A DNA stretch of 64,000 bases. It comes from Flavobacterium ammonificans (GTDB lineage: Bacteria; Bacteroidota; Bacteroidia; Flavobacteriales; Flavobacteriaceae). The notes under the pieces are model-generated. The model did no database searches. It saw only the letters and a program-made list of their open reading frames with translations, and was not told where the DNA came from. Both the position numbers and the translations under genes were made by a program. Below, one piece after another: positions 1 to 64,000 of the stretch (position 1 is its first letter; every line of letters starts with the position of its first letter). The DNA lies in NCBI RefSeq assembly GCF_020886115.1, contig NZ_AP025185.1, positions 1,984,001 through 2,048,000 of the forward strand, read 5' to 3'.

Positions 1-600
1 TCTCCACAATCTAGATGTTTCCAATACATTAGCTTTGTCCACCAAAGTGACTTTTTTACGTCGAGTTTGTGCTGCTTTAAAAGCTAAATGTGAAATTTTT
101 ACAATTTCATCTTCATTGTATTCACATAAATCAGATGCATAAGTACCTGAATCATTAGTTGTCTTTTTTCCAAAGTACATTCCGCCGTTCAACTCTCTAA
201 AGACAACAAAATCAGTGCCTTCTATAACCTCTTTTTTAACAGGTGATGAATTAATTAACTTAGGATATGCCTTAATTGGTCTGATATTGGCAAATAAACC
301 CAACTCCTTTCTAAGCTGAAGTAATCCTTGCTCTGGACGTATTTTAGATGTTGGATCAGAATCGTATTTTGGATCTCCAATTGCCCCAAATAAAATAGAA
401 TCAGTGTTTTTACATAAGTTTAAAGTTTGCTCAGGCAATGGCTTTCCTGTTTTTTCAATTGCTATTGCACCAATCAAAGCATCTTCGAAAATAAATTCAT
501 GTTGGTGCACAAAGGCAATAGCTTGCAATACTTTTTTTGCTTGCAAGGTTACTTCTGGACCTATTCCATCTCCTGATAATACGGCTATTTTTAAATTCAT
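1..600 (-). CDS. leuB: 3-isopropylmalate dehydrogenase (C-terminus beyond window)
   Basis: Oxidises and decarboxylates 3-isopropylmalate to 2-oxoisocaproate with NAD+ in leucine synthesis (cytosol). Translating the minus strand from the ATG at 600 gives 200 open residues running off the left edge. The protein starts MNLKIAVLSGDGIGPEV, the family N-terminus. FGAIGDPKYD lies at 71-80, RELNGGMYFG at 135-144, and the active-site stretch DKANVL at 188-193. Family members are about 350-370 residues, so a little over half is visible. It starts 11 bp after the leuA stop, so the two are very likely cotranscribed. The truncation is only the window boundary. Confidence 0.95.
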   Translation of the reverse strand, partial: MNLKIAVLSGDGIGPEVTLQAKKVLQAIAFVHQHEFIFEDALIGAIAIEKTGKPLPEQTLNLCKNTDSILFGAIGDPKYDSDPTSKIRPEQGLLQLRKELGLFANIRPIKAYPKLINSSPVKKEVIEGTDFVVFRELNGGMYFGKKTTNDSGTYASDLCEYNEDEIVKISHLAFKAAQTRRKKVTLVDKANVLETSRLWR

Positions 601-611
601 ATTAACTTAAT

Positions 612-1775
612 TTAAACTTCAAGACAATTACATGCTTCAACGATTTGATGTATATCGTGATCAAGGACTTCTTTTTTTATGTCGGCAAATTTCAAAAATT
701 CAGTGTATGCAATATCCAACTGTATTTTGGTTAATTCATAACCCACTTTTTTAGCTCTGTACGCTAAGGCAGCTCGGCCACTTCTTGCGGTTAAAACAAT
801 CGATGATTCATTAACTCCAACATCCAATGGATCAATAATTTCGTAAGTCGCTCTATTTTTAATAACGCCATCTTGATGAATTCCTGAACTATGAGAGAAG
901 GCGTTGGCTCCTACAATAGCTTTATTAGGTTGTACCATCATTCCCATACTATCAGAAACTAAACGACTCATTTCATTTAGCTGTTTGGAATCTATGGAAG
1001 TAAATAAATTCAAATAAGGATGCTGTTTAAAAATCATAACAACTTCTTCTAAGGCAGTGTTACCTGCTCTTTCTCCTATTCCATTTATTGTACATTCTAT
1101 TTGTCTAGCACCATTTACAGCCCCAGCAATAGAATTTGCAGTAGCCATACCAAGATCATTATGACAATGGCATGATAAAATGACATTTTCAATTCCTTTT
1201 ACATTTTCTTTTAAGTACTTTATTTTCGCTCCATATTCTTCAGGCAAACAATAGCCTGTAGTGTCTGGTATATTCAAAACAGTAGCACCTGATTTTATAA
1301 CTTCTTCACAAACTTTTGCTAAAAAAGCATTGTCCGTTCTACCCGCATCTTCTGCATAAAACTCAACATCTTCGACAAATGTTTTAGCATAAGCAACTGC
1401 TGATTTTGCTCTATAAATTATATCTTCCCTTGTCGTATTTAACTTGTGAATAATATGGGATTCTGAAGTACCAATTCCTGTGTGAATACGAGGTTTTTTA
1501 GCATATTGTAAAGCCGATGCAGCAACCTCAATGTCATTTTTTACAGCCCTAGTTAAACCACAAACTGTGGCATTTTTAACTATCTTACTAATTTCTGAAA
1601 CTGATAAAAAATCGCCTGGACTTGACACTGGAAAACCTGCTTCAATTATATCAACTCCCATTTCATCTAACCTACTTGCAATAATGAGTTTTTGAGCGGT
1701 ATCTAGTTTACAACCAGGGACCTGTTCTCCATCTCTAAGTGTAGTATCAAAAATTTGAACTTTTTCCTTATTCAT
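612..1775 (-). CDS. leuA: 2-isopropylmalate synthase, short form
   Basis: Condenses acetyl-CoA with 2-oxoisovalerate, the first committed step of leucine synthesis. It is a TIM-barrel enzyme of the DRE family: the N-terminal metal and substrate motif [13 protein letters not shown] is at residues about 9-21 and the metal-binding HCHND is near residue 200. GIGERAGN follows. At 387 residues it ends after the catalytic barrel and linker, and the roughly 120-residue C-terminal LeuA dimer/leucine-feedback domain of 500+ residue enzymes is missing. Short LeuA proteins of this kind are common in Flavobacteria. Related family members (homocitrate or citramalate synthases) are possible, but leuB directly downstream supports LeuA. 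It is the first gene of the visible leucine operon. Confidence 0.9.
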
Positions 1776-1928
1776 TTTATTTTATTTAATGTAATTTCAC
1801 ATCTTATAACAAAATTATCTTTATCAACTTGGTTTTAAAATCTATTTAAAGTTTATTTACTGCGCATAAAGAACTTAATTATAGCGTAAGTATTTGATAA
1901 TTAAATATTTAAATCTTATAATTTTACA

Positions 1929-3473
1929 ATGGCTAACCATCAAAAAGATTTCTTATTTGTACTAATAAAATCGCTTTCAAAGTCGGAAAAACGTCAGTTT
2001 AAGATTTTCGCTAGTCGATTGGAAACTAGTTCGAATACTAAATTCATAGAATTATTTACAATTTTAGATAAATCTGAAGTCTATGATGAAAAAGTTATTT
2101 TAAAAAGTGGAAGTATTAAAAAAATTCAATTATCCAATTTAAAGTCCTATTTATACAAGCAAATATTAGTGAGCATTCGTTTGAATATTCCTAATCAAAA
2201 CATGCGTTATCAGTTACGAGAACAGATTGATTTTGCTACAATTTTATACAATAAAGGACTGTACAAACAAAGTTTGAAAATTTTAGACAAGACTAAGCTT
2301 CTTGCCATCGAGAATGACGAGAAAAATATGGCTTATGAAATTGTTGAATTTGAAAAACTAATCGAGTCACAATACATTACAAGAAGTATTCAAGGAAGAG
2401 CAGATGAATTAGTAATCCAAGCCAAAGAATTGAATTATAGCAATACAATTTCTAGCAAATTATCTAATTTATCGCTCCAGCTATATGGAATAATGTTAAA
2501 AACTGGCTATGTGAAAAATGATGACGAACTTCAATACATAGACAATTATTTTAATAAACATATTGCAAAATTTGATGAAAATAAGTTTGGGTTTAGAGAA
2601 AAATATTGGTTTTATAATGCCAATTTATGGCGAAGTTTTCTTGTTCAAGATTTTTTATCATGCTACAAATACGCACACAAATGGGTAACTCTTTTTTATG
2701 ATAACCCTACTATGATTAGTTTAAATCCAGTATTTTATTTAAAAGGAAACCACTATTTATTAGAGTCTCTTTTTATGTTGAAATACAAGACTAACTTTAA
2801 AAAGTATCTTGAAAAACTGGAACAAACCATTAATGATGACAAATTCCCTGTAAATGATAATGTATCCTCTTTGTCATTCTTATATTTATATAACAACAAA
2901 TTAAACTTTCATATTCTTGAAGGAAGTTTTGCAGAAAGCGAATATTTGATTCCTGAAGTATTATATAAAATGAAAAAGCATAGTGATCATTTAGACGAAC
3001 ACCATGAAATGCTTTTTTATTATAAAATTGCGTGTATCTATTTTGGCAATGAAAAATACACTGAATCCTTAGTATATCTTGATAAAATTATCAATAACAA
3101 AAATCTTAGTATGCGTGAGGATTTAATGTGCTTTTCACGACTTCTCTACTTAATTCTACATTATGAGCTTGGAAATGATTACTACCTAGAAAATCAATTA
3201 AAAAGCACCTATAAATTTCTTTTAAAAATGAATGATCTCAACGAAGTTCAAAAAGAAATTATTCGATTCTTAAAAAACTTAAATTCGATTTATCCTGGCG
3301 ATTTAAAAAAGGAATTCATTAAAATGAAAGAACATTTTATTGAATTAGAGAAAAACACCTATGAAAAACGTGCGTTTTTATATTTGGACATCATTTCTTG
3401 GTTAGAAAGCAAAATTGAAAACAAAAAAATAGCCTTAATAATTAAAGAAAAAGCTAAACTAAATAATAGATAA
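1929..3473 (+). CDS. Conserved hypothetical protein, all-helical repeat type
   Basis: A 514-residue protein I recognise only as a conserved Bacteroidota hypothetical. It begins MANHQKDFLFVLIKSLSKSEKRQ and has no signal peptide or membrane segment. The sequence is rich in Leu, Tyr, Lys and Asn, with helix-forming segments around residues 95-270 and 330-430 (for example LYNKGLYKQSLKILDKTKL and YFGNEKYTESLVYLDKI) that look like degenerate tetratricopeptide helices. That suggests a cytosolic scaffold or interaction protein, but no catalytic motif is visible. It is divergent from leuA with a 153-bp spacer and ends 7 bp before the convergent E1 dehydrogenase gene. Confidence 0.8.
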   Translation: MANHQKDFLFVLIKSLSKSEKRQFKIFASRLETSSNTKFIELFTILDKSEVYDEKVILKSGSIKKIQLSNLKSYLYKQILVSIRLNIPNQNMRYQLREQIDFATILYNKGLYKQSLKILDKTKLLAIENDEKNMAYEIVEFEKLIESQYITRSIQGRADELVIQAKELNYSNTISSKLSNLSLQLYGIMLKTGYVKNDDELQYIDNYFNKHIAKFDENKFGFREKYWFYNANLWRSFLVQDFLSCYKYAHKWVTLFYDNPTMISLNPVFYLKGNHYLLESLFMLKYKTNFKKYLEKLEQTINDDKFPVNDNVSSLSFLYLYNNKLNFHILEGSFAESEYLIPEVLYKMKKHSDHLDEHHEMLFYYKIACIYFGNEKYTESLVYLDKIINNKNLSMREDLMCFSRLLYLILHYELGNDYYLENQLKSTYKFLLKMNDLNEVQKEIIRFLKNLNSIYPGDLKKEFIKMKEHFIELEKNTYEKRAFLYLDIISWLESKIENKKIALIIKEKAKLNNR

Positions 3474-3480
3474 CCGTCTA

Positions 3481-5457
3481 TTAATAAGCGATTAAGTCTA
3501 ATAATGCTTTTTCAAATCGTCCTAGAGGCAAGTATTGATCTTCTAATGCCTTCGTGAATGGAATTGGACTTTCTAAACTCGCCACTCTAACCACTGGAGC
3601 ATCTAAATACTCAAAACAATTCTCCATAATTAAGGCAGAAATATCACTTGAAATACTTCCGAAAAGTGAGTCTTCTTGATAAATAATTGCCTTACCCGTT
3701 TTTTTAACAGAATCAAATATAGTTGCAGTATCTAGAGGTTGAAGCGTTCTCAAATCAATCAAATCTACTGAAAGGTCAGTGTGTTTTTCTAATGTTTCCA
3801 ATGCCCAATGGACAGCAGCACCAAAAGAAATTATAGTTACCGCTTCTCCTTCTTTCACAAGTGCCGCTTTTCCAAATGGTAGTGTATAATACTCATCAGG
3901 TACATCCTGATAAATGCTACGATATAATTTCTTGTGTTCAAAAAACAAAACTGGATTTGGATCGTTAATAGCAGTATTTAATAACCCCTTTGCGTCATAC
4001 GGAAAAGCTGGATAAACTACTTTTAATCCAGGGGTTTTAGTAAACCAAGCTTCATTAGTTTGAGAGTGAAAAGGTCCGGCTTGAGTTCCAGCACCACAAG
4101 GCATTCGTATAACTACATCAGCTTTTTCAAGCCAACGATAATGTGATTTAGCCAATAAGTTGACTATAGGATTAAATCCTGTGGATACAAAATCAGCAAA
4201 CTGCATTTCTACTACAGATTTATATCCATTAATAGATAATCCCATCCCAGCAGAGACAATAATACTTTCGCAAATTGGGGTATTTCGAACCCTATCTTTT
4301 CCAAAAAGTGGTACAAAACCATCTGTTATTTTAAATGCCCCACCATATTCTGCAATGTCTTGCCCCATAATAACTAGATTATCATGGCGCTGCATAGATT
4401 GTTTAAGACTGCTACTTATCGCATCAATAAAACGTATATTTGAAACATTTGAATTAGCATTAATTAACTCAAAATCATACCCTTTATACACATCATCTAG
4501 CTCATCACTATAAAATGCCTCTATATCAGGTTCGCTATTTACAATAGCCCAACTTTCATCAATCTCTTTTTTAAAATGGGATGTAATTTCTAAATCAATG
4601 CTTTCAGTTAAAATATTTAACTGTATTAAATACTTTTTAAAATTTTCAACAGGATCTTTTTCTTCCCATAAATCCAGTAATTCTTTCGGAACGTACTTAA
4701 CTCCACTTGCCTCTTCATGCCCCCTCATTCTGAATGTCTTAAATTCAAGTAGAATTGGACGAGGATGAGTCTCCATTGATTTCTTTAAATCTGAAATTAA
4801 ATGATACACCTCAAGTACATTATTTCCATCTACAATATAACTTTCCATTCCGTAACCAATTCCTTTATCGGCTAAATTCTCACAACGATATTGCTCATTA
4901 GTTGGTGTTGACAAGCCATATCCATTATTCTCAATTACAAAAAGAACGGGTAAATCCCAAACAGATGCAACATTTAAAGCTTCATGAAAATCACCTTCTG
5001 AAGTAGCACCTTCGCCTGTAAAAACAGCGGTAATTTTACCATTATTGGACAATTTATTAGCTAAAGCTATCCCATCAGCAACTCCTAATTGCGGACCTAA
5101 ATGAGATATCATTCCTATAATTTTATACTGCTGGCTTCCAAAATGAAAACTTCTATCTCTTCCTTTGGTAAACCCATTTGCTTTTCCTTGCCATTGCGAA
5201 AACAATCGGTACAAGGGGATGTTTCGTGAGGTAAAAACCCCAAGATTTCTGTGCATTGGTAGAATGTATTCGTCTTGATCTAAAGCTGCTGTAATTCCTA
5301 CAGATATTGCTTCTTGACCAATTCCAGAAAACCATTTTGATACTTTTCCTTGACGAATGAGCACCAACATTTTTTCTTCAATCATTCGTGGCTTTAGAAT
5401 ACTTTTATAAAGTTCAAGTAATTGATTGTCTCCTAACGTACCTCTATTAAATTTCAT
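3481..5457 (-). CDS. 2-oxo acid dehydrogenase E1, fused alpha and beta subunits
   Basis: Thiamine-diphosphate-dependent E1 component, most likely of the branched-chain 2-oxo acid dehydrogenase complex, which decarboxylates 2-oxo acids and transfers the acyl group to lipoyl-E2. Residues about 1-320 match the alpha subunit: the TPP/Mg motif GEGATSEGDFHEALN near residue 150 is followed by ENNGYG. Residues about 340-658 match the beta subunit, with GQDIAEYGGAF and GTQAGPFHSQTNEAW. Elsewhere these are usually two genes (bkdA1/bkdA2); the 658-residue fusion is a known Bacteroidota form. E2 and E3 are not in the window. Pyruvate or acetoin specificity cannot be excluded from sequence alone. Confidence 0.88.
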   Translation of the reverse strand: MKFNRGTLGDNQLLELYKSILKPRMIEEKMLVLIRQGKVSKWFSGIGQEAISVGITAALDQDEYILPMHRNLGVFTSRNIPLYRLFSQWQGKANGFTKGRDRSFHFGSQQYKIIGMISHLGPQLGVADGIALANKLSNNGKITAVFTGEGATSEGDFHEALNVASVWDLPVLFVIENNGYGLSTPTNEQYRCENLADKGIGYGMESYIVDGNNVLEVYHLISDLKKSMETHPRPILLEFKTFRMRGHEEASGVKYVPKELLDLWEEKDPVENFKKYLIQLNILTESIDLEITSHFKKEIDESWAIVNSEPDIEAFYSDELDDVYKGYDFELINANSNVSNIRFIDAISSSLKQSMQRHDNLVIMGQDIAEYGGAFKITDGFVPLFGKDRVRNTPICESIIVSAGMGLSINGYKSVVEMQFADFVSTGFNPIVNLLAKSHYRWLEKADVVIRMPCGAGTQAGPFHSQTNEAWFTKTPGLKVVYPAFPYDAKGLLNTAINDPNPVLFFEHKKLYRSIYQDVPDEYYTLPFGKAALVKEGEAVTIISFGAAVHWALETLEKHTDLSVDLIDLRTLQPLDTATIFDSVKKTGKAIIYQEDSLFGSISSDISALIMENCFEYLDAPVVRVASLESPIPFTKALEDQYLPLGRFEKALLDLIAY

Positions 5458-5557
5458 CGTTTAAAATTTGTCATAAAATTATAACATTTTTTTATTTTAA
5501 TGTTGTAAAAATATATTCAGACAAAAAAAATAGAAAATTTAATCCCAAATAATTATT

Positions 5558-5565
5558 TACATTTG
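5558..5565 (+). promoter_or_regulatory. Promoter -7 box for the 5610 oxygenase gene
   Basis: TACATTTG matches the Bacteroidota TAnnTTTG box and lies 44 bp before the start codon. I see no convincing TTG at the -33 distance. It sits inside TTACAT-N6-ATGTAA, a perfect 6-bp inverted repeat that could be an operator. Confidence 0.5.
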
Positions 5566-5609
5566 TAGATGTAAGTGGTCATACCAAAACATTATTTATA
5601 AAAACAACT

Positions 5610-6563
5610 ATGCAAAAAATTCCTAGTGTTGACTTGCGTGATTTCCTGTCGGATGATCCGACACGTAAACAAAAATTTGTAAATGAAATCGGAAGAGCCT
5701 ATGAAGATATTGGCTTCGTAGCACTAAAAGGTCATTTTTTAGATGATCAATTAGTAGAAAATCTATACAGTGAAGTGCGAAGTTTCTTTTCGTTACCACT
5801 AGAAACCAAATCAAAATATGAAATTCCAGGAATTGGAGGTCAAAGAGGCTATGTTTCTTTTGGAAAAGAACATGCTAAAGGTCGTTCTGCTGGAGATTTA
5901 AAAGAGTTTTGGCATTTTGGGCAATACGTAAGTGACGATTCAAAGTACGCTAACGAATATCCTAAAAATGTTACAGTTAACGAATTGGCTAATTTCAATT
6001 CAACTGGAAAAGAAGCGTATCAAATGCTTGAAAAAACAGGTATATATGTTTTAAGAGCATTGGCTTTACACATAGGATTAGATGAATTTTATTTCGATAA
6101 TTTTATCAAAGACGGAAACAGTATTCTTCGACCAATCCACTACCCTCCTATAACCGACGAACCTAAAGACGGTGCAGTTCGTGCTGCAGCTCATGGAGAC
6201 ATCAACTTGATTACGCTTTTAATGGGTGCTCAAGGAAAAGGATTACAAGTACAAAATCATAACGGAGATTGGATTGATGCTATGGCACAGCCTGACGAGT
6301 TAATGATTAATGTGGGGGATATGTTATCAAGACATACCAACAACAAATTAAAATCGACCATTCATCAAGTAGTAAATCCACCAAGAGAATTGTGGGGAAC
6401 TTCTCGTTATTCTATTCCGTTTTTCATGCATCCTGTTAGCGATATGCCGCTGAATTGTTTGGAACAATGCATTGATGCAACACATCCAAAACAATTTGAT
6501 GACATTACAGCTGGCGAATATTTGAATGAACGATTAGTGGAATTAGGATTGATTAAGAAATAG
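5610..6563 (+). CDS. Isopenicillin N synthase-family Fe(II)/2-oxoglutarate oxygenase
   Basis: Non-haem iron dioxygenase fold, 317 residues, with the N-terminal DIOX_N region (residues about 5-110) and a C-terminal 2OG-Fe(II) domain. The iron triad is visible: the first His and Asp in AAHGDINLITLL (H-x-D), the second His in KSTIHQVVNP. The 2-oxoglutarate arginine follows in SRYSIPFFMHP. Relatives catalyse hydroxylations, ring closures or ethylene formation, and the substrate cannot be deduced. No biosynthetic cluster surrounds it. The upstream gene is divergent and a short SUI1-family gene follows 100 bp later. The start fits the TACATTTG box at 5558. Confidence 0.85.
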   Translation: MQKIPSVDLRDFLSDDPTRKQKFVNEIGRAYEDIGFVALKGHFLDDQLVENLYSEVRSFFSLPLETKSKYEIPGIGGQRGYVSFGKEHAKGRSAGDLKEFWHFGQYVSDDSKYANEYPKNVTVNELANFNSTGKEAYQMLEKTGIYVLRALALHIGLDEFYFDNFIKDGNSILRPIHYPPITDEPKDGAVRAAAHGDINLITLLMGAQGKGLQVQNHNGDWIDAMAQPDELMINVGDMLSRHTNNKLKSTIHQVVNPPRELWGTSRYSIPFFMHPVSDMPLNCLEQCIDATHPKQFDDITAGEYLNERLVELGLIKK

Positions 6564-6588
6564 AGTTAATCAGATTTTTATAATTTAT

Positions 6589-6639
6589 TTAGAACACAGA
6601 TTGAAGAAATTTCTATAATTTTTAAAATCTGTGTTCTAA
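6589..6639. repeat. 14-bp perfect inverted repeat in intergenic space
   Basis: Arms TTAGAACACAGATT (6589-6602) and AATCTGTGTTCTAA (6626-6639) are perfect reverse complements around a 23-base loop. There is no clean T-run after either arm, so it is not a standard terminator. The AATCTGTGTTCT sequence resembles dispersed intergenic repeats that I recall from other flavobacterial genomes. Only one copy is in this window. Confidence 0.6.
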
Positions 6640-6664
6640 TTTATATCTCTAATACATACGAAAA

Positions 6665-6997
6665 ATGGACCTACAAGATCAATTAAAAAACCTATTTCCT
6701 GATCATCAAATTTCAAATGAACCTGAAGATACTCTCGAAAACGAACATGAATTATTCGTTCAAGCTGAGCCTATGATTTGCAAATTCGAAAAGCGTAAAG
6801 GAAAACCTACTACAATAATTGCAGGTTATGAAGGTGCTGATGAAGATTTTAAAATTTTAGCCAAAGAAATCAAAAGTAAACTCGCCGTGGGCGGAACATT
6901 CAAAGATGGTGAGATTATCATTCAAGGGGATTTTCGCGATCGTATCATGAAAATGCTCCAAGAGAAAGGATTTAAAACCAAACGAGTAGGCGGATAA
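6665..6997 (+). CDS. SUI1/eIF1-like translation factor (YciH family)
   Basis: A 110-residue SUI1-domain protein. Bacterial YciH proteins are homologues of eukaryotic eIF1 and have been linked to initiation fidelity and stress, but their role in Bacteroidota is not settled. The SUI1 core is visible: KFEKRKGKPTTIIAGYEG (residues about 39-56), then LAKEIKSKLAVGGTFKDGEI and the C-terminal IQGDFRDRIMKMLQEKGF. The N-terminal 35 residues are acidic. It precedes the nucleoside phosphorylase by 58 bp on the same strand. Confidence 0.9.
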   Translation: MDLQDQLKNLFPDHQISNEPEDTLENEHELFVQAEPMICKFEKRKGKPTTIIAGYEGADEDFKILAKEIKSKLAVGGTFKDGEIIIQGDFRDRIMKMLQEKGFKTKRVGG

Positions 6998-7055
6998 ATT
7001 CGATATACGAAATACAATATTAGATTTACGAAGTTAATTTTACACAAAAAACAAA

Positions 7056-7922
7056 ATGATTGCATCATCAGAATTGATATTAAATCCAGACGGAAGTGTG
7101 TATCACTTGAATCTGAAACCGGAAAACATTGCCCACGATATTATTTTTGTTGGTGATCCTGATCGTGTAGAAAAAATTACACAATTCTTTGATAGCATCG
7201 AATTTTCAATTCAAAAAAGAGAATTCAAAACCCAAACAGGAATCTATAAAGGAAAACGATTAACAGTCCTTTCAACCGGAATTGGTCCCGATAATATTGA
7301 TATTGTCTTGAACGAATTGGACGCTTTGGTTAATATTGATTTAAACACGCGTCAACCTAAGGAAAACTTAACTTCTTTAAATATAATCCGAATTGGTACC
7401 TCAGGTTCAATTCAAGCCGATATCCCAGTTGATAGTTTTGTATTATCTCAATTCGGAATTGGTTTAGACAATATGTTACGTTCGTATATAGTTGACGAGG
7501 TTACACATAAAGACATTGAAGAGGCTTTTATTACTCAAACCGAATGGAACCTGCAAAAAGGTCGCCCTTATGCGATTGCGTGTTCTGAAGTTTTAAAAAA
7601 AAGAATTGAAAGCAACCAAATGCATAAAGGTATTACTTGTACTGTTGGTGGATTTTACGGTCCACAAGGACGTGTTTTGCGATTACCAATTCAGGATAGC
7701 GATTTGAATTCTAAAATGGATCATTTTCAATTTAACGGCAATCGAATTACCAATCTCGAAATGGAAACGACTGCTATATATGGACTTTCGGCCTTGTTAG
7801 GTCATCATGCTTTGTCATTGAATGCGATAATTGCCAATAGAGCGACAGGGACTTTTAGCGAAGATCCTACCAAAGCTGTGGATGAATTGATTGCCTATAC
7901 TTTAGATAAATTAGCTAATTAA
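7056..7922 (+). CDS. Nucleoside phosphorylase (uridine phosphorylase-like)
   Basis: PNP/UDP-family phosphorylase of 288 residues that splits a nucleoside with phosphate into base and ribose-1-phosphate for salvage. The phosphate-binding segment VGDPDRVEKI (residues about 32-41) is typical of UdP/DeoD enzymes. TGIGPDNIDIVLNELDAL and IIRIGTSGSIQADIPV form the active-site core, and NLEMETTAIYGLSALLGHHAL supplies the E-M-E ribose-binding motif. Pyrimidine rather than purine preference is inferred from overall resemblance. It is cytosolic, and the next gene starts 11 bp downstream. Confidence 0.85.
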   Translation: MIASSELILNPDGSVYHLNLKPENIAHDIIFVGDPDRVEKITQFFDSIEFSIQKREFKTQTGIYKGKRLTVLSTGIGPDNIDIVLNELDALVNIDLNTRQPKENLTSLNIIRIGTSGSIQADIPVDSFVLSQFGIGLDNMLRSYIVDEVTHKDIEEAFITQTEWNLQKGRPYAIACSEVLKKRIESNQMHKGITCTVGGFYGPQGRVLRLPIQDSDLNSKMDHFQFNGNRITNLEMETTAIYGLSALLGHHALSLNAIIANRATGTFSEDPTKAVDELIAYTLDKLAN

Positions 7923-7933
7923 TCAATCGATGT

Positions 7934-8467
7934 ATGAATTTAATTATTGAAACAGAGCGCCTTTTAATACGCCCATTTGAAAGATCTGATGCTGAATCAC
8001 TATTTGAAATGGACAAAAATCCAAACGTACATAAATATTTATGGAAAAAACCAGTCGAAAATATAGATGAAATATATGCCTATATTGAAATGGTTCAAAA
8101 ACAATATTCTGAAAGGGGAATTGGTCGATTTTCTACCATTTTAAAAGAATCAAAGGAGTTAATAGGTTGGACAGGTATAAAATTTGTAAATGATCATGTG
8201 GAAAATGGGAATACAAATTTTTACGATTATGGTTATCGTTTAAATGAAAAATTTTGGAACAAAGGGTATGCTTCTGAAGCAACAAAAGCTTGGTTTGAAT
8301 ATGGTTTCAATCAAATGAAAATTAAAGAAATGAATGCATATACTCATACAGAGAATGGTGCTTCTAATCATATTTTAGAAAAAAACGGGATGCATCTTAT
8401 AGAAGAATATATAGCTGAGGATGGCATTAATTGGAAATGGTGGCAAATGATTAATCCCACTTTTTAA
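7934..8467 (+). CDS. GNAT family N-acetyltransferase (RimJ/RimL-like)
   Basis: A 177-residue acetyl-CoA-dependent acetyltransferase of the RimJ/RimL type. The opening IIETERLLIRPFERSDAESLF is characteristic. The acetyl-CoA pyrophosphate loop appears as YRLNEKFWNKGYASEATKA, a relaxed R-x-x-G-x-A form. The substrate could be a protein N-terminus or a small amine and is not predictable. It follows the phosphorylase by 11 bp, so the pair may be cotranscribed without an obvious functional link. Confidence 0.85.
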   Translation: MNLIIETERLLIRPFERSDAESLFEMDKNPNVHKYLWKKPVENIDEIYAYIEMVQKQYSERGIGRFSTILKESKELIGWTGIKFVNDHVENGNTNFYDYGYRLNEKFWNKGYASEATKAWFEYGFNQMKIKEMNAYTHTENGASNHILEKNGMHLIEEYIAEDGINWKWWQMINPTF

Positions 8468-8511
8468 AATAATAACGTATTTCTTTAGGATATTTATATC
8501 AATATATAAAA

Positions 8512-9360
8512 ATGAATCAAGTAAAAATTGTTGGCGTTCCGGAACATTTCAATTTACCTTGGCATCTTTGTCTTGAAAATGGCGAATTTGAAAAGGAAAA
8601 TATCGATTTACAATGGACTGATGTGCCTGAAGGAACTGGAAAAATGTGTCAAATGCTTCGCGATGGAAGTACTGATATTGCGGTAATTTTAACCGAAGGA
8701 ATCATTAAAGATATTGTTGGTGGAAATCCATCTAAGATTGTGCAAATTTATGTTGAATCACCTTTAATTTGGGGAATTCATGTTGGAGCTCAATCCAATC
8801 ATCAATCGCTTACCGATTTAGAGAAAACAAAAGCTGCCATTTCACGTCTTGGTTCTGGCTCTCAATTAATGGCTTATGTCAATGCCAAAAATCAAGGTTG
8901 GAACACTAACGAATTGCAATTTGAAATTGTCAATACTATTGATGGTGCGGTAACTGCTTTGACTGATGGAACAGCCGATTATTTTATGTGGGAACATTTT
9001 ATGACAAAACCATTGGTAGATAACGGCGTTTTTAGACGCTTAGGCGACTGCCCTACTCCTTGGCCTTGTTTTGTTATTGCCGTTCGCGAAGTAGTATTAG
9101 CTAAACAACCAGAAATAATTACAAAGCTTCTTGAAATAATTAATACCAAAACACGAATTTTCAAAGCCATTCCTGATATTGATAAGCAATTAGCAAAAAC
9201 CTATAACCAAAAAATTGAAGACATCAAAGAATGGTTAAGGCTAACTGAATGGTCGCAAGAAAAAATAGATGCAGTCCTACTTGACCGTATTCAAAACCAA
9301 TTGGTAGAATTAAACATTATAAATTCAAAATCTGATTCAATTAGTTGGGAATCGATTTAG
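8512..9360 (+). CDS. Substrate-binding-like protein without signal peptide (NMT1/THI5-like fold)
   Basis: A 282-residue protein resembling periplasmic ABC substrate-binding proteins of the NMT1/SsuA type. It opens with VKIVGVPEHFNLPWHLCLENGEFEKENIDL, then has DGSTDIAVILTEGIIKDIV and later GTADYFMWEHFMTKPLVDNG. Unlike transported binding proteins it has no signal peptide or lipobox, and no permease or ATPase gene is adjacent. It may act in the cytosol as a sensor or enzyme, as THI5-type proteins do, but the ligand is unknown. Its last 20 bases overlap the convergent serine hydrolase gene. Confidence 0.7.
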   Translation: MNQVKIVGVPEHFNLPWHLCLENGEFEKENIDLQWTDVPEGTGKMCQMLRDGSTDIAVILTEGIIKDIVGGNPSKIVQIYVESPLIWGIHVGAQSNHQSLTDLEKTKAAISRLGSGSQLMAYVNAKNQGWNTNELQFEIVNTIDGAVTALTDGTADYFMWEHFMTKPLVDNGVFRRLGDCPTPWPCFVIAVREVVLAKQPEIITKLLEIINTKTRIFKAIPDIDKQLAKTYNQKIEDIKEWLRLTEWSQEKIDAVLLDRIQNQLVELNIINSKSDSISWESI

Positions 9361-10498
9361 TATACAATTGTCTTCCTAGTTCTGCTAAAAATGGAATTCC
9401 GATTTCTTCATATTCGTAAATTCCATCATTGAAAATTTTATTTTTATTGACTAATAATGTAGCAGTTACCATGAATTCAACTCCCGCTTTCTCATCAATG
9501 ATGTAAGCACAATCGGTCAAAGTTCCATAAGCCTGACCAATTTTATTATAAATTTTAATAGTAGAATCAATTTTGTCCTTTGTATCTCCAAAAATTAAAA
9601 ATTTACAATAACTATCATAAAACTCTTTCGAATCAAAACCTTGCTCTCTCGGTAATTGATACATAGAAGATAAAATAAATTCACGGTCTTTTTCATTCAA
9701 ATTAAAACGTTCATTAAGTTGAAATTTATTTGGGAATAAAAGTCGTTTAAGAGTGTTATGCAATGTAATTAATGGATAATAGTTTTTTGAAGAAAAATCG
9801 AAAGCACCCATCACTTGAGCATCATTTTCAATATAACCAATCCCTTTTTTAATTAAATTCAGCTGTAAAGCATCCACTTTTCTTCCTGTTACTGAAGGTA
9901 ATTCAGCAATTAAGCTATCTCCTTTAAACAAATAGATGGTTGAAGTTTGTTTGTTACCAGAATTTGCAACAGACAATCGGTGACTCACTGAGAATGGCGA
10001 CAAACCTTTGTTGTGCATTTTAGAGTTTAAATAATCAAATCCAATAAATTCCAATAAATTATTACTTGCCTCATTATCACTTAAAGCAAACAGTTTTGAA
10101 ATTTCTTTCTTAAAATTTATTTTGGTTCCATTTGGTTTGTAGCAAAAATTAATACTATCCGAGAGAGGAGCAATAGAATTTAATTTTTCAAGTGCTAACA
10201 CGGCAATTGGAAACTTAACAGTACTCGCTGGATAAAAATAATTTTTAGCATTCACATTATATTGGTAATCTTTAAATGAAATTGTACCATCTGAAGCTCT
10301 TTTAATTTGGGTATAAATAATCTGCAGTTCATGTTCGTTTACATTATCCATAACTGCTTTAATTTTTGGATTATTGGATTTCAAAACCAAATCTAATGGA
10401 TCATCCTCTACACTATTCTTTGAAACAATACAACTAGAAAAAAGTATAGGAAGTATTAAAAGAAAGTATTTGAAATTCGTAAATTTATTAGATTTCAT
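9341..10498 (-). CDS. Class A beta-lactamase-like serine hydrolase, lipoprotein
   Basis: A 385-residue exported hydrolase. The N-terminus is a lipoprotein signal with lipobox-like LFSSC near residue 22. The catalytic S-x-x-K is in YPASTVKFPIAVLALEKL (STVK), followed by an SDN-type motif in FALSDNEASNNLLEFIG. A K-T-G triad is not obvious; IGQAYGTLTDCAYI stands at the expected place. Overall it resembles class A beta-lactamase-fold proteins of Bacteroidota that are not proven to degrade antibiotics. A peptidoglycan-related esterase or peptidase is equally possible. The 3' end overlaps the convergent binding-protein gene by 20 bp. Confidence 0.75.
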   Translation of the reverse strand: MKSNKFTNFKYFLLILPILFSSCIVSKNSVEDDPLDLVLKSNNPKIKAVMDNVNEHELQIIYTQIKRASDGTISFKDYQYNVNAKNYFYPASTVKFPIAVLALEKLNSIAPLSDSINFCYKPNGTKINFKKEISKLFALSDNEASNNLLEFIGFDYLNSKMHNKGLSPFSVSHRLSVANSGNKQTSTIYLFKGDSLIAELPSVTGRKVDALQLNLIKKGIGYIENDAQVMGAFDFSSKNYYPLITLHNTLKRLLFPNKFQLNERFNLNEKDREFILSSMYQLPREQGFDSKEFYDSYCKFLIFGDTKDKIDSTIKIYNKIGQAYGTLTDCAYIIDEKAGVEFMVTATLLVNKNKIFNDGIYEYEEIGIPFLAELGRQLYTKSIPN

Positions 10499-10508
10499 AG
10501 ATTAAAGC

Positions 10509-10667
10509 ATTAGATTTATTTATTATCCAATCGTTTTGCCGCTTCATGCAGTTGCAAAGTTCGGAACTGATTATTTTCTATTAAATATAAAAAGTTTTGC
10601 GAAACGTAAACGTGAACTTCCTGCAAAACTCGCAATTGCTTGAGACGGCTTTTGGAAGAAGTTTTTT
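10509..10667 (-). pseudogene. Possible C-terminal remnant of a lost gene
   Basis: On the minus strand one frame is open for about 52 codons, ending at a TAA near 10541-10509, with coding-like composition (for example VLQEVHVYVSQNFLYLIENN then FRTLQLHEAAKRLDNK). There is no ATG, and an in-frame stop lies just upstream, inside the 3' end of the neighbouring membrane-protein gene. This looks like the tail of a protein whose body was replaced by the 10668-11438 gene. I do not recognise the family. Chance openness remains possible at this length. Confidence 0.35.
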
Positions 10668-11438
10668 TTAGTTTATCTTTTTAATTATATCATTGTAAAT
10701 TTCTTTGTTAGATTTCTCTTTTGCTGAATAAAAAATCTTTTTTTTATCTTTTGTTGTTATTAATATTATTGGTTTTTTATTTGAATTAATCAAAAGTTTT
10801 ACATTTTGATTTTCTTTTGTATTGAAATATCCTTTTTTAGTAATTTCAAGAGCCGCTCCATTTGTTTTTGAGCTTATTTCTGGAATTTTATTTTCTAAAG
10901 TGATTGATTCTATATTTTTCAAATCTATTTCGCAACCATAATCCCCCGTTATTTCCAATTTATTATTTCCAATTTTTATTTCGTTATCGTTTAGAGTATT
11001 GTTAAACTCAAAAAGAATTAGCCCCAATATAGTAATCATAAAAATGATTAAAACAGATGTAATGATATTTTGTTTTTTAGTTTTTTGTAAGTAAAATTGA
11101 TTGCTTTTCCATATAAAATAGGTGTAACAAAATATTGGATATGTTCCCATAAAAATTCCACTCCAATCTGAATTTACTAAATACAATATGAATATTGAAA
11201 TTAAAAATAATGATAATCCAAGAAATAAATTAAATTTTTTGAAATATGGAACATATGTGGCAATGTCAAAGTTTTGTTTTTCTACATCGCTCATTGTGTT
11301 ATAACCCGAAAGTAAATCTTTCGCGTTATTCTGATTAATTAAAAAAGATATTCCTATGAATATCAAACTTAAGATTATTATCGGTACTATCATTTTTTCT
11401 AAAATTACTGCCAACTGTTTTATTAGTGCAACAAACAT
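10668..11438 (-). CDS. Hypothetical membrane protein
   Basis: A 256-residue protein of unknown function. Hydrophobic segments near residues 15-33, 72-90, 95-112 and 124-143 suggest four transmembrane helices, followed by a soluble, charged C-terminal domain (about 145-256) rich in Lys, Ile and Asn. The C-terminal part (KLEITGDYGCEIDLKNIESITL) resembles PH-like bacterial domains, a weak inference. Base composition is even more AT-rich than its neighbours, and its 3' end abuts a possible gene remnant, so recent insertion is conceivable. It is divergent from the ABC exporter at 11500. Confidence 0.65.
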   Translation of the reverse strand: MFVALIKQLAVILEKMIVPIIILSLIFIGISFLINQNNAKDLLSGYNTMSDVEKQNFDIATYVPYFKKFNLFLGLSLFLISIFILYLVNSDWSGIFMGTYPIFCYTYFIWKSNQFYLQKTKKQNIITSVLIIFMITILGLILFEFNNTLNDNEIKIGNNKLEITGDYGCEIDLKNIESITLENKIPEISSKTNGAALEITKKGYFNTKENQNVKLLINSNKKPIILITTKDKKKIFYSAKEKSNKEIYNDIIKKIN

Positions 11439-11499
11439 AATAAATTATTGTTTTGCTAAGATAAACGATAATGGTACATTTGGAACTTATTAAAATACT

Positions 11500-13287
11500 A
11501 TGCCACGATTTAAAGAAAACGATTTGCCAAAATCAAAAATTACCTTAAGCGCCCTTCAAAAAGCAAAACTCATATTTCAATTTTCAGGGAAACACCTTTG
11601 GAAGTTTTATGTAGGTTTATTTTTCTTATTGCTAACTGGAGGTACCGCTTTGGCTTTCCCAAAATTAATGGGATTACTCGTAGATTGTGTCAATAATAAA
11701 GAAACTGCACAAGCCAATTTTATAGCACTGAGTTTACTTGGAATATTGTTTATGCAATCTATTTTTTCGTTTTTTAGATTGTCTTTATTTGTGAATTTTA
11801 CCGAAAACACTTTAGCTAATCTTCGCTTGGCATTGTATAGTAATTTGGTTAAACTTCCTATGTCATTCTTTTCTCAAAAACGTGTAGGTGAATTGAATAG
11901 CCGAATCAGTTCAGACATTACCCAAATTCAAGATACATTAACCTCTACAATTGCAGAGTTCCTAAGACAATTCATTCTTATTATTGGGGGTATCGCTTTA
12001 TTGGCTACCGAAAGTTTCAAACTTACTTTATTAATGCTTTCTGTTGTTCCTTTGGTTGCAGTTGCAGCAGTTATATTTGGTCGATTTATAAGAAGTTATT
12101 CTAAAAAAGTACAAGACAAAGTAGCTGAAAGCCAAGTAATTGTTGAAGAAACTATGCAGGGAATTAGTATTGTAAAAGCATTTGCTAACGAATGGTACGA
12201 AATTGCTCGATATAAAACGCAGATAAAAGAAGTAATTCAAATTGCGATTAAAGGTGGTAAATACCGTGGCTACTTTGCTTCGTTCATTATATTTTGCCTT
12301 TTTGGTGCTATCGTGGCCGTGGTTTGGTATGGAGTTCAATTAAGCATCGCAGGCGAAATGAGCGTAGGTCAATTAATCTCGTTTGTTTTATATTCTACTT
12401 TCGTAGGGGCTTCTTTTGGTGGTATTGCCGAATTGTATGCACAAATTCAGAAAGCAATTGGTGCTACTGAACGTGTTTTTGAATTATTAGACGAAACTCC
12501 CGAAAAAATACAAGGTACAACAGCACACCAATCCATTGAAAAAATAAAAGGAAATGTCAATTTTAAAAATGTAGCCTTTAAATATCCTTCTAGAAAAGAA
12601 ATGGAAGTGTTAAAAGACGTGAGTTTTACCGCTCAATTTGGACAAAAAATTGCTATTGTAGGTCCTAGTGGTGCTGGAAAATCTACAATAGCTTCTCTTT
12701 TATTGCGATTCTATTCTATCGCAGAAGGAAGTATCGAAATTGACAACAAAAATATTTACGATTACGATTTGGAACAATTACGTGGCAATATGAGTATTGT
12801 TCCTCAAGATGTTATTTTGTTTGGCGGAACCATTCGTGAAAACATTGCCTATGGTAAACCAAATGCTACTGAAGAAGAAATTTTAGCCGCAGCCCAACAA
12901 GCTAATGCCTACAATTTTATAGAAAGCTTCCCTGAAAAATTAGATACTATTGTTGGAGAAAGAGGTGTGAAATTATCGGGAGGTCAAAGACAACGCATTG
13001 CAATTGCAAGAGCCTTATTGAAAAATCCAAGTATATTAATATTAGACGAAGCCACTTCTTCATTAGACAGTGAAAGTGAAAAATTAGTTCAAGAAGCGCT
13101 CGAAATCTTGATGGAAGGAAGAACAAGTATCATTATCGCACACCGTTTATCAACCATTCGCTCAGCAGATCAAATTCTAGTATTAGACAAAGGTATAATT
13201 GCTGAAAAAGGTACTCATCAAGAATTAATAGCTTTAGATAATGGAATCTATAAAAATTTAAGTAATCTTCAATTTAGTAATTCATAA
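11500..13287 (+). CDS. ABC exporter, fused permease and ATPase (MsbA type)
   Basis: A half-transporter of 595 residues that would act as a homodimer in the inner membrane. Residues about 35-330 form a six-helix type IV exporter domain; residues about 350-590 are the nucleotide-binding domain. Walker A GPSGAGKST, the signature LSGGQRQR, Walker B ILILDEA and the H-loop IIAHRLST are all present, so it should be catalytically competent. Exporters of this group flip lipids or expel drugs and peptides. MsbA-like lipid A transport is possible but not shown. Transcription ends at the hairpin at 13291-13314. Confidence 0.9.
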   Translation: MPRFKENDLPKSKITLSALQKAKLIFQFSGKHLWKFYVGLFFLLLTGGTALAFPKLMGLLVDCVNNKETAQANFIALSLLGILFMQSIFSFFRLSLFVNFTENTLANLRLALYSNLVKLPMSFFSQKRVGELNSRISSDITQIQDTLTSTIAEFLRQFILIIGGIALLATESFKLTLLMLSVVPLVAVAAVIFGRFIRSYSKKVQDKVAESQVIVEETMQGISIVKAFANEWYEIARYKTQIKEVIQIAIKGGKYRGYFASFIIFCLFGAIVAVVWYGVQLSIAGEMSVGQLISFVLYSTFVGASFGGIAELYAQIQKAIGATERVFELLDETPEKIQGTTAHQSIEKIKGNVNFKNVAFKYPSRKEMEVLKDVSFTAQFGQKIAIVGPSGAGKSTIASLLLRFYSIAEGSIEIDNKNIYDYDLEQLRGNMSIVPQDVILFGGTIRENIAYGKPNATEEEILAAAQQANAYNFIESFPEKLDTIVGERGVKLSGGQRQRIAIARALLKNPSILILDEATSSLDSESEKLVQEALEILMEGRTSIIIAHRLSTIRSADQILVLDKGIIAEKGTHQELIALDNGIYKNLSNLQFSNS

Positions 13288-13320
13288 AAAAACGCCATTC
13301 TATTGAATGGCGTTTTTTAA
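13286..13320. terminator. Bidirectional intrinsic terminator
   Basis: Stem AACGCCATTC (13291-13300) / GAATGGCGTT (13305-13314) with a TATT loop, flanked by an A-run on the left and a T-run on the right. It serves both the ABC exporter (+) and the convergent proline dehydrogenase (-). Confidence 0.9.
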
Positions 13321-14490
13321 TTATGAACTTTTTCTTCGACTTCGCTCCGCTTTTATCATAGACAATTCGCGACTCGTTTGTCCAGCTACAGAAGTGTTTT
13401 CTTCTGCACGGCGAATTAAATAAGGCATCACATCTTTAACTGGACCAAAAGGCAAATATTTGGCTACATTGTATCGGTGAGCCGCTAAATTGTAACTAAT
13501 ATTATCACTCATTCCGTATAATTGTCCGAACCAAATTCGATCATCATTAGTCTTAATTCCTCTTTCCTGCATTAAATTCATTAAAGTATACGAACTCAAT
13601 TCATTATGCGTTCCAGCAAAAATTGCCATAGTTTCAATATGTTCTACCATATACAAAACTGCTGCATCGTAATTTTTATCAGTGGCTTCTTTTGAAGCAC
13701 AAATTGGAGTTGGATAACCCTTCTCTACTGCACGAGCATTTTCCTTTTCCATATAAGCACCACGCACTATTTTCATTCCGATGAAGAAACCTTCTTGTTT
13801 TGCTTTTTCGTGTAATTGTTTCAAATAATCCAAACGATCCCAACGGTACATTTGAAGCGTGTTAAATACTACTGCTTTTTCTTTATTGTACTTTTGCATC
13901 ATTTGGGTAACCAAATCATCTGCAGCATCTTGCATCCAACTTTCTTCAGCATCAATTAACAAGGAAACGTCTTTGTATTGAGCGGTTTTACAAACCAAAT
14001 CAAAACGATCCACAACTCTATCCCATTCTTCTTTTTCTGAAGATGTTAAGGTAGCTTTAGACCCTACTTTTTCATATAAATCAAATCGTCCTAATCCTGT
14101 TGGCTTAAAAACAGCAAATGGAATGGCTTGACGTTCTTTGGCAAATTCAATAGTTTTCAAGGTCATAGCCAAGGCAGCGTCAAACTGCGCCTCCTCTTCT
14201 TTACCTTCAACTGAGTAATCCAATACCGAAGAAACACCTTTGGTATACATTTTATCGACAACTGATAGACAATCATTCTCATTGATACCTCCACAAAAAT
14301 GATCAAAAACAGTTGCTCTAATTAAACCTTCCACTGGTAGATTAGCTTTGATAGCAAAATTAGTAACCGCTGTTCCAATTCGAACAAGTGGTTCATTGTC
14401 AATCATTTTGAATAAAAAATAAGCCCTATCTAACTCTGTATCGCATTTTAAAGCAAATGCAACTTGTGTGTTATCGAATATATTTTCCAT
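13321..14490 (-). CDS. putA: Proline dehydrogenase
   Basis: FAD-dependent oxidation of proline to 1-pyrroline-5-carboxylate, feeding electrons to the quinone pool; a peripheral inner-membrane enzyme. At 389 residues it is the single-domain PRODH form, not the bifunctional PutA of enterics. The TIM-barrel features are present: FAVFKPTGLGRFDLYEK, LLIDAEESWMQDA, VFNTLQMYRWDR, GMKIVRGAYMEKENARA and the C-terminal RRAEENTSVAGQ (R-R-x-x-E-N). P5C dehydrogenase is not in the window. A TATATTTG box is at 14510-14517. Confidence 0.92.
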   Translation of the reverse strand: MENIFDNTQVAFALKCDTELDRAYFLFKMIDNEPLVRIGTAVTNFAIKANLPVEGLIRATVFDHFCGGINENDCLSVVDKMYTKGVSSVLDYSVEGKEEEAQFDAALAMTLKTIEFAKERQAIPFAVFKPTGLGRFDLYEKVGSKATLTSSEKEEWDRVVDRFDLVCKTAQYKDVSLLIDAEESWMQDAADDLVTQMMQKYNKEKAVVFNTLQMYRWDRLDYLKQLHEKAKQEGFFIGMKIVRGAYMEKENARAVEKGYPTPICASKEATDKNYDAAVLYMVEHIETMAIFAGTHNELSSYTLMNLMQERGIKTNDDRIWFGQLYGMSDNISYNLAAHRYNVAKYLPFGPVKDVMPYLIRRAEENTSVAGQTSRELSMIKAERSRRKSS

Positions 14491-14509
14491 TAATTGTTAT
14501 ATTTTTTTA

Positions 14510-14517
14510 CAAATATA
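14510..14517 (-). promoter_or_regulatory. Promoter -7 box for proline dehydrogenase
   Basis: On the minus strand TATATTTG matches TAnnTTTG exactly, 20 bp before the ATG at 14490. A -33 TTG at the right distance is not clear. Confidence 0.45.
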
Positions 14518-14582
14518 GAGAGAGTTTTCAATACTATTAATTAAAAAATACCTTATTTTGCGTTATCAATAAATTCTGAATA

Positions 14583-15650
14583 ATGCAGACGATTCAAGCC
14601 AACAATTATCCCGTACATTTCAATGAAAAAGCCTATGAAGCTTTAAATTTGCATTTGCAAAACAACAAGTATTCTAACCTATTCATTATCACAGATAGCA
14701 ATACTAATGAATATTGTTTGCATGAATTTTTGCCTCATGTAGCAACAGAATTAACTATTGAAATTATTGAATTCGAAGCAGGTGAAATCAATAAAAATCT
14801 AGACACATGTATTGAAATTTGGAATGTTCTTACTGAGTTAGGTGCGGATAGAAAAAGTTTAATCATCAACTTAGGTGGCGGTGTTGTAACTGATTTAGGC
14901 GGATTTGTTGCTTCCACTTTTAAAAGAGGGGTTGATTTTATTAATATCCCAACTACACTTCTTTCTATGGTTGACGCATCTGTAGGCGGTAAAACAGGCG
15001 TTGATTTAGGAAATTTAAAAAACCAAATTGGAGTAATTAATGTTCCCGTAATGGTATTAATTGACACTCAATATCTAGCTACAGTGCCTCAAAACGAGAT
15101 GCGTTCTGGGTTAGCTGAAATGCTGAAACACGGATTAATTTTTGATAAAAACTATTGGGAACAATTTCTTGATATTAGTACTATTGATTTTTCTGATTTA
15201 GATTTACTAATTCACCGTTCTGTCGTAATCAAAAACGAAATCGTAATGCAAGATCCAACGGAGAAACATATTCGTAAAGCCTTAAATTTTGGGCATACTT
15301 TAGGACATGCTATTGAAAGTTACTTTTTGGAAAACGAAAACAAAAAAACACTACTTCATGGCGAGGCGATTGCAGCGGGGATGATTTTAGAAAGTTATAT
15401 TTCTTGGCAAAAAGAATTAATCACTGAACTAGAATACCGCCAAATTAAAATAGCAATAAAAGCGATATACGAACTAGTTCAAATTGAAGAAAATGACCTA
15501 CAACCCATTATGGATTTATTAATTCATGACAAGAAAAATGAATATGGCACTGTACAATTCGCTTTAATTGATGGTATTGGCGCAATAAAAATCAACCAAT
15601 TAGTTGAAAATGAATTGATTATTAGTGCTTTTGAAGACTATAAATCATAA
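14583..15650 (+). CDS. aroB: 3-dehydroquinate synthase
   Basis: Converts DAHP to 3-dehydroquinate, the second shikimate-pathway step, using NAD+ and a divalent metal. The 355-residue length is standard. Visible family motifs: LGGGVVTDLGGFVAS (NAD binding, about residues 97-111), PTTLLSMVDASVGGKTGVD (substrate binding), the metal-ligand region RSGLAEMLKHGLI, and NFGHTLGHAIE with LLHGEAIAAGM. The shikimate gene aroC lies about 40 kb away at 54321, so the pathway is dispersed. The next gene, a short ORF or leader, begins about 60 bp downstream. Confidence 0.96.
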   Translation: MQTIQANNYPVHFNEKAYEALNLHLQNNKYSNLFIITDSNTNEYCLHEFLPHVATELTIEIIEFEAGEINKNLDTCIEIWNVLTELGADRKSLIINLGGGVVTDLGGFVASTFKRGVDFINIPTTLLSMVDASVGGKTGVDLGNLKNQIGVINVPVMVLIDTQYLATVPQNEMRSGLAEMLKHGLIFDKNYWEQFLDISTIDFSDLDLLIHRSVVIKNEIVMQDPTEKHIRKALNFGHTLGHAIESYFLENENKKTLLHGEAIAAGMILESYISWQKELITELEYRQIKIAIKAIYELVQIEENDLQPIMDLLIHDKKNEYGTVQFALIDGIGAIKINQLVENELIISAFEDYKS

Positions 15651-15671
15651 TTATTAATTTACATAAAAGGA

Positions 15672-15703
15672 TTGTATTTCGTATGTATATTTTTTTACAT
15701 TTG
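15672..15703 (+). promoter_or_regulatory. Promoter upstream of the small ORF and speA
   Basis: TTG at 15672-15674 and TACATTTG at 15696-15703 are separated by 21 bp, close to the Bacteroidota spacing. The predicted transcription start falls at about 15708, at the ATG of the 59-codon ORF. The message would therefore carry a leader of about 235 bases before speA, or be leaderless for the small ORF. Confidence 0.55.
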
Positions 15704-15708
15704 CCACA

Positions 15709-15888
15709 ATGAAAACAACTCAAAATACAACATACTTTAATCAGGATAGCAACAATAGTAGCCAGTCCTTTTTTGGGTTATGCAAAAGTGTATTTGTGAT
15801 CAAAGGAAGTTTTAGTTTTGATATTTTTCAGTTCTTAAAAGCTGAGAATGAAAAACTACAAATTGTATATGCTAATATTCGAGTTTGA
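15709..15888 (+). CDS. Putative small or leader ORF before arginine decarboxylase
   Basis: A 59-codon ORF starting MKTTQNTTYFNQDSNNSSQS and ending YANIRV. It is Ser, Asn and Phe rich with no membrane segment, signal or known motif. It lies on the same strand 56 bp before speA and directly after a good promoter, so it is probably transcribed. It may be a translated leader affecting speA, a small protein, or an open stretch of 5' leader. I do not recognise a family. Confidence 0.45.
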   Translation: MKTTQNTTYFNQDSNNSSQSFFGLCKSVFVIKGSFSFDIFQFLKAENEKLQIVYANIRV

Positions 15889-15944
15889 ATTTTAATTTAA
15901 TCCAAGTTTAAACTTTTTTTAAATCTAAAAATTCTGATATAGCA

Positions 15945-17342
15945 ATGAATACAAAATATTCCGACTTAATAAACCAAACCTATTATTTCCCACAAGAAGA
16001 GTTTACTTTAAACAAAGACAATCTTCAATTTCACAATATTGATTTGATGAAATTAGTGGAACAATACGGAACTCCACTTAAATTTACTTATTTACCTCAA
16101 ATTTCTAATAACATCAACAAGGCGAAGTCTTGGTTTAGAAAATCAATGGAAAAAAATAAGTACGATGCAAAATATTTCTATTGTTATTGTACTAAAAGCT
16201 CTCATTTTGAATACATTATGAATGAAGCTTTTAAAAACAATATTCATATTGAAACCTCTTCTGCTTTTGATATTAATATTGTTGAAAATCTTTTAGAAAA
16301 CGGTAAAATCAACAAGAGTACCTATGTGATATGTAATGGTTTTAAAAGAGATGAATATGTTTCTAACATCGCTCGTTTAATCAATACAGGTCATAAAAAT
16401 ACTATTCCAATTATTGACAACTTCGAAGAATTGGATTTGCTACAAGCCCAAATTAAAGGGAAATTCAAAATTGGAATTCGTATTGCAGCTGAAGAAGAAC
16501 CAAAATTTGAGTTCTACACTTCACGTTTAGGTATAGGTTACAAGAACATTGTCCCTTTTTACAAAAAAGAGATAAAAGAAAATAAAAAATTGGAACTTAA
16601 AATGTTGCACTTTTTTATTAATACAGGTATCAATGACAATGCTTATTATTGGAATGAATTAGTAAAATGTATCAAAGTTTATGTAGCTCTAAAAAAGGAG
16701 TGTCCTACTCTTGATGGATTAAATATTGGTGGTGGTTTTCCTATCAAAAATTCATTAACCTTTGAATACGATTACCAATACATGATTGACGAAATTATCA
16801 ATCAAATTAAAATTGCTTGTGACGAAGCTGAAGTGGCGGTTCCAAATATATTTACTGAATTCGGTTCGTTCACTGTAGGTGAAAGTGGTGGTGCGATTTA
16901 CCAAATTTTGTATCAAAAACAACAAAACGATAGAGAGAAATGGAATATGATTGATTCTTCTTTCATTACTACACTACCGGATACTTGGGCCATCAACAAA
17001 CGTTTCATTATGTTAGCTGTCAATCGTTGGAATGATACGTATGAAAGAGTTTTATTAGGTGGTTTAACTTGTGATAGTGATGACTATTACAATTCAGAGC
17101 AAAATATGAATGCGATCTATTTGCCAAAATACAATAAAGAAAAACCGCTTTACATTGGTTTTTTCAACACAGGCGCGTACCAAGAAACTATTGGAGGTTA
17201 CGGAGGATTGCACCATTGTTTGATTCCACAACCTAAACATATTTTGATAGATAGAGATGAAAACGGAATTTTAGCAACTGAAGTTTACTCAGAACAGCAA
17301 ACTTCTGATGATGTTTTAAAAATTTTAGGATACAAAAAATAA
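15945..17342 (+). CDS. speA: Arginine decarboxylase, PLP fold type III
   Basis: Decarboxylates arginine to agmatine, the entry to polyamine synthesis. This 465-residue protein is of the short Bacteroidota type, compared with about 650 residues in E. coli SpeA. It has the alanine-racemase-like barrel: the PLP-lysine region is FYCYCTKSSHFEYI (Lys in CTKSS), the glycine-rich phosphate loop is LNIGGGFPI, and the C-terminal domain contains LGGLTCDSDDYY, where the D-x-D after Cys is typical of this decarboxylase fold. A diaminopimelate or other basic amino acid decarboxylase is less likely given the downstream DHS-like gene, 77 bp away on the same strand. Confidence 0.85.
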   Translation: MNTKYSDLINQTYYFPQEEFTLNKDNLQFHNIDLMKLVEQYGTPLKFTYLPQISNNINKAKSWFRKSMEKNKYDAKYFYCYCTKSSHFEYIMNEAFKNNIHIETSSAFDINIVENLLENGKINKSTYVICNGFKRDEYVSNIARLINTGHKNTIPIIDNFEELDLLQAQIKGKFKIGIRIAAEEEPKFEFYTSRLGIGYKNIVPFYKKEIKENKKLELKMLHFFINTGINDNAYYWNELVKCIKVYVALKKECPTLDGLNIGGGFPIKNSLTFEYDYQYMIDEIINQIKIACDEAEVAVPNIFTEFGSFTVGESGGAIYQILYQKQQNDREKWNMIDSSFITTLPDTWAINKRFIMLAVNRWNDTYERVLLGGLTCDSDDYYNSEQNMNAIYLPKYNKEKPLYIGFFNTGAYQETIGGYGGLHHCLIPQPKHILIDRDENGILATEVYSEQQTSDDVLKILGYKK

Positions 17343-17419
17343 TTCCAAAATTTATCTTTCAAGAAATAGAATTATACCCTACTTTCGTAGCCATATTTCA
17401 GAATTAATAAAAAATAAAA

Positions 17420-18391
17420 ATGAGTAAAGGACCGATTAGTCAATTTATTGAAAAACACTACCTGCATTTCAATTCAGCATCTTTAGTTGATGCAGCAAAA
17501 GCCTATGAGCAACAATTGGCAAACGGTGCCAAAATGATGGTGAGTATGGCTGGAGCTATGAGTACTGCAGAGATTGGTAAAATATTTGCAGAGATTATTC
17601 GCCAAGATAAAGTGCAAATTATTTCATGTACAGGAGCTAATCTTGAAGAAGACATCATGAACTTAGTTGCACATTCACATTACGAAAGAGTGCCTAATTA
17701 TCGTGATTTGACTCCACAAGATGAGTGGGATTTGTTAGAGCGTGGATTAAATCGTGTAACGGATACATGTATTCCTGAACATGAAGCTTTCCGTCGCTTA
17801 CAAAAACATATTTATAAAATTTGGAAGGACGCTGATGATAAAGGAGAACGTTATTTTCCTCATGAGTTCATGTACAAAATGTTACTTTCAGGTGTTCTTG
17901 AGGAATATTATGAAATTGACTTAAAAGATAGTTGGATGTATGCAGCGGCAGAGAAAAACTTACCTATAATTGTACCAGGTTGGGAAGATAGTACTATGGG
18001 TAATATTTTTGCTTCCTATGTAATTAAAGGAGACTTAAAAGCTTCAACTATGAAATCAGGTATTGAATACATGACTTTCTTAGCTGATTGGTATCCAAAG
18101 AATAGTTCTAACGGAATTGGATTTTTCCAAATTGGTGGAGGTATCGCAGGAGATTTCCCTATCTGTGTGGTTCCGATGTTATACCAAGATATGGAAATGC
18201 ATGACGTTCCTTTTTGGAGTTATTTCTGCCAAATTTCAGATTCAACAACTAGTTATGGTTCCTATTCAGGAGCAGTTCCAAACGAGAAAATAACTTGGGG
18301 CAAATTAGACATTAAAACTCCCAAGTTCATTATTGAATCAGACGCTACAATTGTAGCTCCATTAATTTTTGCTTATTTATTAGACTTATAG
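17420..18391 (+). CDS. Deoxyhypusine-synthase-like enzyme, probably a polyamine synthase
   Basis: A 323-residue member of the deoxyhypusine synthase family (NAD-dependent aminobutyl transfer). The family lysine that forms the enzyme-substrate imine is present as Lys295 in TWGKLD, near the C-terminus as in eukaryotic DHS. NAD-site segments include MVSMAGAMSTAEIG, IISCTGANLEEDIM and FFQIGGGIAGDFPI. Bacteria lack eIF5A, the usual acceptor, so the likely role is aminobutyl transfer to putrescine or agmatine, giving homospermidine or a related polyamine. Homospermidine is reported as a major polyamine in Flavobacterium. Its position next to arginine decarboxylase supports this. Confidence 0.82.
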   Translation: MSKGPISQFIEKHYLHFNSASLVDAAKAYEQQLANGAKMMVSMAGAMSTAEIGKIFAEIIRQDKVQIISCTGANLEEDIMNLVAHSHYERVPNYRDLTPQDEWDLLERGLNRVTDTCIPEHEAFRRLQKHIYKIWKDADDKGERYFPHEFMYKMLLSGVLEEYYEIDLKDSWMYAAAEKNLPIIVPGWEDSTMGNIFASYVIKGDLKASTMKSGIEYMTFLADWYPKNSSNGIGFFQIGGGIAGDFPICVVPMLYQDMEMHDVPFWSYFCQISDSTTSYGSYSGAVPNEKITWGKLDIKTPKFIIESDATIVAPLIFAYLLDL

Positions 18392-18404
18392 AATAGACCC
18401 CCGT

Positions 18405-18791
18405 ATGAAAAGAGTAATTGTTGACTACGCTAAACTTACCAATGAAATCTTAAACTTATTAGTTGAAAAATTTCCTGATGGTTATGATGATTCAGACATT
18501 ATCCGTTTTAGAAATGCAAAAAACGAATTAATTGAAGCCGTTGAGGTTCGCACTGATGATACTATTTATTTAGTAAAAGTGAGTACGAAACTTTCTGACC
18601 GAATTGAAAACTACGATGAGGATGATGAAATTCTCAATGTTGAAGTAGAACCTATCAAAGAACTCGAATTAGAAGTAGATGATACTGAAGACGAGTCTGA
18701 AGATGAAAATCTAGACAATCTAGATAATGAAGGTGAAGATGAAGAGGGAGGAAATCATGATGAAGACCTAGAAGAAGATGATGAAGATTAA
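18405..18791 (+). CDS. Small protein with strongly acidic C-terminal tail
   Basis: A 128-residue protein with two parts. The N-terminal 70 residues (MKRVIVDYAKLTNEILNLLV onward) look folded. The C-terminal half, from about residue 85, is almost entirely Asp and Glu with a few Leu and Asn. Similar flavobacterial proteins exist without a tested function; some are labelled DNA primase in databases, which I see no motif to support. It begins 13 bp after the DHS-like gene and ends before a strong terminator, making it the third gene of a speA operon. Polyamine or basic-protein binding by the tail is speculation. Confidence 0.75.
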   Translation: MKRVIVDYAKLTNEILNLLVEKFPDGYDDSDIIRFRNAKNELIEAVEVRTDDTIYLVKVSTKLSDRIENYDEDDEILNVEVEPIKELELEVDDTEDESEDENLDNLDNEGEDEEGGNHDEDLEEDDED

Positions 18792-18803
18792 AAATTAATT
18801 CAA

Positions 18804-18842
18804 ATAAAAAAGGCTACTAAATTGAAATTAGTAGCCTTTTTT
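18804..18842. terminator. Bidirectional intrinsic terminator
   Basis: Stem AGGCTACTAA (18811-18820) / TTAGTAGCCT (18828-18837), 7-base loop, A-run before and T-run after. It closes the speA-DHS-acidic-protein operon and the convergent DinB/ppc transcript. Confidence 0.92.
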
Positions 18843-18849
18843 ATTGAAA

Positions 18850-19365
18850 TTATAAATACTTTTCCAAAAATACATTCTGATGGTGTTTCTGATGTCCAAT
18901 AATCATAAAACCAATAGCACGAACAGATATGGGTTGATCTGATGCAATTCCTTTGCTTAAAAGCTGTTCCTCAGAAAAACTTTTAAATAACAACAAATTA
19001 GAATGGCGTACTGCAGACAACTCTGTTAATAGATCTTGAAGGCTTCTTGTATTTGCTGGAGTGTTCGCTGCGTAAGTATTTTCGTCAAAACCTGGTAAAG
19101 GTGTACCATCATTTCTAGAAATACGTAAAGCACGATACGCTAAAATTCGCTCCGTATCAATAATGTGCTGAATAATCTCTTTAATTGTCCATTTACCCTC
19201 GGCATAACGATAATCAAATTTATCCATTGGTAAATTTTGAACAAACCGAATAAAATCATGCAAGCAGATTTCTAATTCTTCTATTAAAACTACTTCTCCA
19301 GCTGCCTTAAAATAGGTTTCGCAGTAGACAGGATATTCGTTTTCTACTAATTGACTTGTTTTCAT
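18850..19365 (-). CDS. DinB family protein
   Basis: A 171-residue four-helix-bundle protein of the DinB/YfiT superfamily, whose members bind a divalent metal through three histidines and include thiol-dependent transferases. The helices carry KWTIKEIIQHIIDTERILAYR (first His), and the last helix GFMIIGHQKHHQNVFLEKYL carries several His. BshA (56082) indicates that this organism makes bacillithiol, so a bacillithiol S-transferase role is possible. It follows ppc by 8 bp in the same direction and is probably cotranscribed with it. Confidence 0.85.
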   Translation of the reverse strand: MKTSQLVENEYPVYCETYFKAAGEVVLIEELEICLHDFIRFVQNLPMDKFDYRYAEGKWTIKEIIQHIIDTERILAYRALRISRNDGTPLPGFDENTYAANTPANTRSLQDLLTELSAVRHSNLLLFKSFSEEQLLSKGIASDQPISVRAIGFMIIGHQKHHQNVFLEKYL

Positions 19366-19373
19366 ACTATAAT

Positions 19374-21959
19374 TTAAGCTGAGTTTCTACTAGCATTGGT
19401 ATTTCCAAAAAGAGATCGAGTTACAATTTTTTCATACACCTTGATTAATTTCTCATCTGGATTTTTTTCTTTCAACAACTCATTAATTCGAGTTAATCCA
19501 TATTGCTGTATTGTTAACAATGGTAATACAATACGTTCTCTTACATCAATAGAAGCTTTACCATCAGGATAATTCTCCATCAACTCTTTATGTCCCGCAA
19601 TTTTTAACAATAATCGTTTTGTTTCTAAAAATTCATTATAAATAATTTTCCAAAAATCGCCATACTCAGGATCTTTACTCATATAAGCTGTCAAAGGAAA
19701 GAATGATTTAGCCAATGACATCATACTATTTTCTAAAAGTGTTTTAAAGAATAGCGAGCCATCATACAGATCTTGAACTTTATCCCATTGATTGGTATCT
19801 TCAAAATGTTTTAAAGCCGTACCTACTCCAAAAAAACCTGGAACATTTTGCTTTAACTGGCTCCACGAACCTACAAATGGTATTGCTCGTAAATCGGCAA
19901 AATCTAATGATTCTGATTTACTTCTTTTAGACGGTCGACTTCCAATATTAGTTTTTGCATAATACTTTAGCGTACTCATTTTTTCTAGATACGGAATAAA
20001 TTTAGGGTGGTTTTTGAAACTTAAATACTTTTCATACCCCAATTCTGCCAATTGATCTAAAATAACTTTTTCATCAATGGTCAATTCATTTCTTCCTTTT
20101 GCAAAAACTTGATTGGTAACTCCTGCACTTAACAAATTCTCTAAATTATAACGGCAAGAATCTAATGTACCAAAGTTAGAACTAATGGTTTGACCTTGAA
20201 CTGTCACTTGGATTTCGTTATTCTCAATTTTTGGCCCTAGTGAGGCATAAAATTTATGCGTTTTACCTCCGCCACGAGCTGGAGGACCACCTCTACCGTC
20301 AAAGAAAATCGCTTTAATTCCGTATTGTCTTGAGATTTCAGTTAATGATTCTTTAGCTTTATAAATACTCCAATTTGCCATTAAATAACCTCCATCTTTG
20401 GTTCCGTCAGAGAAACCCAACATGATTGTTTGTTTATTATTTCTATTTTTTAAGTGTTGAGCATAGGCTGGATTAGCATACAATTTTTCCATGATTTCAT
20501 GGGCATTTTGTAAATCATCAACCGATTCAAATAAAGGAATTATATCTACCGTTGGATTAGTCCAATCACTCAGTTTAAATAAGGCGAAAGTTTCCATTAC
20601 ATTTAATGCACTTTCATTGTTACTTATAATGTAACGATTTGAACCAAACTCACCGTTATTATTCTGAATGGTTTTCATGGCTTGAATTGACCCCAAAGTT
20701 GAATTTGTCATTTCATTTGCAAATTCAGCTGGGTTTAAATTTCCTGATACATTGGATAATACTTCGAATTTTTCATTCTCTGATAGTTCAAAATAATTGC
20801 TTGGAAAAACAGATGAATCCGATTTTAAATAATAACTCACTATATCTTTAAAGACTGAATTATGAATTTTACTGTTTTGACGAATATCTAATGTAGCAAA
20901 ATGAAATCCAAATAAATTCACTTTTATCAATAGCGCATCCAATAGATCCAAATATAACGATTGATGTTGTTCAATAACAATTAATCGTATTTTATTTAGC
21001 TGAGTTTTGAACTCATCAAGAGTTATAAATAGCTCTCCTTTAGAGTAAAAAACCGAACGATATAATTTTTGTTCTAATTCAGTGACTAAAGTATCAACCC
21101 CGGCAAACGTTAATTTTCTCTTTAAATTTCTGATTTCAATATAGTAACATTTCAAAATAGAAGTTCGCAAGCGATCAGCAACTTTTAATGTAATTTCAGT
21201 CGTTACAAACGGATTTCCATCACGATCACCCCCAGGCCAAAAACCCAATTTAATAAGTGGGTTGTTAATCGAATTCCCATTAAATAAATTCTTCTCTAAA
21301 TAATGCACCATTTCACCCGCAGTTTCATAAAAAACATTTTCTAGGTACCAAATCAAGCTTACTGCTTCATCATAGGGATTGGGTTTTTCATTTTGAATAA
21401 AAGGCGTTTTACCTAATTGAGCTAATAATTGCTTAATCGCTAACAAGTTATTAGATCGAATAGCTTCCGTTAAATCATTAATAATACCAAGAACAGCTCC
21501 AGGATAAAACTGTGTCGGATGTGCAGTTAAAACAGTTCGGACATTAAAATTCTCTAAAAACTCGGTTAATTCTGCTTGGTTATTAGTATTGTCTGCTTTT
21601 TCTTTAATATCACGAAGAGAACCTCTTCCTTCCATATTATTTACTTTTGAAAAGGCTGCATCTTCTATGGCATCAAAAAGAACAATTTGACGTTCGATAT
21701 ATTGAATAAATCGAAACATCAAATCAATTTTATTTGTTTCAGAATCGGTATGCAAATATTTCTTTGAAAAAAAATTCACAATCTCAACTGGAGTTTCTTG
21801 TTTTTTAAATCCCGATTCACAAACATCTGTGAACAAAGGCAATAACACCCCTGTATTGTCTATAGAATCAAAAGGAAGCGTTATAAATACACTGTTATAA
21901 ATATTGTACTTTGAGAGAACATCTTGGTTAAAACGTTCTATTTTTGGAAGCGTATACAT
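19374..21959 (-). CDS. ppc: Phosphoenolpyruvate carboxylase
   Basis: Carboxylates PEP with bicarbonate to oxaloacetate, the anaplerotic supply of the TCA cycle. At 861 residues it is near the family norm of about 880. Catalytic motifs are visible: VLTAHPTQFYPG (His of the first motif), GGDRDGNPFVT, FDGRGGPPARGGG (the mobile glycine loop) and MLGFSDGTKDGGYL, which corresponds to the GYSDSxKDAG loop. The C-terminus ends NTNASRNSA in place of the usual RNTG, conserving the position only loosely. A light-driven proton pump in the same window makes CO2 fixation by this enzyme of ecological interest. Confidence 0.95.
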   Translation of the reverse strand: MYTLPKIERFNQDVLSKYNIYNSVFITLPFDSIDNTGVLLPLFTDVCESGFKKQETPVEIVNFFSKKYLHTDSETNKIDLMFRFIQYIERQIVLFDAIEDAAFSKVNNMEGRGSLRDIKEKADNTNNQAELTEFLENFNVRTVLTAHPTQFYPGAVLGIINDLTEAIRSNNLLAIKQLLAQLGKTPFIQNEKPNPYDEAVSLIWYLENVFYETAGEMVHYLEKNLFNGNSINNPLIKLGFWPGGDRDGNPFVTTEITLKVADRLRTSILKCYYIEIRNLKRKLTFAGVDTLVTELEQKLYRSVFYSKGELFITLDEFKTQLNKIRLIVIEQHQSLYLDLLDALLIKVNLFGFHFATLDIRQNSKIHNSVFKDIVSYYLKSDSSVFPSNYFELSENEKFEVLSNVSGNLNPAEFANEMTNSTLGSIQAMKTIQNNNGEFGSNRYIISNNESALNVMETFALFKLSDWTNPTVDIIPLFESVDDLQNAHEIMEKLYANPAYAQHLKNRNNKQTIMLGFSDGTKDGGYLMANWSIYKAKESLTEISRQYGIKAIFFDGRGGPPARGGGKTHKFYASLGPKIENNEIQVTVQGQTISSNFGTLDSCRYNLENLLSAGVTNQVFAKGRNELTIDEKVILDQLAELGYEKYLSFKNHPKFIPYLEKMSTLKYYAKTNIGSRPSKRSKSESLDFADLRAIPFVGSWSQLKQNVPGFFGVGTALKHFEDTNQWDKVQDLYDGSLFFKTLLENSMMSLAKSFFPLTAYMSKDPEYGDFWKIIYNEFLETKRLLLKIAGHKELMENYPDGKASIDVRERIVLPLLTIQQYGLTRINELLKEKNPDEKLIKVYEKIVTRSLFGNTNASRNSA

Positions 21960-22024
21960 AAGTTAAAAAAGTTGTTGTTGTAGTTAGTTATTGTAGTTAG
22001 CGATATATAAATGATAAATTGGCA

Positions 22025-22053
22025 TAAAAAAACCCCAAGAGTAACTTGAGGTT
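22025..22053 (-). terminator. Intrinsic terminator of the Lrp-family gene
   Basis: On the minus strand AACCTCAAG and CTTGGGGTT pair (one G-U) around a 5-base loop and are followed by a run of eight T. It lies 24 bp beyond the end of the regulator gene. Confidence 0.8.
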
Positions 22054-22076
22054 ATAGTATACTATATCATCAAGAA

Positions 22077-22556
22077 TTACATGTTTTTAAAAATGGTATG
22101 CATTAAACGTTTTTTATCGTTAATACTTTCTTCTAATGAAATCATTGTCTCGGTTCTGTATACCCCATCAATATCATCAATCATGAAGATAACATCTTTA
22201 GCATGCTTTGTATCTTTAGCTCTAATTTTACAAAAAATATTAAATTTTCCTGTAGTAACTGAAGCTACAGTTACGAAAGGAATTTCATTTATACGTTCTA
22301 GAACAAATTTAGTTTGAGAGGTATTATTAAGAAAAACACCTACATATGCAATAAATGAATAACCTAATTTATCATAATCAAGAACTAAAGAAGAACCCAT
22401 AATAATCCCAGCATCTTCCATTTTTTTTACGCGTACATGAACCGTTCCTGCTGAAATTAATAACTTCTTAGCAATATCTGTAAAAGGGACTCTAGTATTG
22501 TCGATTAACATATCTAAAATCTGGTGATCTACTTCATCTAAACGAAACTTACTCAT
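22077..22556 (-). CDS. Lrp/AsnC family transcriptional regulator
   Basis: A 159-residue feast/famine regulator. Residues about 5-65 form the winged helix-turn-helix (LDEVDHQILDMLIDNTRVPF, then KLLISAGTVHVRVKKMEDAG). Residues about 70-155 form the RAM ligand-binding domain (IAYVGVFLNN, VASVTTGKFNIFCKIRAKDT). Such proteins form octamers and respond to amino acids. The regulated genes are not evident; it has its own terminator, separating it from ppc, and the M14 peptidase lies upstream in the same direction. Confidence 0.93.
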   Translation of the reverse strand: MSKFRLDEVDHQILDMLIDNTRVPFTDIAKKLLISAGTVHVRVKKMEDAGIIMGSSLVLDYDKLGYSFIAYVGVFLNNTSQTKFVLERINEIPFVTVASVTTGKFNIFCKIRAKDTKHAKDVIFMIDDIDGVYRTETMISLEESINDKKRLMHTIFKNM

Positions 22557-22600
22557 AATAAAAAAATTAAAGTTAATAACTACCTTGAAATGGGACTAGT

Positions 22601-23752
22601 TTAAGACTTAATCAATCCATTTTCAAATTGAAAATTTCCTAAAAAGAAATTAGCCGGTTGATCCAATCTTGGTAAATTCCCATATTCATCAGAATATAAA
22701 GCCCCTTTTGCGTCATATTCATAGTGACCAAAAAGGCAATCTAAAGCGTCAATTTGAACAATGTAAGCATTGAAAACAATTTTACCATCGATTATTTCTT
22801 CTTTATACTGAGATGCAAAATTGATGATTTTTTCTTTACCATCATAATTAATTTTGATATTTTTATACAATAAATCACAAAAAACGGGATTATTTTGTGA
22901 AATATTCAAATATTTATCAATTCTATTATCAACTATATCGTTTTCGTAAATTAGCCTAAATGCGGTGATCATAGAAAAAAACAAAAATTTCCTAGTCATC
23001 TCTCTGTCGTAATCATTTTGATAATGACCTCCTTCAAAAAGTACGGTTGGCACTCCAAAAAATTGAAATGTATCTCCAACACAATTAAAATTAAACGAAT
23101 CATCAAATCTTCCTATTTGCCCTGGAATATACTTTTGTAAAACTTCATTGATACCTGCAATTAGATTAATCGCTTTCAGTCTAGAAGAATTAATTTCACG
23201 TTCTTGATTATAAGCTGGAGCTAAAAAGGATAAAGTAGCTGGCTTATTAGTTTGACCAACGCTATATATTGTTCTTTGATCATGTAAATTGAAGCAAAAA
23301 TCAGGTTTAAATGAATTAAAAACCGATCGTAGAACAAGGCTTTCAGGTTGAGATAAATCTTGCGAATCTCTATTTAAGTCTATTGAATTTGCATTCTCTC
23401 TAGTGTACAATTTTGCCCCATCCGGATTCAACATTGGAATCCAGAGTAAAGTAAATTTTTTCAAAAACAATTCCGCTTCATTCGAATTGCCTTCAAAAAA
23501 GTTAAAACAGTCAAAGGAAGCCTTTGTTGTCGAACTTTCATCACCATGCATTTGTGACCAAAGCAAAATTTTAATTGGACCAGAACCAATTTGATAACTA
23601 TAAATCGATTTTCCTTGAACGGATTTACCAATAATTTGTAATTGATTATTCGTATTTAAACGATGTAAAATTGGCTCAATATGGTCTAAAGTAATATACC
23701 TACCTTGAATGGTTTGTTCTTTATATTTTGCAAATACTAATTCTAAATCCAT
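22601..23752 (-). CDS. M14 family zinc carboxypeptidase
   Basis: Zinc metallopeptidase of the M14 clan with the visible ligands H-x-x-E in LWSQMHGDESSTT and the third His in FCFNLHDQRTIYS. No signal peptide is present, so it may act in the cytosol. I start it at the ATG at 23752 (MDLELVFAKYK). An upstream in-frame ATG at 23872 would add 40 residues translated from operator and promoter sequence (the TACTTTTG box at 23772-23779 lies inside that extension). That leaves 383 residues. The substrate is unknown; relatives trim peptides or act on muropeptides. The gene faces the XRE regulator across a 314-bp spacer. Confidence 0.85.
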   Translation of the reverse strand: MDLELVFAKYKEQTIQGRYITLDHIEPILHRLNTNNQLQIIGKSVQGKSIYSYQIGSGPIKILLWSQMHGDESSTTKASFDCFNFFEGNSNEAELFLKKFTLLWIPMLNPDGAKLYTRENANSIDLNRDSQDLSQPESLVLRSVFNSFKPDFCFNLHDQRTIYSVGQTNKPATLSFLAPAYNQEREINSSRLKAINLIAGINEVLQKYIPGQIGRFDDSFNFNCVGDTFQFFGVPTVLFEGGHYQNDYDREMTRKFLFFSMITAFRLIYENDIVDNRIDKYLNISQNNPVFCDLLYKNIKINYDGKEKIINFASQYKEEIIDGKIVFNAYIVQIDALDCLFGHYEYDAKGALYSDEYGNLPRLDQPANFFLGNFQFENGLIKS

Positions 23753-23771
23753 ATTATACTGTTTGATTTTA

Positions 23772-23779
23772 CAAAAGTA
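23772..23779 (-). promoter_or_regulatory. Promoter -7 box for the M14 peptidase gene
   Basis: TACTTTTG on the minus strand, 20 bp before the ATG at 23752 and inside the operator copy at 23768-23781. It supports the shorter start. Confidence 0.45.
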
Positions 23780-24027
23780 AACATCTTTATTTTTACAATT
23801 GTAAACTACTTTTATTAGGTTTAATTTAACTTTGTAAACAGAAAAAGGGATTGTTTGTATGTCAAATTTCAAATAATTGTTAGCATTTGTAAACTGTAAT
23901 TATTTATTAATTTAATTTTCTTATAATCAGTATTTTAAATAGTATTATTTGTATTAAAATCTGAATTTAATCCCTGCTTTATCAAGCCAATAATTACAGT
24001 TATAGCCCTTCGTAACTAATAATTGAT

Positions 24028-24035
24028 TACATTTG
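24028..24035 (+). promoter_or_regulatory. Promoter -7 box for the XRE regulator
   Basis: TACATTTG, 31 bp before the ATG at 24067, embedded in the operator-like ATTAC-N4-GTAAA at 24026-24039. Confidence 0.5.
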
Positions 24036-24066
24036 TAAACAAATTAAATCTAAACTAAATACTACC

Positions 24067-24492
24067 ATGGTAAACACGGACGATTTTGTAAAGAGATTAG
24101 AAAATGTGTTGGAATACTATAACTTGAATGCTTCAGCATTTGCAGATAAAATTGGCGTACAACGCTCTAGTATGTCTCACCTCCTATCTGGACGTAACAA
24201 ACCAAGTTTGGATTTTATCCTTAAAATTTTAGAGGTTTTCCCAGAAGTAGATTTGTATTGGATATTAAATGGAAAAGGGATATTTCCGAAGACATTAGAT
24301 AGTCTACCATCAACAGAAGTGCCTACTCCTCTTCCATCGATTTCTTACAATAAAGAGGTTAGTTTGTTTTCTGACTCAAAACCGTCTCAAAATACAATCC
24401 CATCTGAGACTTTAAATAAAGAGACTGTCGTAGTAGAAAAAATCGTTTTCTTCTATTCTGACGGAAGTTTTAAAGAATACAAAGGCAATTAG
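24067..24492 (+). CDS. XRE-family helix-turn-helix regulator
   Basis: A 141-residue DNA-binding protein. The Cro/CI-type HTH spans residues about 8-62 (FVKRLENVLEYYNLNASAFA, then KIGVQRSSMSHLLSGRNKPS as recognition region, and WILNGKGIFP). The remaining 75 residues are a low-complexity Ser/Pro/Thr linker ending in a short strand-rich tail VVVEKIVFFYSDGSFKEYKGN. There is no ligand or peptidase domain. It probably binds the TTTAC-N4-GTAAA sites upstream. The last 4 bp overlap the convergent acyltransferase gene. Confidence 0.88.
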   Translation: MVNTDDFVKRLENVLEYYNLNASAFADKIGVQRSSMSHLLSGRNKPSLDFILKILEVFPEVDLYWILNGKGIFPKTLDSLPSTEVPTPLPSISYNKEVSLFSDSKPSQNTIPSETLNKETVVVEKIVFFYSDGSFKEYKGN

Positions 24493-25052
24493 TTTGCAGG
24501 CACATAAAATCCTTTACTTGGTACTTTACCTTTTACACCAATAAAATGATTCTTTAGAACTGCTAAATCAGCTTCGTAATTTCCTGTAGGTTGAAACGGA
24601 AGACCTAGCTTTACTTCTTTATTACCAAAATCAAAAGCAACAGGTAGTATTGGAACATTTGCTTTTAATGCGATGTAATAAAAACCGGTTTTTAATTCGC
24701 TTACATAATTACGTGTCCCTTCAGGAGCTACCGCTAAACGAAACGTCTCTTTGGTGTCAAAAATAGCAGCAATCGAATCTACTTTATTCAATCCACCAGA
24801 ACGATCTAATGGCGCACCGCCCATATATTTAAAATAAGCCCCGAAGAAAGGAAAGCGAAACAATTCTTTTTTAGCTACAAAATTCATTTCAAGGCCTACA
24901 ATTCCTCTTGTAAAAATTCCTAAATAAAAGTCATGTGCACTTGTGTGCGGCAAAACCATCATTACACATTTTTTTATTTCAGGGTTGATTGATCCAACAA
25001 TCTTCCAACCCATGAGTTTAAAAAAAATCCATTTATATAATTGTGCTTTCAT
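24489..25052 (-). CDS. PlsC-family acyltransferase
   Basis: A 187-residue lysophospholipid/glycerol-3-phosphate acyltransferase-family protein. The catalytic H-x4-D motif is VLPHTSAHDFYLGIF, and the acceptor-binding motif is VAPEGTRN, preceded by GGAPLDRSGG. A hydrophobic N-terminal stretch (FKLMGWKIVGSI) may associate it with the inner membrane. It is shorter than typical PlsC (about 240) and could be an alternative lysophosphatidate acyltransferase or act on another lipid. It is divergent from the spermidine-synthase-like gene with a 62-bp gap. Confidence 0.87.
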   Translation of the reverse strand: MKAQLYKWIFFKLMGWKIVGSINPEIKKCVMMVLPHTSAHDFYLGIFTRGIVGLEMNFVAKKELFRFPFFGAYFKYMGGAPLDRSGGLNKVDSIAAIFDTKETFRLAVAPEGTRNYVSELKTGFYYIALKANVPILPVAFDFGNKEVKLGLPFQPTGNYEADLAVLKNHFIGVKGKVPSKGFYVPAN

Positions 25053-25114
25053 TCTTTTGCTATTTAGTGCAAATAAAACAATTAAAATCTTATTTTTGAA
25101 TAAATCCCCACATT

Positions 25115-25780
25115 ATGATTCGCAAAATTTTCAGTTATTTAGTTCCAATTACGATTTACAAAGCTAAATCTAGCTGGAGTAAATCAATTGAAATCACCTG
25201 GAATCACGGGCAATTAGTTCTTGATTCTGAAAACACTAATTATTCCTATGGTAGTCTACAACGCATTTTACGTCTTGGATTAAAAACAATTGGCTTTCGC
25301 CAAATAAAAAAGATGGATAGGGTATTAGTTCTTGGTGTAGCCGGCGGAAGTGTAATCAAAACGCTTGTTGACGATATTCAATATAAAGGAACAATTACAG
25401 GGGTTGAAATTGATGCAGAGGTGATTCAAATCGCTAATCGCTATTTTAATTTAGATGCAATTCCAAAACTAAATTTAGTTGTTGCAGATGCTTTTGAGTA
25501 TGTATTGCAGACGAATACCAAATACGATTTAATTATCGTTGATGTTTTTCAAGATACTACAATGCCTAACTTTTTATTTGAAAATTTCTTTACAAAAAAA
25601 CTTTGTTCATTACTTGAGGTAAATGGCTATATATTATTTAATACTATGATATTAAATAGTATTGATGAGCAAAGAAATAGTAAATATAGTTCTGAATTTT
25701 ACCAACCCAATTTTAGAATAAAAAAAATCCCACGAATAGAAAATCATAATGAATTATTAATTATTGAAAAAATAAAATAA
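25115..25780 (+). CDS. Spermidine-synthase-like Rossmann-fold protein
   Basis: A 221-residue protein of the spermidine synthase / SAM-methyltransferase superfamily. The glycine-rich nucleotide loop is VLVLGVAGGSVIKTL, followed by the acidic ribose-binding motif GVEIDAEVIQIA and then VVADAFEYV and YDLIIVDVFQDT. It lacks a clear N-terminal beta-strand tetramer domain of true SpeE, and several polyamine-pocket residues cannot be confirmed by eye, so methyltransferase or another aminopropyl transfer activity remains open. Start at 25115 (MIRKIFSYL). It is followed by the ion channel gene 36 bp later. Confidence 0.75.
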   Translation: MIRKIFSYLVPITIYKAKSSWSKSIEITWNHGQLVLDSENTNYSYGSLQRILRLGLKTIGFRQIKKMDRVLVLGVAGGSVIKTLVDDIQYKGTITGVEIDAEVIQIANRYFNLDAIPKLNLVVADAFEYVLQTNTKYDLIIVDVFQDTTMPNFLFENFFTKKLCSLLEVNGYILFNTMILNSIDEQRNSKYSSEFYQPNFRIKKIPRIENHNELLIIEKIK

Positions 25781-25816
25781 ATAATTCCGAAATTTACATT
25801 CCACTTAAATTACTCT

Positions 25817-26527
25817 ATGAAAAAAACTGTCCAAAAATTATTTTTAGGAAAATCTTCCAACGGAGTTCAGGCAGAATATAATCCGATTCAAAAAAGAATT
25901 CAAAACATTCAATCTATATGGGATAATGACCATGAAGATGATAATGGCATAGAGAAAATTTTCAGATTATTGCTTTCTTCTTCACAATTGTTATTCCCTG
26001 GTATCTACATCAAGTATTTTTCAAGGAAAAAAGGGATAGAATACCAAGATTTAGCAATTGATATTTACATTTTAATTAAGGTTGCTTTCCCGATTACTAT
26101 CTTAATTTATCAATGGTATACGATTGATTGGGTGGTTATTGTAATGACGTACTTGTTTTTAGAAACTATTTTCTACATTCCAACCTTAATTTTCGCCTCT
26201 GATTTATTCTCAAGACCACGGTCATACAGAAGATCAATGATTTTATTATTTTTTAATTATACAGAAATATTCTTATCGTATGCGGTATTTTATTCATTAG
26301 GTGATTTTTTAAACCGAAAATTCACACATTGGTTTGATGCAATTTATTTCAGTATAATAACTTCTACATCTGTTGGATTTGGAGATTTTTACCCTACAAC
26401 TTTTATCGGTAAATTATTAGTTAGTACACAATCACTATTATTTTTATTTTTTATTATAATTTTTTTAAATTTTTTCTCAACCAAGGTAAAACCTAAAGGT
26501 TATTTTGATATTGATAATAAAAATTAG
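25817..26527 (+). CDS. Two-pore-helix potassium channel-like protein
   Basis: A 236-residue inner-membrane ion channel. Hydrophobic segments occur near residues 85-105, 110-130, 145-165 and 200-222. The pore loop carries TSTSVGFGDFYPTT, the K+ selectivity signature T-V-G-F-G-D. The N-terminal 60 residues are soluble and charged, and there is no C-terminal RCK domain, so gating is unknown. It follows the spermidine-synthase-like gene closely, probably on one transcript. Polyamines block many K+ channels, but any link here is speculative. Confidence 0.85.
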   Translation: MKKTVQKLFLGKSSNGVQAEYNPIQKRIQNIQSIWDNDHEDDNGIEKIFRLLLSSSQLLFPGIYIKYFSRKKGIEYQDLAIDIYILIKVAFPITILIYQWYTIDWVVIVMTYLFLETIFYIPTLIFASDLFSRPRSYRRSMILLFFNYTEIFLSYAVFYSLGDFLNRKFTHWFDAIYFSIITSTSVGFGDFYPTTFIGKLLVSTQSLLFLFFIIIFLNFFSTKVKPKGYFDIDNKN

Positions 26528-27498
26528 TGTAAAGGACGTTTTTTAATCATTCCACCTTTGGTGTCTTTAACACTGTTCATAACAATGAACGCACTTGGTT
26601 CAATTTTTTCAATTTCTAAACTTAATCTGTTTAATTCCAATCGTGTAACAACAGTATATAAAATATCCGTATGAATTGTTTCACCTTGTTTACCATATCC
26701 CTTTTTTCCGTTATACACAGTAACACCTCTTCCCATTTTATCTATTATCATTTGTCGTATCTCATCTGAATTTGTAGCAATAATAGTAACACCAATATAT
26801 TCATCTATACCCTCTACAATAAAATCCAAAGTTTTAGAAGCAGACAAATAGGTTATCATAGAATATAATGCGATTTCCATTCCTAAAAAATAAGCCGCAG
26901 CAGAAAAAATAACCACATTAATTACTATGATCAAATCTCCAATAGTACTCCCAATTTTTCTACTCAAATAGATAGCTAATACCTCTGTCCCATCTATAAC
27001 AGCTCCACCTCTGACTGCAAAGCCAATTCCTGCTCCTAGAAAAAATCCGCCAAAAACAGCTACAAGTAAGTTGTCGTTGGTAACATTCGGAAAGGTAACT
27101 GTAGCTAAAACTAAAGCTAATCCAGCGATAGCCAAAGCCGTTTTTATAGCAAACTTAGTACTCACTATTTTGTATCCCATTAAAACAAAAGGAATGTTTA
27201 CAACTATGATTAATAGAGGGAGTGGAATTTCAGTAACAGCTGAAATTAATAACGATATACCTGTTGCTCCTCCATCAATAAAATTATTGGTTAACAAAAA
27301 TCCTTTGAATCCAAATGCCGCTGAAAAAATTCCAATAGTAATTAAGAAAAAATCTTTCCAAGCCCTTTTGATTAAAATTAAAAGTATTCTATAGGCTTTT
27401 GCTAATTGGTAATCAGAATATTTTTTTGAACTTGAGTTATTGGTAGATTTTGTTCGTAAAATAGTTTGAGTTAAAACTCTCTTTAAAAATACTCTCAT
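26524..27498 (-). CDS. YitT family membrane protein with DUF2179 domain
   Basis: A 324-residue protein with five to six transmembrane segments (residues about 50-230) typical of YitT proteins: LTNNFIDGGATGISLLISA, FFLGAGIGFAVRGGAVIDGTEVLA. A C-terminal DUF2179 domain (about 235-320) contains GRGVTVYNGKKGYGKQGETI and YTVVTRLELNRL. The biochemical role of the family is not established; transport or sensing of a small molecule is often proposed. The 3' end overlaps the convergent channel gene by 4 bp. Confidence 0.9.
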   Translation of the reverse strand: MRVFLKRVLTQTILRTKSTNNSSSKKYSDYQLAKAYRILLILIKRAWKDFFLITIGIFSAAFGFKGFLLTNNFIDGGATGISLLISAVTEIPLPLLIIVVNIPFVLMGYKIVSTKFAIKTALAIAGLALVLATVTFPNVTNDNLLVAVFGGFFLGAGIGFAVRGGAVIDGTEVLAIYLSRKIGSTIGDLIIVINVVIFSAAAYFLGMEIALYSMITYLSASKTLDFIVEGIDEYIGVTIIATNSDEIRQMIIDKMGRGVTVYNGKKGYGKQGETIHTDILYTVVTRLELNRLSLEIEKIEPSAFIVMNSVKDTKGGMIKKRPLH

Positions 27499-27555
27499 AA
27501 TTATTAAATTAACTTATTGATTATAAACAAAATACTATAATTTACGAATTCACTT

Positions 27556-28281
27556 TTATATTAGTAACCTTGCTTTTTCTAAATCTTCTGGAGTATCAAT
27601 ACCGATTCCGAGATGGGATGTTTCTACCATTTTGATGCGTTTGCCAAATTCCAAATAGCGTAATTGTTCTAGTTTTTCGGAGGCTTCCAAAGATTGCATT
27701 GGCAGGCTATAAAAATCAAGTAACGCTTGTTTTCTAAAAGCATAAATTCCGATGTGTTGAAAATACCGCACTCCTACATTTTTCTCTCTTGGATACGGAA
27801 TCACCGAACGGGAAAAATACAAAGCAAACCCATTTTGGTCTACTACTACTTTAACATTATTTGGATTATTGATATCGTCTTCATTGGTGATTTCACGCAT
27901 TACAGAAGCTAAATCTACTTGCTGAGCCGTATCCTTTTGAAATACTTCAATTACTTTTTGCAAGGGATCAGCATCAATAAAAGGCTCATCTCCTTGTACA
28001 TTGACTACAATATCAACATCTAAATGTTCTATCGCTTCAGCAATACGATCACTCCCCGACTCGTGCTCTTTGATACTTTTTATTGCCTTTCCTCCATTAG
28101 AAACAATCTCATCAAAAATTAAATCGGAGTCAGTAACAACAAAAACATCATCAAACAACTTAGTCTCTATTGCAGCTTCATAAGTTCTTAGAATCACTGT
28201 TTTTCCTCCCAAATCTTGCATTAATTTGGCCGGAAATCGCGTTGAAGCATAACGAGCTGGTATGACGGCTATTATTTTCAT
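27556..28281 (-). CDS. kdsB: 3-deoxy-manno-octulosonate cytidylyltransferase
   Basis: Activates KDO as CMP-KDO for lipopolysaccharide core synthesis (cytosol). It is a standard 241 residues. The nucleotidyltransferase N-terminus [17 protein letters not shown] is diagnostic, with [17 protein letters not shown] as the metal- and nucleotide-binding region, and [15 protein letters not shown] and [16 protein letters not shown] near the end. A TAAATTTG box on the minus strand at 28317-28324 is a likely promoter. It lies downstream of the helicase gene (71-bp gap), not obviously in one operon. Confidence 0.95.
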
Positions 28282-28352
28282 TTCTGTTATAAAGTATTAG
28301 TAGTATCAATGAACTACAAATTTAAACTAATTATTGAGTTATATCTCTTTGA

Positions 28353-29774
28353 TTACTCCACAAAACTTTCATCTTTGAAACCAATCAAATACAATTTATT
28401 TTTAGCTCTTGTCATAGCTGTGTATAACCATCGAATATAATCGGTATTGATTCCGTCAGGTAAATACGGTTGTTCAATGAAAACGGTGTTCCACTGCCCT
28501 CCTTGCGATTTATGACAGGTAATAGCATAGGAGAATTTGACTTGCAAGGCATTAAAATAGTCGTTATTTTTTACTTTCTGGAATTGCTTGAATTTAGTTT
28601 CACCTTCATAATCTTTGAGCACTTCTTGGTACAAACGATTGGATTCTTCATACGTCAAAGAAGGCGATTCGCTTTTTATGGTATCCAAAAGTAAAACCGT
28701 TTCAAATGGCTTTTGATCAGGGTAATCGACCATACGGATTTTTACTTTAGCAAACTTAAAACTGTACAATTCTTGAATACCAAATATTTCCAAAACCTCA
28801 ATTATATCACCATTGGCAATAAAACCAGCTTCATCTGAATCTTTTAGCCAAAAGTAATTGTTCTTTACCACCATTAAAAAATCTCCCGTTGACAATTCAC
28901 TTTCTCGATCTAAAATTCGAGTGCGAATTTGTTCGTTATACTGGTTGGCTCTTTTATTGGAACGAACAATAAATGCAGTATCTTCTATACTGTAATTGTT
29001 ATAAGCAGACTGAATAGCGTCCTGAATGTCATAGCCATCCGTCAATCGAACTATATCTTTGTATTTTTTTACATCAAACTGAAAATCAGTCACAAATGAA
29101 TCTTTCAACAATTCACGAAGTTCCGTTGCATTGAATAAAATGCCTGAACTTTCCTCCTGACGCATCACTTCGTCTAATTCAATAGACTCAATTTCTTTAT
29201 CATAATGAACCGCTAAAGTATGGGTATCCAAAGCGGGACTAATATCTAAATTCACTGGTGGTAGCTGCGCAGTGTCTCCCAAAAGAATCATTTTGCAATT
29301 GGTTCCCGAATACACATACGAAATCAAATCATCTAACAAAGAACCGTTTTCATACAATTTAGAATCCGAATTTGCATCCGAAATCATCGAGGCTTCATCA
29401 ACAATGAAAATAGTGTTTTTATGTTTATTAGGCTGTAACGTAAACGAAACGCCTCCTCCAGAAGATTTCTTAGGAAAATAGATTTTTTTATGAATGGTAA
29501 AAGCTGGCTTGTTTGAATAATTGGCAATTACCTTAGCTGCACGACCCGTTGGCGCAAGCAAAACATATTTTTTATTGATCTCTATCAGATTATTGACAAT
29601 TGTAGAAATAACGGTCGTTTTTCCAGTTCCTGCATATCCTTTCAATACAAAAATGGTGTTGTTCTCCATTTCGGTTAAGAAAATGGTAATCTTTTGAAAA
29701 AAGATATCCTGTTTGTACGTAGGTTCAAACGGGAATTTTTTCTTTAAAAGACTGTAAAACAGGGAGGAATTCAT
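28353..29774 (-). CDS. RecD-like superfamily 1 DNA helicase
   Basis: An ATP-dependent helicase of the RecD/Dda group (AAA_30 plus UvrD_C_2). Motif I is VLKGYAGTGKTTVIS, motif II is IFIVDEASMI, motif III is LLGDTAQLPPV, and the C-terminal motifs YAITCHKSQGGQW and YTAMTRAKNKLYLIG are present. I choose the ATG at 29774 (MNSSLFYSLLKKKF, 473 residues); the longer start at 29828 reads through the promoter region and a tandem repeat. RecB and RecC are absent here, so it is a stand-alone helicase for repair or replication restart. Confidence 0.88.
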   Translation of the reverse strand: MNSSLFYSLLKKKFPFEPTYKQDIFFQKITIFLTEMENNTIFVLKGYAGTGKTTVISTIVNNLIEINKKYVLLAPTGRAAKVIANYSNKPAFTIHKKIYFPKKSSGGGVSFTLQPNKHKNTIFIVDEASMISDANSDSKLYENGSLLDDLISYVYSGTNCKMILLGDTAQLPPVNLDISPALDTHTLAVHYDKEIESIELDEVMRQEESSGILFNATELRELLKDSFVTDFQFDVKKYKDIVRLTDGYDIQDAIQSAYNNYSIEDTAFIVRSNKRANQYNEQIRTRILDRESELSTGDFLMVVKNNYFWLKDSDEAGFIANGDIIEVLEIFGIQELYSFKFAKVKIRMVDYPDQKPFETVLLLDTIKSESPSLTYEESNRLYQEVLKDYEGETKFKQFQKVKNNDYFNALQVKFSYAITCHKSQGGQWNTVFIEQPYLPDGINTDYIRWLYTAMTRAKNKLYLIGFKDESFVE

Positions 29775-29791
29775 TCTGACTAATTTGTCTG

Positions 29792-29822
29792 CAAAGTAAA
29801 CAATTGCAATGACAAAAATCAA
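29792..29822 (-). promoter_or_regulatory. Divergent promoter of the helicase gene
   Basis: On the minus strand TTG (29822-29820), a 20-bp spacer and TTACTTTG (29799-29792), one mismatch from TAnnTTTG. The TTG is part of the repeated ATTGATTTTTG element. Confidence 0.4.
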
Positions 29823-29838
29823 TTGCAATTACAAAAAT
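29801..29838. repeat. Two 19-bp tandem units
   Basis: CAATTGCAATGACAAAAAT (29801-29819) is followed immediately by CAATTGCAATTACAAAAAT (29820-29838), one mismatch. Both carry the core CAAAAATCAAT, which recurs inverted at 29899-29909 and 29924-29934, so the repeat belongs to a symmetric set in the divergent promoter region. Confidence 0.75.
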
Positions 29839-29924
29839 CAATGATAAAATTTAATAGCGAGTTCCATAATTAATTTGATTTATTTCGTGATTTTTGAAAT
29901 TGATTTTTGAAATTACTAATGAAA

Positions 29925-29955
29925 TTGATTTTTGCCATTGTTATTCGTATGTTTG
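29925..29955 (+). promoter_or_regulatory. Promoter of the DUF3822 gene
   Basis: TTG at 29925-29927, 20-bp spacer, TATGTTTG at 29948-29955. The start codon at 29975 is 20 bp further, which supports the shorter protein. Confidence 0.55.
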
Positions 29956-29974
29956 CATTGTTGAAACAAAACCT

Positions 29975-30787
29975 ATGAATACCAATATCACCGAAAAAAG
30001 TTATAAAAAACTGTCGATTCAAGTTGCCTTGAATGGACTTTCTTTTTGTTGTTTTGACACCTTAAACAATACGATTACCTCGTTCAACGAAGTACGTTTT
30101 GATACTTTTCACAAAGCGACTAAAACAGAGGATTTATTTGCCGATGCTTTTAGTGATTATCCTGAATTAAAGGATTCGTATGACGAGATTCTAATTATTC
30201 ACAATAATAATCTTTCTACATTTGTGCCTGAGCCATTGTTTGACGAAAACTTTCTAGGCAGCTATTTGCAATACAATACTAAAGTTTTTGAAACTGATTT
30301 TTTTGCTTTTGACGAAATTGCTAATTGCCAAATGAATACTGTTTACATTCCGTATGTAAATATCAATAACTTTTTTATTGACCAATTCGGCACTTTTGAT
30401 TACAAACATGCTAATTCTATTTTGGTTTCCAAATTATTAATTGGATCCAAAAACAATCCAGAAAAGAAAATGTTTATTCATATTAATTCTGGTCATTTTG
30501 AAATTATTGTTTTACAAAATCAGAAACTATTATTATTCAATTCGTTTGAGTATTCAACTCCTGAAGATTTCTTGTATTACATTTTGTTTACAGCAGAACA
30601 ATTAGGTTTAAATCCAGAAGAATTCCCGTTAGAACTGATAGGAAAAATAGATACTGAAAGTGACTATTATCAATTGGCTTATAAATACATTCGTAATGTA
30701 TCATTAATAGATATTAGTGATTTACAAGCTAAAAATAATTTTTCAGAAGCGGACAATAGAAATCACTTTATACTTTTTAATTCATGA
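29975..30787 (+). CDS. DUF3822 family protein
   Basis: A 270-residue conserved Bacteroidota protein of unknown function. Its fold resembles actin-like ATPases of the type IV pilus PilM class in my reading: SIQVALNGLSFCCFDTLNN at the start and MFIHINSGHFEIIVLQNQKLLLFNSF in the middle, in the pattern of strand-rich duplicated domains. No catalytic residues can be named. I start it at the ATG at 29975 because a TATGTTTG box at 29948-29955 would leave the upstream ATG (29894) untranscribed. Its stop overlaps the rsmD start (ATGA), so the two are translationally coupled. Confidence 0.85.
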   Translation: MNTNITEKSYKKLSIQVALNGLSFCCFDTLNNTITSFNEVRFDTFHKATKTEDLFADAFSDYPELKDSYDEILIIHNNNLSTFVPEPLFDENFLGSYLQYNTKVFETDFFAFDEIANCQMNTVYIPYVNINNFFIDQFGTFDYKHANSILVSKLLIGSKNNPEKKMFIHINSGHFEIIVLQNQKLLLFNSFEYSTPEDFLYYILFTAEQLGLNPEEFPLELIGKIDTESDYYQLAYKYIRNVSLIDISDLQAKNNFSEADNRNHFILFNS

Positions 30788-31341
30788 GAATTATTTCAGG
30801 CAAATACAAAGGCCGACGCATATTTCCTCCAAAAAACCTTCCTGTACGTCCCACAACTGATATGAGTAAAGAAGCATTATTCAATGTTTTGAATAATCAT
30901 TTTAGTTTTGAAGGGTTAAAAGTATTGGACTTGTTTTCAGGAACAGGAAACATCAGCTTCGAATTTGCTTCTAGAGGTAGTTCGCCCATTACTTCCGTAG
31001 ATGGTGATTTTGGTTGTGTAAAATTCATCAAACAAATTGCTGCTGAATTTGATTTCAATATTGCTGCCACCAAAAGTGATGTTTTTGCTTTCCTTGAAAA
31101 AAACAAAACGACTTACGACATCATTTTTGCAGACCCTCCTTATGGTTTAGACCAAAAAACCTTCGAAAAAGTTGTTACTTTAGTTTTTGAAAAAGGACTT
31201 TTAGAAGAAGAGGGCATGTTGATTATTGAGCATTCCAAATACACTAAAATGGAGCATTTACCTCATTTTTCTTTCCAAAAAAGTTATGGTGGATCTTTCT
31301 TTAGCTTCTTTGAAATTGCAACTTCGGAGGACGAAGAATAG
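30784..31341 (+). CDS. rsmD: 16S rRNA (guanine-N2)-methyltransferase
   Basis: SAM-dependent methylation of guanine 966 (E. coli numbering) in 16S rRNA during 30S assembly. The 185-residue protein has the RsmD N-terminus MRIISGKYKGRRIFPP, followed by RPTTDMSKEALFNVL. The SAM loop is VLDLFSGTGNISFEFASRG, and the catalytic N/D-P-P-Y motif is IFADPPYGL. It overlaps the DUF3822 gene by 4 bp, and the RNase P RNA gene is convergent just downstream. Confidence 0.95.
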   Translation: MRIISGKYKGRRIFPPKNLPVRPTTDMSKEALFNVLNNHFSFEGLKVLDLFSGTGNISFEFASRGSSPITSVDGDFGCVKFIKQIAAEFDFNIAATKSDVFAFLEKNKTTYDIIFADPPYGLDQKTFEKVVTLVFEKGLLEEEGMLIIEHSKYTKMEHLPHFSFQKSYGGSFFSFFEIATSEDEE

Positions 31342-31366
31342 TTTTCTCCAAAAATTATAAAAAAAA

Positions 31367-31682
31367 GCAGACCTATAAGCCGGATTCTGTCTCCGTAAAC
31401 GGAGCCTTATCATTTATCTAGATCTTACATTACTGTAAGACTCAAGCTATCTACCCTTCAACAACGGACGAGAAGCCCTTAAATGCTGATATACTTGATA
31501 TTTCACCGCATAGAGTTTACCTGGTTTCACTACAGCATTACCTGTACATACTTTCTGTTGCACTTGTCCTAATTCATCTCGAAAAATCGAGACAAACCGA
31601 CGGGTGTTACCCGCTATGCTTCTCTGTGGTGTCCGGACTTTCCTCCCTCCTAATGAATCAGGACGGCGATAAGGCGGTCTGC
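31367..31682 (-). ncRNA. rnpB: RNase P RNA, bacterial type A
   Basis: Catalytic RNA of RNase P, which matures tRNA 5' ends. On the minus strand the conserved core is readable: GAGGAAAGTCCGGACACCAC near the 5' end (P4/CR-I), AGGGTAAC-type internal loops, and the universal 3' end ACAGAATCCGGCTTATAGG. The ends pair as helix P1: GCAGACC (31682-31676) with GGTCTGC (31373-31367), followed by a T-run at 31366-31359 that acts as a terminator. A TAAATTTG box at 31694-31687 sets the 5' end. An 80-codon ORF across this region is a shadow and should not be annotated. Confidence 0.95.
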
Positions 31683-31686
31683 GGGG

Positions 31687-31694
31687 CAAATTTA
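31687..31694 (-). promoter_or_regulatory. Promoter -7 box of rnpB
   Basis: TAAATTTG on the minus strand, ending 5 bp before the P1 helix. The -33 TTG is not clear. Confidence 0.55.
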
Positions 31695-31812
31695 CAACTT
31701 TATTTACGGTAAATCATAATTGATTCTTTCGCACTTCTATTTTACTACTATTCGGATTGGGATTATTGTTAGTAAATTGGGGATAAGTCATCTTGTAATT
31801 GGAGTAAAGCTG

Positions 31813-31843
31813 TTGCTTTTTGAAATTTCATATCCTATATTTG
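31813..31843 (+). promoter_or_regulatory. Promoter of dnaX
   Basis: TTG at 31813-31815, 20-bp spacer, TATATTTG at 31836-31843. The transcription start would fall near 31848, downstream of the ATG at 31820 and 14 bp before the ATG at 31862. This decides the dnaX start. Confidence 0.65.
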
Positions 31844-31861
31844 CTATCTAATACCAATTCA

Positions 31862-32947
31862 ATGGAACAATTTATAGTATCGGCGCGTAAATACCGTCCA
31901 CAAACATTTAAAGATGTTGTGGGTCAGAAAGCCATTACCAATACTTTGTTGAATGCCATTGAAAACAATCACTTGGCCTCTGCCCTTTTATTTACTGGAC
32001 CTCGTGGTGTAGGTAAAACTACTTGTGCACGTATTTTGGCACGAAAAATCAATCAACCAGGTTACGACGATCCAAATGAAGATTTTGCTTTCAACGTCTT
32101 TGAATTGGATGCAGCTTCTAATAACTCAGTAGACGATATTCGAAACTTGATTGATCAAGTACGTATCCCACCTCAAACCGGACAGTACAAAGTGTATATC
32201 ATTGATGAGGTGCATATGTTATCTTCTGCCGCTTTTAATGCGTTTTTGAAAACTTTAGAAGAACCACCAAAACACGCCATATTTATTTTGGCTACGACCG
32301 AAAAACACAAAATCATTCCAACGATTTTATCACGTTGTCAAATATTTGATTTCAAAAGAATTACCGTTAAAGATGCTAAAGAACACTTAGCAGAGGTTGC
32401 TACAAGTCAAGGAGTTCAATTTGAAGACGACGCTTTGCATATCATTGCTCAAAAGGCAGATGGTGCTATGCGTGACGCTTTGTCTATTTTTGACCGAGTA
32501 GTTTCTTTTTGCGGTACTAATTTGACTCGTCAAGCGGTAACAGAGAATTTGAATGTTTTAGATTACGAAACGTATATCAATGTAACCGAATTGATTTTGG
32601 AAAACAAAATTCCAGAATTATTAGTTGCTTTTAACGAAATTCTTGCCAAAGGATTTGATGCCCATCATTTTGTTGCTGGATTGGCTTCTCATTTCAGAGA
32701 CTTATTGGTTTCTAAAAATCCTGCTACTTTATCTTTGTTAGAAGTTGGAGAACAAGCACAGCAAATGTATGGTGTTCAAGCACAAAAATGCGACACCAAT
32801 TTCTTGTTGAAAGGAATTGAAATTGCGAATGATTGTGATTTGAAATACAAAGTCAGTCAAAATCAACGATTACTTGTTGAACTTTGCTTAATGCAATTAG
32901 CCTCCATCACTTTCGATGGAGAAAAAAAAAAGTTGAGCAATTTATAA
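31862..32947 (+). CDS. dnaX: DNA polymerase III gamma/tau, zero-frame short (gamma-like) product
   Basis: Clamp-loader ATPase of the replisome. The start is ATG 31862 (MEQFIVSARKYRPQTFKDVVG), set by the promoter. In zero frame the protein has 361 residues covering AAA+ domains I-III. Walker A GPRGVGKTTCARILA, Walker B VYIIDEVHMLSS, sensor ATTEKHKIIPTILSRCQ and the zinc-module region (partly degenerate) are present. Zero-frame reading stops five codons after a run of ten A at 32922-32931 (TAA at 32945-32947). The tau-specific C-terminus continues in the -1 frame to 33615. A -1 shift at A AAA AAG joins both into about 584 residues. See the companion entry and findings. Confidence 0.9.
   Translation: MEQFIVSARKYRPQTFKDVVGQKAITNTLLNAIENNHLASALLFTGPRGVGKTTCARILARKINQPGYDDPNEDFAFNVFELDAASNNSVDDIRNLIDQVRIPPQTGQYKVYIIDEVHMLSSAAFNAFLKTLEEPPKHAIFILATTEKHKIIPTILSRCQIFDFKRITVKDAKEHLAEVATSQGVQFEDDALHIIAQKADGAMRDALSIFDRVVSFCGTNLTRQAVTENLNVLDYETYINVTELILENKIPELLVAFNEILAKGFDAHHFVAGLASHFRDLLVSKNPATLSLLEVGEQAQQMYGVQAQKCDTNFLLKGIEIANDCDLKYKVSQNQRLLVELCLMQLASITFDGEKKKLSNL
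32902..32932 (+). promoter_or_regulatory. Slippery A10 site with upstream hairpin in dnaX
   Basis: CTCCATC (32902-32908) and GATGGAG (32915-32921) form a perfect 7-bp hairpin with a 6-base loop, directly followed by A10 and G. The run contains the heptamer A AAA AAG (32926-32932) in the correct phase for a -1 shift. Hairpin plus A-run can also stimulate RNA polymerase slippage; transcripts with 11 A would fuse the two frames. Confidence 0.65.
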
Positions 32948-33615
32948 TTCCGCCCACATATTTTAAAAATTCAGACTATTCTATAGTTGAAGTAGTTAAA
33001 AATACTGAAACTCCTAAAGAAACTGAAGTAACGCCAGCTACTCCTTCATCAGAAAGTATAGAAGAAATTCCAAATGAAGTTGAAGAAATAGTTACAACAG
33101 TAACTGCCCCTATTATTGAAATTCCAAAACCTACTATTCCAAACGAATCAGAACCTAAAGTTTCTGCGCTCTCTTTATCAAGTATTCGCGCTAAAAAAGC
33201 TTTAGAAGAAAGTTCAAAAACGTTTGTAAAAGAAACCGTTCATTTACCCACAGAGCCATTTACTGAAACAGAAATGTTGTTGCAATGGAATAAATATGCG
33301 CAACGTTTGGGAGACAAAGGCTATAAAATTATGGAGTCATTATTACTTATTAATGATCCTGTTTTGAATGGTACTCACATCACGATTGAATTACCTAACG
33401 AGGGTTCCAAATTGGATTTTGAAAGTGAAAAATTAGGATTATTAGGATACTTAAAAGGGCATTTACACAATCATGACATTACAATTGAAGTCATTGTCAA
33501 TGAAAGTTTTGAAAGTAAACGCAGTTTTAATGACCAAGATCGCTATAACCGTTTGCATCAAATTAATCCGAATATTGAATTATTAAAAACAACATTCGGA
33601 TTAGATATTACTTAA
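32929..33615 (+). CDS. dnaX: DNA polymerase III tau C-terminal part, -1 frame
   Basis: Continuation of dnaX reached only by a -1 shift (or one extra A) at the A10 run, about 228 residues. After a Pro/Glu/Thr-rich linker (VEEIVTTVTAPIIEIPKPTI) it has a folded C-terminal domain (FTETEMLLQWNKYAQRLGDK through the end LLKTTFGLDIT), which in flavobacterial tau follows the AAA+ core in one frame. The intact reading of this domain over about 690 bp shows it is under selection and expressed. Its start codons in the -1 frame are upstream overlaps, not real starts. Confidence 0.85.
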   Translation, partial: KVEQFIIPPTYFKNSDYSIVEVVKNTETPKETEVTPATPSSESIEEIPNEVEEIVTTVTAPIIEIPKPTIPNESEPKVSALSLSSIRAKKALEESSKTFVKETVHLPTEPFTETEMLLQWNKYAQRLGDKGYKIMESLLLINDPVLNGTHITIELPNEGSKLDFESEKLGLLGYLKGHLHNHDITIEVIVNESFESKRSFNDQDRYNRLHQINPNIELLKTTFGLDIT

Positions 33616-33623
33616 GTGATTAT

Positions 33624-34514
33624 TTAGATTTTGCCGTAGTACATGGCTTTAACAATTCCGTCTGCTAACCCAATCTTAGGAACGTAGATATTTCTAGCTC
33701 CACTCCATTTCATTGCATTCAAATAAATTCGTGTAGCAGGAATAATTACATCGGCACGATCAGAGTTCAATCCTAATTCAGAAATTCGTTGCTCATAAGT
33801 TAATGAATTCAAAAAGGCATATTGAGAATTCATATAAATATAAGATAGCGGTTTATCTTGTGATTTCGCCGACATTTTAAACAACTTGTTGATATTCCCA
33901 CCAGAACCAATTAAAGTTACTTCATCATATTCTTCAGTATTAGTTCGAATCCATTTCTCGATTTCCTCCCAAACCACTTCATGAACCATATCATTTAATA
34001 GTCGAACTGTTCCTGCTTTAAAAGATCTAGAAACAATCATCTTTCCATCAGAAAACAAAGTAAACTCGGTGCTACCACCACCTACATCAACAAAAAGATA
34101 GGTCTTTTCAGTTTTAATTAAGCTATGTAAATCGCTTGAAGCAATTATAGCTGCTTCTTTTTTACCATCAATAATTTCAATCTTTATTCCGGTTTTCTTT
34201 TTTATGATTTCAGTTACTTCTTTACCATTATATGCCTCACGCATTGCTGAAGTTGCAAAAGCTTTGTATTGCTCAACTTTATGAACTTTCATCAATAGAC
34301 TAAATGCTTTCATCGCATCACACATTCTGTCAATATTTTCTTCAGAAATGGCTCCAACAGTAAATGCATCTTGTCCCAAACGAATTGGCACACGAACTAA
34401 GGAACTTTTGTTGAATTGCGTTTCTTTGTCATCTTGTTCAACAATATTAGCAATAAGCAATCGCATGGCATTAGATCCAATATCGATTGCAGCGTATTTT
34501 TTTATATTTAGCAT
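33624..34514 (-). CDS. ppx: Exopolyphosphatase / guanosine pentaphosphatase family
   Basis: Ppx/GppA phosphatase of 296 residues, hydrolysing polyphosphate ends or pppGpp. The actin-like ASKHA fold shows the phosphate-1 motif YAAIDIGSNAMRLLIANI, the catalytic region FATSAMREAYNG and the phosphate-2 motif FVDVGGGSTEFTLF, with TLIGSGGNINKLF later. At 296 residues it is the short two-domain form, lacking the C-terminal helical extension of E. coli Ppx (513). It is the last gene of a sixA-ppk-ppx operon, 43 bp after ppk. Confidence 0.9.
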   Translation of the reverse strand: MLNIKKYAAIDIGSNAMRLLIANIVEQDDKETQFNKSSLVRVPIRLGQDAFTVGAISEENIDRMCDAMKAFSLLMKVHKVEQYKAFATSAMREAYNGKEVTEIIKKKTGIKIEIIDGKKEAAIIASSDLHSLIKTEKTYLFVDVGGGSTEFTLFSDGKMIVSRSFKAGTVRLLNDMVHEVVWEEIEKWIRTNTEEYDEVTLIGSGGNINKLFKMSAKSQDKPLSYIYMNSQYAFLNSLTYEQRISELGLNSDRADVIIPATRIYLNAMKWSGARNIYVPKIGLADGIVKAMYYGKI

Positions 34515-34557
34515 TAAATAAATTCTGAATTATAAAATTGGAAAGGGATAAAAACAA

Positions 34558-36705
34558 CTAGTTTATTTCACCACCTTCTAATTGGTTCTTATAATAATTA
34601 TACGTCTCTAATTGAGCTCTAAAAATAGGTTTGTTGCCTCTTTGTCGGTATTTGTTATCTAAAAGATGTGAATGCAATCTAGCTTTTACATTACCCTGCC
34701 AACCTAAGTCAAAATTATCAATTAACTCTCTTTTAATATCTTCATCATAAATAGGACAAGTTACTTCTACACGTCCATCTAAATTACGAGTCATCATATC
34801 AGCTGAGGAAATAAACACCTCAGGATCCCCTGCATTACCAAATATATAAATACGAGAATGTTCTAAATAATTATCTACGATACTTATAGCTTCTATATTC
34901 TCGCTTAAGCCAGGTATTCCGGGAATTAAAGAGCAAATACCTCTAACTTCTAATTTAATATTTACACCTGCATTACTTGCTTCGTATAATTTATCAATCA
35001 TTTCAATGTCAGATAAACTGTTCATTTTCAACTTCATGTAAGTTGTATTACCTTCTTTTGCATGAGCAATCTCTCTGTTTATAAGCTTATTAAACTTATT
35101 TCTAGTGAAATGAGGTGAAGTAATAATATGCTGGTAATTGTAAATGCGATAGTTGATTTCAAAAAATTCAAAAACTTTAGATACATCTTTAAGTATTTTT
35201 TGATGTGCTGTAAATAAAGTAACATCGGTATATACTTTTGCGGTAGATTCATTAAAGTTTCCTGTCGAAATTATACCGTATCGGTGAATTTTAGATCCTT
35301 CCAATCTTTCGATAACACATATTTTACTGTGTACTTTTAATCCTTTTACACCAAAAATAAGTTCAATTCCCTCCATCTGCATTTGTTCAGAATAAAAAAT
35401 ATTACTGGCTTCGTCAAATCGCGCTTGCAATTCAATTTGGACAGTTACTTTTTTTCCATTTTTAGCAGCGTTAATTAATGAACTGATAATTTGAGAGTTT
35501 TTTGCTAATCGGTATAACGTAATTTTAATTGTAGTTACTGCAGGATCCAATGCTGCTTCTCTTAAAAACTTAATCACATACGAATACGATTGATAAGGAG
35601 CACTAACCATATAATCCTTAACCGCAATTTTCTTCATTATATTTTCATCCAAACTCAATCCTGGTATAGGTAAAGGCGGATTTGTTTTGTATAATAAATC
35701 AAACCTCCCAAGGTTTGGAAAATCCATATAATCCCTTCTGTTATGGTATTTACCACCAGGAATGATACTATCAGTAGCATCAATTTTCATATTCGTCAGG
35801 AAGAAATCAAGTGTGTCTTTATCAATATTCTGATCGTAAATAAAACGAACCGGCTCTCCAATCCTTCTGTCTTTTACACTTGATGCTATTTTTTCCAACA
35901 TACTTTTACTCAAGTCACTGTCAATATCCAACTGAGCATCTCTTGTAATTTTAATCATATGGGCATCAACGCTTTCATAATCAAAAATATCAAAGATTTT
36001 GTTTAAATTTAAACGGATAACATCATCAAGCATAATCACGAATTGTTTTTCACCTTCAGGAGGTAAAACCACAAAACGATTGATTGTTTTTGGAATTTCG
36101 ATTACTGCATAAAGGACTTCTTTCTTACTTTTTTTATTGGTTTCTTTAGCATTTCTTTTCAATAATGAACGAAAATTAAAAGAACGCTCTTCAATTTCTT
36201 TTGAAAATCCGTTAATTACTAATTTGACTGCCAAATAGCCCGAAGTATCCTTTAATACCGGAAAATGATCTAAATCATTTAAGATAATGGTAACTAACTC
36301 AGGACTTACTTTTTGTACAAAAAAATCTTTTAAGTACAATTCTTGATCTGGAGTTACATCATTTTCATCAATAGTAAATATATTTTCTTTCTCTAAGCGA
36401 GCTTCAATATCACTTAATATGGCTAAGCTTTCCGCTTGTTGATCAATTACGATTTCTGTTATATCATGCAATAACTGACTTGATGAAATTCCGTTAAAGT
36501 ATTTCTCACCAGAAATTCCATTTAAAGTTAACCTGCGAATTGCAGCAAAACGAACTCTAAAAAACTCATCTAAGTTATTGGAGAAAATTCCAAGAAAACG
36601 CATTCTGTCTAATAATGGAACCGTTACGTCACCCGCTTCTTGTAAAACACGGGCATTAAAGGCTAACCAACTTTTTTCTCTATCAATATATCTTTGTTGC
36701 AACAC
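34558..36705 (-). CDS. ppk: Polyphosphate kinase 1
   Basis: Reversibly polymerises the ATP gamma-phosphate into inorganic polyphosphate. The 715 residues show N-terminal domain QQRYIDREKSWLAFNARVLQ, the head domain and two phospholipase-D-like domains. The autophosphorylated histidine is in LKVHSKICVIERLEGSKI with STGNFNESTAKVYTD after it, and the second PLD segment is IYIFGNAGDPEVFISSADMM. It sits between sixA (4 bp upstream) and ppx, so synthesis and degradation of polyphosphate are transcribed together. Confidence 0.95.
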   Translation of the reverse strand: MLQQRYIDREKSWLAFNARVLQEAGDVTVPLLDRMRFLGIFSNNLDEFFRVRFAAIRRLTLNGISGEKYFNGISSSQLLHDITEIVIDQQAESLAILSDIEARLEKENIFTIDENDVTPDQELYLKDFFVQKVSPELVTIILNDLDHFPVLKDTSGYLAVKLVINGFSKEIEERSFNFRSLLKRNAKETNKKSKKEVLYAVIEIPKTINRFVVLPPEGEKQFVIMLDDVIRLNLNKIFDIFDYESVDAHMIKITRDAQLDIDSDLSKSMLEKIASSVKDRRIGEPVRFIYDQNIDKDTLDFFLTNMKIDATDSIIPGGKYHNRRDYMDFPNLGRFDLLYKTNPPLPIPGLSLDENIMKKIAVKDYMVSAPYQSYSYVIKFLREAALDPAVTTIKITLYRLAKNSQIISSLINAAKNGKKVTVQIELQARFDEASNIFYSEQMQMEGIELIFGVKGLKVHSKICVIERLEGSKIHRYGIISTGNFNESTAKVYTDVTLFTAHQKILKDVSKVFEFFEINYRIYNYQHIITSPHFTRNKFNKLINREIAHAKEGNTTYMKLKMNSLSDIEMIDKLYEASNAGVNIKLEVRGICSLIPGIPGLSENIEAISIVDNYLEHSRIYIFGNAGDPEVFISSADMMTRNLDGRVEVTCPIYDEDIKRELIDNFDLGWQGNVKARLHSHLLDNKYRQRGNKPIFRAQLETYNYYKNQLEGGEIN

Positions 36706-36709
36706 TTAA

Positions 36710-37195
36710 TTATTTTAAATCTTTTGGAAAAATAGTTTTTAAGATCCTACCATTTTTAATGTTACTCCATTGATCATCGTCGAATTGAATTGAAACAAAA
36801 CCGGAGGTTGGAACATTAGGCAGGATGCAATCTCCAAATTTATTAACAAAATTTGTAATAGCCTCATTATGGCCGAAAAGAATAACAGTTTCATAAAGAT
36901 TATTACACGATTTAATCACTTTTTCGAGTTGAAATTCATCAAAAGTGTATAAATCCTCTTTGTAAATTATATTCTCTATGGGGAATGAAATGTTTTGTGC
37001 AAAAATTAAGGCAGTATCAGCGGCCCTTTTTGCAATACTACTCCAAAGTAAAAAAGTTTTGGGAATGTAATTAGAAATAGTAGAAGAAACTAGATGCGCA
37101 TCTACAATTCCTCGATGTAAAAGTGGGCGGTCAACATCTTGAAGCGGCGCTTCCCAACTTGATTTTGCGTGTCGAACTAAGATTAAATTTTTCAT
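36710..37195 (-). CDS. SixA-type histidine phosphatase
   Basis: A 161-residue phosphohistidine phosphatase of the histidine phosphatase superfamily. The N-terminal catalytic motif LILVRHAKSSWEAP (R-H-A) and the second active His in VILFGHNEAITNFV are present. SixA-like enzymes act on phosphohistidine proteins. Being the first gene of the polyphosphate operon (4 bp before ppk), it could act on phospho-His PPK or on a polyphosphate-related substrate, an inference only. Confidence 0.85.
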   Translation of the reverse strand: MKNLILVRHAKSSWEAPLQDVDRPLLHRGIVDAHLVSSTISNYIPKTFLLWSSIAKRAADTALIFAQNISFPIENIIYKEDLYTFDEFQLEKVIKSCNNLYETVILFGHNEAITNFVNKFGDCILPNVPTSGFVSIQFDDDQWSNIKNGRILKTIFPKDLK

Positions 37196-37362
37196 AATAT
37201 TATGGGGGATTATTAGTTAAAAATTAATGTACACATCAACAACATCTTCAACCCCTAATTTACGAAAGAATAAAATACAAATTACAAATGGATGAAAAAT
37301 TTCTTTTCAATAACTCTTTGAACCAAATCGGAAATCTAAATAAAATAGCAAATTATTCAATA

Positions 37363-38007
37363 TCAAGGTGACAAACGGTCAATTTTCCATGAAAAATCAG
37401 ACTGCGCTTGATAACGAATTCGATCGTGAAGTCGGTTAGGTCTTCCCTGCCAAAACTCCACTTCGAGAGGTGTAACTAAAAATCCTCCCCAGTGTTCGGG
37501 TCTTGGAATAACCATACCTTCAAAATTGGATTCTAATTGTTTTAAGTTTTCTTCTAAGTATTCTCTTGATGGAACCACTTCTGACTGATTAGAAACTATT
37601 GCTCCTAATTTACTTCCGTCTGGCCTTGAAGCAAAATAATTGTCAGAAATCGCTTCGGCAGTTTTTTGAGCAATACCTTTAATAATCACTTGACGTTCCA
37701 TACTATGCCAAAAGAATGACAAACAAACATTAGGATTCGCAGTGATTGCCTTTCCTTTTTCGGAATTATAATTGGTATAAAAAATAAATCCTTCTTCGTT
37801 AAACTTCTTAAGTAAAACCACTCTTGATTTTGGAAATCCATCCAAACCAATAGTTGCAACCGTCATGGCGTTGACTTCTTCGCTACCGCCAAAATCTTCT
37901 ACTTCATGAAACCATCTATTGAACAAGTTAATAGGGTCTTCAGGAATTGAAGTTTCTAATAATTCACTTTTATCGTAGGTTTTTCTGTAATCGCTTAAAT
38001 CTTTCAT
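37363..38007 (-). CDS. pdxH: Pyridoxamine 5'-phosphate oxidase
   Basis: FMN-dependent oxidation of pyridoxamine/pyridoxine 5'-phosphate to PLP. The 214-residue protein has FMN-binding segments VNAMTVATIGLDGFPKSRVV and FIFYTNYNSEKGKAI, the conserved SRPDGSKLGAIVSNQSEVV, and the C-terminal FWQGRPNRLHDR followed by the terminal LSP. Start ATG at 38007 (MKDLSDYRKTY); the in-frame ATG at 38031 would add 8 residues overlapping the rnz stop. It is the last gene of the pyrR operon, 13 bp after rnz. Confidence 0.95.
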   Translation of the reverse strand: MKDLSDYRKTYDKSELLETSIPEDPINLFNRWFHEVEDFGGSEEVNAMTVATIGLDGFPKSRVVLLKKFNEEGFIFYTNYNSEKGKAITANPNVCLSFFWHSMERQVIIKGIAQKTAEAISDNYFASRPDGSKLGAIVSNQSEVVPSREYLEENLKQLESNFEGMVIPRPEHWGGFLVTPLEVEFWQGRPNRLHDRIRYQAQSDFSWKIDRLSP

Positions 38008-38020
38008 GACTAGTTTTGTT

Positions 38021-38926
38021 TTACAATTCAAATGTTTTTCCGTCTTCTGCTAATGCTACTTCTGAAAAAATAGTTGCTGCTTCTTCCTTAAACAAGCTTA
38101 TGCTTTCGTAACGGGTTGAATAATGCCCTAAAATTAATTGTTTTACATTGGCTTTCAAAGCAATTCGAGCCGCTTCTTTTGCAGTAGAATGCAAAGTCTT
38201 TTGAGCTAAACCTTCTTCTGATTCCAAAAAAGTAGATTCGTGATACAAAACATCTACATTTTCGATAATTGGAAGAATAGCTTCATGATACACGGTGTCT
38301 GAGCAAAAAGCATAACTTTTAGGCTCGATTGGGTCAAAAGTCAATTCTGAATTGGGTATAGTTCTACCGTCTTCTAGAGCAATGTCTTTCCCGTTTTTAA
38401 TTTTTTGATAATAACAGCTCTCTATTTCATAATTCAGCACCGCATCCATATTCAACTTGCGTTCACCTACTTTTTCTTGGAATAAAAAACCATTAGTATA
38501 CACACGATGTTTTAAAGGTATGGTTGTAACCATCACTTTTTCATCTTCAAAAATAGTCTCACTTTCCTCCGATTCCAATTCATGAAAATACAAACCGTAA
38601 TTCGTCCACGAATTAGACAATCGCAATTGCAACAGAATAATTTCTTTGATTCCTTTTGGACCATAAATATGTAAATCCGTTGTTCTTCCTAACAAACTAA
38701 AAGTAGAAATCAGTCCTATCAAACCAAAAAAATGGTCGCCATGCAAATGGGAAATAAAAACTTGATTGATTTTAGAAAACTTAATCTTGTTCTTTCTAAG
38801 CTGCACCTGAGTACCTTCTCCGCAATCAATTAAAAACATTCTGTTCTTAATCTCTAATAACTGAGAAGTTGGATTCGTAATCGTTCGAGGTGTAGCGGCA
38901 TAGCAGCCTAAAATGGTTAGTTTCAT
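38021..38926 (-). CDS. rnz: Ribonuclease Z
   Basis: Metallo-beta-lactamase-fold endonuclease that removes tRNA 3' trailers. 301 residues with the zinc motif FISHLHGDHFFGLIGL (H-x-H-x-D-H), LTILGCYAATPRT at the N-terminus (GxxAxxPT-like start), AFCSDTVYHEAI as the second-zinc Asp and LILGHYSTRY as the final His motif. It is of the short bacterial type. It stands in the middle of the pyrR-pyrB-small-small-rnz-pdxH gene string, 22 bp after the 67-residue membrane protein gene. Confidence 0.96.
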   Translation of the reverse strand: MKLTILGCYAATPRTITNPTSQLLEIKNRMFLIDCGEGTQVQLRKNKIKFSKINQVFISHLHGDHFFGLIGLISTFSLLGRTTDLHIYGPKGIKEIILLQLRLSNSWTNYGLYFHELESEESETIFEDEKVMVTTIPLKHRVYTNGFLFQEKVGERKLNMDAVLNYEIESCYYQKIKNGKDIALEDGRTIPNSELTFDPIEPKSYAFCSDTVYHEAILPIIENVDVLYHESTFLESEEGLAQKTLHSTAKEAARIALKANVKQLILGHYSTRYESISLFKEEAATIFSEVALAEDGKTFEL

Positions 38927-38948
38927 GTATTTAATTTCTTATCCGAAA

Positions 38949-39152
38949 TTAATCTTCTTTTGAATTGGATTTAGCACCTAATCTATTGATTTTAATTGCA
39001 AAAAAGCCAACACACACAGCATAGATAATTAGGCTTATAAAATCAAAATTTCCCGTTTTAATACCGTGAATTATATCTCTTGCAAAAAGAAATGTGAGCA
39101 AAAATAGCGCTATTGTGTAGAGATATATTATGGTTTTGATGTTTACTTTCAT
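38949..39152 (-). CDS. Small two-helix membrane protein
   Basis: A 67-residue protein with two hydrophobic segments (residues about 8-25 and 38-55) separated by IIHGIKTGNFDF, ending KINRLGAKSNSKED. I do not recognise a family. It starts 2 bp after the STAS-like gene, suggesting translational coupling within the pyrR-rnz operon. Confidence 0.65.
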   Translation of the reverse strand: MKVNIKTIIYLYTIALFLLTFLFARDIIHGIKTGNFDFISLIIYAVCVGFFAIKINRLGAKSNSKED

Positions 39153-39154
39153 AC

Positions 39155-39487
39155 TTAGAAACCTAAATCACGTTCAATTTCTTCCATCTCAATAATATCA
39201 TGTGCTTCTAAATTAGAAGGCACTACAGATAATTGAGCAGGAACAGCATTAAAATCGATCCCTTCTGCCACTACCACAAATGATTTTTTTAGTTTTTTAT
39301 GTTGTTTAGCCAAAGGTAGCAACAATTTTAAATCTGCAAGAGTAACTGATGGATTATGAGATAAATCGATGATTACATTATGGGTATCAAATGCTGTTTT
39401 AGATTGTGACACTTTATCTAAAAATGAAGCGAAATCTCCTTGGGTATCTTGTATTGTTATGGTATGTCCTTTTTGATCTACTTTCAT
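39155..39487 (-). CDS. Conserved hypothetical protein, STAS-like fold
   Basis: A 110-residue cytosolic protein. The order VIIDLSHNPSVTLADLKLLLPLAKQHKKLKKSFVVVAEG resembles a STAS/anti-anti-sigma fold (strand, switch-region serine, helix), but the usual phospho-accepting context is weak. It ends AHDIIEMEEIERDLGF. It lies between pyrB and a small membrane protein gene and immediately before rnz. Similar proteins are sometimes labelled ribonuclease Z in databases, but it contains no metallo-beta-lactamase motif, so that name comes from its neighbour. Confidence 0.7.
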   Translation of the reverse strand: MKVDQKGHTITIQDTQGDFASFLDKVSQSKTAFDTHNVIIDLSHNPSVTLADLKLLLPLAKQHKKLKKSFVVVAEGIDFNAVPAQLSVVPSNLEAHDIIEMEEIERDLGF

Positions 39488-39550
39488 AAATGGGGAATTA
39501 AAACTAAAACAGTTTATTAAAATATAATTGCCAAGTTTATTTCAAATAAA

Positions 39551-40477
39551 CTATTGAATTTTTGAAGCCAAAAGATAGATAACCGCCATTCGTATCGCTA
39601 CACCGTTCTCTACTTGGTCTAAAATAACCGATTGTTGAGAATCGGCAACATCGCTCGTAATTTCGACACCACGATTAATTGGTCCGGGATGCATAATTAC
39701 AATTTCTTTATTTAAGGAATCTAATAGATTTTTATCTACCCCATATTGTTGTGCATATTCTCTTGTTGAAGGAAAGTAATTAACGTCCATACGTTCATTT
39801 TGCACTCGTAACATATTAGCTACATCACACCATTCTAATGCCTTACGTAAGTTTGACTCAACTGTTACTCCAAGTGATTCAATGTATTTAGGAATCAAAG
39901 TTTTAGGCCCGCAAACCTTTACTTCGGCACCTTGCATTTGCAGGGCGTAGATATTAGACAAGGCAACACGAGAGTGTAAAATATCCCCCACAATGACCAC
40001 TTTTTTACCCGCTACATTACCTAATTTTTCGCGGATGGAATAACTATCTAACAAAGCTTGTGTTGGATGTTCGTGTGCTCCATCTCCTGCATTAACTATA
40101 CTTGCTTTTACGTTTTTAGATAAGAAATAAGCCGCACCTGGATTAGCATGACGCATTACTACCATATCCACTTTCATTGAAAGGATGTTATTTACAGTAT
40201 CGATCAATGTTTCCCCTTTCTTAACTGAAGACTGTGCTGCAGAAAAACTAATCACATCGGCCGACAATCGTTTTTGGGCTAATTCAAAGGAAAGTTTGGT
40301 TCGGGTACTGTTTTCAAAAAAGATATTGGCAATGGTAATGTCTCGTAAAGAAGGAACTTTTTTAATCGGTCGATTGATAACTTCCTTAAAATGATCAGCA
40401 GTTTCAAATATTAAGTCAATATCATTTTTGTTAATGTATTTAATTCCTAATAAATGATTTACGCTTAATTCTTTCAT
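39551..40477 (-). CDS. pyrB: Aspartate carbamoyltransferase catalytic subunit
   Basis: Joins carbamoyl phosphate and aspartate in pyrimidine synthesis. 308 residues, the standard catalytic-chain length. The carbamoyl-phosphate loop is FFENSTRTKLSFE (S-T-R-T), with QSSVKKGETLIDT supplying the 80s-loop lysines, GDGAHEHPTQALLD, and the aspartate-binding LRVQNERM. No pyrI regulatory chain is nearby, so it is probably a class C-like, pyrR-controlled or unregulated trimer. It is 41 bp downstream of pyrR. Confidence 0.96.
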   Translation of the reverse strand: MKELSVNHLLGIKYINKNDIDLIFETADHFKEVINRPIKKVPSLRDITIANIFFENSTRTKLSFELAQKRLSADVISFSAAQSSVKKGETLIDTVNNILSMKVDMVVMRHANPGAAYFLSKNVKASIVNAGDGAHEHPTQALLDSYSIREKLGNVAGKKVVIVGDILHSRVALSNIYALQMQGAEVKVCGPKTLIPKYIESLGVTVESNLRKALEWCDVANMLRVQNERMDVNYFPSTREYAQQYGVDKNLLDSLNKEIVIMHPGPINRGVEITSDVADSQQSVILDQVENGVAIRMAVIYLLASKIQ

Positions 40478-40518
40478 TTTTCTTTACAATTATAATTTTA
40501 TAAGGATTGACTTTCTAT

Positions 40519-41058
40519 TTAATTGGTTATTAAATATACGCCGTCTTCTCCATCATTTTCTTTCCAACACACCTTTACTTTTTCGTTATTGATGGCATCT
40601 ACCTGTCTTCCTCGGTAATCGGGCTGAATGGGTAAATTACGACTAAAACGTCTATCAATCAATACCAATAATTCAATCTCAGAAGGTCTTCCAAAGGACT
40701 GAATAGCTGTTAAAGCTGAACGAATACTTCGCCCTGTAAACAAGACGTCGTCAATAAAAATGACTTTTTTGTTTTCTACAATAAAATTGATGTTGGTTTT
40801 ATTCGCTTCTAAAGGTTTTTCAGTTCTTCTAAAATCATCTCTGAAAAAAGTAATGTCCAAATAACCCAAAGTAATATCTAAAGTTTGGTATTCTGTTTCT
40901 AAAATTTCTTTTAAACGCTCTGCTAAAAAAACCCCTCTAGGTTGTATTCCAACTAAAATTGTATCCGAGAAATCTAAGTGTTTTTCAACCAATTGACAAG
41001 CCAAACGATGTAGTATGATAGTAACTTCTTTTGCAGTAAGTAATACTTTTTGACTCAT
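40519..41058 (-). CDS. pyrR: PyrR bifunctional regulator / uracil phosphoribosyltransferase
   Basis: PyrR-family protein of 179 residues. The PRPP loop is VIFIDDVLFTGRSIRSAL and the N-terminal loop is VGIQPRGVFLAERL. In Gram-positive bacteria PyrR binds pyr mRNA leaders to cause attenuation, with weak UPRT activity. Here it heads the pyrB operon, but its short leader (about 20 bases from the TATATTTG box at 41082-41089) has no room for an attenuator, so any RNA target is elsewhere or its role is enzymatic. A terminator at 41127-41157 separates it from the ABC-F gene. Confidence 0.95.
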   Translation of the reverse strand: MSQKVLLTAKEVTIILHRLACQLVEKHLDFSDTILVGIQPRGVFLAERLKEILETEYQTLDITLGYLDITFFRDDFRRTEKPLEANKTNINFIVENKKVIFIDDVLFTGRSIRSALTAIQSFGRPSEIELLVLIDRRFSRNLPIQPDYRGRQVDAINNEKVKVCWKENDGEDGVYLITN

Positions 41059-41081
41059 GGTAAAGTGTTATGTTTGGTTTG

Positions 41082-41089
41082 CAAATATA
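41082..41089 (-). promoter_or_regulatory. Promoter -7 box of the pyrR operon
   Basis: TATATTTG on the minus strand, 24 bp before the pyrR ATG. No good -33 TTG is seen. Confidence 0.5.
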
Positions 41090-41126
41090 CAAATTCTGTT
41101 TAATGATTGATAATTAAAAATTACAG

Positions 41127-41157
41127 AAAAAAAGCCTTGAAAAATCAAGGCTTTTTA
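41127..41157 (-). terminator. Intrinsic terminator of the ABC-F gene
   Basis: On the minus strand AAGCCTTGA and TCAAGGCTT pair around a TTTT loop and are followed by a T-run. It lies 12 bp after the ABC-F stop and before the pyrR promoter. Confidence 0.88.
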
Positions 41158-41168
41158 AATAGTAAAAA

Positions 41169-42785
41169 TTAAGAATACATTTTAGTTCTTAATTCTTGAA
41201 CTTTTTCATCGTCTAAATAATCGTCAAAAGTCATGTAACGGTCTATGGCTCCATTTGGAGTTAACTCCACTACTCTATTACCCACTGTTTGTGCAAATTC
41301 GTGGTCATGAGTTGTGAATATAACCGATCCTTTAAAGTTTTTTAACGAATTATTAAATGCTGTAATCGACTCCAAGTCCAAGTGATTCGTAGGCTCATCC
41401 AACATTAAAATATTCGCGCGTTCCATCATCATACGAGACAACATACAACGTACTTTTTCTCCTCCTGATAATACGCGACTAGTTTTTAAAGCTTCTTCTC
41501 CAGAGAAAATCATTTTCCCCAAGAAACCTCTAATAAACACTTCGTCTCTTTCTTCTTCAGTTTTTGCCCATTGGCGTAACCAATCTACTAAAGTCAAGTC
41601 GTTCTCAAAATACGAATGATTCTCAGCTGGCAAATACGCTTGGTTAGTTGTAATTCCCCAATCAAATGTTCCTGAATCAGCGTTCTGATTGCCATTCAAA
41701 ATTTCGTAAAATGCAGTCGTAGCACGTGAATCTTTTGAGAAAAGAACAATTTTATCGCCTTTCGCCATATTCAAGTCCACTCCTTTGAACAAGGTTTCTC
41801 CATCTATAGAAGCACTCAAATTTTCAACATTCAGAATTTGGTCACCCGCTTCTCTATCTTGGTCAAAAATAATCGCTGGATAACGACGGCTTGAGGGTTT
41901 AATCTCAGAAATATTCAATTTAGAAATCATCTTTTTACGAGATGTAGCTTGTTTAGATTTAGCCACATTCGCAGAAAAACGACGAATAAATTCTTCCAAT
42001 TCTTGTTTCTTTTCTTCCGCTTTTTTGTTTTGTTGTGCACGTTGTTTAGCCGCTAACTGACTTGATTCGTACCAAAAAGTATAGTTTCCTGAATAATGGT
42101 TAATTTTTCCAAAATCTATATCTGAAATATGCGTACAAACCGCATCTAAAAAGTGACGGTCATGCGATACAACAATTACTGTATTGTCATAATTTGCCAA
42201 GAAATTTTCTAACCAAGCAATGGTTTCAAAATCCAAATCATTGGTAGGCTCATCCATAATCAACACGTCAGGATTTCCAAAAAGGGCTTGTGCCAAAAGG
42301 ACTCGTACCTTGATTTTTCCTTCTAAATCACCCATCATAGTATAATGATTGTCTTCAGAAATACCAAGATTAGATAACATCGACGCAGCATCCGAATCAG
42401 CATTCCAACCGTTCATCTCCTCAAATTGCACTTGCAACTCTCCTATTCTATCGGCATTAGAATCATTATAATCCAAGTACAATTCATCCATTTCTTTTTT
42501 AACGGCATACAACACTTTGTTTCCCATCATTACCGTTTCCAAAACAGTAAATTCGTCGAACATATTGTGGTTTTGGTTTAAAACCGACATACGTTTTCCT
42601 GGTTCCAAGTGAATATGACCTGAAGTAGGATCCATCTCACCCGAAATAATTTTTAAAAAAGTAGATTTTCCAGCACCATTGGCACCAATAACACCATAAA
42701 TATTACCTTGAGTAAAAGTGGTATTGACCTCGTCGAATAAAATTCGTTTGCCAAACTGAACTGATAAATTATTAATTGATAACAT
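41169..42785 (-). CDS. ABC-F family ribosome-associated ATPase (YbiT-like)
   Basis: A soluble tandem-ATPase protein, 538 residues, acting on ribosomes. The first ATPase has Walker A GVIGANGAGKSTFLKI and Walker B DVLIMDEPTNDLDFETIAW. The inter-domain P-site tether (about residues 240-310) is Lys/Glu rich (KKAEEKKQELEEFIRRFSANV). The second ATPase has a degenerate Walker A region (KIVLFSKDSRATTAF), a signature LSGGEKVRCMLS and Walker B NILMLDEPTNHLD. The lack of membrane segments excludes a transporter. The altered second P-loop is typical of YbiT-like members. No antibiotic-resistance arm is evident. Confidence 0.9.
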   Translation of the reverse strand: MLSINNLSVQFGKRILFDEVNTTFTQGNIYGVIGANGAGKSTFLKIISGEMDPTSGHIHLEPGKRMSVLNQNHNMFDEFTVLETVMMGNKVLYAVKKEMDELYLDYNDSNADRIGELQVQFEEMNGWNADSDAASMLSNLGISEDNHYTMMGDLEGKIKVRVLLAQALFGNPDVLIMDEPTNDLDFETIAWLENFLANYDNTVIVVSHDRHFLDAVCTHISDIDFGKINHYSGNYTFWYESSQLAAKQRAQQNKKAEEKKQELEEFIRRFSANVAKSKQATSRKKMISKLNISEIKPSSRRYPAIIFDQDREAGDQILNVENLSASIDGETLFKGVDLNMAKGDKIVLFSKDSRATTAFYEILNGNQNADSGTFDWGITTNQAYLPAENHSYFENDLTLVDWLRQWAKTEEERDEVFIRGFLGKMIFSGEEALKTSRVLSGGEKVRCMLSRMMMERANILMLDEPTNHLDLESITAFNNSLKNFKGSVIFTTHDHEFAQTVGNRVVELTPNGAIDRYMTFDDYLDDEKVQELRTKMYS

Positions 42786-43047
42786 GTCGTATATTTTTTT
42801 GCAAAAATAGCAAAAAACTAAATAGCTTTATTTTAAAATTAAATTACACAAGGATTTCATTTATATACTGAAACGAAATAACATCTTGAACATATCATTA
42901 GAAAAAAATCAATGATTTACATCAAAAACTATTTATTCTATAATTTTGAAAAGATTTATTATGAATTATTTTTTTTTGATTTTAGTATCAAATACTTTTA
43001 CATTTTAAGCAATTAATTATCACAAACTAAAAAAACCAAAAACTAAA

Positions 43048-44709
43048 ATGAATTCAGAACAAACGAAGTCGAATAATTCGGCACTTTCGACCCTAATCAC
43101 GGTCTTCTTCTTTTGGGGATTTATTGGAGCATCTAACGGTGTTTTCATCCCTTTTTGCAAGGCTAAATTTGGATTGGATCAATTCCAAAGTCAGTTAATT
43201 GATTTTGCCTTCTACGGGGCATATTATATCGGAGCGTTATTATTGTTTATATTTAGTAGTGTTGCTAAAAGAGATATTCTTAACGGCTGGGGATTCAAAA
43301 AAGGAATTATTTACGGATTGTTAATCAGTACTTTTGGGGCTGCTTTAATGATTTTAGCTGTTTTGCAAGGAAGTTATTTGTTCATCTTGGGAGCTTTATT
43401 TATTGTAGCCTTAGGATTTTCATTACAACAAACTTCAGCACAACCGTTTGCAGCTTCCTTAGGTGAACCACATTCGGCTTCTAGTCGATTGAACTTAGCT
43501 GGAGGAATTAATTCATTAGGAACAACTATAGGACCTATCGTTGTTTCTTTTGCACTTTTTGGAGTTATTTCAGGAGTAAGTATTGAAGAATTTGCTCAAA
43601 AAGCCGACTCCCTAGATTCTATGATTACTTTGTATATGGCTGTTGGTGGCTTGTTCTTGTTGGCTGCTGCTTTATTTCATTTTTCTAAAAAATTACCTGC
43701 TGGAAAAAGTGATGCTACGTTTGAAACAGCTAACAAAGCTTTAACTACGCTTGTTGTAATTACTGTTTTATTAGTAGTGATATTTGGGTATATCTTCGCT
43801 CGATATGAAGATCCAGAATTTATTAGACGTTTTATAGAAAACAAAGAAGTTGATTACTTAGGACTTGGATTAACTATATCTACTTTATTAGTAGTGGTAA
43901 TTGGTCTTTTATTTGCGAATGCTACAGCTCAAAAAAATCCACAAGGTTGGGGTGCAATGAAATACCCACAATTAGTGTTAGGAATGCTAGCCTTATTCTC
44001 TTATGTGGGTGTAGAAGTTACAATAGGTAGTAATTTAGGAGAGTTATTAGCAACTAAAGATTTTGGGGCAATTGACGGTCCTGGACTTGCGCCATTCATG
44101 TCTATGTATTGGGGAAGTTTAATGATTGGTCGTTGGGCTGGTGCAATTTCAGTTTTCAATCCGTCTTCTCAAATGAGAAAAATTTTACTAATTGTAGTTC
44201 CTTATGTAGCTTTTGGAGTTGTACTGACTGCTAACGCAATTTCTGGACAAGATATTACTCCGCTATATGCTTATGCTTTTGTAATTGTATTCCAAATTGT
44301 TGGTTTCTTCTTAGGAAAAGATCAACCATCAAGAACTTTATTAATTTTTGGTTTACTAGGAGCAATTGCAATGATCATTGGATTAGCTACAACAGGAACA
44401 ATTGCAATTTTTGCTTTTATGAGTGGTGGTTTATTCTTGAGTATTATGTGGCCTTGTATCTTCTCTTTAGGAATTGCAGGATTAGGAAAATACACTTCTC
44501 AAGGAGCTGCTTTCTTAGTAATGATGATTTTAGGTGGTGGTATTATTCCGCCATTACAAGGTAAATTAGCCGATGTAATTGGTATTCATACTTCGTACTT
44601 TATTCCTGTATTGTGTTTTGCATTTATTGCATTCTACGGATGGAAAGTAATCGGAATTTTAGAAAAACAAGGTATTGGAAACGATATCGAAGTGGGTGGT
44701 GGACACTAA
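43048..44709 (+). CDS. Sugar MFS transporter, FucP-like
   Basis: A 553-residue inner-membrane symporter of the fucose/glucose/galactose:H+ FucP family, extended relative to the 430-residue E. coli protein. Segments near the start carry [21 protein letters not shown] and [16 protein letters not shown], the FucP hallmark with Q-P. Between residues about 225 and 310 lies an insertion containing two helices. [15 protein letters not shown] is the second-half signature. The ligand is likely a hexose. About 12-14 transmembrane helices. A proton gradient could be raised by the rhodopsin 2 kb away. Confidence 0.88.
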
Positions 44710-44734
44710 AAATACGCAACTAACCAAAACCAAA

Positions 44735-44763
44735 AAAATCCCATCAATTGATGGGATTTTTTA
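44735..44763. terminator. Bidirectional intrinsic terminator
   Basis: AAAATCCCATC / GATGGGATTTT with AATT loop (44735-44760) plus T-run. It serves the MFS gene and the convergent aldolase gene. Confidence 0.92.
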
Positions 44764-44781
44764 ATTTATAAAAGAAAAATA

Positions 44782-45438
44782 TTATTTATTCCCCTTTTCA
44801 AAATCAGCAACAAATTGTGCCAATCCAATATCTGTTAATGGGTGTTTCAATAATCCGTAGATAGCAGAAAGAGGTCCTGTCATCACATCGGCACCAATTT
44901 TAGCACAGTTCATAATATGCATCGTATGACGCACAGAAGCTGCTAAAATTTGCGTTTCAAATCCGTAATTATCATAAATCAAACGAATCTCTTCAATCAG
45001 TGCTAATCCATCTGTAGAAACATCGTCCAAACGACCAATGAATGGAGAAACGTAAGTAGCTCCTGCTTTAGCAGCTAATAATGCTTGACCAGCAGAAAAA
45101 ACTAAAGTAACATTCGTTCTAATTCCTTTATCAGAAAAATATTTGGCAGCCATAACCCCTTCTTTGGTCATTGGTAATTTAACTACAATTTGCTCGTGCA
45201 AATCAGCCAACTCCTCACCTTCTTTTACCATGCCTTCAAAATCAAGAGCATTTACTTCGGCACTTACATCTCCATCTACTAAATTACAAATGTCTACATA
45301 ATGTTTTAAGATATTATTTTTTCCGGTAATACCTTCTTTTGCCATTAACGACGGATTAGTAGTTACACCATCCAAAACACCTAAAGCTTGTGCTTCTTTA
45401 ATTTGAGCTAAATTAGCTGTGTCTATAAAAAATTTCAT
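44782..45438 (-). CDS. fsa: Fructose-6-phosphate aldolase / transaldolase
   Basis: TalC/FSA-type small transaldolase, 218 residues from the ATG at 45438 ([17 protein letters not shown]). The Schiff-base lysine is in [11 protein letters not shown], with [14 protein letters not shown] at the N-terminus and [14 protein letters not shown] later. Proteins of this clade act as transaldolase (linking pentose phosphate and glycolysis) or as F6P aldolase, which sequence cannot separate. The upstream in-frame ATG at 45471 lies inside the promoter (TACTTTTG at 45476-45469) and is rejected. Confidence 0.9.
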
Positions 45439-45468
45439 TCCAAAAATATTTAGTTGTGAATACGCTAA

Positions 45469-45476
45469 CAAAAGTA
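45469..45476 (-). promoter_or_regulatory. Promoter -7 box of the aldolase gene
   Basis: TACTTTTG on the minus strand, 30 bp before the ATG at 45438. It overlaps the alternative ATG at 45471 and so excludes it. Confidence 0.45.
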
Positions 45477-45513
45477 AGAAATGAATTGAGAACTAAAAAT
45501 AAATTAACTGCAT

Positions 45514-45545
45514 AAAAAAAACCGCCTCTTTTCAGAGGCGGTTTT
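45514..45545 (-). terminator. Intrinsic terminator of the rhodopsin gene
   Basis: On the minus strand AAACCGCCTCT / AGAGGCGGTTT (11-bp stem, 4-base loop) followed by a T-run. It lies 22 bp after the rhodopsin stop and is one of the strongest hairpins in the window. Confidence 0.95.
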
Positions 45546-45566
45546 GGAACTAATATCTTAGAATTT

Positions 45567-46298
45567 CTAGTTTGAACTAGAAGTAGATTTAACAGCTAAG
45601 TTGTAAACAACTAATCCAAATCCGATTTTGTTGATAGCATCCGCAATGTTGTAAGCAACATCTACACTCCCTTTACCAAGGAAACTTGTGTACCAACCAT
45701 CAGTTCCTAACATGTATCCTAATGGGTAAATTGCCCATCCAACAAGTACGAACCAACATAAGATTTTGTGTGAAGCCAATACATCTCCACCAGCAGCTTT
45801 TGCTAGTTTTGAAGCTTCGCCTAACCAAATTTCGTAAACAATTAAGAAATAAGCAAGTCCTGAGATGAATCCCCAAAAAGCTGCTTGGTCACTAAAAATT
45901 GTTTCTCCAAAGTATCCTGTTACTAACATGATGATTGAGTAGAAAATCATTTTCCACAACAAGCCCTGTTTTGCACCAGCAACTTTTAGAATTAAATAAA
46001 ACTCTAGACACATCAATGGCACAGTAAGTACCCAATCCACGTATCTAAAGAACGTTGGTGATTCTTGGAATGCATTCCAATAATCACGCATGTAAAAGTA
46101 GTGTACTGCAGCAATAAAAGTAATCAATCCTGATACTAATACTGAAGTACGCCATTTCTTATCGAACTGACTTAGCGATAAGAAGAAAAAAGCTGAAGCA
46201 GCCATCATGGCCATGCTTCCAATGAAGAATGTAAATCCAACATAGTCGTTTGGTAGCATTTTTGCTACATTAGCAGAAATAAACATAAAATTTGACAT
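45567..46298 (-). CDS. Proteorhodopsin, light-driven proton pump
   Basis: Seven-helix retinal protein of 243 residues in the inner membrane. Helix C carries D88, T92 and E99 in RYVDWVLTVPLMCLE, the D-T-E signature of proton pumps (Schiff-base counterion and cytoplasmic proton donor). Position 105 in green proteorhodopsin numbering is M96, typical of green-absorbing flavobacterial pumps. H66 matches the His that tunes the counterion. Helix G has D220 and the retinal lysine K224 in NIADAINKIGFG. G143 in helix E (FWGFISG) aligns with the glycine window of antenna-binding xanthorhodopsins. The divergent blh supplies retinal. Expression ends at a strong terminator. Confidence 0.95.
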   Translation of the reverse strand: MSNFMFISANVAKMLPNDYVGFTFFIGSMAMMAASAFFFLSLSQFDKKWRTSVLVSGLITFIAAVHYFYMRDYWNAFQESPTFFRYVDWVLTVPLMCLEFYLILKVAGAKQGLLWKMIFYSIIMLVTGYFGETIFSDQAAFWGFISGLAYFLIVYEIWLGEASKLAKAAGGDVLASHKILCWFVLVGWAIYPLGYMLGTDGWYTSFLGKGSVDVAYNIADAINKIGFGLVVYNLAVKSTSSSN

Positions 46299-46408
46299 AA
46301 AATAAAAAATTAGGTTAATTAATAAAGTAAATTTACAGTATTAAGTAATACAAATTACATTTTTGTGTTTATTTTTTTTGAAAAAAGATTAAACAAAAAC
46401 AATTAATT

Positions 46409-47290
46409 ATGTCAAATACATTAAAATTATCAGTCATAACAAGCTTTGCGGGACTTTGGCTAACTTCTTATTTATCAAATAAATACCAAATAATTTTAGG
46501 TTTTTTTTTGATTTTGTCATTTGGAGTACTTCATGGAGCCAATGATTTGGTTCTAATTGACCAGTTAAAATCAAATAAAAAACTCGATTTTGTCAAAATA
46601 ATTGGAATTTATGTTTCAATTGTTGGAATATCCGTTCTTCTATTTACTAATATTCCAATTGTGGCTTTATTATTGTTTATTTTGGTAAGTAGTTACCATT
46701 TCGGAGAACAACATTGGAATGAAATTATTAAAACAAATAAATCATTTATAACACCAATATTTCAATTTAATTATGGATTGCTAATCTTGGTGATTTTATT
46801 TTACTTTAATTCAAAGGAAGTAATTGAAATCATTTTTGAAATAACTAAGTACACCCTTTCAACAGAATTTATTGAAACTGCGCTACTAATTACATTAAGC
46901 TTATTTGTGGTTTTATCTATTCGGTTATATCAAATTTCAACTGAGTTTAAGAATAACCTAATCGAACAACTGTTTTATCTCGTTGTTTTAGCAATTGTAT
47001 TTAAAGCTTCGAGTTTAATTTGGGGATTTACCATTTACTTTATTTTTTGGCACAGTATTCCATCGCTAAATGATCAACTGATTTTTTTATATGGCTCTTC
47101 TACCTGGGCTGATTTTAAAAAATATTTCAAAACAGCTTTTATTTATTGGTTTATTTCTTTGGTAGGTGTTTTTGGCTTGTACTATATAGCGAAAGATATG
47201 GTTGTATTTGACGCATTATTTTTCGCTTTTTTAGCCTCAATAACTTTTCCGCATTTTATTGTCATATTAAATATGTACCAAAAAAAATAA
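46409..47290 (+). CDS. blh: Blh/Brp beta-carotene 15,15'-dioxygenase
   Basis: Membrane non-haem iron dioxygenase that splits beta-carotene into two retinals, giving the rhodopsin chromophore. 293 residues with about eight transmembrane helices and the family histidine motifs: FGVLHGANDLVLID, YHFGEQHW, IFWHSIPSLNDQ and FPHFIVI. All four are expected to coordinate iron. It is divergent from the rhodopsin gene with a 110-bp spacer. Carotenoid synthesis genes are not in the window, so beta-carotene must be made elsewhere. Confidence 0.93.
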   Translation: MSNTLKLSVITSFAGLWLTSYLSNKYQIILGFFLILSFGVLHGANDLVLIDQLKSNKKLDFVKIIGIYVSIVGISVLLFTNIPIVALLLFILVSSYHFGEQHWNEIIKTNKSFITPIFQFNYGLLILVILFYFNSKEVIEIIFEITKYTLSTEFIETALLITLSLFVVLSIRLYQISTEFKNNLIEQLFYLVVLAIVFKASSLIWGFTIYFIFWHSIPSLNDQLIFLYGSSTWADFKKYFKTAFIYWFISLVGVFGLYYIAKDMVVFDALFFAFLASITFPHFIVILNMYQKK

Positions 47291-47297
47291 ATTCAAA

Positions 47298-48101
47298 TTA
47301 GAGTTTGTAATGTTTCATTAGCATTTTTTCGTACACAGTATCTGGAAGTATTCTTTTTAGAACTATGGAAAATTTTTGCATAAACGCCCCTACTTTATAA
47401 TGAATTCTTGGATTTTTGTCTTGAATAATTTGGAAAACCGCTTCAGCCATTTCATTTGGATTACTTCCACTATCCACATGCTCATCCATAGTTTTTAAAA
47501 TAGATCCATAAGCTCGTTCATAATCTGAACCTTGAATTATTGGAGCATGAAAACGTCCTGCGGCAATATTGGTGGCAAAATCTCCAGGAGCAACATTGGT
47601 AATTTGAATTCCAAAAGACTTCACCTCCATTCGTAACGCCTCAGTAATTAATTCCAAAGCGCCTTTTGAAGCTGAATAGACACTTCGATACGGCAATCCC
47701 ATATATCCTGCTATACTAGTGATATTGACAATCAAGCCCGATTTTTGTTGGCGCATTTGAGGCAAAACAGCCTTCATTAGAGCTATTGGACCAAAAAAAT
47801 TGGTATCAAAATTATTTTTAATCTCTTCCATTGGGATTTCTTCTAAAGGTCCTGTAATTCCAACTCCAGCATTATTAATTACAACATCCAATCTACCTGT
47901 TGATTGAATAATTTGGGCTACAGCCAAATGAATTGACTCAACATCTCTAACATCTAAAGCGACTAACGGAAAAATAGAATTCAACACCTTTTCAGGATTT
48001 CTACTTGTTCCGTATACGATGAAACCTTTTTGATGTAAAAACTCTCCTATAGATTTCCCTATACCCGAAGATCCGCCTGTAATCAACACAACTTTACTCA
48101 T
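47298..48101 (-). CDS. Short-chain dehydrogenase/reductase
   Basis: A 267-residue classical SDR oxidoreductase. The N-terminal cofactor loop is VVLITGGSSGIGKSIG, the central NNAGVGITGPLEEIP (N-N-A-G) follows and the catalytic Y-x-x-x-K is YSASKGALELIT. The C-terminal segment has no membrane helix. Substrate unknown: fatty-acid, sterol-like or retinoid alcohols are handled by relatives. It lies 8 bp from the convergent blh gene, so a retinoid role is possible but untested. Confidence 0.9.
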   Translation of the reverse strand: MSKVVLITGGSSGIGKSIGEFLHQKGFIVYGTSRNPEKVLNSIFPLVALDVRDVESIHLAVAQIIQSTGRLDVVINNAGVGITGPLEEIPMEEIKNNFDTNFFGPIALMKAVLPQMRQQKSGLIVNITSIAGYMGLPYRSVYSASKGALELITEALRMEVKSFGIQITNVAPGDFATNIAAGRFHAPIIQGSDYERAYGSILKTMDEHVDSGSNPNEMAEAVFQIIQDKNPRIHYKVGAFMQKFSIVLKRILPDTVYEKMLMKHYKL

Positions 48102-48172
48102 TCAAATCAATTTATTATCAGTTATTTAGCTTATAAAAATAATCAAAAATAAAAGTTTTGAATCCCTATAAA

Positions 48173-48198
48173 CAAAAAAATCTTCCTAGAGGAAGATT
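48173..48198 (-). terminator. Intrinsic terminator of the SRP RNA gene
   Basis: On the minus strand AATCTTCC / GGAAGATT with TCTA loop, followed by a run of seven T. Confidence 0.9.
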
Positions 48199-48204
48199 CA
48201 TAAA

Positions 48205-48303
48205 AAATGGCAAGCGACCTACATCGCACCGCTCAACCGCTTACCCTTGCTATGTTCCCATCCTGGGGGATTCTGCAGGAGCTGGTCGTGTAGGACTTGC
48301 CGG
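48205..48303 (-). ncRNA. ffs: Signal recognition particle RNA, small bacterial (4.5S) type
   Basis: RNA scaffold of SRP for Ffh. The minus strand shows the conserved domain IV: CCAGGATGGGAACATAGCAA, the GGAA tetraloop-proximal core with the asymmetric AGCA bulge. The ends pair as GGCAAG (5') with CTTGCC (3'). The RNA is about 95-100 bases. A textbook promoter lies upstream (TTG, 19-bp spacer, TATATTTG at 48306-48335) and a terminator follows. A 63-codon plus-strand ORF across it is spurious. Confidence 0.9.
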
Positions 48304-48305
48304 TG

Positions 48306-48335
48306 CAAATATACAACCTTTTTATATTTTTGCAA
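48306..48335 (-). promoter_or_regulatory. Promoter of SRP RNA
   Basis: TTG (48335-48333), exact 19-bp spacer, TATATTTG (48313-48306) on the minus strand. The RNA 5' end about 3-5 bases later fits the mature 4.5S start. Confidence 0.75.
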
Positions 48336-48388
48336 GTCATTGCTACTAATAAAATAAGGTTGTATATTCGAATTTTAAAATACAAATC

Positions 48389-49462
48389 ATGAAAAAATAC
48401 AACTGCTTATTTATCATTTTGTTAGCCATAAGTCTTTCGAATTGTGGCGGAGCAAAAAAAGAAGACAATTCATTATTTAGCTTTGAAACAGCAAGTACTA
48501 AAAAACAATATGTACCCGAGGAATCAATCAATTTAAGTCTGTCAAATTCTAGCTCAAAAGAAGTTGATAGTATTGTCTTTTATATTAACGATGTGAAAAT
48601 TGGAACTACAAAAGGATTAGGAAAATTGTCATTTGAATTTAAAGATCAAAAATTAGGCAATCAAAATCTAAAAGCTATTGTATATTATGAAGGGGAACTA
48701 GCTGAAATTAACGAGCAAGTAGAATTGGTATCGAGTGTTTCACCTCAATTATTAAAATACACTATAGTAAACACTTATCCTCATGATGTTCAAGCGTATA
48801 CTCAAGGATTAGAATTTTATCGGGATACTTTATTTGAAGGGACTGGTAATGGCAGTAGTCCATCGGGAAGTAAAGGAATTTCAAGCTTAAGAAAGACTAA
48901 TTTTAAAACTGGTGAAGTTTACAAAAAAATAGAATTAGCTGAACAGTATTTTGGAGAAGGAATCACTATTTTAAATAACAAAGTATACCAACTTACTTGG
49001 CTAAATAATGAAGGTTATGTTTATAATGCTGATACTTTCAAAAAAGAAAAAACAATACCTTATTTTAAAAAAATGGAAGGTTGGGGATTAACAACAGATG
49101 GTAAATCGTTGTATATGTCAGATAGCTCCGAAACTATCCATATTTTAAATCCTGATACATTTGCCGAGATAGGTTCTATCAATGTGTATTCTTTAGCCAA
49201 CAAAGTGAAAGCTGTAAATGAACTGGAATGGATAGATGGAAAAATTTATGGAAATGTGTACCAGAAAGATGCTATAGCTGTAATTAATCCTAAAAATGGT
49301 GCTGTAGAAGGTATTATAAACCTTGCTGAATTAAAAACTAAAATTAAGCAAACAGAAAACACAGACGTGCTTAATGGTATAGCTTACAATTCAAAAACTA
49401 AAACCCTTTTTGTTACTGGTAAAAATTGGGATACGCTATTTGAAATTAAAATAATTGAATAA
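48389..49462 (+). CDS. Glutaminyl-peptide cyclotransferase, lipoprotein
   Basis: Plant-type (beta-propeller) glutaminyl cyclase, 357 residues, converting N-terminal Gln to pyroglutamate in the periplasm. N-terminal lipoprotein signal with lipobox LSNC near residue 19. Residues about 30-120 form an Ig-like domain; residues about 125-357 form a five-bladed propeller with repeated motifs such as YTQGLEFYRDTLFEGTG, GWGLTTDGKSLYMSDSS and LNGIAYNSKTKTLFVTGKNW, ending in the family WDTLFE. It ends at a terminator shared with the convergent coiled-coil gene. Confidence 0.88.
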   Translation: MKKYNCLFIILLAISLSNCGGAKKEDNSLFSFETASTKKQYVPEESINLSLSNSSSKEVDSIVFYINDVKIGTTKGLGKLSFEFKDQKLGNQNLKAIVYYEGELAEINEQVELVSSVSPQLLKYTIVNTYPHDVQAYTQGLEFYRDTLFEGTGNGSSPSGSKGISSLRKTNFKTGEVYKKIELAEQYFGEGITILNNKVYQLTWLNNEGYVYNADTFKKEKTIPYFKKMEGWGLTTDGKSLYMSDSSETIHILNPDTFAEIGSINVYSLANKVKAVNELEWIDGKIYGNVYQKDAIAVINPKNGAVEGIINLAELKTKIKQTENTDVLNGIAYNSKTKTLFVTGKNWDTLFEIKIIE

Positions 49463-49485
49463 TTTTTCCTTTCAAATTATTGAAT

Positions 49486-49516
49486 AAAAAAAGGGAGCAA
49501 ATAGCTCCCTTTTTTA
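49486..49516. terminator. Bidirectional intrinsic terminator
   Basis: Stem AGGGAGC (49492-49498) / GCTCCCT (49504-49510), loop AAATA, A-run before and T-run after. It serves the glutaminyl cyclase and the convergent coiled-coil gene. Confidence 0.9.
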
Positions 49517-49532
49517 TATACTCTGTTGAAAA

Positions 49533-50408
49533 TTATCTTAAAGAGAATGATGTTTTTGAAACTAATTCTGCTTTATCATACACGTTAACTGTGTAGGTAC
49601 CTTTCGCAAATTTACTTCCTGCCAAATCTTCTGAAACATCAACTGTTTTATTCTCATATTTTACATTAGTTGTAAAACTGTATGTTAACGATTTTGTTCC
49701 GAAATTCTCCACTTTCTTTTCTCCTACAACATTATTTTCGCTATCAATAACTTGTACATAATACATTTTTGTACCTGATTTTGCGATTTTATTTTCAGCT
49801 ATAGTAAAACTAACTTTTAAAATATCAGCTCTATTCGCTTTTTCAGTTTCTATTTGCTTACCTGAACTTCTTACTTTGTAAGCAGCACCTTTAGTATTCA
49901 ACACAGTTAAAACTGATCCTTTTTCAACTGTTTTAGCTAACTCTGAATTTTGAGAAGATAATACTTCGTTTGCTTTTTTAGATTCTACCAAGACTACTCT
50001 TGTACTATCACGTTGAACAGTCAAAGTAACATTTTGTTTTTTCAAGTTGTCATTTTCAGCAATTAACACTTTCATATTACTTTGTAAAGCAGTCAATTGA
50101 GATTTGAATTTTGAAACATCACCATTAGATTTTTTTAAATCTGACATTAAAGCAACTACTTTATCTCTTTCTTTAATTAATTCCTCAGACATTGTAGTAT
50201 TTTCAGCAATCGCAGCGTCATAAGTAGCTTTTAAATCTTGTAAATCTTTCATCACTGATTCTTTTTCAGTTAATGTAGTTTTCAACTCAGTACGAACAAT
50301 TTCAGCGTCAGTTGACATTTTGAAAATATAACCTAAACTCCCTAAAAGTAATAGTAATAGTACAATTACGATTGCTTTCAAATTTGAATTGCTTTTTTGA
50401 TTTTCCAT
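49533..50408 (-). CDS. Membrane-anchored coiled-coil protein
   Basis: A 291-residue hypothetical protein. Residues about 10-30 are a transmembrane anchor (IVIVLLLLLLGSLGYIFKM). Residues about 35-165 form a long coiled coil (LKTTLTEKESVMKDLQDL, SQLTALQSNMKVLIAENDNL). Residues about 170-291 are a folded beta-rich domain (YKVRSSGKQIETEKANRA to the end KTSFSLR). The C-terminal domain would lie in the periplasm. Similar Bacteroidota proteins are of unknown function. TATTTTTG at 50447-50440 is a likely -7 box. Confidence 0.75.
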   Translation of the reverse strand: MENQKSNSNLKAIVIVLLLLLLGSLGYIFKMSTDAEIVRTELKTTLTEKESVMKDLQDLKATYDAAIAENTTMSEELIKERDKVVALMSDLKKSNGDVSKFKSQLTALQSNMKVLIAENDNLKKQNVTLTVQRDSTRVVLVESKKANEVLSSQNSELAKTVEKGSVLTVLNTKGAAYKVRSSGKQIETEKANRADILKVSFTIAENKIAKSGTKMYYVQVIDSENNVVGEKKVENFGTKSLTYSFTTNVKYENKTVDVSEDLAGSKFAKGTYTVNVYDKAELVSKTSFSLR

Positions 50409-50489
50409 TTTTAATTTTTATAGTTTAATTGTTTGCGACAAAAATAATAATATATCCATACTACACAACGTATTTTGACACATTTATAG

Positions 50490-50497
50490 TATTTTTG
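50490..50497 (+). promoter_or_regulatory. Promoter -7 box of the arginase-family gene
   Basis: TATTTTTG, 18 bp before the ATG at 50516, downstream of the alternative ATG at 50429. Confidence 0.4.
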
Positions 50498-50515
50498 GCT
50501 AAAACTTTTTATAAA

Positions 50516-51595
50516 ATGGACAAAATAATTCCTTTTACTTTAACTGATCTCGGCAAAATTACCAACCAAAGAAATGGTGAAATTAAATTTGGTGAGAAAA
50601 TGATTACTGTACCAAAAGGAGTCGATGCTTTGGAATTCCTTTCAAGTTGCGAAGCAAAATATGTTTTATTTGGAATCCCTGAAGATATTGGAATCAGAGC
50701 TAATTATGGCCGCCCTGGTGCAGCTTCAGCTTGGAATAGCGCCATCAAAAGCATTGCTAATATTCAGCATAACCGATTTAGTAAAGGAAATCAAATTATA
50801 GTCTTAGGATCACTTAATGTAGCCCATGAAATGGCAGAGGTGGAAAATCTTGACTTTAATGATATTGACGATCGTTCTAAATTAAGCCAACTGGTAGAAA
50901 AAATTGATAAAGAAGTTTCTCATATTATTTTCAATATTGTCAAACTAGGTAAAACACCTATTATTATTGGTGGAGGCCATAACAATGCTTATGGGAATAT
51001 CAAAGGAACGGCTTTAGCCAAAGGAAAACCTGTTAATGCCATAAATTTTGATGCCCATTCCGATTTTAGAATTTTAGAAGGTCGACATAGCGGAAACGCA
51101 TTTTCCTATGCTTTTGAAGAAGGTTTCTTAAAAAAATATTTTGTCTTTGGTTTGCATGAGAATCATGTTTCCAAAAGTGTATTGGATACATTTAAGAAGA
51201 TTGAAGATCGAGTACGCTATGTTACTTATGATAGTATCAAAATTCGAAAAGAAAAAGAATTTGAAAAAGAAATGACTCAAGCTTTAGAGTTTATCAATCA
51301 AGATCCATTCGGTTTAGAAGTTGACTTGGGAGCCATTCCTAATATTGCTAGCAGCACAATGACTCTTACTGGTTTTTCTGTTGAAGAATTACGACAATTT
51401 GTCTCTTATTTTGGGAAATTCAAAAATGCTACTTACTTGCATCTTTGCGAAGGTGCGCCTGATTTAGGTGAACTTAAAAATGATCATTTAGTAGGTAAAA
51501 TAATAGGACACTTGATAACTGACTTTATAAAATCAAGGAACGAATCCGATGTACAGCACCAAACGATTGTTCCTAGTTGGATGCATCAAAAATAA
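50516..51595 (+). CDS. Arginase/agmatinase/formimidoylglutamase family hydrolase
   Basis: Mn-dependent ureohydrolase-family protein, 359 residues from the ATG at 50516 (MDKIIPFTLTDLGKITN). Metal-ligand motifs are IIGGGHNNAYGN (GGDH position, His kept), NFDAHSDFR (D-A-H-x-D) and GLEVDLGAIPNIASS in place of the usual SxDxDxxDP. Most ligands are present, but the first Asp of the last motif is Glu. Agmatinase would fit the arginine decarboxylase in this window; formimidoylglutamase or another amidinohydrolase is possible. The start is chosen from the TATTTTTG box at 50490 that precedes it. Confidence 0.8.
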   Translation: MDKIIPFTLTDLGKITNQRNGEIKFGEKMITVPKGVDALEFLSSCEAKYVLFGIPEDIGIRANYGRPGAASAWNSAIKSIANIQHNRFSKGNQIIVLGSLNVAHEMAEVENLDFNDIDDRSKLSQLVEKIDKEVSHIIFNIVKLGKTPIIIGGGHNNAYGNIKGTALAKGKPVNAINFDAHSDFRILEGRHSGNAFSYAFEEGFLKKYFVFGLHENHVSKSVLDTFKKIEDRVRYVTYDSIKIRKEKEFEKEMTQALEFINQDPFGLEVDLGAIPNIASSTMTLTGFSVEELRQFVSYFGKFKNATYLHLCEGAPDLGELKNDHLVGKIIGHLITDFIKSRNESDVQHQTIVPSWMHQK

Positions 51596-51609
51596 TAACA
51601 CTATCTTTG
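51577..51609 (+). promoter_or_regulatory. Promoter of the DEAD-box helicase gene
   Basis: TTG at 51577-51579, 22-bp spacer, TATCTTTG at 51602-51609. It lies inside the end of the arginase-family gene and before the ATG at 51653. Confidence 0.5.
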
Positions 51610-51652
51610 CCAAGTATTGCTGTACTTAATGCAATACATTAATAGTAAAATT

Positions 51653-52903
51653 ATGTTATTCGAAGATTTATCACTTTCAAAAAGTATCCAAAAAGCCGTT
51701 CATGAAGAAGGCTATACACACCCCACTCCTATTCAAGAACAATCTATTCCTATCGTTTTATCTGGTAGAGATTTAATTGGTTGTGCGCAAACTGGTACTG
51801 GAAAAACGGCGGCATTTGCCATTCCAATTATTCATCAATTACATCGAATCGTAGGTTCGTCAAAAAAAGCCAAAGAAATTAGAGCTTTAATTGTAACTCC
51901 AACCCGTGAATTGGCCGTTCAAATTGGTCAGAATTTTGACACCTATGCAAAATATACTAATCTAACACAGATTACACTTTTTGGTGGCGTTTCGCAAGTT
52001 CCACAAGTTGACACTTTAAAAAAGGGAGTTGATGTGGTAATTGCTACACCTGGAAGATTATTGGATTTGCACAAACAAGGATTTATCAATTTTGACCACT
52101 TACATACCTTGGTTCTTGACGAAGCCGATCAAATGTTGGATATGGGATTTATTAATGATGTGAAAAAAATTGTGAAGCTTACGCCTAACAACCGTCAAAC
52201 ATTATTATTTTCTGCTACGATGCCAATTGCTATTCGGGAGTTAGCAGAAATGTTTTTAAAAGATCCAGCAAAAGTAGAAGTTTCTCCAGTTTCTTCAACT
52301 GCTGAAAAAATTGAACAACAGGTCTATTTTGTTGAAAAAACAGAAAAAAGAAATTTGTTATATCATTTAATAAAGAATGAAAATTTGTCCGATGTATTGG
52401 TGTTTTCAAGAACTAAACACGGAGCTGACAATGTAGTTAAGGCGTTGCGAAAAAACAATATTGCTGCAGAAGCCATTCATGGTGACAAATCTCAAAACGC
52501 AAGACAACGTGTTTTAGAAGCATTCAAAAATAAAGAAGTGGGCGTACTTGTAGCAACTGATATTGCTGCACGTGGAATCGATATTGATCAATTACCTTTT
52601 GTAATTAATTTTGATTTACCAAATATTCCTGAAACCTATGTGCACCGAATTGGTAGAACTGGTCGAGCAGGAAATGGCGGAATGGCAATTTCATTTTGCA
52701 GTAAAGACGAAGAGCCATACTGGAAAGACATTCAAAAATTAATAAAAGTAGATGTTAAGACTATTTCAGATCATCCGTATCCTTGGCACTCTGGAAGTCC
52801 TGATGCCATTGCGGAGAAACCTAAAAATTCTAATCGAAGTGGAGGCGCCCATAAATCAAGAAAATCAAGCGCATCAAAACAAAACAAAAAACGTTGGTAT
52901 TAA
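51653..52903 (+). CDS. DEAD-box RNA helicase, RhlE-like
   Basis: ATP-dependent RNA helicase, 416 residues from the ATG at 51653 (MLFEDLSLSKSIQKAVHEEG). The Q motif YTHPTPIQEQSIP, motif I AQTGTGKTAAF, motif II VLDEADQML, motif III SATMP and motif VI HRIGRTGRAGNGG are all present. The C-terminal tail (about 380-416) is basic and Ser/Lys/Asn rich, typical of RhlE proteins that act in ribosome assembly or at low temperature. The stop codon lies within the loop of its terminator hairpin. Confidence 0.93.
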   Translation: MLFEDLSLSKSIQKAVHEEGYTHPTPIQEQSIPIVLSGRDLIGCAQTGTGKTAAFAIPIIHQLHRIVGSSKKAKEIRALIVTPTRELAVQIGQNFDTYAKYTNLTQITLFGGVSQVPQVDTLKKGVDVVIATPGRLLDLHKQGFINFDHLHTLVLDEADQMLDMGFINDVKKIVKLTPNNRQTLLFSATMPIAIRELAEMFLKDPAKVEVSPVSSTAEKIEQQVYFVEKTEKRNLLYHLIKNENLSDVLVFSRTKHGADNVVKALRKNNIAAEAIHGDKSQNARQRVLEAFKNKEVGVLVATDIAARGIDIDQLPFVINFDLPNIPETYVHRIGRTGRAGNGGMAISFCSKDEEPYWKDIQKLIKVDVKTISDHPYPWHSGSPDAIAEKPKNSNRSGGAHKSRKSSASKQNKKRWY

Positions 52904-52919
52904 TACCAACGTTTTTTTT
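52886..52919. terminator. Intrinsic terminator overlapping the helicase stop codon
   Basis: ACGTTGGTAT / ATACCAACGT (52891-52912) followed by T8. The TAA stop (52901-52903) is in the loop, so a terminating ribosome would cover the hairpin. Confidence 0.92.
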
Positions 52920-52935
52920 ATAATTTATTTTTAGA

Positions 52936-54201
52936 TTAACTAGCGTCTTCGATTTTATCTTCCCACTGTCCTACTACAGAAGTAGCTAAAGCGTTTCCGA
53001 GAACATTTGTAGCAGATCGAAACATATCGCAGAAATGATCAATAGGTAAAATCAACGCAATACCTTCTATTGGAATGTCAAACATTCCACAAGTAGCCGC
53101 TACTACTACTAAACTAGCTCTTGGAACACCTGCAATTCCTTTACTTGTAAGCATTAATACCAATAACATTGTCAATTGTGTACCAATATCCAAGTCAATT
53201 CCATAGGCTTGTGCAATAAAAATACTCGCAAAAGTCATGTACATCATACTTCCGTCTAAGTTAAACGAATACCCCAAAGGCAACATGAATGAAACTATTT
53301 TGTCTTTCACACCAAAACGTTCTAATTCTTCTGTTAATTTTGGAAAAACAGCCTCACTACTCGTTGTACCAAAAGCAACAATTAATGGACTTGAAATTCT
53401 TTTTAATAAAGTTGACATTCTCGATTTTAAAAAGATATAACCCACTAAAATAAGAACTACCCATAATGATGCAATTCCAATTAAAAAAGAACCGAAGTAT
53501 TTGAAGTAAGTAATTGCTAATTCTTGGAAATCACGTACTGCAAATACTCCCGCAATGGCACCAAAAACTCCTATTGGAGCGAATTTCATTACATAATTAA
53601 CCATTTTTAGAACAATATGAGAGGTCTTATCTAAAGCATTAACAACAGGCTTAACTGTATCTCCAATTGCTGCAGCGGCTAAACCAAAAAAGATGGAGAA
53701 AATTACAATTTGTAATATTTCGTTAGTAGCCATGGCTTCGAATATACTTTTAGGAACAATATGCTCAATGAAATTTTCAAAAGATAAGGTGGTGGTTTTA
53801 GCCGTAACTTCTGAGGCAGTAGTTAAATCAACATTAGAAAGATTTAAACCTACTCCCGGTTGTAAAATATTTACAAAAAACATTCCTAATAATAACGAAA
53901 TGAATGAAGCGGTAAAAAACCAACCTAAGGCTTTCCCACCAATTCTTCCAACTGCTTTAATATCTCCAAGTTTAGCGATACCAACTACTAAAGTGGTAAA
54001 AACCAATGGTGAAATAATCATTTGTACCAATCGGATAAATACGGTAGCTAAAATTTTAATTTTAGAACTAAACGACTGAGCAATCTCAGTAGAAAAATTA
54101 GTATGAATAGCTATACCTAAAATAGCGCCAATTATCATTGCTATTAGAATTTGTCCCGTAAGTCCTGATAAAAACGATGGTTTTGTAGTAGTTTCTTTCA
54201 T
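52936..54201 (-). CDS. Dicarboxylate/amino-acid:cation symporter (DAACS, GltP-like)
   Basis: Inner-membrane glutamate/aspartate or C4-dicarboxylate symporter of 421 residues, driven by Na+ or H+. The family signature is in FGTTSSEAVFPKL (the serine-rich hairpin) and SFNLDGSMMYMTFASIFIAQ (the NMDGT-like TM7 motif, here NLDGS). The C-terminal LLVLMLTSKGIAGVPRASLV and DHFCDMFRSATNVLGNALAT contain substrate-binding residues, with R and N typical of acidic-substrate carriers. Eight TM plus two re-entrant loops are expected. Confidence 0.92.
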   Translation of the reverse strand: MKETTTKPSFLSGLTGQILIAMIIGAILGIAIHTNFSTEIAQSFSSKIKILATVFIRLVQMIISPLVFTTLVVGIAKLGDIKAVGRIGGKALGWFFTASFISLLLGMFFVNILQPGVGLNLSNVDLTTASEVTAKTTTLSFENFIEHIVPKSIFEAMATNEILQIVIFSIFFGLAAAAIGDTVKPVVNALDKTSHIVLKMVNYVMKFAPIGVFGAIAGVFAVRDFQELAITYFKYFGSFLIGIASLWVVLILVGYIFLKSRMSTLLKRISSPLIVAFGTTSSEAVFPKLTEELERFGVKDKIVSFMLPLGYSFNLDGSMMYMTFASIFIAQAYGIDLDIGTQLTMLLVLMLTSKGIAGVPRASLVVVAATCGMFDIPIEGIALILPIDHFCDMFRSATNVLGNALATSVVGQWEDKIEDAS

Positions 54202-54320
54202 TTTTTGTAATTAATAATTTACCAACTGTAAGCGTCAAACTATTTGCGAGAAGAGATTTAAAAATCAAAACCTAACAACTAAAAAATAGAGCGAAAAGCA
54301 GAAATAAATTGTTTAGAATA

Positions 54321-55379
54321 TTAATAGATTTTGTTTAATAAATAAAAATCAGCCAAAACAATAGCGGCCATCGCTTCAACAATAGGAACAGCGCGAGGAA
54401 CGACACAAGGATCATGACGCCCTTTTCCTGTCATTTCTGTTATATTTCCTTTATTATCTAATGACTCTTGTTTTTGCATGATTGTGGCAACTGGTTTGAA
54501 TGCTACACGGAAATAAATATCCATTCCGTTGCTAATTCCGCCTTGAATTCCGCCCGATAAATTCGTTTTGGTTGTTCCGTCAGCGTGGTATAAATCATTG
54601 TGGTCACTGCCTTTCATTTCGGCGCCGCAAAAGCCACTTCCATATTCAAAACCTTTAACTGCATTAATTGATAACATTGCTTTTCCTAACTCGGCATGTA
54701 GTTTATCAAATACGGGTTCGCCCAATCCAACAGGTACATTTTGAATTACACAAGACACTACTCCACCAACAGTATCTCCTTGTTTACGAATTTCACGAAT
54801 ATAGTCTTCCATTCTAGCTGCAGAACTTTCATCAGGGCAACGAACTGGATTACTTTCTGTCTTTGAAAAGTCTAATTCTTGGTAATTTTTATCTAAATGA
54901 ATGTGACCAACAGAAGAAACAAAAGCATTAATTTTAATATCAGGAAGCATTTGCTTCGCAATAGCTCCCGCTACTACTCTACTTGCTGTTTCTCTAGCCG
55001 AACTTCTTCCACCACCACGGTAATCTCTAAAACCATATTTTTGGTCATATACATAGTCTGCATGACTCGGTCTATAATTATCTTTGATGTGGGAATAATC
55101 ATCCGACTTTTGATTGGTATTTGGAATAATAAAACCAATTGGTGTTCCTGTAGTTTTTCCTTCAAAAATACCGGACAAGAATTGTACTTCGTCAGGTTCT
55201 TTTCTTTGAGTTACAATAGCCGATTGACCTGGTTTTCTTCTGGACATTTCTAATTGAACGGCTTCTAAATCTAAAGTGATTCCAGGAGGACATCCATCGA
55301 TGACACCACCTAAAGCTTCACCATGTGATTCTCCAAAAGTAGTAATTCTAAAAAGTGTTCCGTAGCTATTCCCTGCCAT
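54321..55379 (-). CDS. aroC: Chorismate synthase
   Basis: Last shikimate-pathway step, 5-enolpyruvylshikimate-3-phosphate to chorismate, needing reduced FMN. The 352-residue length is standard. Motifs [18 protein letters not shown] (N-terminal), [33 protein letters not shown] (central, split here for its key residues RSSARET) and the C-terminal [18 protein letters not shown] are all present. It is isolated from aroB. No terminator is obvious after it. Confidence 0.96.
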
Positions 55380-55568
55380 TGTAATTAGTTTTAAACAAAA
55401 GTACCATTTTAGTTTAAAGATTAAAAATATAAGGATTAAAGTTTTTGCTGAATAAATGGATTTATTGTGTGATTTTTAGTCTGCTTACATCAAATATAAC
55501 AACGAAAATTAATACTAAATTTCATTATGGTTCGTTTATTTAGTAACTTAGAAAAAATATAATTACTT

Positions 55569-56042
55569 ATGAAAAAAAATATTGTAACCGCTGTACTACT
55601 AATTGGATTAGGATTTACATCGCAAGCTCAAGAAATATCAAAAAATGCAATTGGTTTGCGATTAGGAGATAACAATGGTTTTGGCGCTGAAATATCATAC
55701 CAACGTTCGTTGTCTGAAAACAATCGACTGGAAGCTAATTTAGGTTGGAGAGATAATCGTGCTGTAAGCGCATTCAAACTAACAGGAGTCTACCAATGGG
55801 TATGGGAAATTGACAATTCTTTCAATTGGTATGCTGGAGCAGGTGCTGGCCTTGGCAGTTGGAGTACAACAGAAGATAATGGAAGTTTTGTTTATGTGGC
55901 AGGAAATGTAGGAATAGAATACAACTTAAAAGAACTACCCCTACTACTTTCGCTAGATTTCAGACCCGAATTTGGTGGGAAAGGTTATTTCCAAAATAAT
56001 TATGGTTCAGATATCGCGCTTGGAATTCGTTATAAATTCTAA
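55569..56042 (+). CDS. Small outer-membrane beta-barrel-like protein
   Basis: A 157-residue exported protein. Signal peptide residues about 1-21 (MKKNIVTAVLLIGLGFTSQAQ with a likely signal peptidase I cut after AQA/Q). The remainder alternates polar and hydrophobic residues and ends with ALGIRYKF, an aromatic C-terminus as in outer-membrane barrels; eight strands could fit its length. I cannot name a function. No operon partners are adjacent. A hairpin at 56050-56075 follows. Confidence 0.8.
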   Translation: MKKNIVTAVLLIGLGFTSQAQEISKNAIGLRLGDNNGFGAEISYQRSLSENNRLEANLGWRDNRAVSAFKLTGVYQWVWEIDNSFNWYAGAGAGLGSWSTTEDNGSFVYVAGNVGIEYNLKELPLLLSLDFRPEFGGKGYFQNNYGSDIALGIRYKF

Positions 56043-56049
56043 AAAATAT

Positions 56050-56076
56050 AAATGCCGCTTTAAAAAGCGGCATTTA
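56050..56076. terminator. Hairpin between the outer-membrane gene and bshA
   Basis: AAATGCCGCTT / AAGCGGCATTT with TAAA loop, an A-run on the left. The right T-run is short, so it is stronger for the minus strand (bshA). Confidence 0.7.
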
Positions 56077-56081
56077 CTTAT

Positions 56082-57215
56082 TTATGTAAACTTAGCAATT
56101 GCTCTACGATATAAATCTTCATAAAGTGGAAGAATATTTTTGATGTCAAACTTTTGAGCTGTCGCCAAAGCATTTTTCTTAAACTCGGCTAAAGTTAAAT
56201 CGTCTTTTAAAATTGTAAGCGCGTTTTTGGCCATAGTATCGACATCTCCAACATCACTTAGAAAACCTGAAAAACCATTCCTATTTACTTCTGGCAAGCC
56301 TCCTGCATTACTTGAAATAACTGGAACACTACAAGCCATAGCTTCTAATGCAACTAATCCAAAGCTTTCAGTTTTGGATGGTAATAAAAATAAATCTGTT
56401 TGGCATAAAATTTTATCAATTTCATTACTATTACCAAAGAAAATTACTTTGTCTAAAATACCTAACTCTTTGCATAGGTATTCAGCTTTTTCTTTTTCTG
56501 GTCCATCCCCAACCATCATTAACTTTGCAGGAATTTCTTTTTGAATGGCATAAAATATTTTAATGATATCCGGTATTCGTTTTACCTCCCTAAAATTACT
56601 GATATGGGTTATAATTCGCTCATTTTCTTTAGCCATAACAGAGCGTTGACAGGGCATTTTATTTTCTGAATTAACTTTATCTAATTCTATAAAATTGGGT
56701 ATCACTTCAATATCCTTGGAAATATTAAACAATTGCAAGGTATCATCTTTCAAATTTTGAGATACTGAAGTAACAAAATCAGATTTGTTAATACTGAAAG
56801 TTACTGCTGGTTTATAGAAAGGATGGTTACCTACTAAGGTGATGTCTGTTCCGTGCAAAGTGGTGACCATTGGAATATTAATTCCCTCATCTTTCAGCAT
56901 TTGCTTCGCCATATAACCCGCATAAGCGTGAGGGATAGCATAATGAACGTGCAATAGTTCAATCTTATGTAATTTAACCATATCTACCAACTTACTTGAC
57001 AAAGCCAATTCATAAGGTTGATAATGGAATAAAGGATATTCTGGAACGTTAACTTCGTGGTAATGAACATTAGGATTCAAAAGAGCCAATCGTACTGGTT
57101 GACTATAAGTAATAAAATGGATTTCATGCCCTCGACGAGCCAATTCAAGACCCAACTCAGTCGCTACAACTCCACTTCCACCAAAGGTGGGATAACATAC
57201 GATAGCAATTTTCAT
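56082..57215 (-). CDS. bshA: N-acetyl-alpha-D-glucosaminyl L-malate synthase (BshA)
   Basis: GT4 glycosyltransferase that makes GlcNAc-malate, the first step of bacillithiol synthesis. 377 residues. The N-terminus MKIAIVCYPTFGGSGVVATELGLELARRGHEI has the BshA glycine-rich donor loop (its G-G-S-G shown here in context), and LHGTDITLVG is the conserved domain I motif. The C-terminal GT-B half has MMVGDGPEKEKAEYLCKELG and LLPSKTESFGLVALEAMACS (E-x7-E). Two further pathway genes (bshB, bshC) are not in the window. It supports DinB-type bacillithiol transferases as candidates. Confidence 0.93.
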   Translation of the reverse strand: MKIAIVCYPTFGGSGVVATELGLELARRGHEIHFITYSQPVRLALLNPNVHYHEVNVPEYPLFHYQPYELALSSKLVDMVKLHKIELLHVHYAIPHAYAGYMAKQMLKDEGINIPMVTTLHGTDITLVGNHPFYKPAVTFSINKSDFVTSVSQNLKDDTLQLFNISKDIEVIPNFIELDKVNSENKMPCQRSVMAKENERIITHISNFREVKRIPDIIKIFYAIQKEIPAKLMMVGDGPEKEKAEYLCKELGILDKVIFFGNSNEIDKILCQTDLFLLPSKTESFGLVALEAMACSVPVISSNAGGLPEVNRNGFSGFLSDVGDVDTMAKNALTILKDDLTLAEFKKNALATAQKFDIKNILPLYEDLYRRAIAKFT

Positions 57216-57296
57216 TTGTATAATTTAAGAATACGAATTTAATGAAATTACAACGGCTTTCCTATTTCATAAAGAAATAATACTAACTTACTTTAA

Positions 57297-57893
57297 TCAT
57301 TTTTTCTTTCGCTTTTTATTGATCCATTGATTTGCTTTGTAGGTTAGATAGGCTGAACCACTGCCAACAATCGCACCTGCTAAAACATCAGAGGGATAAT
57401 GAACTCCTAAATGCATTCTAGAATAACCAATCGCTCCTGCCCATACAAATGATGGGGCTACAACATACCATTTTGGATAGGCTAAGCTCAATGATGTTGC
57501 TGTTGCAAAAGCTGTAGAGGTATGTCCCGATGGCATTGAGTAAGAAGCTTCTGAAACTACAGGTTGTACCATTGGATAGGTATCGTATGGACGATCTGTT
57601 TTTATAATCTTTTTTGAAACAACAGTTATAAATGCTGAAGCTAAAAATGTTTCACCTATAAACAAAGCTTTTTGTTTTGCAACTGAATCATTATTAATCA
57701 TTCCTAATGTATAAATTAGAATTGGAGTAGCTACACTAATAGGTACTGCTGATTGACTAATAGATTTAAATGTACCATCCAAAGATGTATTCCTATTAAT
57801 GTTTATTTTTTTTAAGACATCTATATCTACATTTTGAGCATGAATGGTACTTACACAAAAAAAGAATATAAAAAACCCAATTACTTTATTCAT
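57297..57893 (-). CDS. PAP2-family phosphatase
   Basis: A 198-residue type 2 phosphatidic-acid phosphatase. Signal-like hydrophobic start (VIGFFIFFFCVSTIHAQ) and later membrane helices. The three catalytic motifs are KTDRPYDTYP (K-x6-R-P), SMPSGHTSTAFATATSLS (P-S-G-H) and SRMHLGVHYPSDVLAGA (S-R-x5-H-x3-D). Activity on undecaprenyl-pyrophosphate or phosphatidate is typical. The stop is 3 bp before the next gene's start region on the minus strand, so it is probably cotranscribed after the GH3 fusion gene. Confidence 0.9.
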   Translation of the reverse strand: MNKVIGFFIFFFCVSTIHAQNVDIDVLKKININRNTSLDGTFKSISQSAVPISVATPILIYTLGMINNDSVAKQKALFIGETFLASAFITVVSKKIIKTDRPYDTYPMVQPVVSEASYSMPSGHTSTAFATATSLSLAYPKWYVVAPSFVWAGAIGYSRMHLGVHYPSDVLAGAIVGSGSAYLTYKANQWINKKRKKK

Positions 57894-57898
57894 TGTAA

Positions 57899-60800
57899 TT
57901 AATTTAAAATTGATTCGGTAATAACCTTTTGAATATCTTCTCTAATGTGTTCTTTAGACAATGTATTGATCGGATTAGTGGGATAGGTTCTATTCGAAAT
58001 AAATACATAAATAATTTCAGTTTTTGGATCAGCCCAAGTCATAATTCCTGTAAAACCAGTATGTCCGAAGCTTGACATAGAAACACAACCACAAGTTGGA
58101 CTATCACCACTTAATTGCGGTTTATCAAATCCTAAACCTCTTCGATTGCCATCAGAGCAAAAATAACAAGTGTTGAAATCATCGAAGGTTTTTTCAGAAA
58201 AAAACTGTTGATCCCCATAGTTTCCTTTTTGTAAAAACAGTTGCATCATTTTTGCAATGTCCATTGCATTCGAAAACAATCCAGCATGACCAGCAACTCC
58301 TCCTTCTAATGCAGCAGCCATATCGTGAACATAGCCCTGAACAGTTTGGTGTCTAAAATAATCATCAACTTCTGTTGGCGCTATTCGATTCTTTTCAATT
58401 TTAGTCAACGGATTATACATTGTATTAGTAGCGCCAATAGGTTTAAAAAACTGCTCTGTTGCTAAAACATCTAGTGAAACTCCCATCACCCTTTCTAAAT
58501 AATTGCCTAGAATAATAAAGGTAAAATCACTGTATTTGTATTCTTTTTTAGGAGACAATTTACTATTGACAATCATTTTCATAATTGTATCATGATAATC
58601 ATTACGAATGAAAAGGCTGTCAGCTACTTTCTTTGAAAATTGAGAATCAGCTAATTTTCTATAATATTTAGATAAAGGCTTATTATTAGAATCTAAAGTG
58701 GCTTTATAAAAAGGAATCCATGCCACTAGACCTGCAGAGTGTGTTAGCAATTCTTTAAAATGAATATCTTTTTTATCAGAAGCAGCGAAAATGGGTAGCA
58801 TTTCGGCTAAAGTGGTATTCAAATTAATTTTATTTTGATCATATAACTTCATCACATTGGGCAAAGTCCCAACAATTTTACTCACAGAAGCAACATCAAA
58901 AATGGTTTCGTTGGTTACTTTTTCATTCGAATCATAAGTGTAATGTCCAAAGGCCTTTTGATAAATCACTTTCCCTTTTCTAGCCACCAACACTTGAACT
59001 CCTGGAGCCATCTTACCTGCAATTGCTTTTTGAGCCAAAACATCAATTTGTTTTAGTTTTTCTGAACTCATTCCGACATTCTCAGGTGCTGTAAAACCTA
59101 ATCTATTTAATTTCTGTGTGGAAAGTCCTTCATTAACTTTAAACGATTCGTTGATAGAAACAGGTAATTTACCCTTAGCCTCAATAGCGCCAAATAATAA
59201 TTCAGCACTAACCTCTTGAGCAATATCATTGTTTTGATAGGAAACAACAAGTCCTTCTATATCATCGAAATTTGATATTGGTAATAACGAATACGGTTTA
59301 GCAAATACATCTAATATAACTCTATTGTTTTTTGCGATTTCTTGAAGCCAAAGCTTTTCAGTGGATGTAAAATCATTATTCTTCCATGGTTTATCTGCTT
59401 TATGATAACCAATAATTACAGTAGAATATTCTTTTAACTTTAGGTTAAGGCTATCTAAACTTGTCGCATTAATTTCAGTAACTTCAGTAAATTTCTTTAG
59501 TGTTGACACAAACTTAGTATTGAAATCATCTCCAAGTTTCACATACGCAATCTTTTGAAGGTTCAAATCCTTTATAGGCAAAAGGTTTTTATCATTTTTC
59601 AAAACTGTAATTGCATTTTCATACAATTGGTATTGCAAAGCTTCATTTGCAACAGGATTAATCTCTTGAATTAAATTTTGAACTGCTATAGGTTTGTAGT
59701 TATGAAGACCCGCCTTGAACTTGTATTTTAAAATCTTCTTTACAGATTGTTCCAATCGCTCCTCTGAAACAATTTTATCTTCATAAGCTTTAATTATAGT
59801 TTCAATACCTAACGGGACATTTTCCGAAAAAAGTAAAATGTCATTTCCAGCTAGAAATGCATCTAAATCAACATCGCCTGGTTTCTTAAATTTACTAACA
59901 CCTTTCATGTTTAAAGCGTCGGTGAAGATTAACCCTTCAAATTTTAGTTCGTTTTGCAATAAATTGGTGACTACATTATACGAAATGGAAGTGGGGTAAT
60001 TTTGACGGAATTCTAAACTAGGAACATCTAAATGACCTACCATTACTGAAGCTAGACCTTCATCGATAATTTTATTGTACGGATATAGCTCTACTTTATC
60101 TAAATGTTCTTTTGAAAAAGACACCGTTGGTAACCCTAAATGAGAATCAATAGAGGTATCTCCATGACCTGGAAAATGTTTCCCTGTTGAAAAAACACCC
60201 TGCCTTTGTACTCCACTCATTAAAGCAATTGCCTTCTCGGTTACATTGAATTTATTTTCACCAAAAGATCGGTTGCCAATAATTGGGTTCTTTGGATTCG
60301 TATTAATATCTAAAACAGGTGCAAAATTAAAGTGTACTCCCATTCTTCGGCTTTCTTTACCCATTAACTCTCCAACATTCTCAATTAACTTAAGATCCTG
60401 TATAGCACCTAATGTCATATTCCACGGATAACGGTAAGTCGAATCCAAGCGCATGCTCAGTCCCCACTCTGCATCAATTCCAATAAATAATGGAATTTTT
60501 GATTTGGATTGATAACGGTTAGTCAAATTCGCTTGACGCAAAGGCCCGCCCTGAAAAAAAATCAGACCACCAATCTTATGGTCTCTAATTAACTTTTCAA
60601 TGGCGTTTGTATGAAGATTGTCTTTATTAGAATAGGCGGCAACCATAAATAATTGTCCCACTTTTTCTTGTAGCGACATTTGGCTAAAAATACTATCTGC
60701 CCAGCGATTTTCGGCTTCTGAATCTTTAAAAAAGTTTTTTCTAGCGGATTTGGTTTGAGGAATATAGACTTCTTCAAAATCAGAAATCTCAGGTTTATTT

Positions 60801-60907
60801 ATTACGATTGGGTCAGTTGCAACGAATTTATTCTTAATGGTAACACAATTTGAAACCAAAAACAATAATACAATACAAAGTACAACTCTACTAAAGATCG
60901 TTTTCAT
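57899..60907 (-). CDS. Fusion lipoprotein: GH3 NagZ-like glycosidase plus beta-lactamase-fold serine hydrolase
   Basis: A 1002-residue exported lipoprotein (lipobox LVSNC, Cys21). Residues about 65-400 are glycoside hydrolase family 3 of the NagZ type: the catalytic-dyad loop KHFPGHGDTSIDSHLGLP (243-260) and the nucleophile Asp330 in GLIFTDALNMKG. Residues about 420-600 are a GH3 C-terminal-like linker domain. Residues about 610-1002 are a class C beta-lactamase-fold serine hydrolase: S674-x-x-K677 (ASVSKIVG), KYSDFTF as the Y-x-N-like motif and FGHTGFTG near the end. In Bacillus the separate NagZ and AmiE enzymes together release MurNAc-peptides, so a single enzyme for muropeptide recycling is likely. 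Confidence 0.9.
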   Translation of the reverse strand: MKTIFSRVVLCIVLLFLVSNCVTIKNKFVATDPIVINKPEISDFEEVYIPQTKSARKNFFKDSEAENRWADSIFSQMSLQEKVGQLFMVAAYSNKDNLHTNAIEKLIRDHKIGGLIFFQGGPLRQANLTNRYQSKSKIPLFIGIDAEWGLSMRLDSTYRYPWNMTLGAIQDLKLIENVGELMGKESRRMGVHFNFAPVLDINTNPKNPIIGNRSFGENKFNVTEKAIALMSGVQRQGVFSTGKHFPGHGDTSIDSHLGLPTVSFSKEHLDKVELYPYNKIIDEGLASVMVGHLDVPSLEFRQNYPTSISYNVVTNLLQNELKFEGLIFTDALNMKGVSKFKKPGDVDLDAFLAGNDILLFSENVPLGIETIIKAYEDKIVSEERLEQSVKKILKYKFKAGLHNYKPIAVQNLIQEINPVANEALQYQLYENAITVLKNDKNLLPIKDLNLQKIAYVKLGDDFNTKFVSTLKKFTEVTEINATSLDSLNLKLKEYSTVIIGYHKADKPWKNNDFTSTEKLWLQEIAKNNRVILDVFAKPYSLLPISNFDDIEGLVVSYQNNDIAQEVSAELLFGAIEAKGKLPVSINESFKVNEGLSTQKLNRLGFTAPENVGMSSEKLKQIDVLAQKAIAGKMAPGVQVLVARKGKVIYQKAFGHYTYDSNEKVTNETIFDVASVSKIVGTLPNVMKLYDQNKINLNTTLAEMLPIFAASDKKDIHFKELLTHSAGLVAWIPFYKATLDSNNKPLSKYYRKLADSQFSKKVADSLFIRNDYHDTIMKMIVNSKLSPKKEYKYSDFTFIILGNYLERVMGVSLDVLATEQFFKPIGATNTMYNPLTKIEKNRIAPTEVDDYFRHQTVQGYVHDMAAALEGGVAGHAGLFSNAMDIAKMMQLFLQKGNYGDQQFFSEKTFDDFNTCYFCSDGNRRGLGFDKPQLSGDSPTCGCVSMSSFGHTGFTGIMTWADPKTEIIYVFISNRTYPTNPINTLSKEHIREDIQKVITESILN

Positions 60908-60917
60908 CTATTCAATT

Positions 60918-61400
60918 TTAGAAGAAACGACTGTGCCAGCTATCTACAGCCGGAACTTCCCACGATTCATTAAACTCTTCGATATTGTTGATCAAATTAT
61001 TAAATACAATGGTATTTTCAGTAACAGCTTTATCTTTTACCATTTTCTTAAAATCAATTAATTGCTTGTGAGCAATATGTTCGCCTAACTTGAAAGTAAC
61101 GTTCATTTTATCTAAAAGATCAACGTTATATTTAGCCTCTAAACTTTGGATAAACTCAACAGAAGCATCAATTGAGCATCCTGTTGCGTTTTGTACTTCT
61201 TGATTAACAGCCAAAATAATAAATCGATTGTATCGTAACTGATAGGAAGATTCTAAACTTGTTCCATGTGCACTCCAATTTACCAAAAAAGCTTGTAAAG
61301 CTGTTTCGATTTCATTCATTTCTTCATCAGAGAATTTTCTATTGGATTGATAAATCCAAATTCTAGAATCAGTAGGTAAACTTTCAAACGGAACGTACAT
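60918..61400 (-). CDS. Conserved Bacteroidota hypothetical protein
   Basis: A 160-residue protein, beginning MYVPFESLPTDSRIWIYQS and ending VDSWHSRFF. It has a conserved pattern (FLVNWSAHGTSLESSYQLRYNRFIILAVNQ, then GCSIDASVEFIQSLE) typical of a small cytosolic family sometimes labelled ABC transporter ATPase, but no Walker motif is present. It begins 32 bp after the Fe-S gene and precedes the GH3 fusion by 10 bp, so it is in one operon with them. Function unknown. Confidence 0.8.
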   Translation of the reverse strand: MYVPFESLPTDSRIWIYQSNRKFSDEEMNEIETALQAFLVNWSAHGTSLESSYQLRYNRFIILAVNQEVQNATGCSIDASVEFIQSLEAKYNVDLLDKMNVTFKLGEHIAHKQLIDFKKMVKDKAVTENTIVFNNLINNIEEFNESWEVPAVDSWHSRFF

Positions 61401-61432
61401 CTTTGTTGTTGTATTAATTTAGTTACAAAAGA

Positions 61433-62224
61433 CTATAAATCTTGAGCATTTGCTATAAGTTCAGCTATATCCAGAACCTTTACTTCACTTTCTTTTTCTT
61501 TATTTTTAATCCCATCTGTCAACATAGTGTTACAAAAAGGACAACCAGCAGCTATAATATCAGGTTGTGTTTCTAAAGCATCTTCGGTTCTCTCGATGTT
61601 GATTTCTTTTGAGCCAGGTTCTGCATCCTTAAACATTTGTGCTCCCCCCGCTCCACAACATAACCCATTTGCTTTAGAACGCTTCATTTCAACCAATTCT
61701 ACATCTAATTTTTGAATTAAATCTCGTGGTGCCTCATAAATTTTGTTTGCACGTCCTAAATAACAAGGGTCGTGAAAGGTAATTTTCTTTCCTTTATATT
61801 GTCCCCCTTCAATAGTTAATCGACCTTCATCTAACAAAGATTTAAGAAATTCCGTATGATGAACCACTTCGTAGTTACCACCTAACTCGGGATATTCATT
61901 TTTTAAAGTATTAAAACAATGAGGGCAAGCGGTAACAATTTTTTTTGCTTCATAGGCATTTAGCACCTCGATATTCATCATGGCCTGCATCTGAAATAAA
62001 AATTCATTACCTGCTCTTTTAGCAGGATCTCCGGTACAACTTTCTTCTGCGCCTAAAACTGCAAATGATACTTCTGCACGATTTAAAATTCGCACAAAAG
62101 CTTTTGTAATTTTTTTTGCTCTATCGTCAAAACTTCCTGAACAACCCACCCAAAATAAAACTTCAGGTTGTTTTCCTTGAGCAAGCATTTCAGCCATTGT
62201 GGGTACTACTAAATTATCTGACAT
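61433..62224 (-). CDS. CCG-domain (Fe-S)-binding protein, HdrB/LutA-like
   Basis: A 263-residue soluble protein with two CCG (cysteine-rich) domains, related to HdrB, GlcF and LutA. Motifs LFWVGCSGSFDD, KIVTACPHCFNTLKNEYP, FHDPCYLGRANKI and SKANGLCCGAGGAQMF with the later AGCPFCNTML are visible. These domains carry catalytic Fe-S clusters in disulfide or lactate/glycolate oxidation. It follows the membrane Fe-S protein by 46 bp. Together they form an electron-transfer pair, with an unknown donor. Confidence 0.85.
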   Translation of the reverse strand: MSDNLVVPTMAEMLAQGKQPEVLFWVGCSGSFDDRAKKITKAFVRILNRAEVSFAVLGAEESCTGDPAKRAGNEFLFQMQAMMNIEVLNAYEAKKIVTACPHCFNTLKNEYPELGGNYEVVHHTEFLKSLLDEGRLTIEGGQYKGKKITFHDPCYLGRANKIYEAPRDLIQKLDVELVEMKRSKANGLCCGAGGAQMFKDAEPGSKEINIERTEDALETQPDIIAAGCPFCNTMLTDGIKNKEKESEVKVLDIAELIANAQDL

Positions 62225-62270
62225 AAAAATTCTTTATAATTAAGGGATTCTATATTATAGAAATCATTAT

Positions 62271-63599
62271 TTATTCGTTCTTCCAGTTCAATCGATCTTG
62301 TTGATTGTATTGCCAAGGTGCACCATTATTCTCAATATTTGACATCATGGCATTTAAAGACATTGGCGCTGCACTTTGTTCCATTACTAAATAGCGTCTC
62401 ATATCCATTATAATTGATAAAGGACTAATACTTACCGGACATTCCTCCACACAAGCATTACAAGAGGTACATGCCCAAAGTTCTTCTGCTGTTATATAAT
62501 CATTTAATAATGATTTATTATCAGGAATAAATACACCTTTATTTGCATCTATATTTTTACCCACTTCCTCCAAACGGTCACGGGTATCCATCATAATTTT
62601 TCGAGGAGATAATTTCTTTCCAGTTTGATTGGCTGGACAAGAAGAAGTACAACGACCACATTCAGTACAAGTGTAAGCATTTAGTAATTGTACCCAATTC
62701 AAGTCTTGAACATCACTCGCTCCAAATTTAGCTGGAGCTGCATCAGGTTCAGCTGTTGCAGCGAATGGATCAGCATTAGGATCCATCATTAATTTGACCT
62801 CTTTTGTAACAGACTCTAAATTATCAAATTGACCATCAGCATTTAAATTGGCAAAGTAAGTATTAGGAAATGCCAACAAAATGTGCAAGTGTTTTGAGTA
62901 GTACAAATAATTCATGAAAATTAAAATTCCAATGATGTGCATCCACCAAAATAATTCCGATAAAAGCATGACCAATTCATTAGACATACCATTGAAAATA
63001 GGCTCTATAAATTGACTTATAGGAAAAGACCCCGCCTTAATAAAGTGAGAATATCCTCCCGGTACATTTTGCAAGTGTAAATCTGAGGCATTCATTAGTA
63101 AAAATAAAGTCATCAAAACAACTTCAAAATACAATATGTAGTTTGCATCTTTTTTAGGAGCTCCATTCAATTCTGGGCTAGTAAAACGCTTCAATTGAAT
63201 TACATTTCTACGTATCCAAAAAACAGCTACAGCAAACAAAACTAACACTGCTAATATTTCAAAACTAGCTATCAAAACATCATAAATTCCACCCAAGAAG
63301 GCAAATATTCTATGTGTTCCAAATAAACCGTCTATGATAATCTCTAGTAATTCAATATTGATAATTACAAAACCAACATAAACAATGATATGAAATATTC
63401 CAGAAATAGGACGCTTCACCATTTTAGATTGACCTAAAGCAATCATCGCCATATTATTCCATCTAATTTTAGGATTGTCAAAGCGGTTGACATCTCTACC
63501 TAAATTAATATTTCTTATCATTTTTTTGATGTTCAGATAAAAAAATCCGAAACCTAACGACAGAATAACTGCAAATAAAATAGTATCTAAATAATTCAT
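62271..63599 (-). CDS. Membrane (Fe-S)-binding electron-transfer protein (NarI/HdrE-like plus 4Fe-4S)
   Basis: A 442-residue inner-membrane protein. Residues about 5-245 hold about five to six transmembrane helices with NarI-type haem or quinone sites. Residues about 300-410 have two 4Fe-4S motifs, CTECGRCTSSCPAN and CTSCNACVEECPVS. This matches fused HdrDE/DsrK-like quinone-linked modules. It lies between the MCE protein gene (5 bp) and the CCG protein gene. The partner dehydrogenase is not in the window; the operon runs to the right edge. Confidence 0.87.
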   Translation of the reverse strand: MNYLDTILFAVILSLGFGFFYLNIKKMIRNINLGRDVNRFDNPKIRWNNMAMIALGQSKMVKRPISGIFHIIVYVGFVIINIELLEIIIDGLFGTHRIFAFLGGIYDVLIASFEILAVLVLFAVAVFWIRRNVIQLKRFTSPELNGAPKKDANYILYFEVVLMTLFLLMNASDLHLQNVPGGYSHFIKAGSFPISQFIEPIFNGMSNELVMLLSELFWWMHIIGILIFMNYLYYSKHLHILLAFPNTYFANLNADGQFDNLESVTKEVKLMMDPNADPFAATAEPDAAPAKFGASDVQDLNWVQLLNAYTCTECGRCTSSCPANQTGKKLSPRKIMMDTRDRLEEVGKNIDANKGVFIPDNKSLLNDYITAEELWACTSCNACVEECPVSISPLSIIMDMRRYLVMEQSAAPMSLNAMMSNIENNGAPWQYNQQDRLNWKNE

Positions 63600-63604
63600 A
63601 ATTA

Positions 63605-64000
63605 TTATTTTTCTTTGGAAATAGAGTCATTTACTTTACCAATGTATGGCTTATTTTTTTTACCAAAAACAGATACATTAATGTATCGAGTTGGGTACAA
63701 ACGAACGTCTTGTAACAATAATTCCATTTCTTTAGTAGTAGCTTTTAGATTATTATATAAATTATCATCTTTTAGCAATTTTCCTGCAGATCCTTTACCA
63801 GACTGTAAATCTGCCAGAATTGCATCCACCTTAGCTAAGGTAGAATTAAAGCGAGTAACGGTTTTACCCAAATCTGCTTTGTTTAACGAATCTGAAATTT
63901 TAGTAAAATCAGAAGACACTTTCTTGAAATTAGCAACAACAGTTCTAAGATCAGACTTGTTTTCGTTTAACATGTTAGATGCAGTTGAAGTAGCTGCATT
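63605..64000 (-). CDS. MCE/MlaD-like protein, N-terminus beyond window
   Basis: Reading open from the right edge to the stop at 63605, at least 131 codons. The visible part is Leu, Lys and Ser rich with heptad-like repeats (LNKADLGKTVTRFNSTLAK, AILADLQSGKGSAGKLLKDD, then TTKEMELLLQDVRLYPTRYI), typical of the helical C-terminal needle of MlaD/MCE proteins that handle lipid traffic at the outer membrane. The frame continues upstream of the ATG at 63973, so that ATG is internal. The MCE domain itself is outside the window. Confidence 0.8.
   Translation of the reverse strand, partial: NAATSTASNMLNENKSDLRTVVANFKKVSSDFTKISDSLNKADLGKTVTRFNSTLAKVDAILADLQSGKGSAGKLLKDDNLYNNLKATTKEMELLLQDVRLYPTRYINVSVFGKKNKPYIGKVNDSISKEK

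Follow-up and report, generated by a model that had tools for sequence, protein, structure and literature searches.

Two reading frames of dnaX in Flavobacterium ammonificans and its relatives: a conserved A-run, an abutting hairpin and probable transcriptional slippage

The dnaX locus and its surroundings

In this study, a stretch of 64 kb (64,000 nucleotides, hereafter the window) from Flavobacterium ammonificans was analysed; the genome around it is complete, lies on one contig and amounts to 2.41 Mb. The zero frame of the dnaX locus opens with ATG and encodes a gamma-like protein in which the Pfam domains DNA_pol3_delta2 (5e-35) and DNAX_ATPase_lid (4e-13) were both detected above their cut-offs, together with domain III as DNA_pol3_gamma3 (8e-5), slightly below its cut-off, and among the PDB entries the E. 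coli gamma/tau chains were matched at about 2e-58. These matches, as well as the place of the stop, bear out the preliminary description, which had called the gene dnaX with a gamma-like zero-frame product. The same description had located tau in the -1 frame, and this agrees with what we observed: the tail stays open in that frame up to its stop, shares 72% identity with the C-terminal parts of 129 relatives, and shows tau-frame substitutions of 3390, 2420 and 7846 at the first, second and third codon positions, respectively. The identity and the third-position excess indicate that the tau tail is a real coding frame; no Pfam match to it was obtained up to an E-value of 0.1. By arithmetic, the fusion formed after one added A measures 584 aa.

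The anatomy of the joint was likewise found as previously outlined, with ten A's touching a 7-bp hairpin, the zero-frame stop shortly behind them and the tail in the -1 frame (Table 1). The last six A's of the run and the following G (32932) make up the heptamer A AAA AAG in zero-frame phase. Upstream, dnaX is adjoined by a divergent RNase P class A RNA gene, and two minus-strand genes converge on its 3' end, the nearer of which we take to encode a Ppx/GppA-like phosphatase and the farther a polyphosphate-kinase-like protein.

Table 1. Positions of the dnaX features and neighbouring genes within the window
Feature	Position	Strand	Basis or remark
RNase P class A RNA gene	31360-31685	-	Rfam RF00010, 192.6 bits
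dnaX locus (gamma and tau parts)	31862-33615	+	Open reading frames read from sequence
dnaX zero frame, gamma-like product, 361 aa	31862-32947	+	AAA+ ATPase, lid, domain III
Hairpin CTCCATC-ACTTTC-GATGGAG, 3' arm abutting the A-run	32902-32921	+	Folding, codon bias, compensatory pairs; arms 32902-32908 and 32915-32921
A10, putative slippage run	32922-32931	+	Read from sequence; A9-A11 in relatives
tau-specific tail, -1 frame, 227 residues past the run	32932-33615	+	
TGA, third-frame stop	32934-32936	+	Sequence; predicted to terminate translation of transcripts with 9 or 12 A's
TAA, zero-frame (gamma) stop	32945-32947	+	Sequence; overlaps the tau-frame ATA-ATT codons
Minus-strand gene, convergent	33624-34514	-	
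Minus-strand gene, convergent	34558-36705	-	

Conservation of the A-run, the stops and the frame phase

A total of 346 dnaX loci were read at the DNA level from four sources, with some genomes present in more than one: relatives of the genus and order (114 of 120 genomes matched, 90 loci read), named records (80 loci read), one genome per genus of the family (116 of 120 matched, F. ammonificans itself included, with 109 of the 115 other-genus matches read), and a phylum sample (146 of 148 matched), from which 67 new loci were read in regions of which 40 had been hand-picked for family spread. Within 400 nt beyond the N-terminal match, the longest stretch of A's was taken as the run. Counts were made on the usable loci (n = 329, or 314 after removal of 15 with duplicate joints), on Flavobacterium-like loci (at least 85% identity, n = 132), on loci of at least 70% identity (n = 252) and on the one-per-genus sample (n = 108); kinship inflates all locus counts and is taken into account only in the one-per-genus sample and by parsimony.

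An A-run of at least eight, located either in the linker or where the N-terminal part ends, was observed in 332 of the 346 loci. The distant lineages carry the run elsewhere in the linker, and their counts rest on its presence and not on homology with the Flavobacterium run. The 14 loci lacking such a run comprise 13 of distant lineages and one of the family sample (L276); with these set aside, along with two whose contigs were too short (L049 and L090) and one whose tail was not open (L185), the 329 usable loci were divided into A10 (275), A11 (31), A9 (21), A12 (1) and A8 (1). Some of these loci are worth describing singly. In L276, dnaX is split at -1, with GGAAAAGTAAGG close to the joint, and another shift mechanism may be in use there. 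L280 has A8 only, yet a perfect 7-bp hairpin of different sequence abuts it. L185, a Flavobacterium davisii record, has A9 at the site, and its longest frame past the run closes after 76 codons, while L154 (Flavobacterium sp. YO12) has A9 at the same dnaX site; in both the A9 is either a length variant or a homopolymer sequencing error. Again, among ten distant members of the phylum (L340-L349), nine display A9-A10, L346 being without a run, and in seven the zero frame stops soon past it; as judged by eye, the surroundings are rich in G+C, so that ten A's are conspicuous.

The run at dnaX is the only A10 or T10 of the window, for which shuffled sequences average 12.8, and in the whole genome there are 15 distinct runs of ten or more, where an order-2 model based on the window predicts about 263; runs of such length are thus avoided. 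Another coding A10 gene of the same genome (L365) found no match in the remaining 39 of 40 genomes, and the rest of dnaX therefore served as an internal control. Across the 252 genes of the 70% set, this control amounts to 439 kb with 803 other Lys-Lys pairs and contains no A-run longer than eight, whereas the site itself carries A9-A11 in all 252 dereplicated loci, exactly A10 in 226 of them.

In 92% of 314 loci, stops close both frames other than that of tau within six codons, whereas synonymous shuffling of the tail codons leads one to expect 16%; when the two frames are considered separately in the one-per-genus sample, stops occur in 93% and 97% of loci, compared with expectations of 36% and 55%. 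In the window the two stops are the TGA and TAA of Table 1. A gain or loss of A's in transcripts would lead into both of these frames, but a -1 ribosomal shift never reaches the third one, and the conserved third-frame stop thus argues for slippage.

The phase of tau relative to the zero frame was -1, 0 and +1 in 192, 131 and 6 of the 329 usable loci, respectively. Flavobacterium-like loci are mostly split at -1 (123 of 132), with eight in a single frame and one at +1; of these nine outside phase -1, seven have A10, one A11 and one A9. The eight single-frame members are made up of the seven with A10, which by eye show a small neighbouring length difference, and L051 with A11. In the one-per-genus sample, on the other hand, 89 of 108 are single-frame (A10 in 78, A11 in 9, A9 in 2) and 19 are split. 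Relatives with a single frame and no homopolymer would, according to the preliminary description, have spoken against it; the outcome is mixed, as single-frame relatives are common but the family sample keeps the homopolymer. By parsimony on single-gene FastTree trees, from which only rough numbers are obtained, the 252 loci require at least 24 phase changes, compared with 84 when labels are shuffled, and at least 22 changes of run length, about equal to the phase changes, while five phase changes suffice on a tree built from the 132 Flavobacterium-like loci alone. The exact run length is therefore not frozen, though confined to 9-11 in the 252-locus set. A single-frame dnaX with A10 yields tau when decoded in the standard way and would yield gamma upon slippage; a split dnaX has the reverse arrangement. 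The form that slippage would produce has changed over between lineages many times, and the polarity flips. The opposite polarity to E. coli that had been noted for the window holds good, as tau lies in the -1 frame here.

The hairpin 5' of the run

Folding of the 30 nt before the run gave -9.8 kcal/mol in the window (z -3.73), and none of 200 shuffles was as good. In the Flavobacterium-like loci the median energy of this stretch was -8.4, whereas synonymous shuffles averaged -3.6; a hairpin at p <= 0.05 is present in 92% of these 132 loci, and in 128 of the 132 the 3' arm abuts the run. A stem-loop directly 5' of the motif at the same threshold is seen in 67 of the 108 one-per-genus loci and hardly outside the family, namely in 3 of the 34 loci at 55-70% identity and in none of the 28 below 55%, these 62 loci including seven from the family sample. 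Taken together, the 34 loci at 55-70% nevertheless tend in the same direction (Wilcoxon p 3e-4, with each locus treated as independent). A phylum-wide hairpin finds no support in these counts: the A-run occurs widely in the phylum, the hairpin mainly in Flavobacteriaceae. As many run-bearing loci lack it, the hairpin is not required wherever the run exists.

Codon choice also points to constraint on the hairpin. In the 120 codons leading up to the run, 90 columns were scored over 93 genera for deviation from the overall codon usage of this segment, 17 of the 110 genus representatives being omitted for identity under 70%, lack of a run or a run at another codon position. The first rank in codon bias fell to an unrelated Ser column (AGT), and ranks 2-6 were all taken by hairpin codons: Ile ATC, Ser TCT/TCC, Thr ACT, Gly GGA and Ala GCC. 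The preferred third base pairs in the case of Ile, Ser, Gly and Ala, whereas for Thr it falls in the loop. Asp GAT, which belongs to the stem, ranked 14, and the loop Phe codon, at rank 79, was unbiased. Moreover, over 109 distinct 22-mers, the eight pairs are standard in 71% of cells, compared with 48% and 40% when the partner is slid by one and two positions, and 622 paired cells were counted, while shuffling gave 555 on average and 578 at most. In some loci both arms have changed and still pair, as in CTCTGTC/GACGGAG and in CTCCATT/AATGGAG. The full stem of seven pairs is preserved in 188 of the 252 loci but, when each distinct 20-mer is counted once, in only 37 of 101.

The possibility that the hairpin is a Shine-Dalgarno (SD) sequence in disguise was rejected, because in the 49 genera whose 3' arm is not GGAG the fold is, collectively, still more stable than in synonymous shuffles (median z of -1.06; Wilcoxon p about 1e-6, with loci treated as independent), yet individually only 13 of the 49 reach p <= 0.05.

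Transcriptional slippage and the competing explanations

With reference to the literature, Antonov et al. 2013 (PMC3711429) described 17 two-ORF dnaX genes from 12 genera, nine of the 17 with A10, and predicted slippage in them. The dnaX of the window resembles these in having a -1 transition at a poly-A run in the DNA, such that tau needs recoding, and it clearly belongs to this two-ORF poly-A kind; the basic finding is consequently already in print, as a prediction. The dnaX section of that paper names three Chlorobi members and mentions neither a hairpin nor single-frame sister genera, and its main text does not contain "flavobacter", the A10 genes standing in supplementary figure S3. The literature covered (few subscription papers and no supplements) reported neither polarity flips nor a conserved 5'-abutting hairpin in dnaX of Bacteroidota. 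A ribosome-profiling paper on F. johnsoniae (PMC6847099) contains RNA-seq in three replicates, each of about 30 million 50-nt reads that stem for the most part from rRNA/tRNA, and its main text mentions no dnaX, slippage or frameshift.

Transcriptional slippage at A9 is known from dnaX of T. thermophilus (Larsen 2000, as cited in passages of PMC5009743, PMC1088944 and PMC3711429), which shares with our gene a late poly-A run, close stops in both other frames and, as predicted here, gamma and tau from one gene. The features of T. thermophilus-type slippage seen here are an A-run of at least nine late in dnaX, kept beyond codon choice, and nearby stops in both non-tau frames. Unlike the window, T. 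thermophilus makes tau as the unslipped product, a polarity found in the single-frame Flavobacteriaceae dnaX, and those passages do not mention an abutting hairpin. Such a hairpin is known from Roseiflexus IS630, where a stem-loop lies directly 5' of a 10-nt slippage motif (Penno 2015, as cited in PMC5009743); the likeness extends to a short perfect 5' stem-loop and, by prediction for dnaX, to frame fusion in part of the mRNAs. The Roseiflexus case differs, going by that account, in being a mobile element whose U5C5 motif shows no detectable slip without its context, whereas A10 should slip alone. The relevant sections of PMC5009743 give the RNA-DNA hybrid as 9-10 bp and report bacterial slippage in vivo on runs of nine A's or T's. 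Given this hybrid length and the Roseiflexus layout, an A10 directly behind a hairpin has the same geometry.

Since run and hairpin are kept across much of the family, programmed polymerase slippage appears the most likely explanation, and there is good reason to believe that dnaX yields its two clamp-loader proteins mainly in this way, after the manner of T. thermophilus. The remark in the preliminary description that slippage by RNA polymerase would agree with a hairpin next to an A-run gains support from the keeping of the run in any phase, the 5' hairpin and the stops in both frames. We infer that the polymerase would copy a dT10 template on which a full-length rA:dT hybrid lets RNA and template realign, giving transcripts with 9, 10, 11, 12 or more A's. 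Ten-A transcripts would be translated into gamma, eleven-A transcripts would bring the tail in frame and produce tau, and those with nine or twelve A's would end at the TGA and again produce a gamma-like protein. By analogy with the Roseiflexus IS element, the nascent hairpin probably stimulates slippage, forming in the RNA exit channel right behind the hybrid and raising its frequency. In most of the sampled sister genera the same signal would work with reversed polarity, unslipped mRNA giving tau and slipped mRNA gamma.

The main rival is -1 ribosomal frameshifting at A_AAA_AAG alone, in which the shift would produce tau and slippage of the polymerase would contribute nothing useful. E. coli dnaX carries an SD-like element about 10 nt 5' of its heptamer; the window has none at that distance, but GGAG stands 4 nt before the heptamer, which may be counted in favour of this rival. 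In E. coli, dnaX undergoes -1 programmed ribosomal frameshifting (PMC5009743, PMC3711429, in the passages on it), and the window shares the in-phase A AAA AAG and the predicted outcome of gamma and tau; it differs in its opposite polarity, its lack of a 3' stem-loop, the 5' hairpin in its place and the other spacing of GGAG. The E. coli-type shift that had been noted earlier therefore stands in one part only: the heptamer is present, and in phase in 127 of the 146 loci of the 70% set with phase -1 as well, but the 3' stem-loop is absent (z 0.28 in the window; median z of relatives -0.24 to 0.75, the latter against mononucleotide shuffles) and the run is kept in any phase. Single-frame relatives keep the run, yet have AAG in the same phase in 23 of 100, compared with AAT in 52 and AAC in 13, and the G past the run is usually also the first base of a tau-frame Val or Ala codon. 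The third-frame stop would be superfluous for a ribosomal shift. Bacteroidia ribosomes normally do not read SD sequences, failing on them except where the SD is very strong and the ribosomes lack bS21 (PMC9976891, in the part concerned), and upstream hairpins abutting a slip site attenuate -1 shifting according to passages in PMC6321510. Ribosomal frameshifting alone is thus rather improbable. Slightly less probable again is a combination in the Flavobacterium branch of polymerase slippage and -1 ribosomal shifts in comparable shares; run and heptamer do coexist, and PMC5009743, in its treatment of the matter, allows both processes at one site, but the parts that would specifically stimulate the ribosome are missing, and nothing speaks directly against it.

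A contingency locus, in which replication slippage varies the length of the run in the DNA and so switches tau on and off, is very improbable. A10 tracts are mutable, lengths of 9-11 occur and the tree holds the changes of length counted above, but the run is overwhelmingly exactly A10, most single-frame Flavobacterium-like loci included, and loss of tau is expected to harm replication. An error in sequencing or assembly, or a single-base mutation of recent origin, which the preliminary description had also considered, has next to no chance, for although homopolymers are error-prone and single records (L185, L154) carry A9, the same split recurs in 123 of 132 dereplicated Flavobacterium-like loci with the tail under coding selection, and error or pseudogene is ruled out for the group by these relatives.

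Returning to programmed transcriptional slippage, a further-reaching version of it is speculative and in our judgement rather unlikely: the nascent hairpin would drive dnaX slippage and set the gamma:tau ratio at transcription, with polarity flipping, and, as the hairpin forms only when no ribosome follows close behind the polymerase, the ratio could report the tightness of translation-transcription coupling and thereby connect growth state with the composition of the clamp loader. Sister lineages that run one signal with opposite polarity make the required gamma:tau ratio comparable, as a natural experiment. For users of genome data, it is worth bearing in mind that annotation may label Flavobacterium dnaX as truncated or split. 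If slippage at this run is true, stem-loop-stimulated polymerase slippage would no longer be confined to a mobile element but would also serve a replication gene on the chromosome, retained in a large part of the family.
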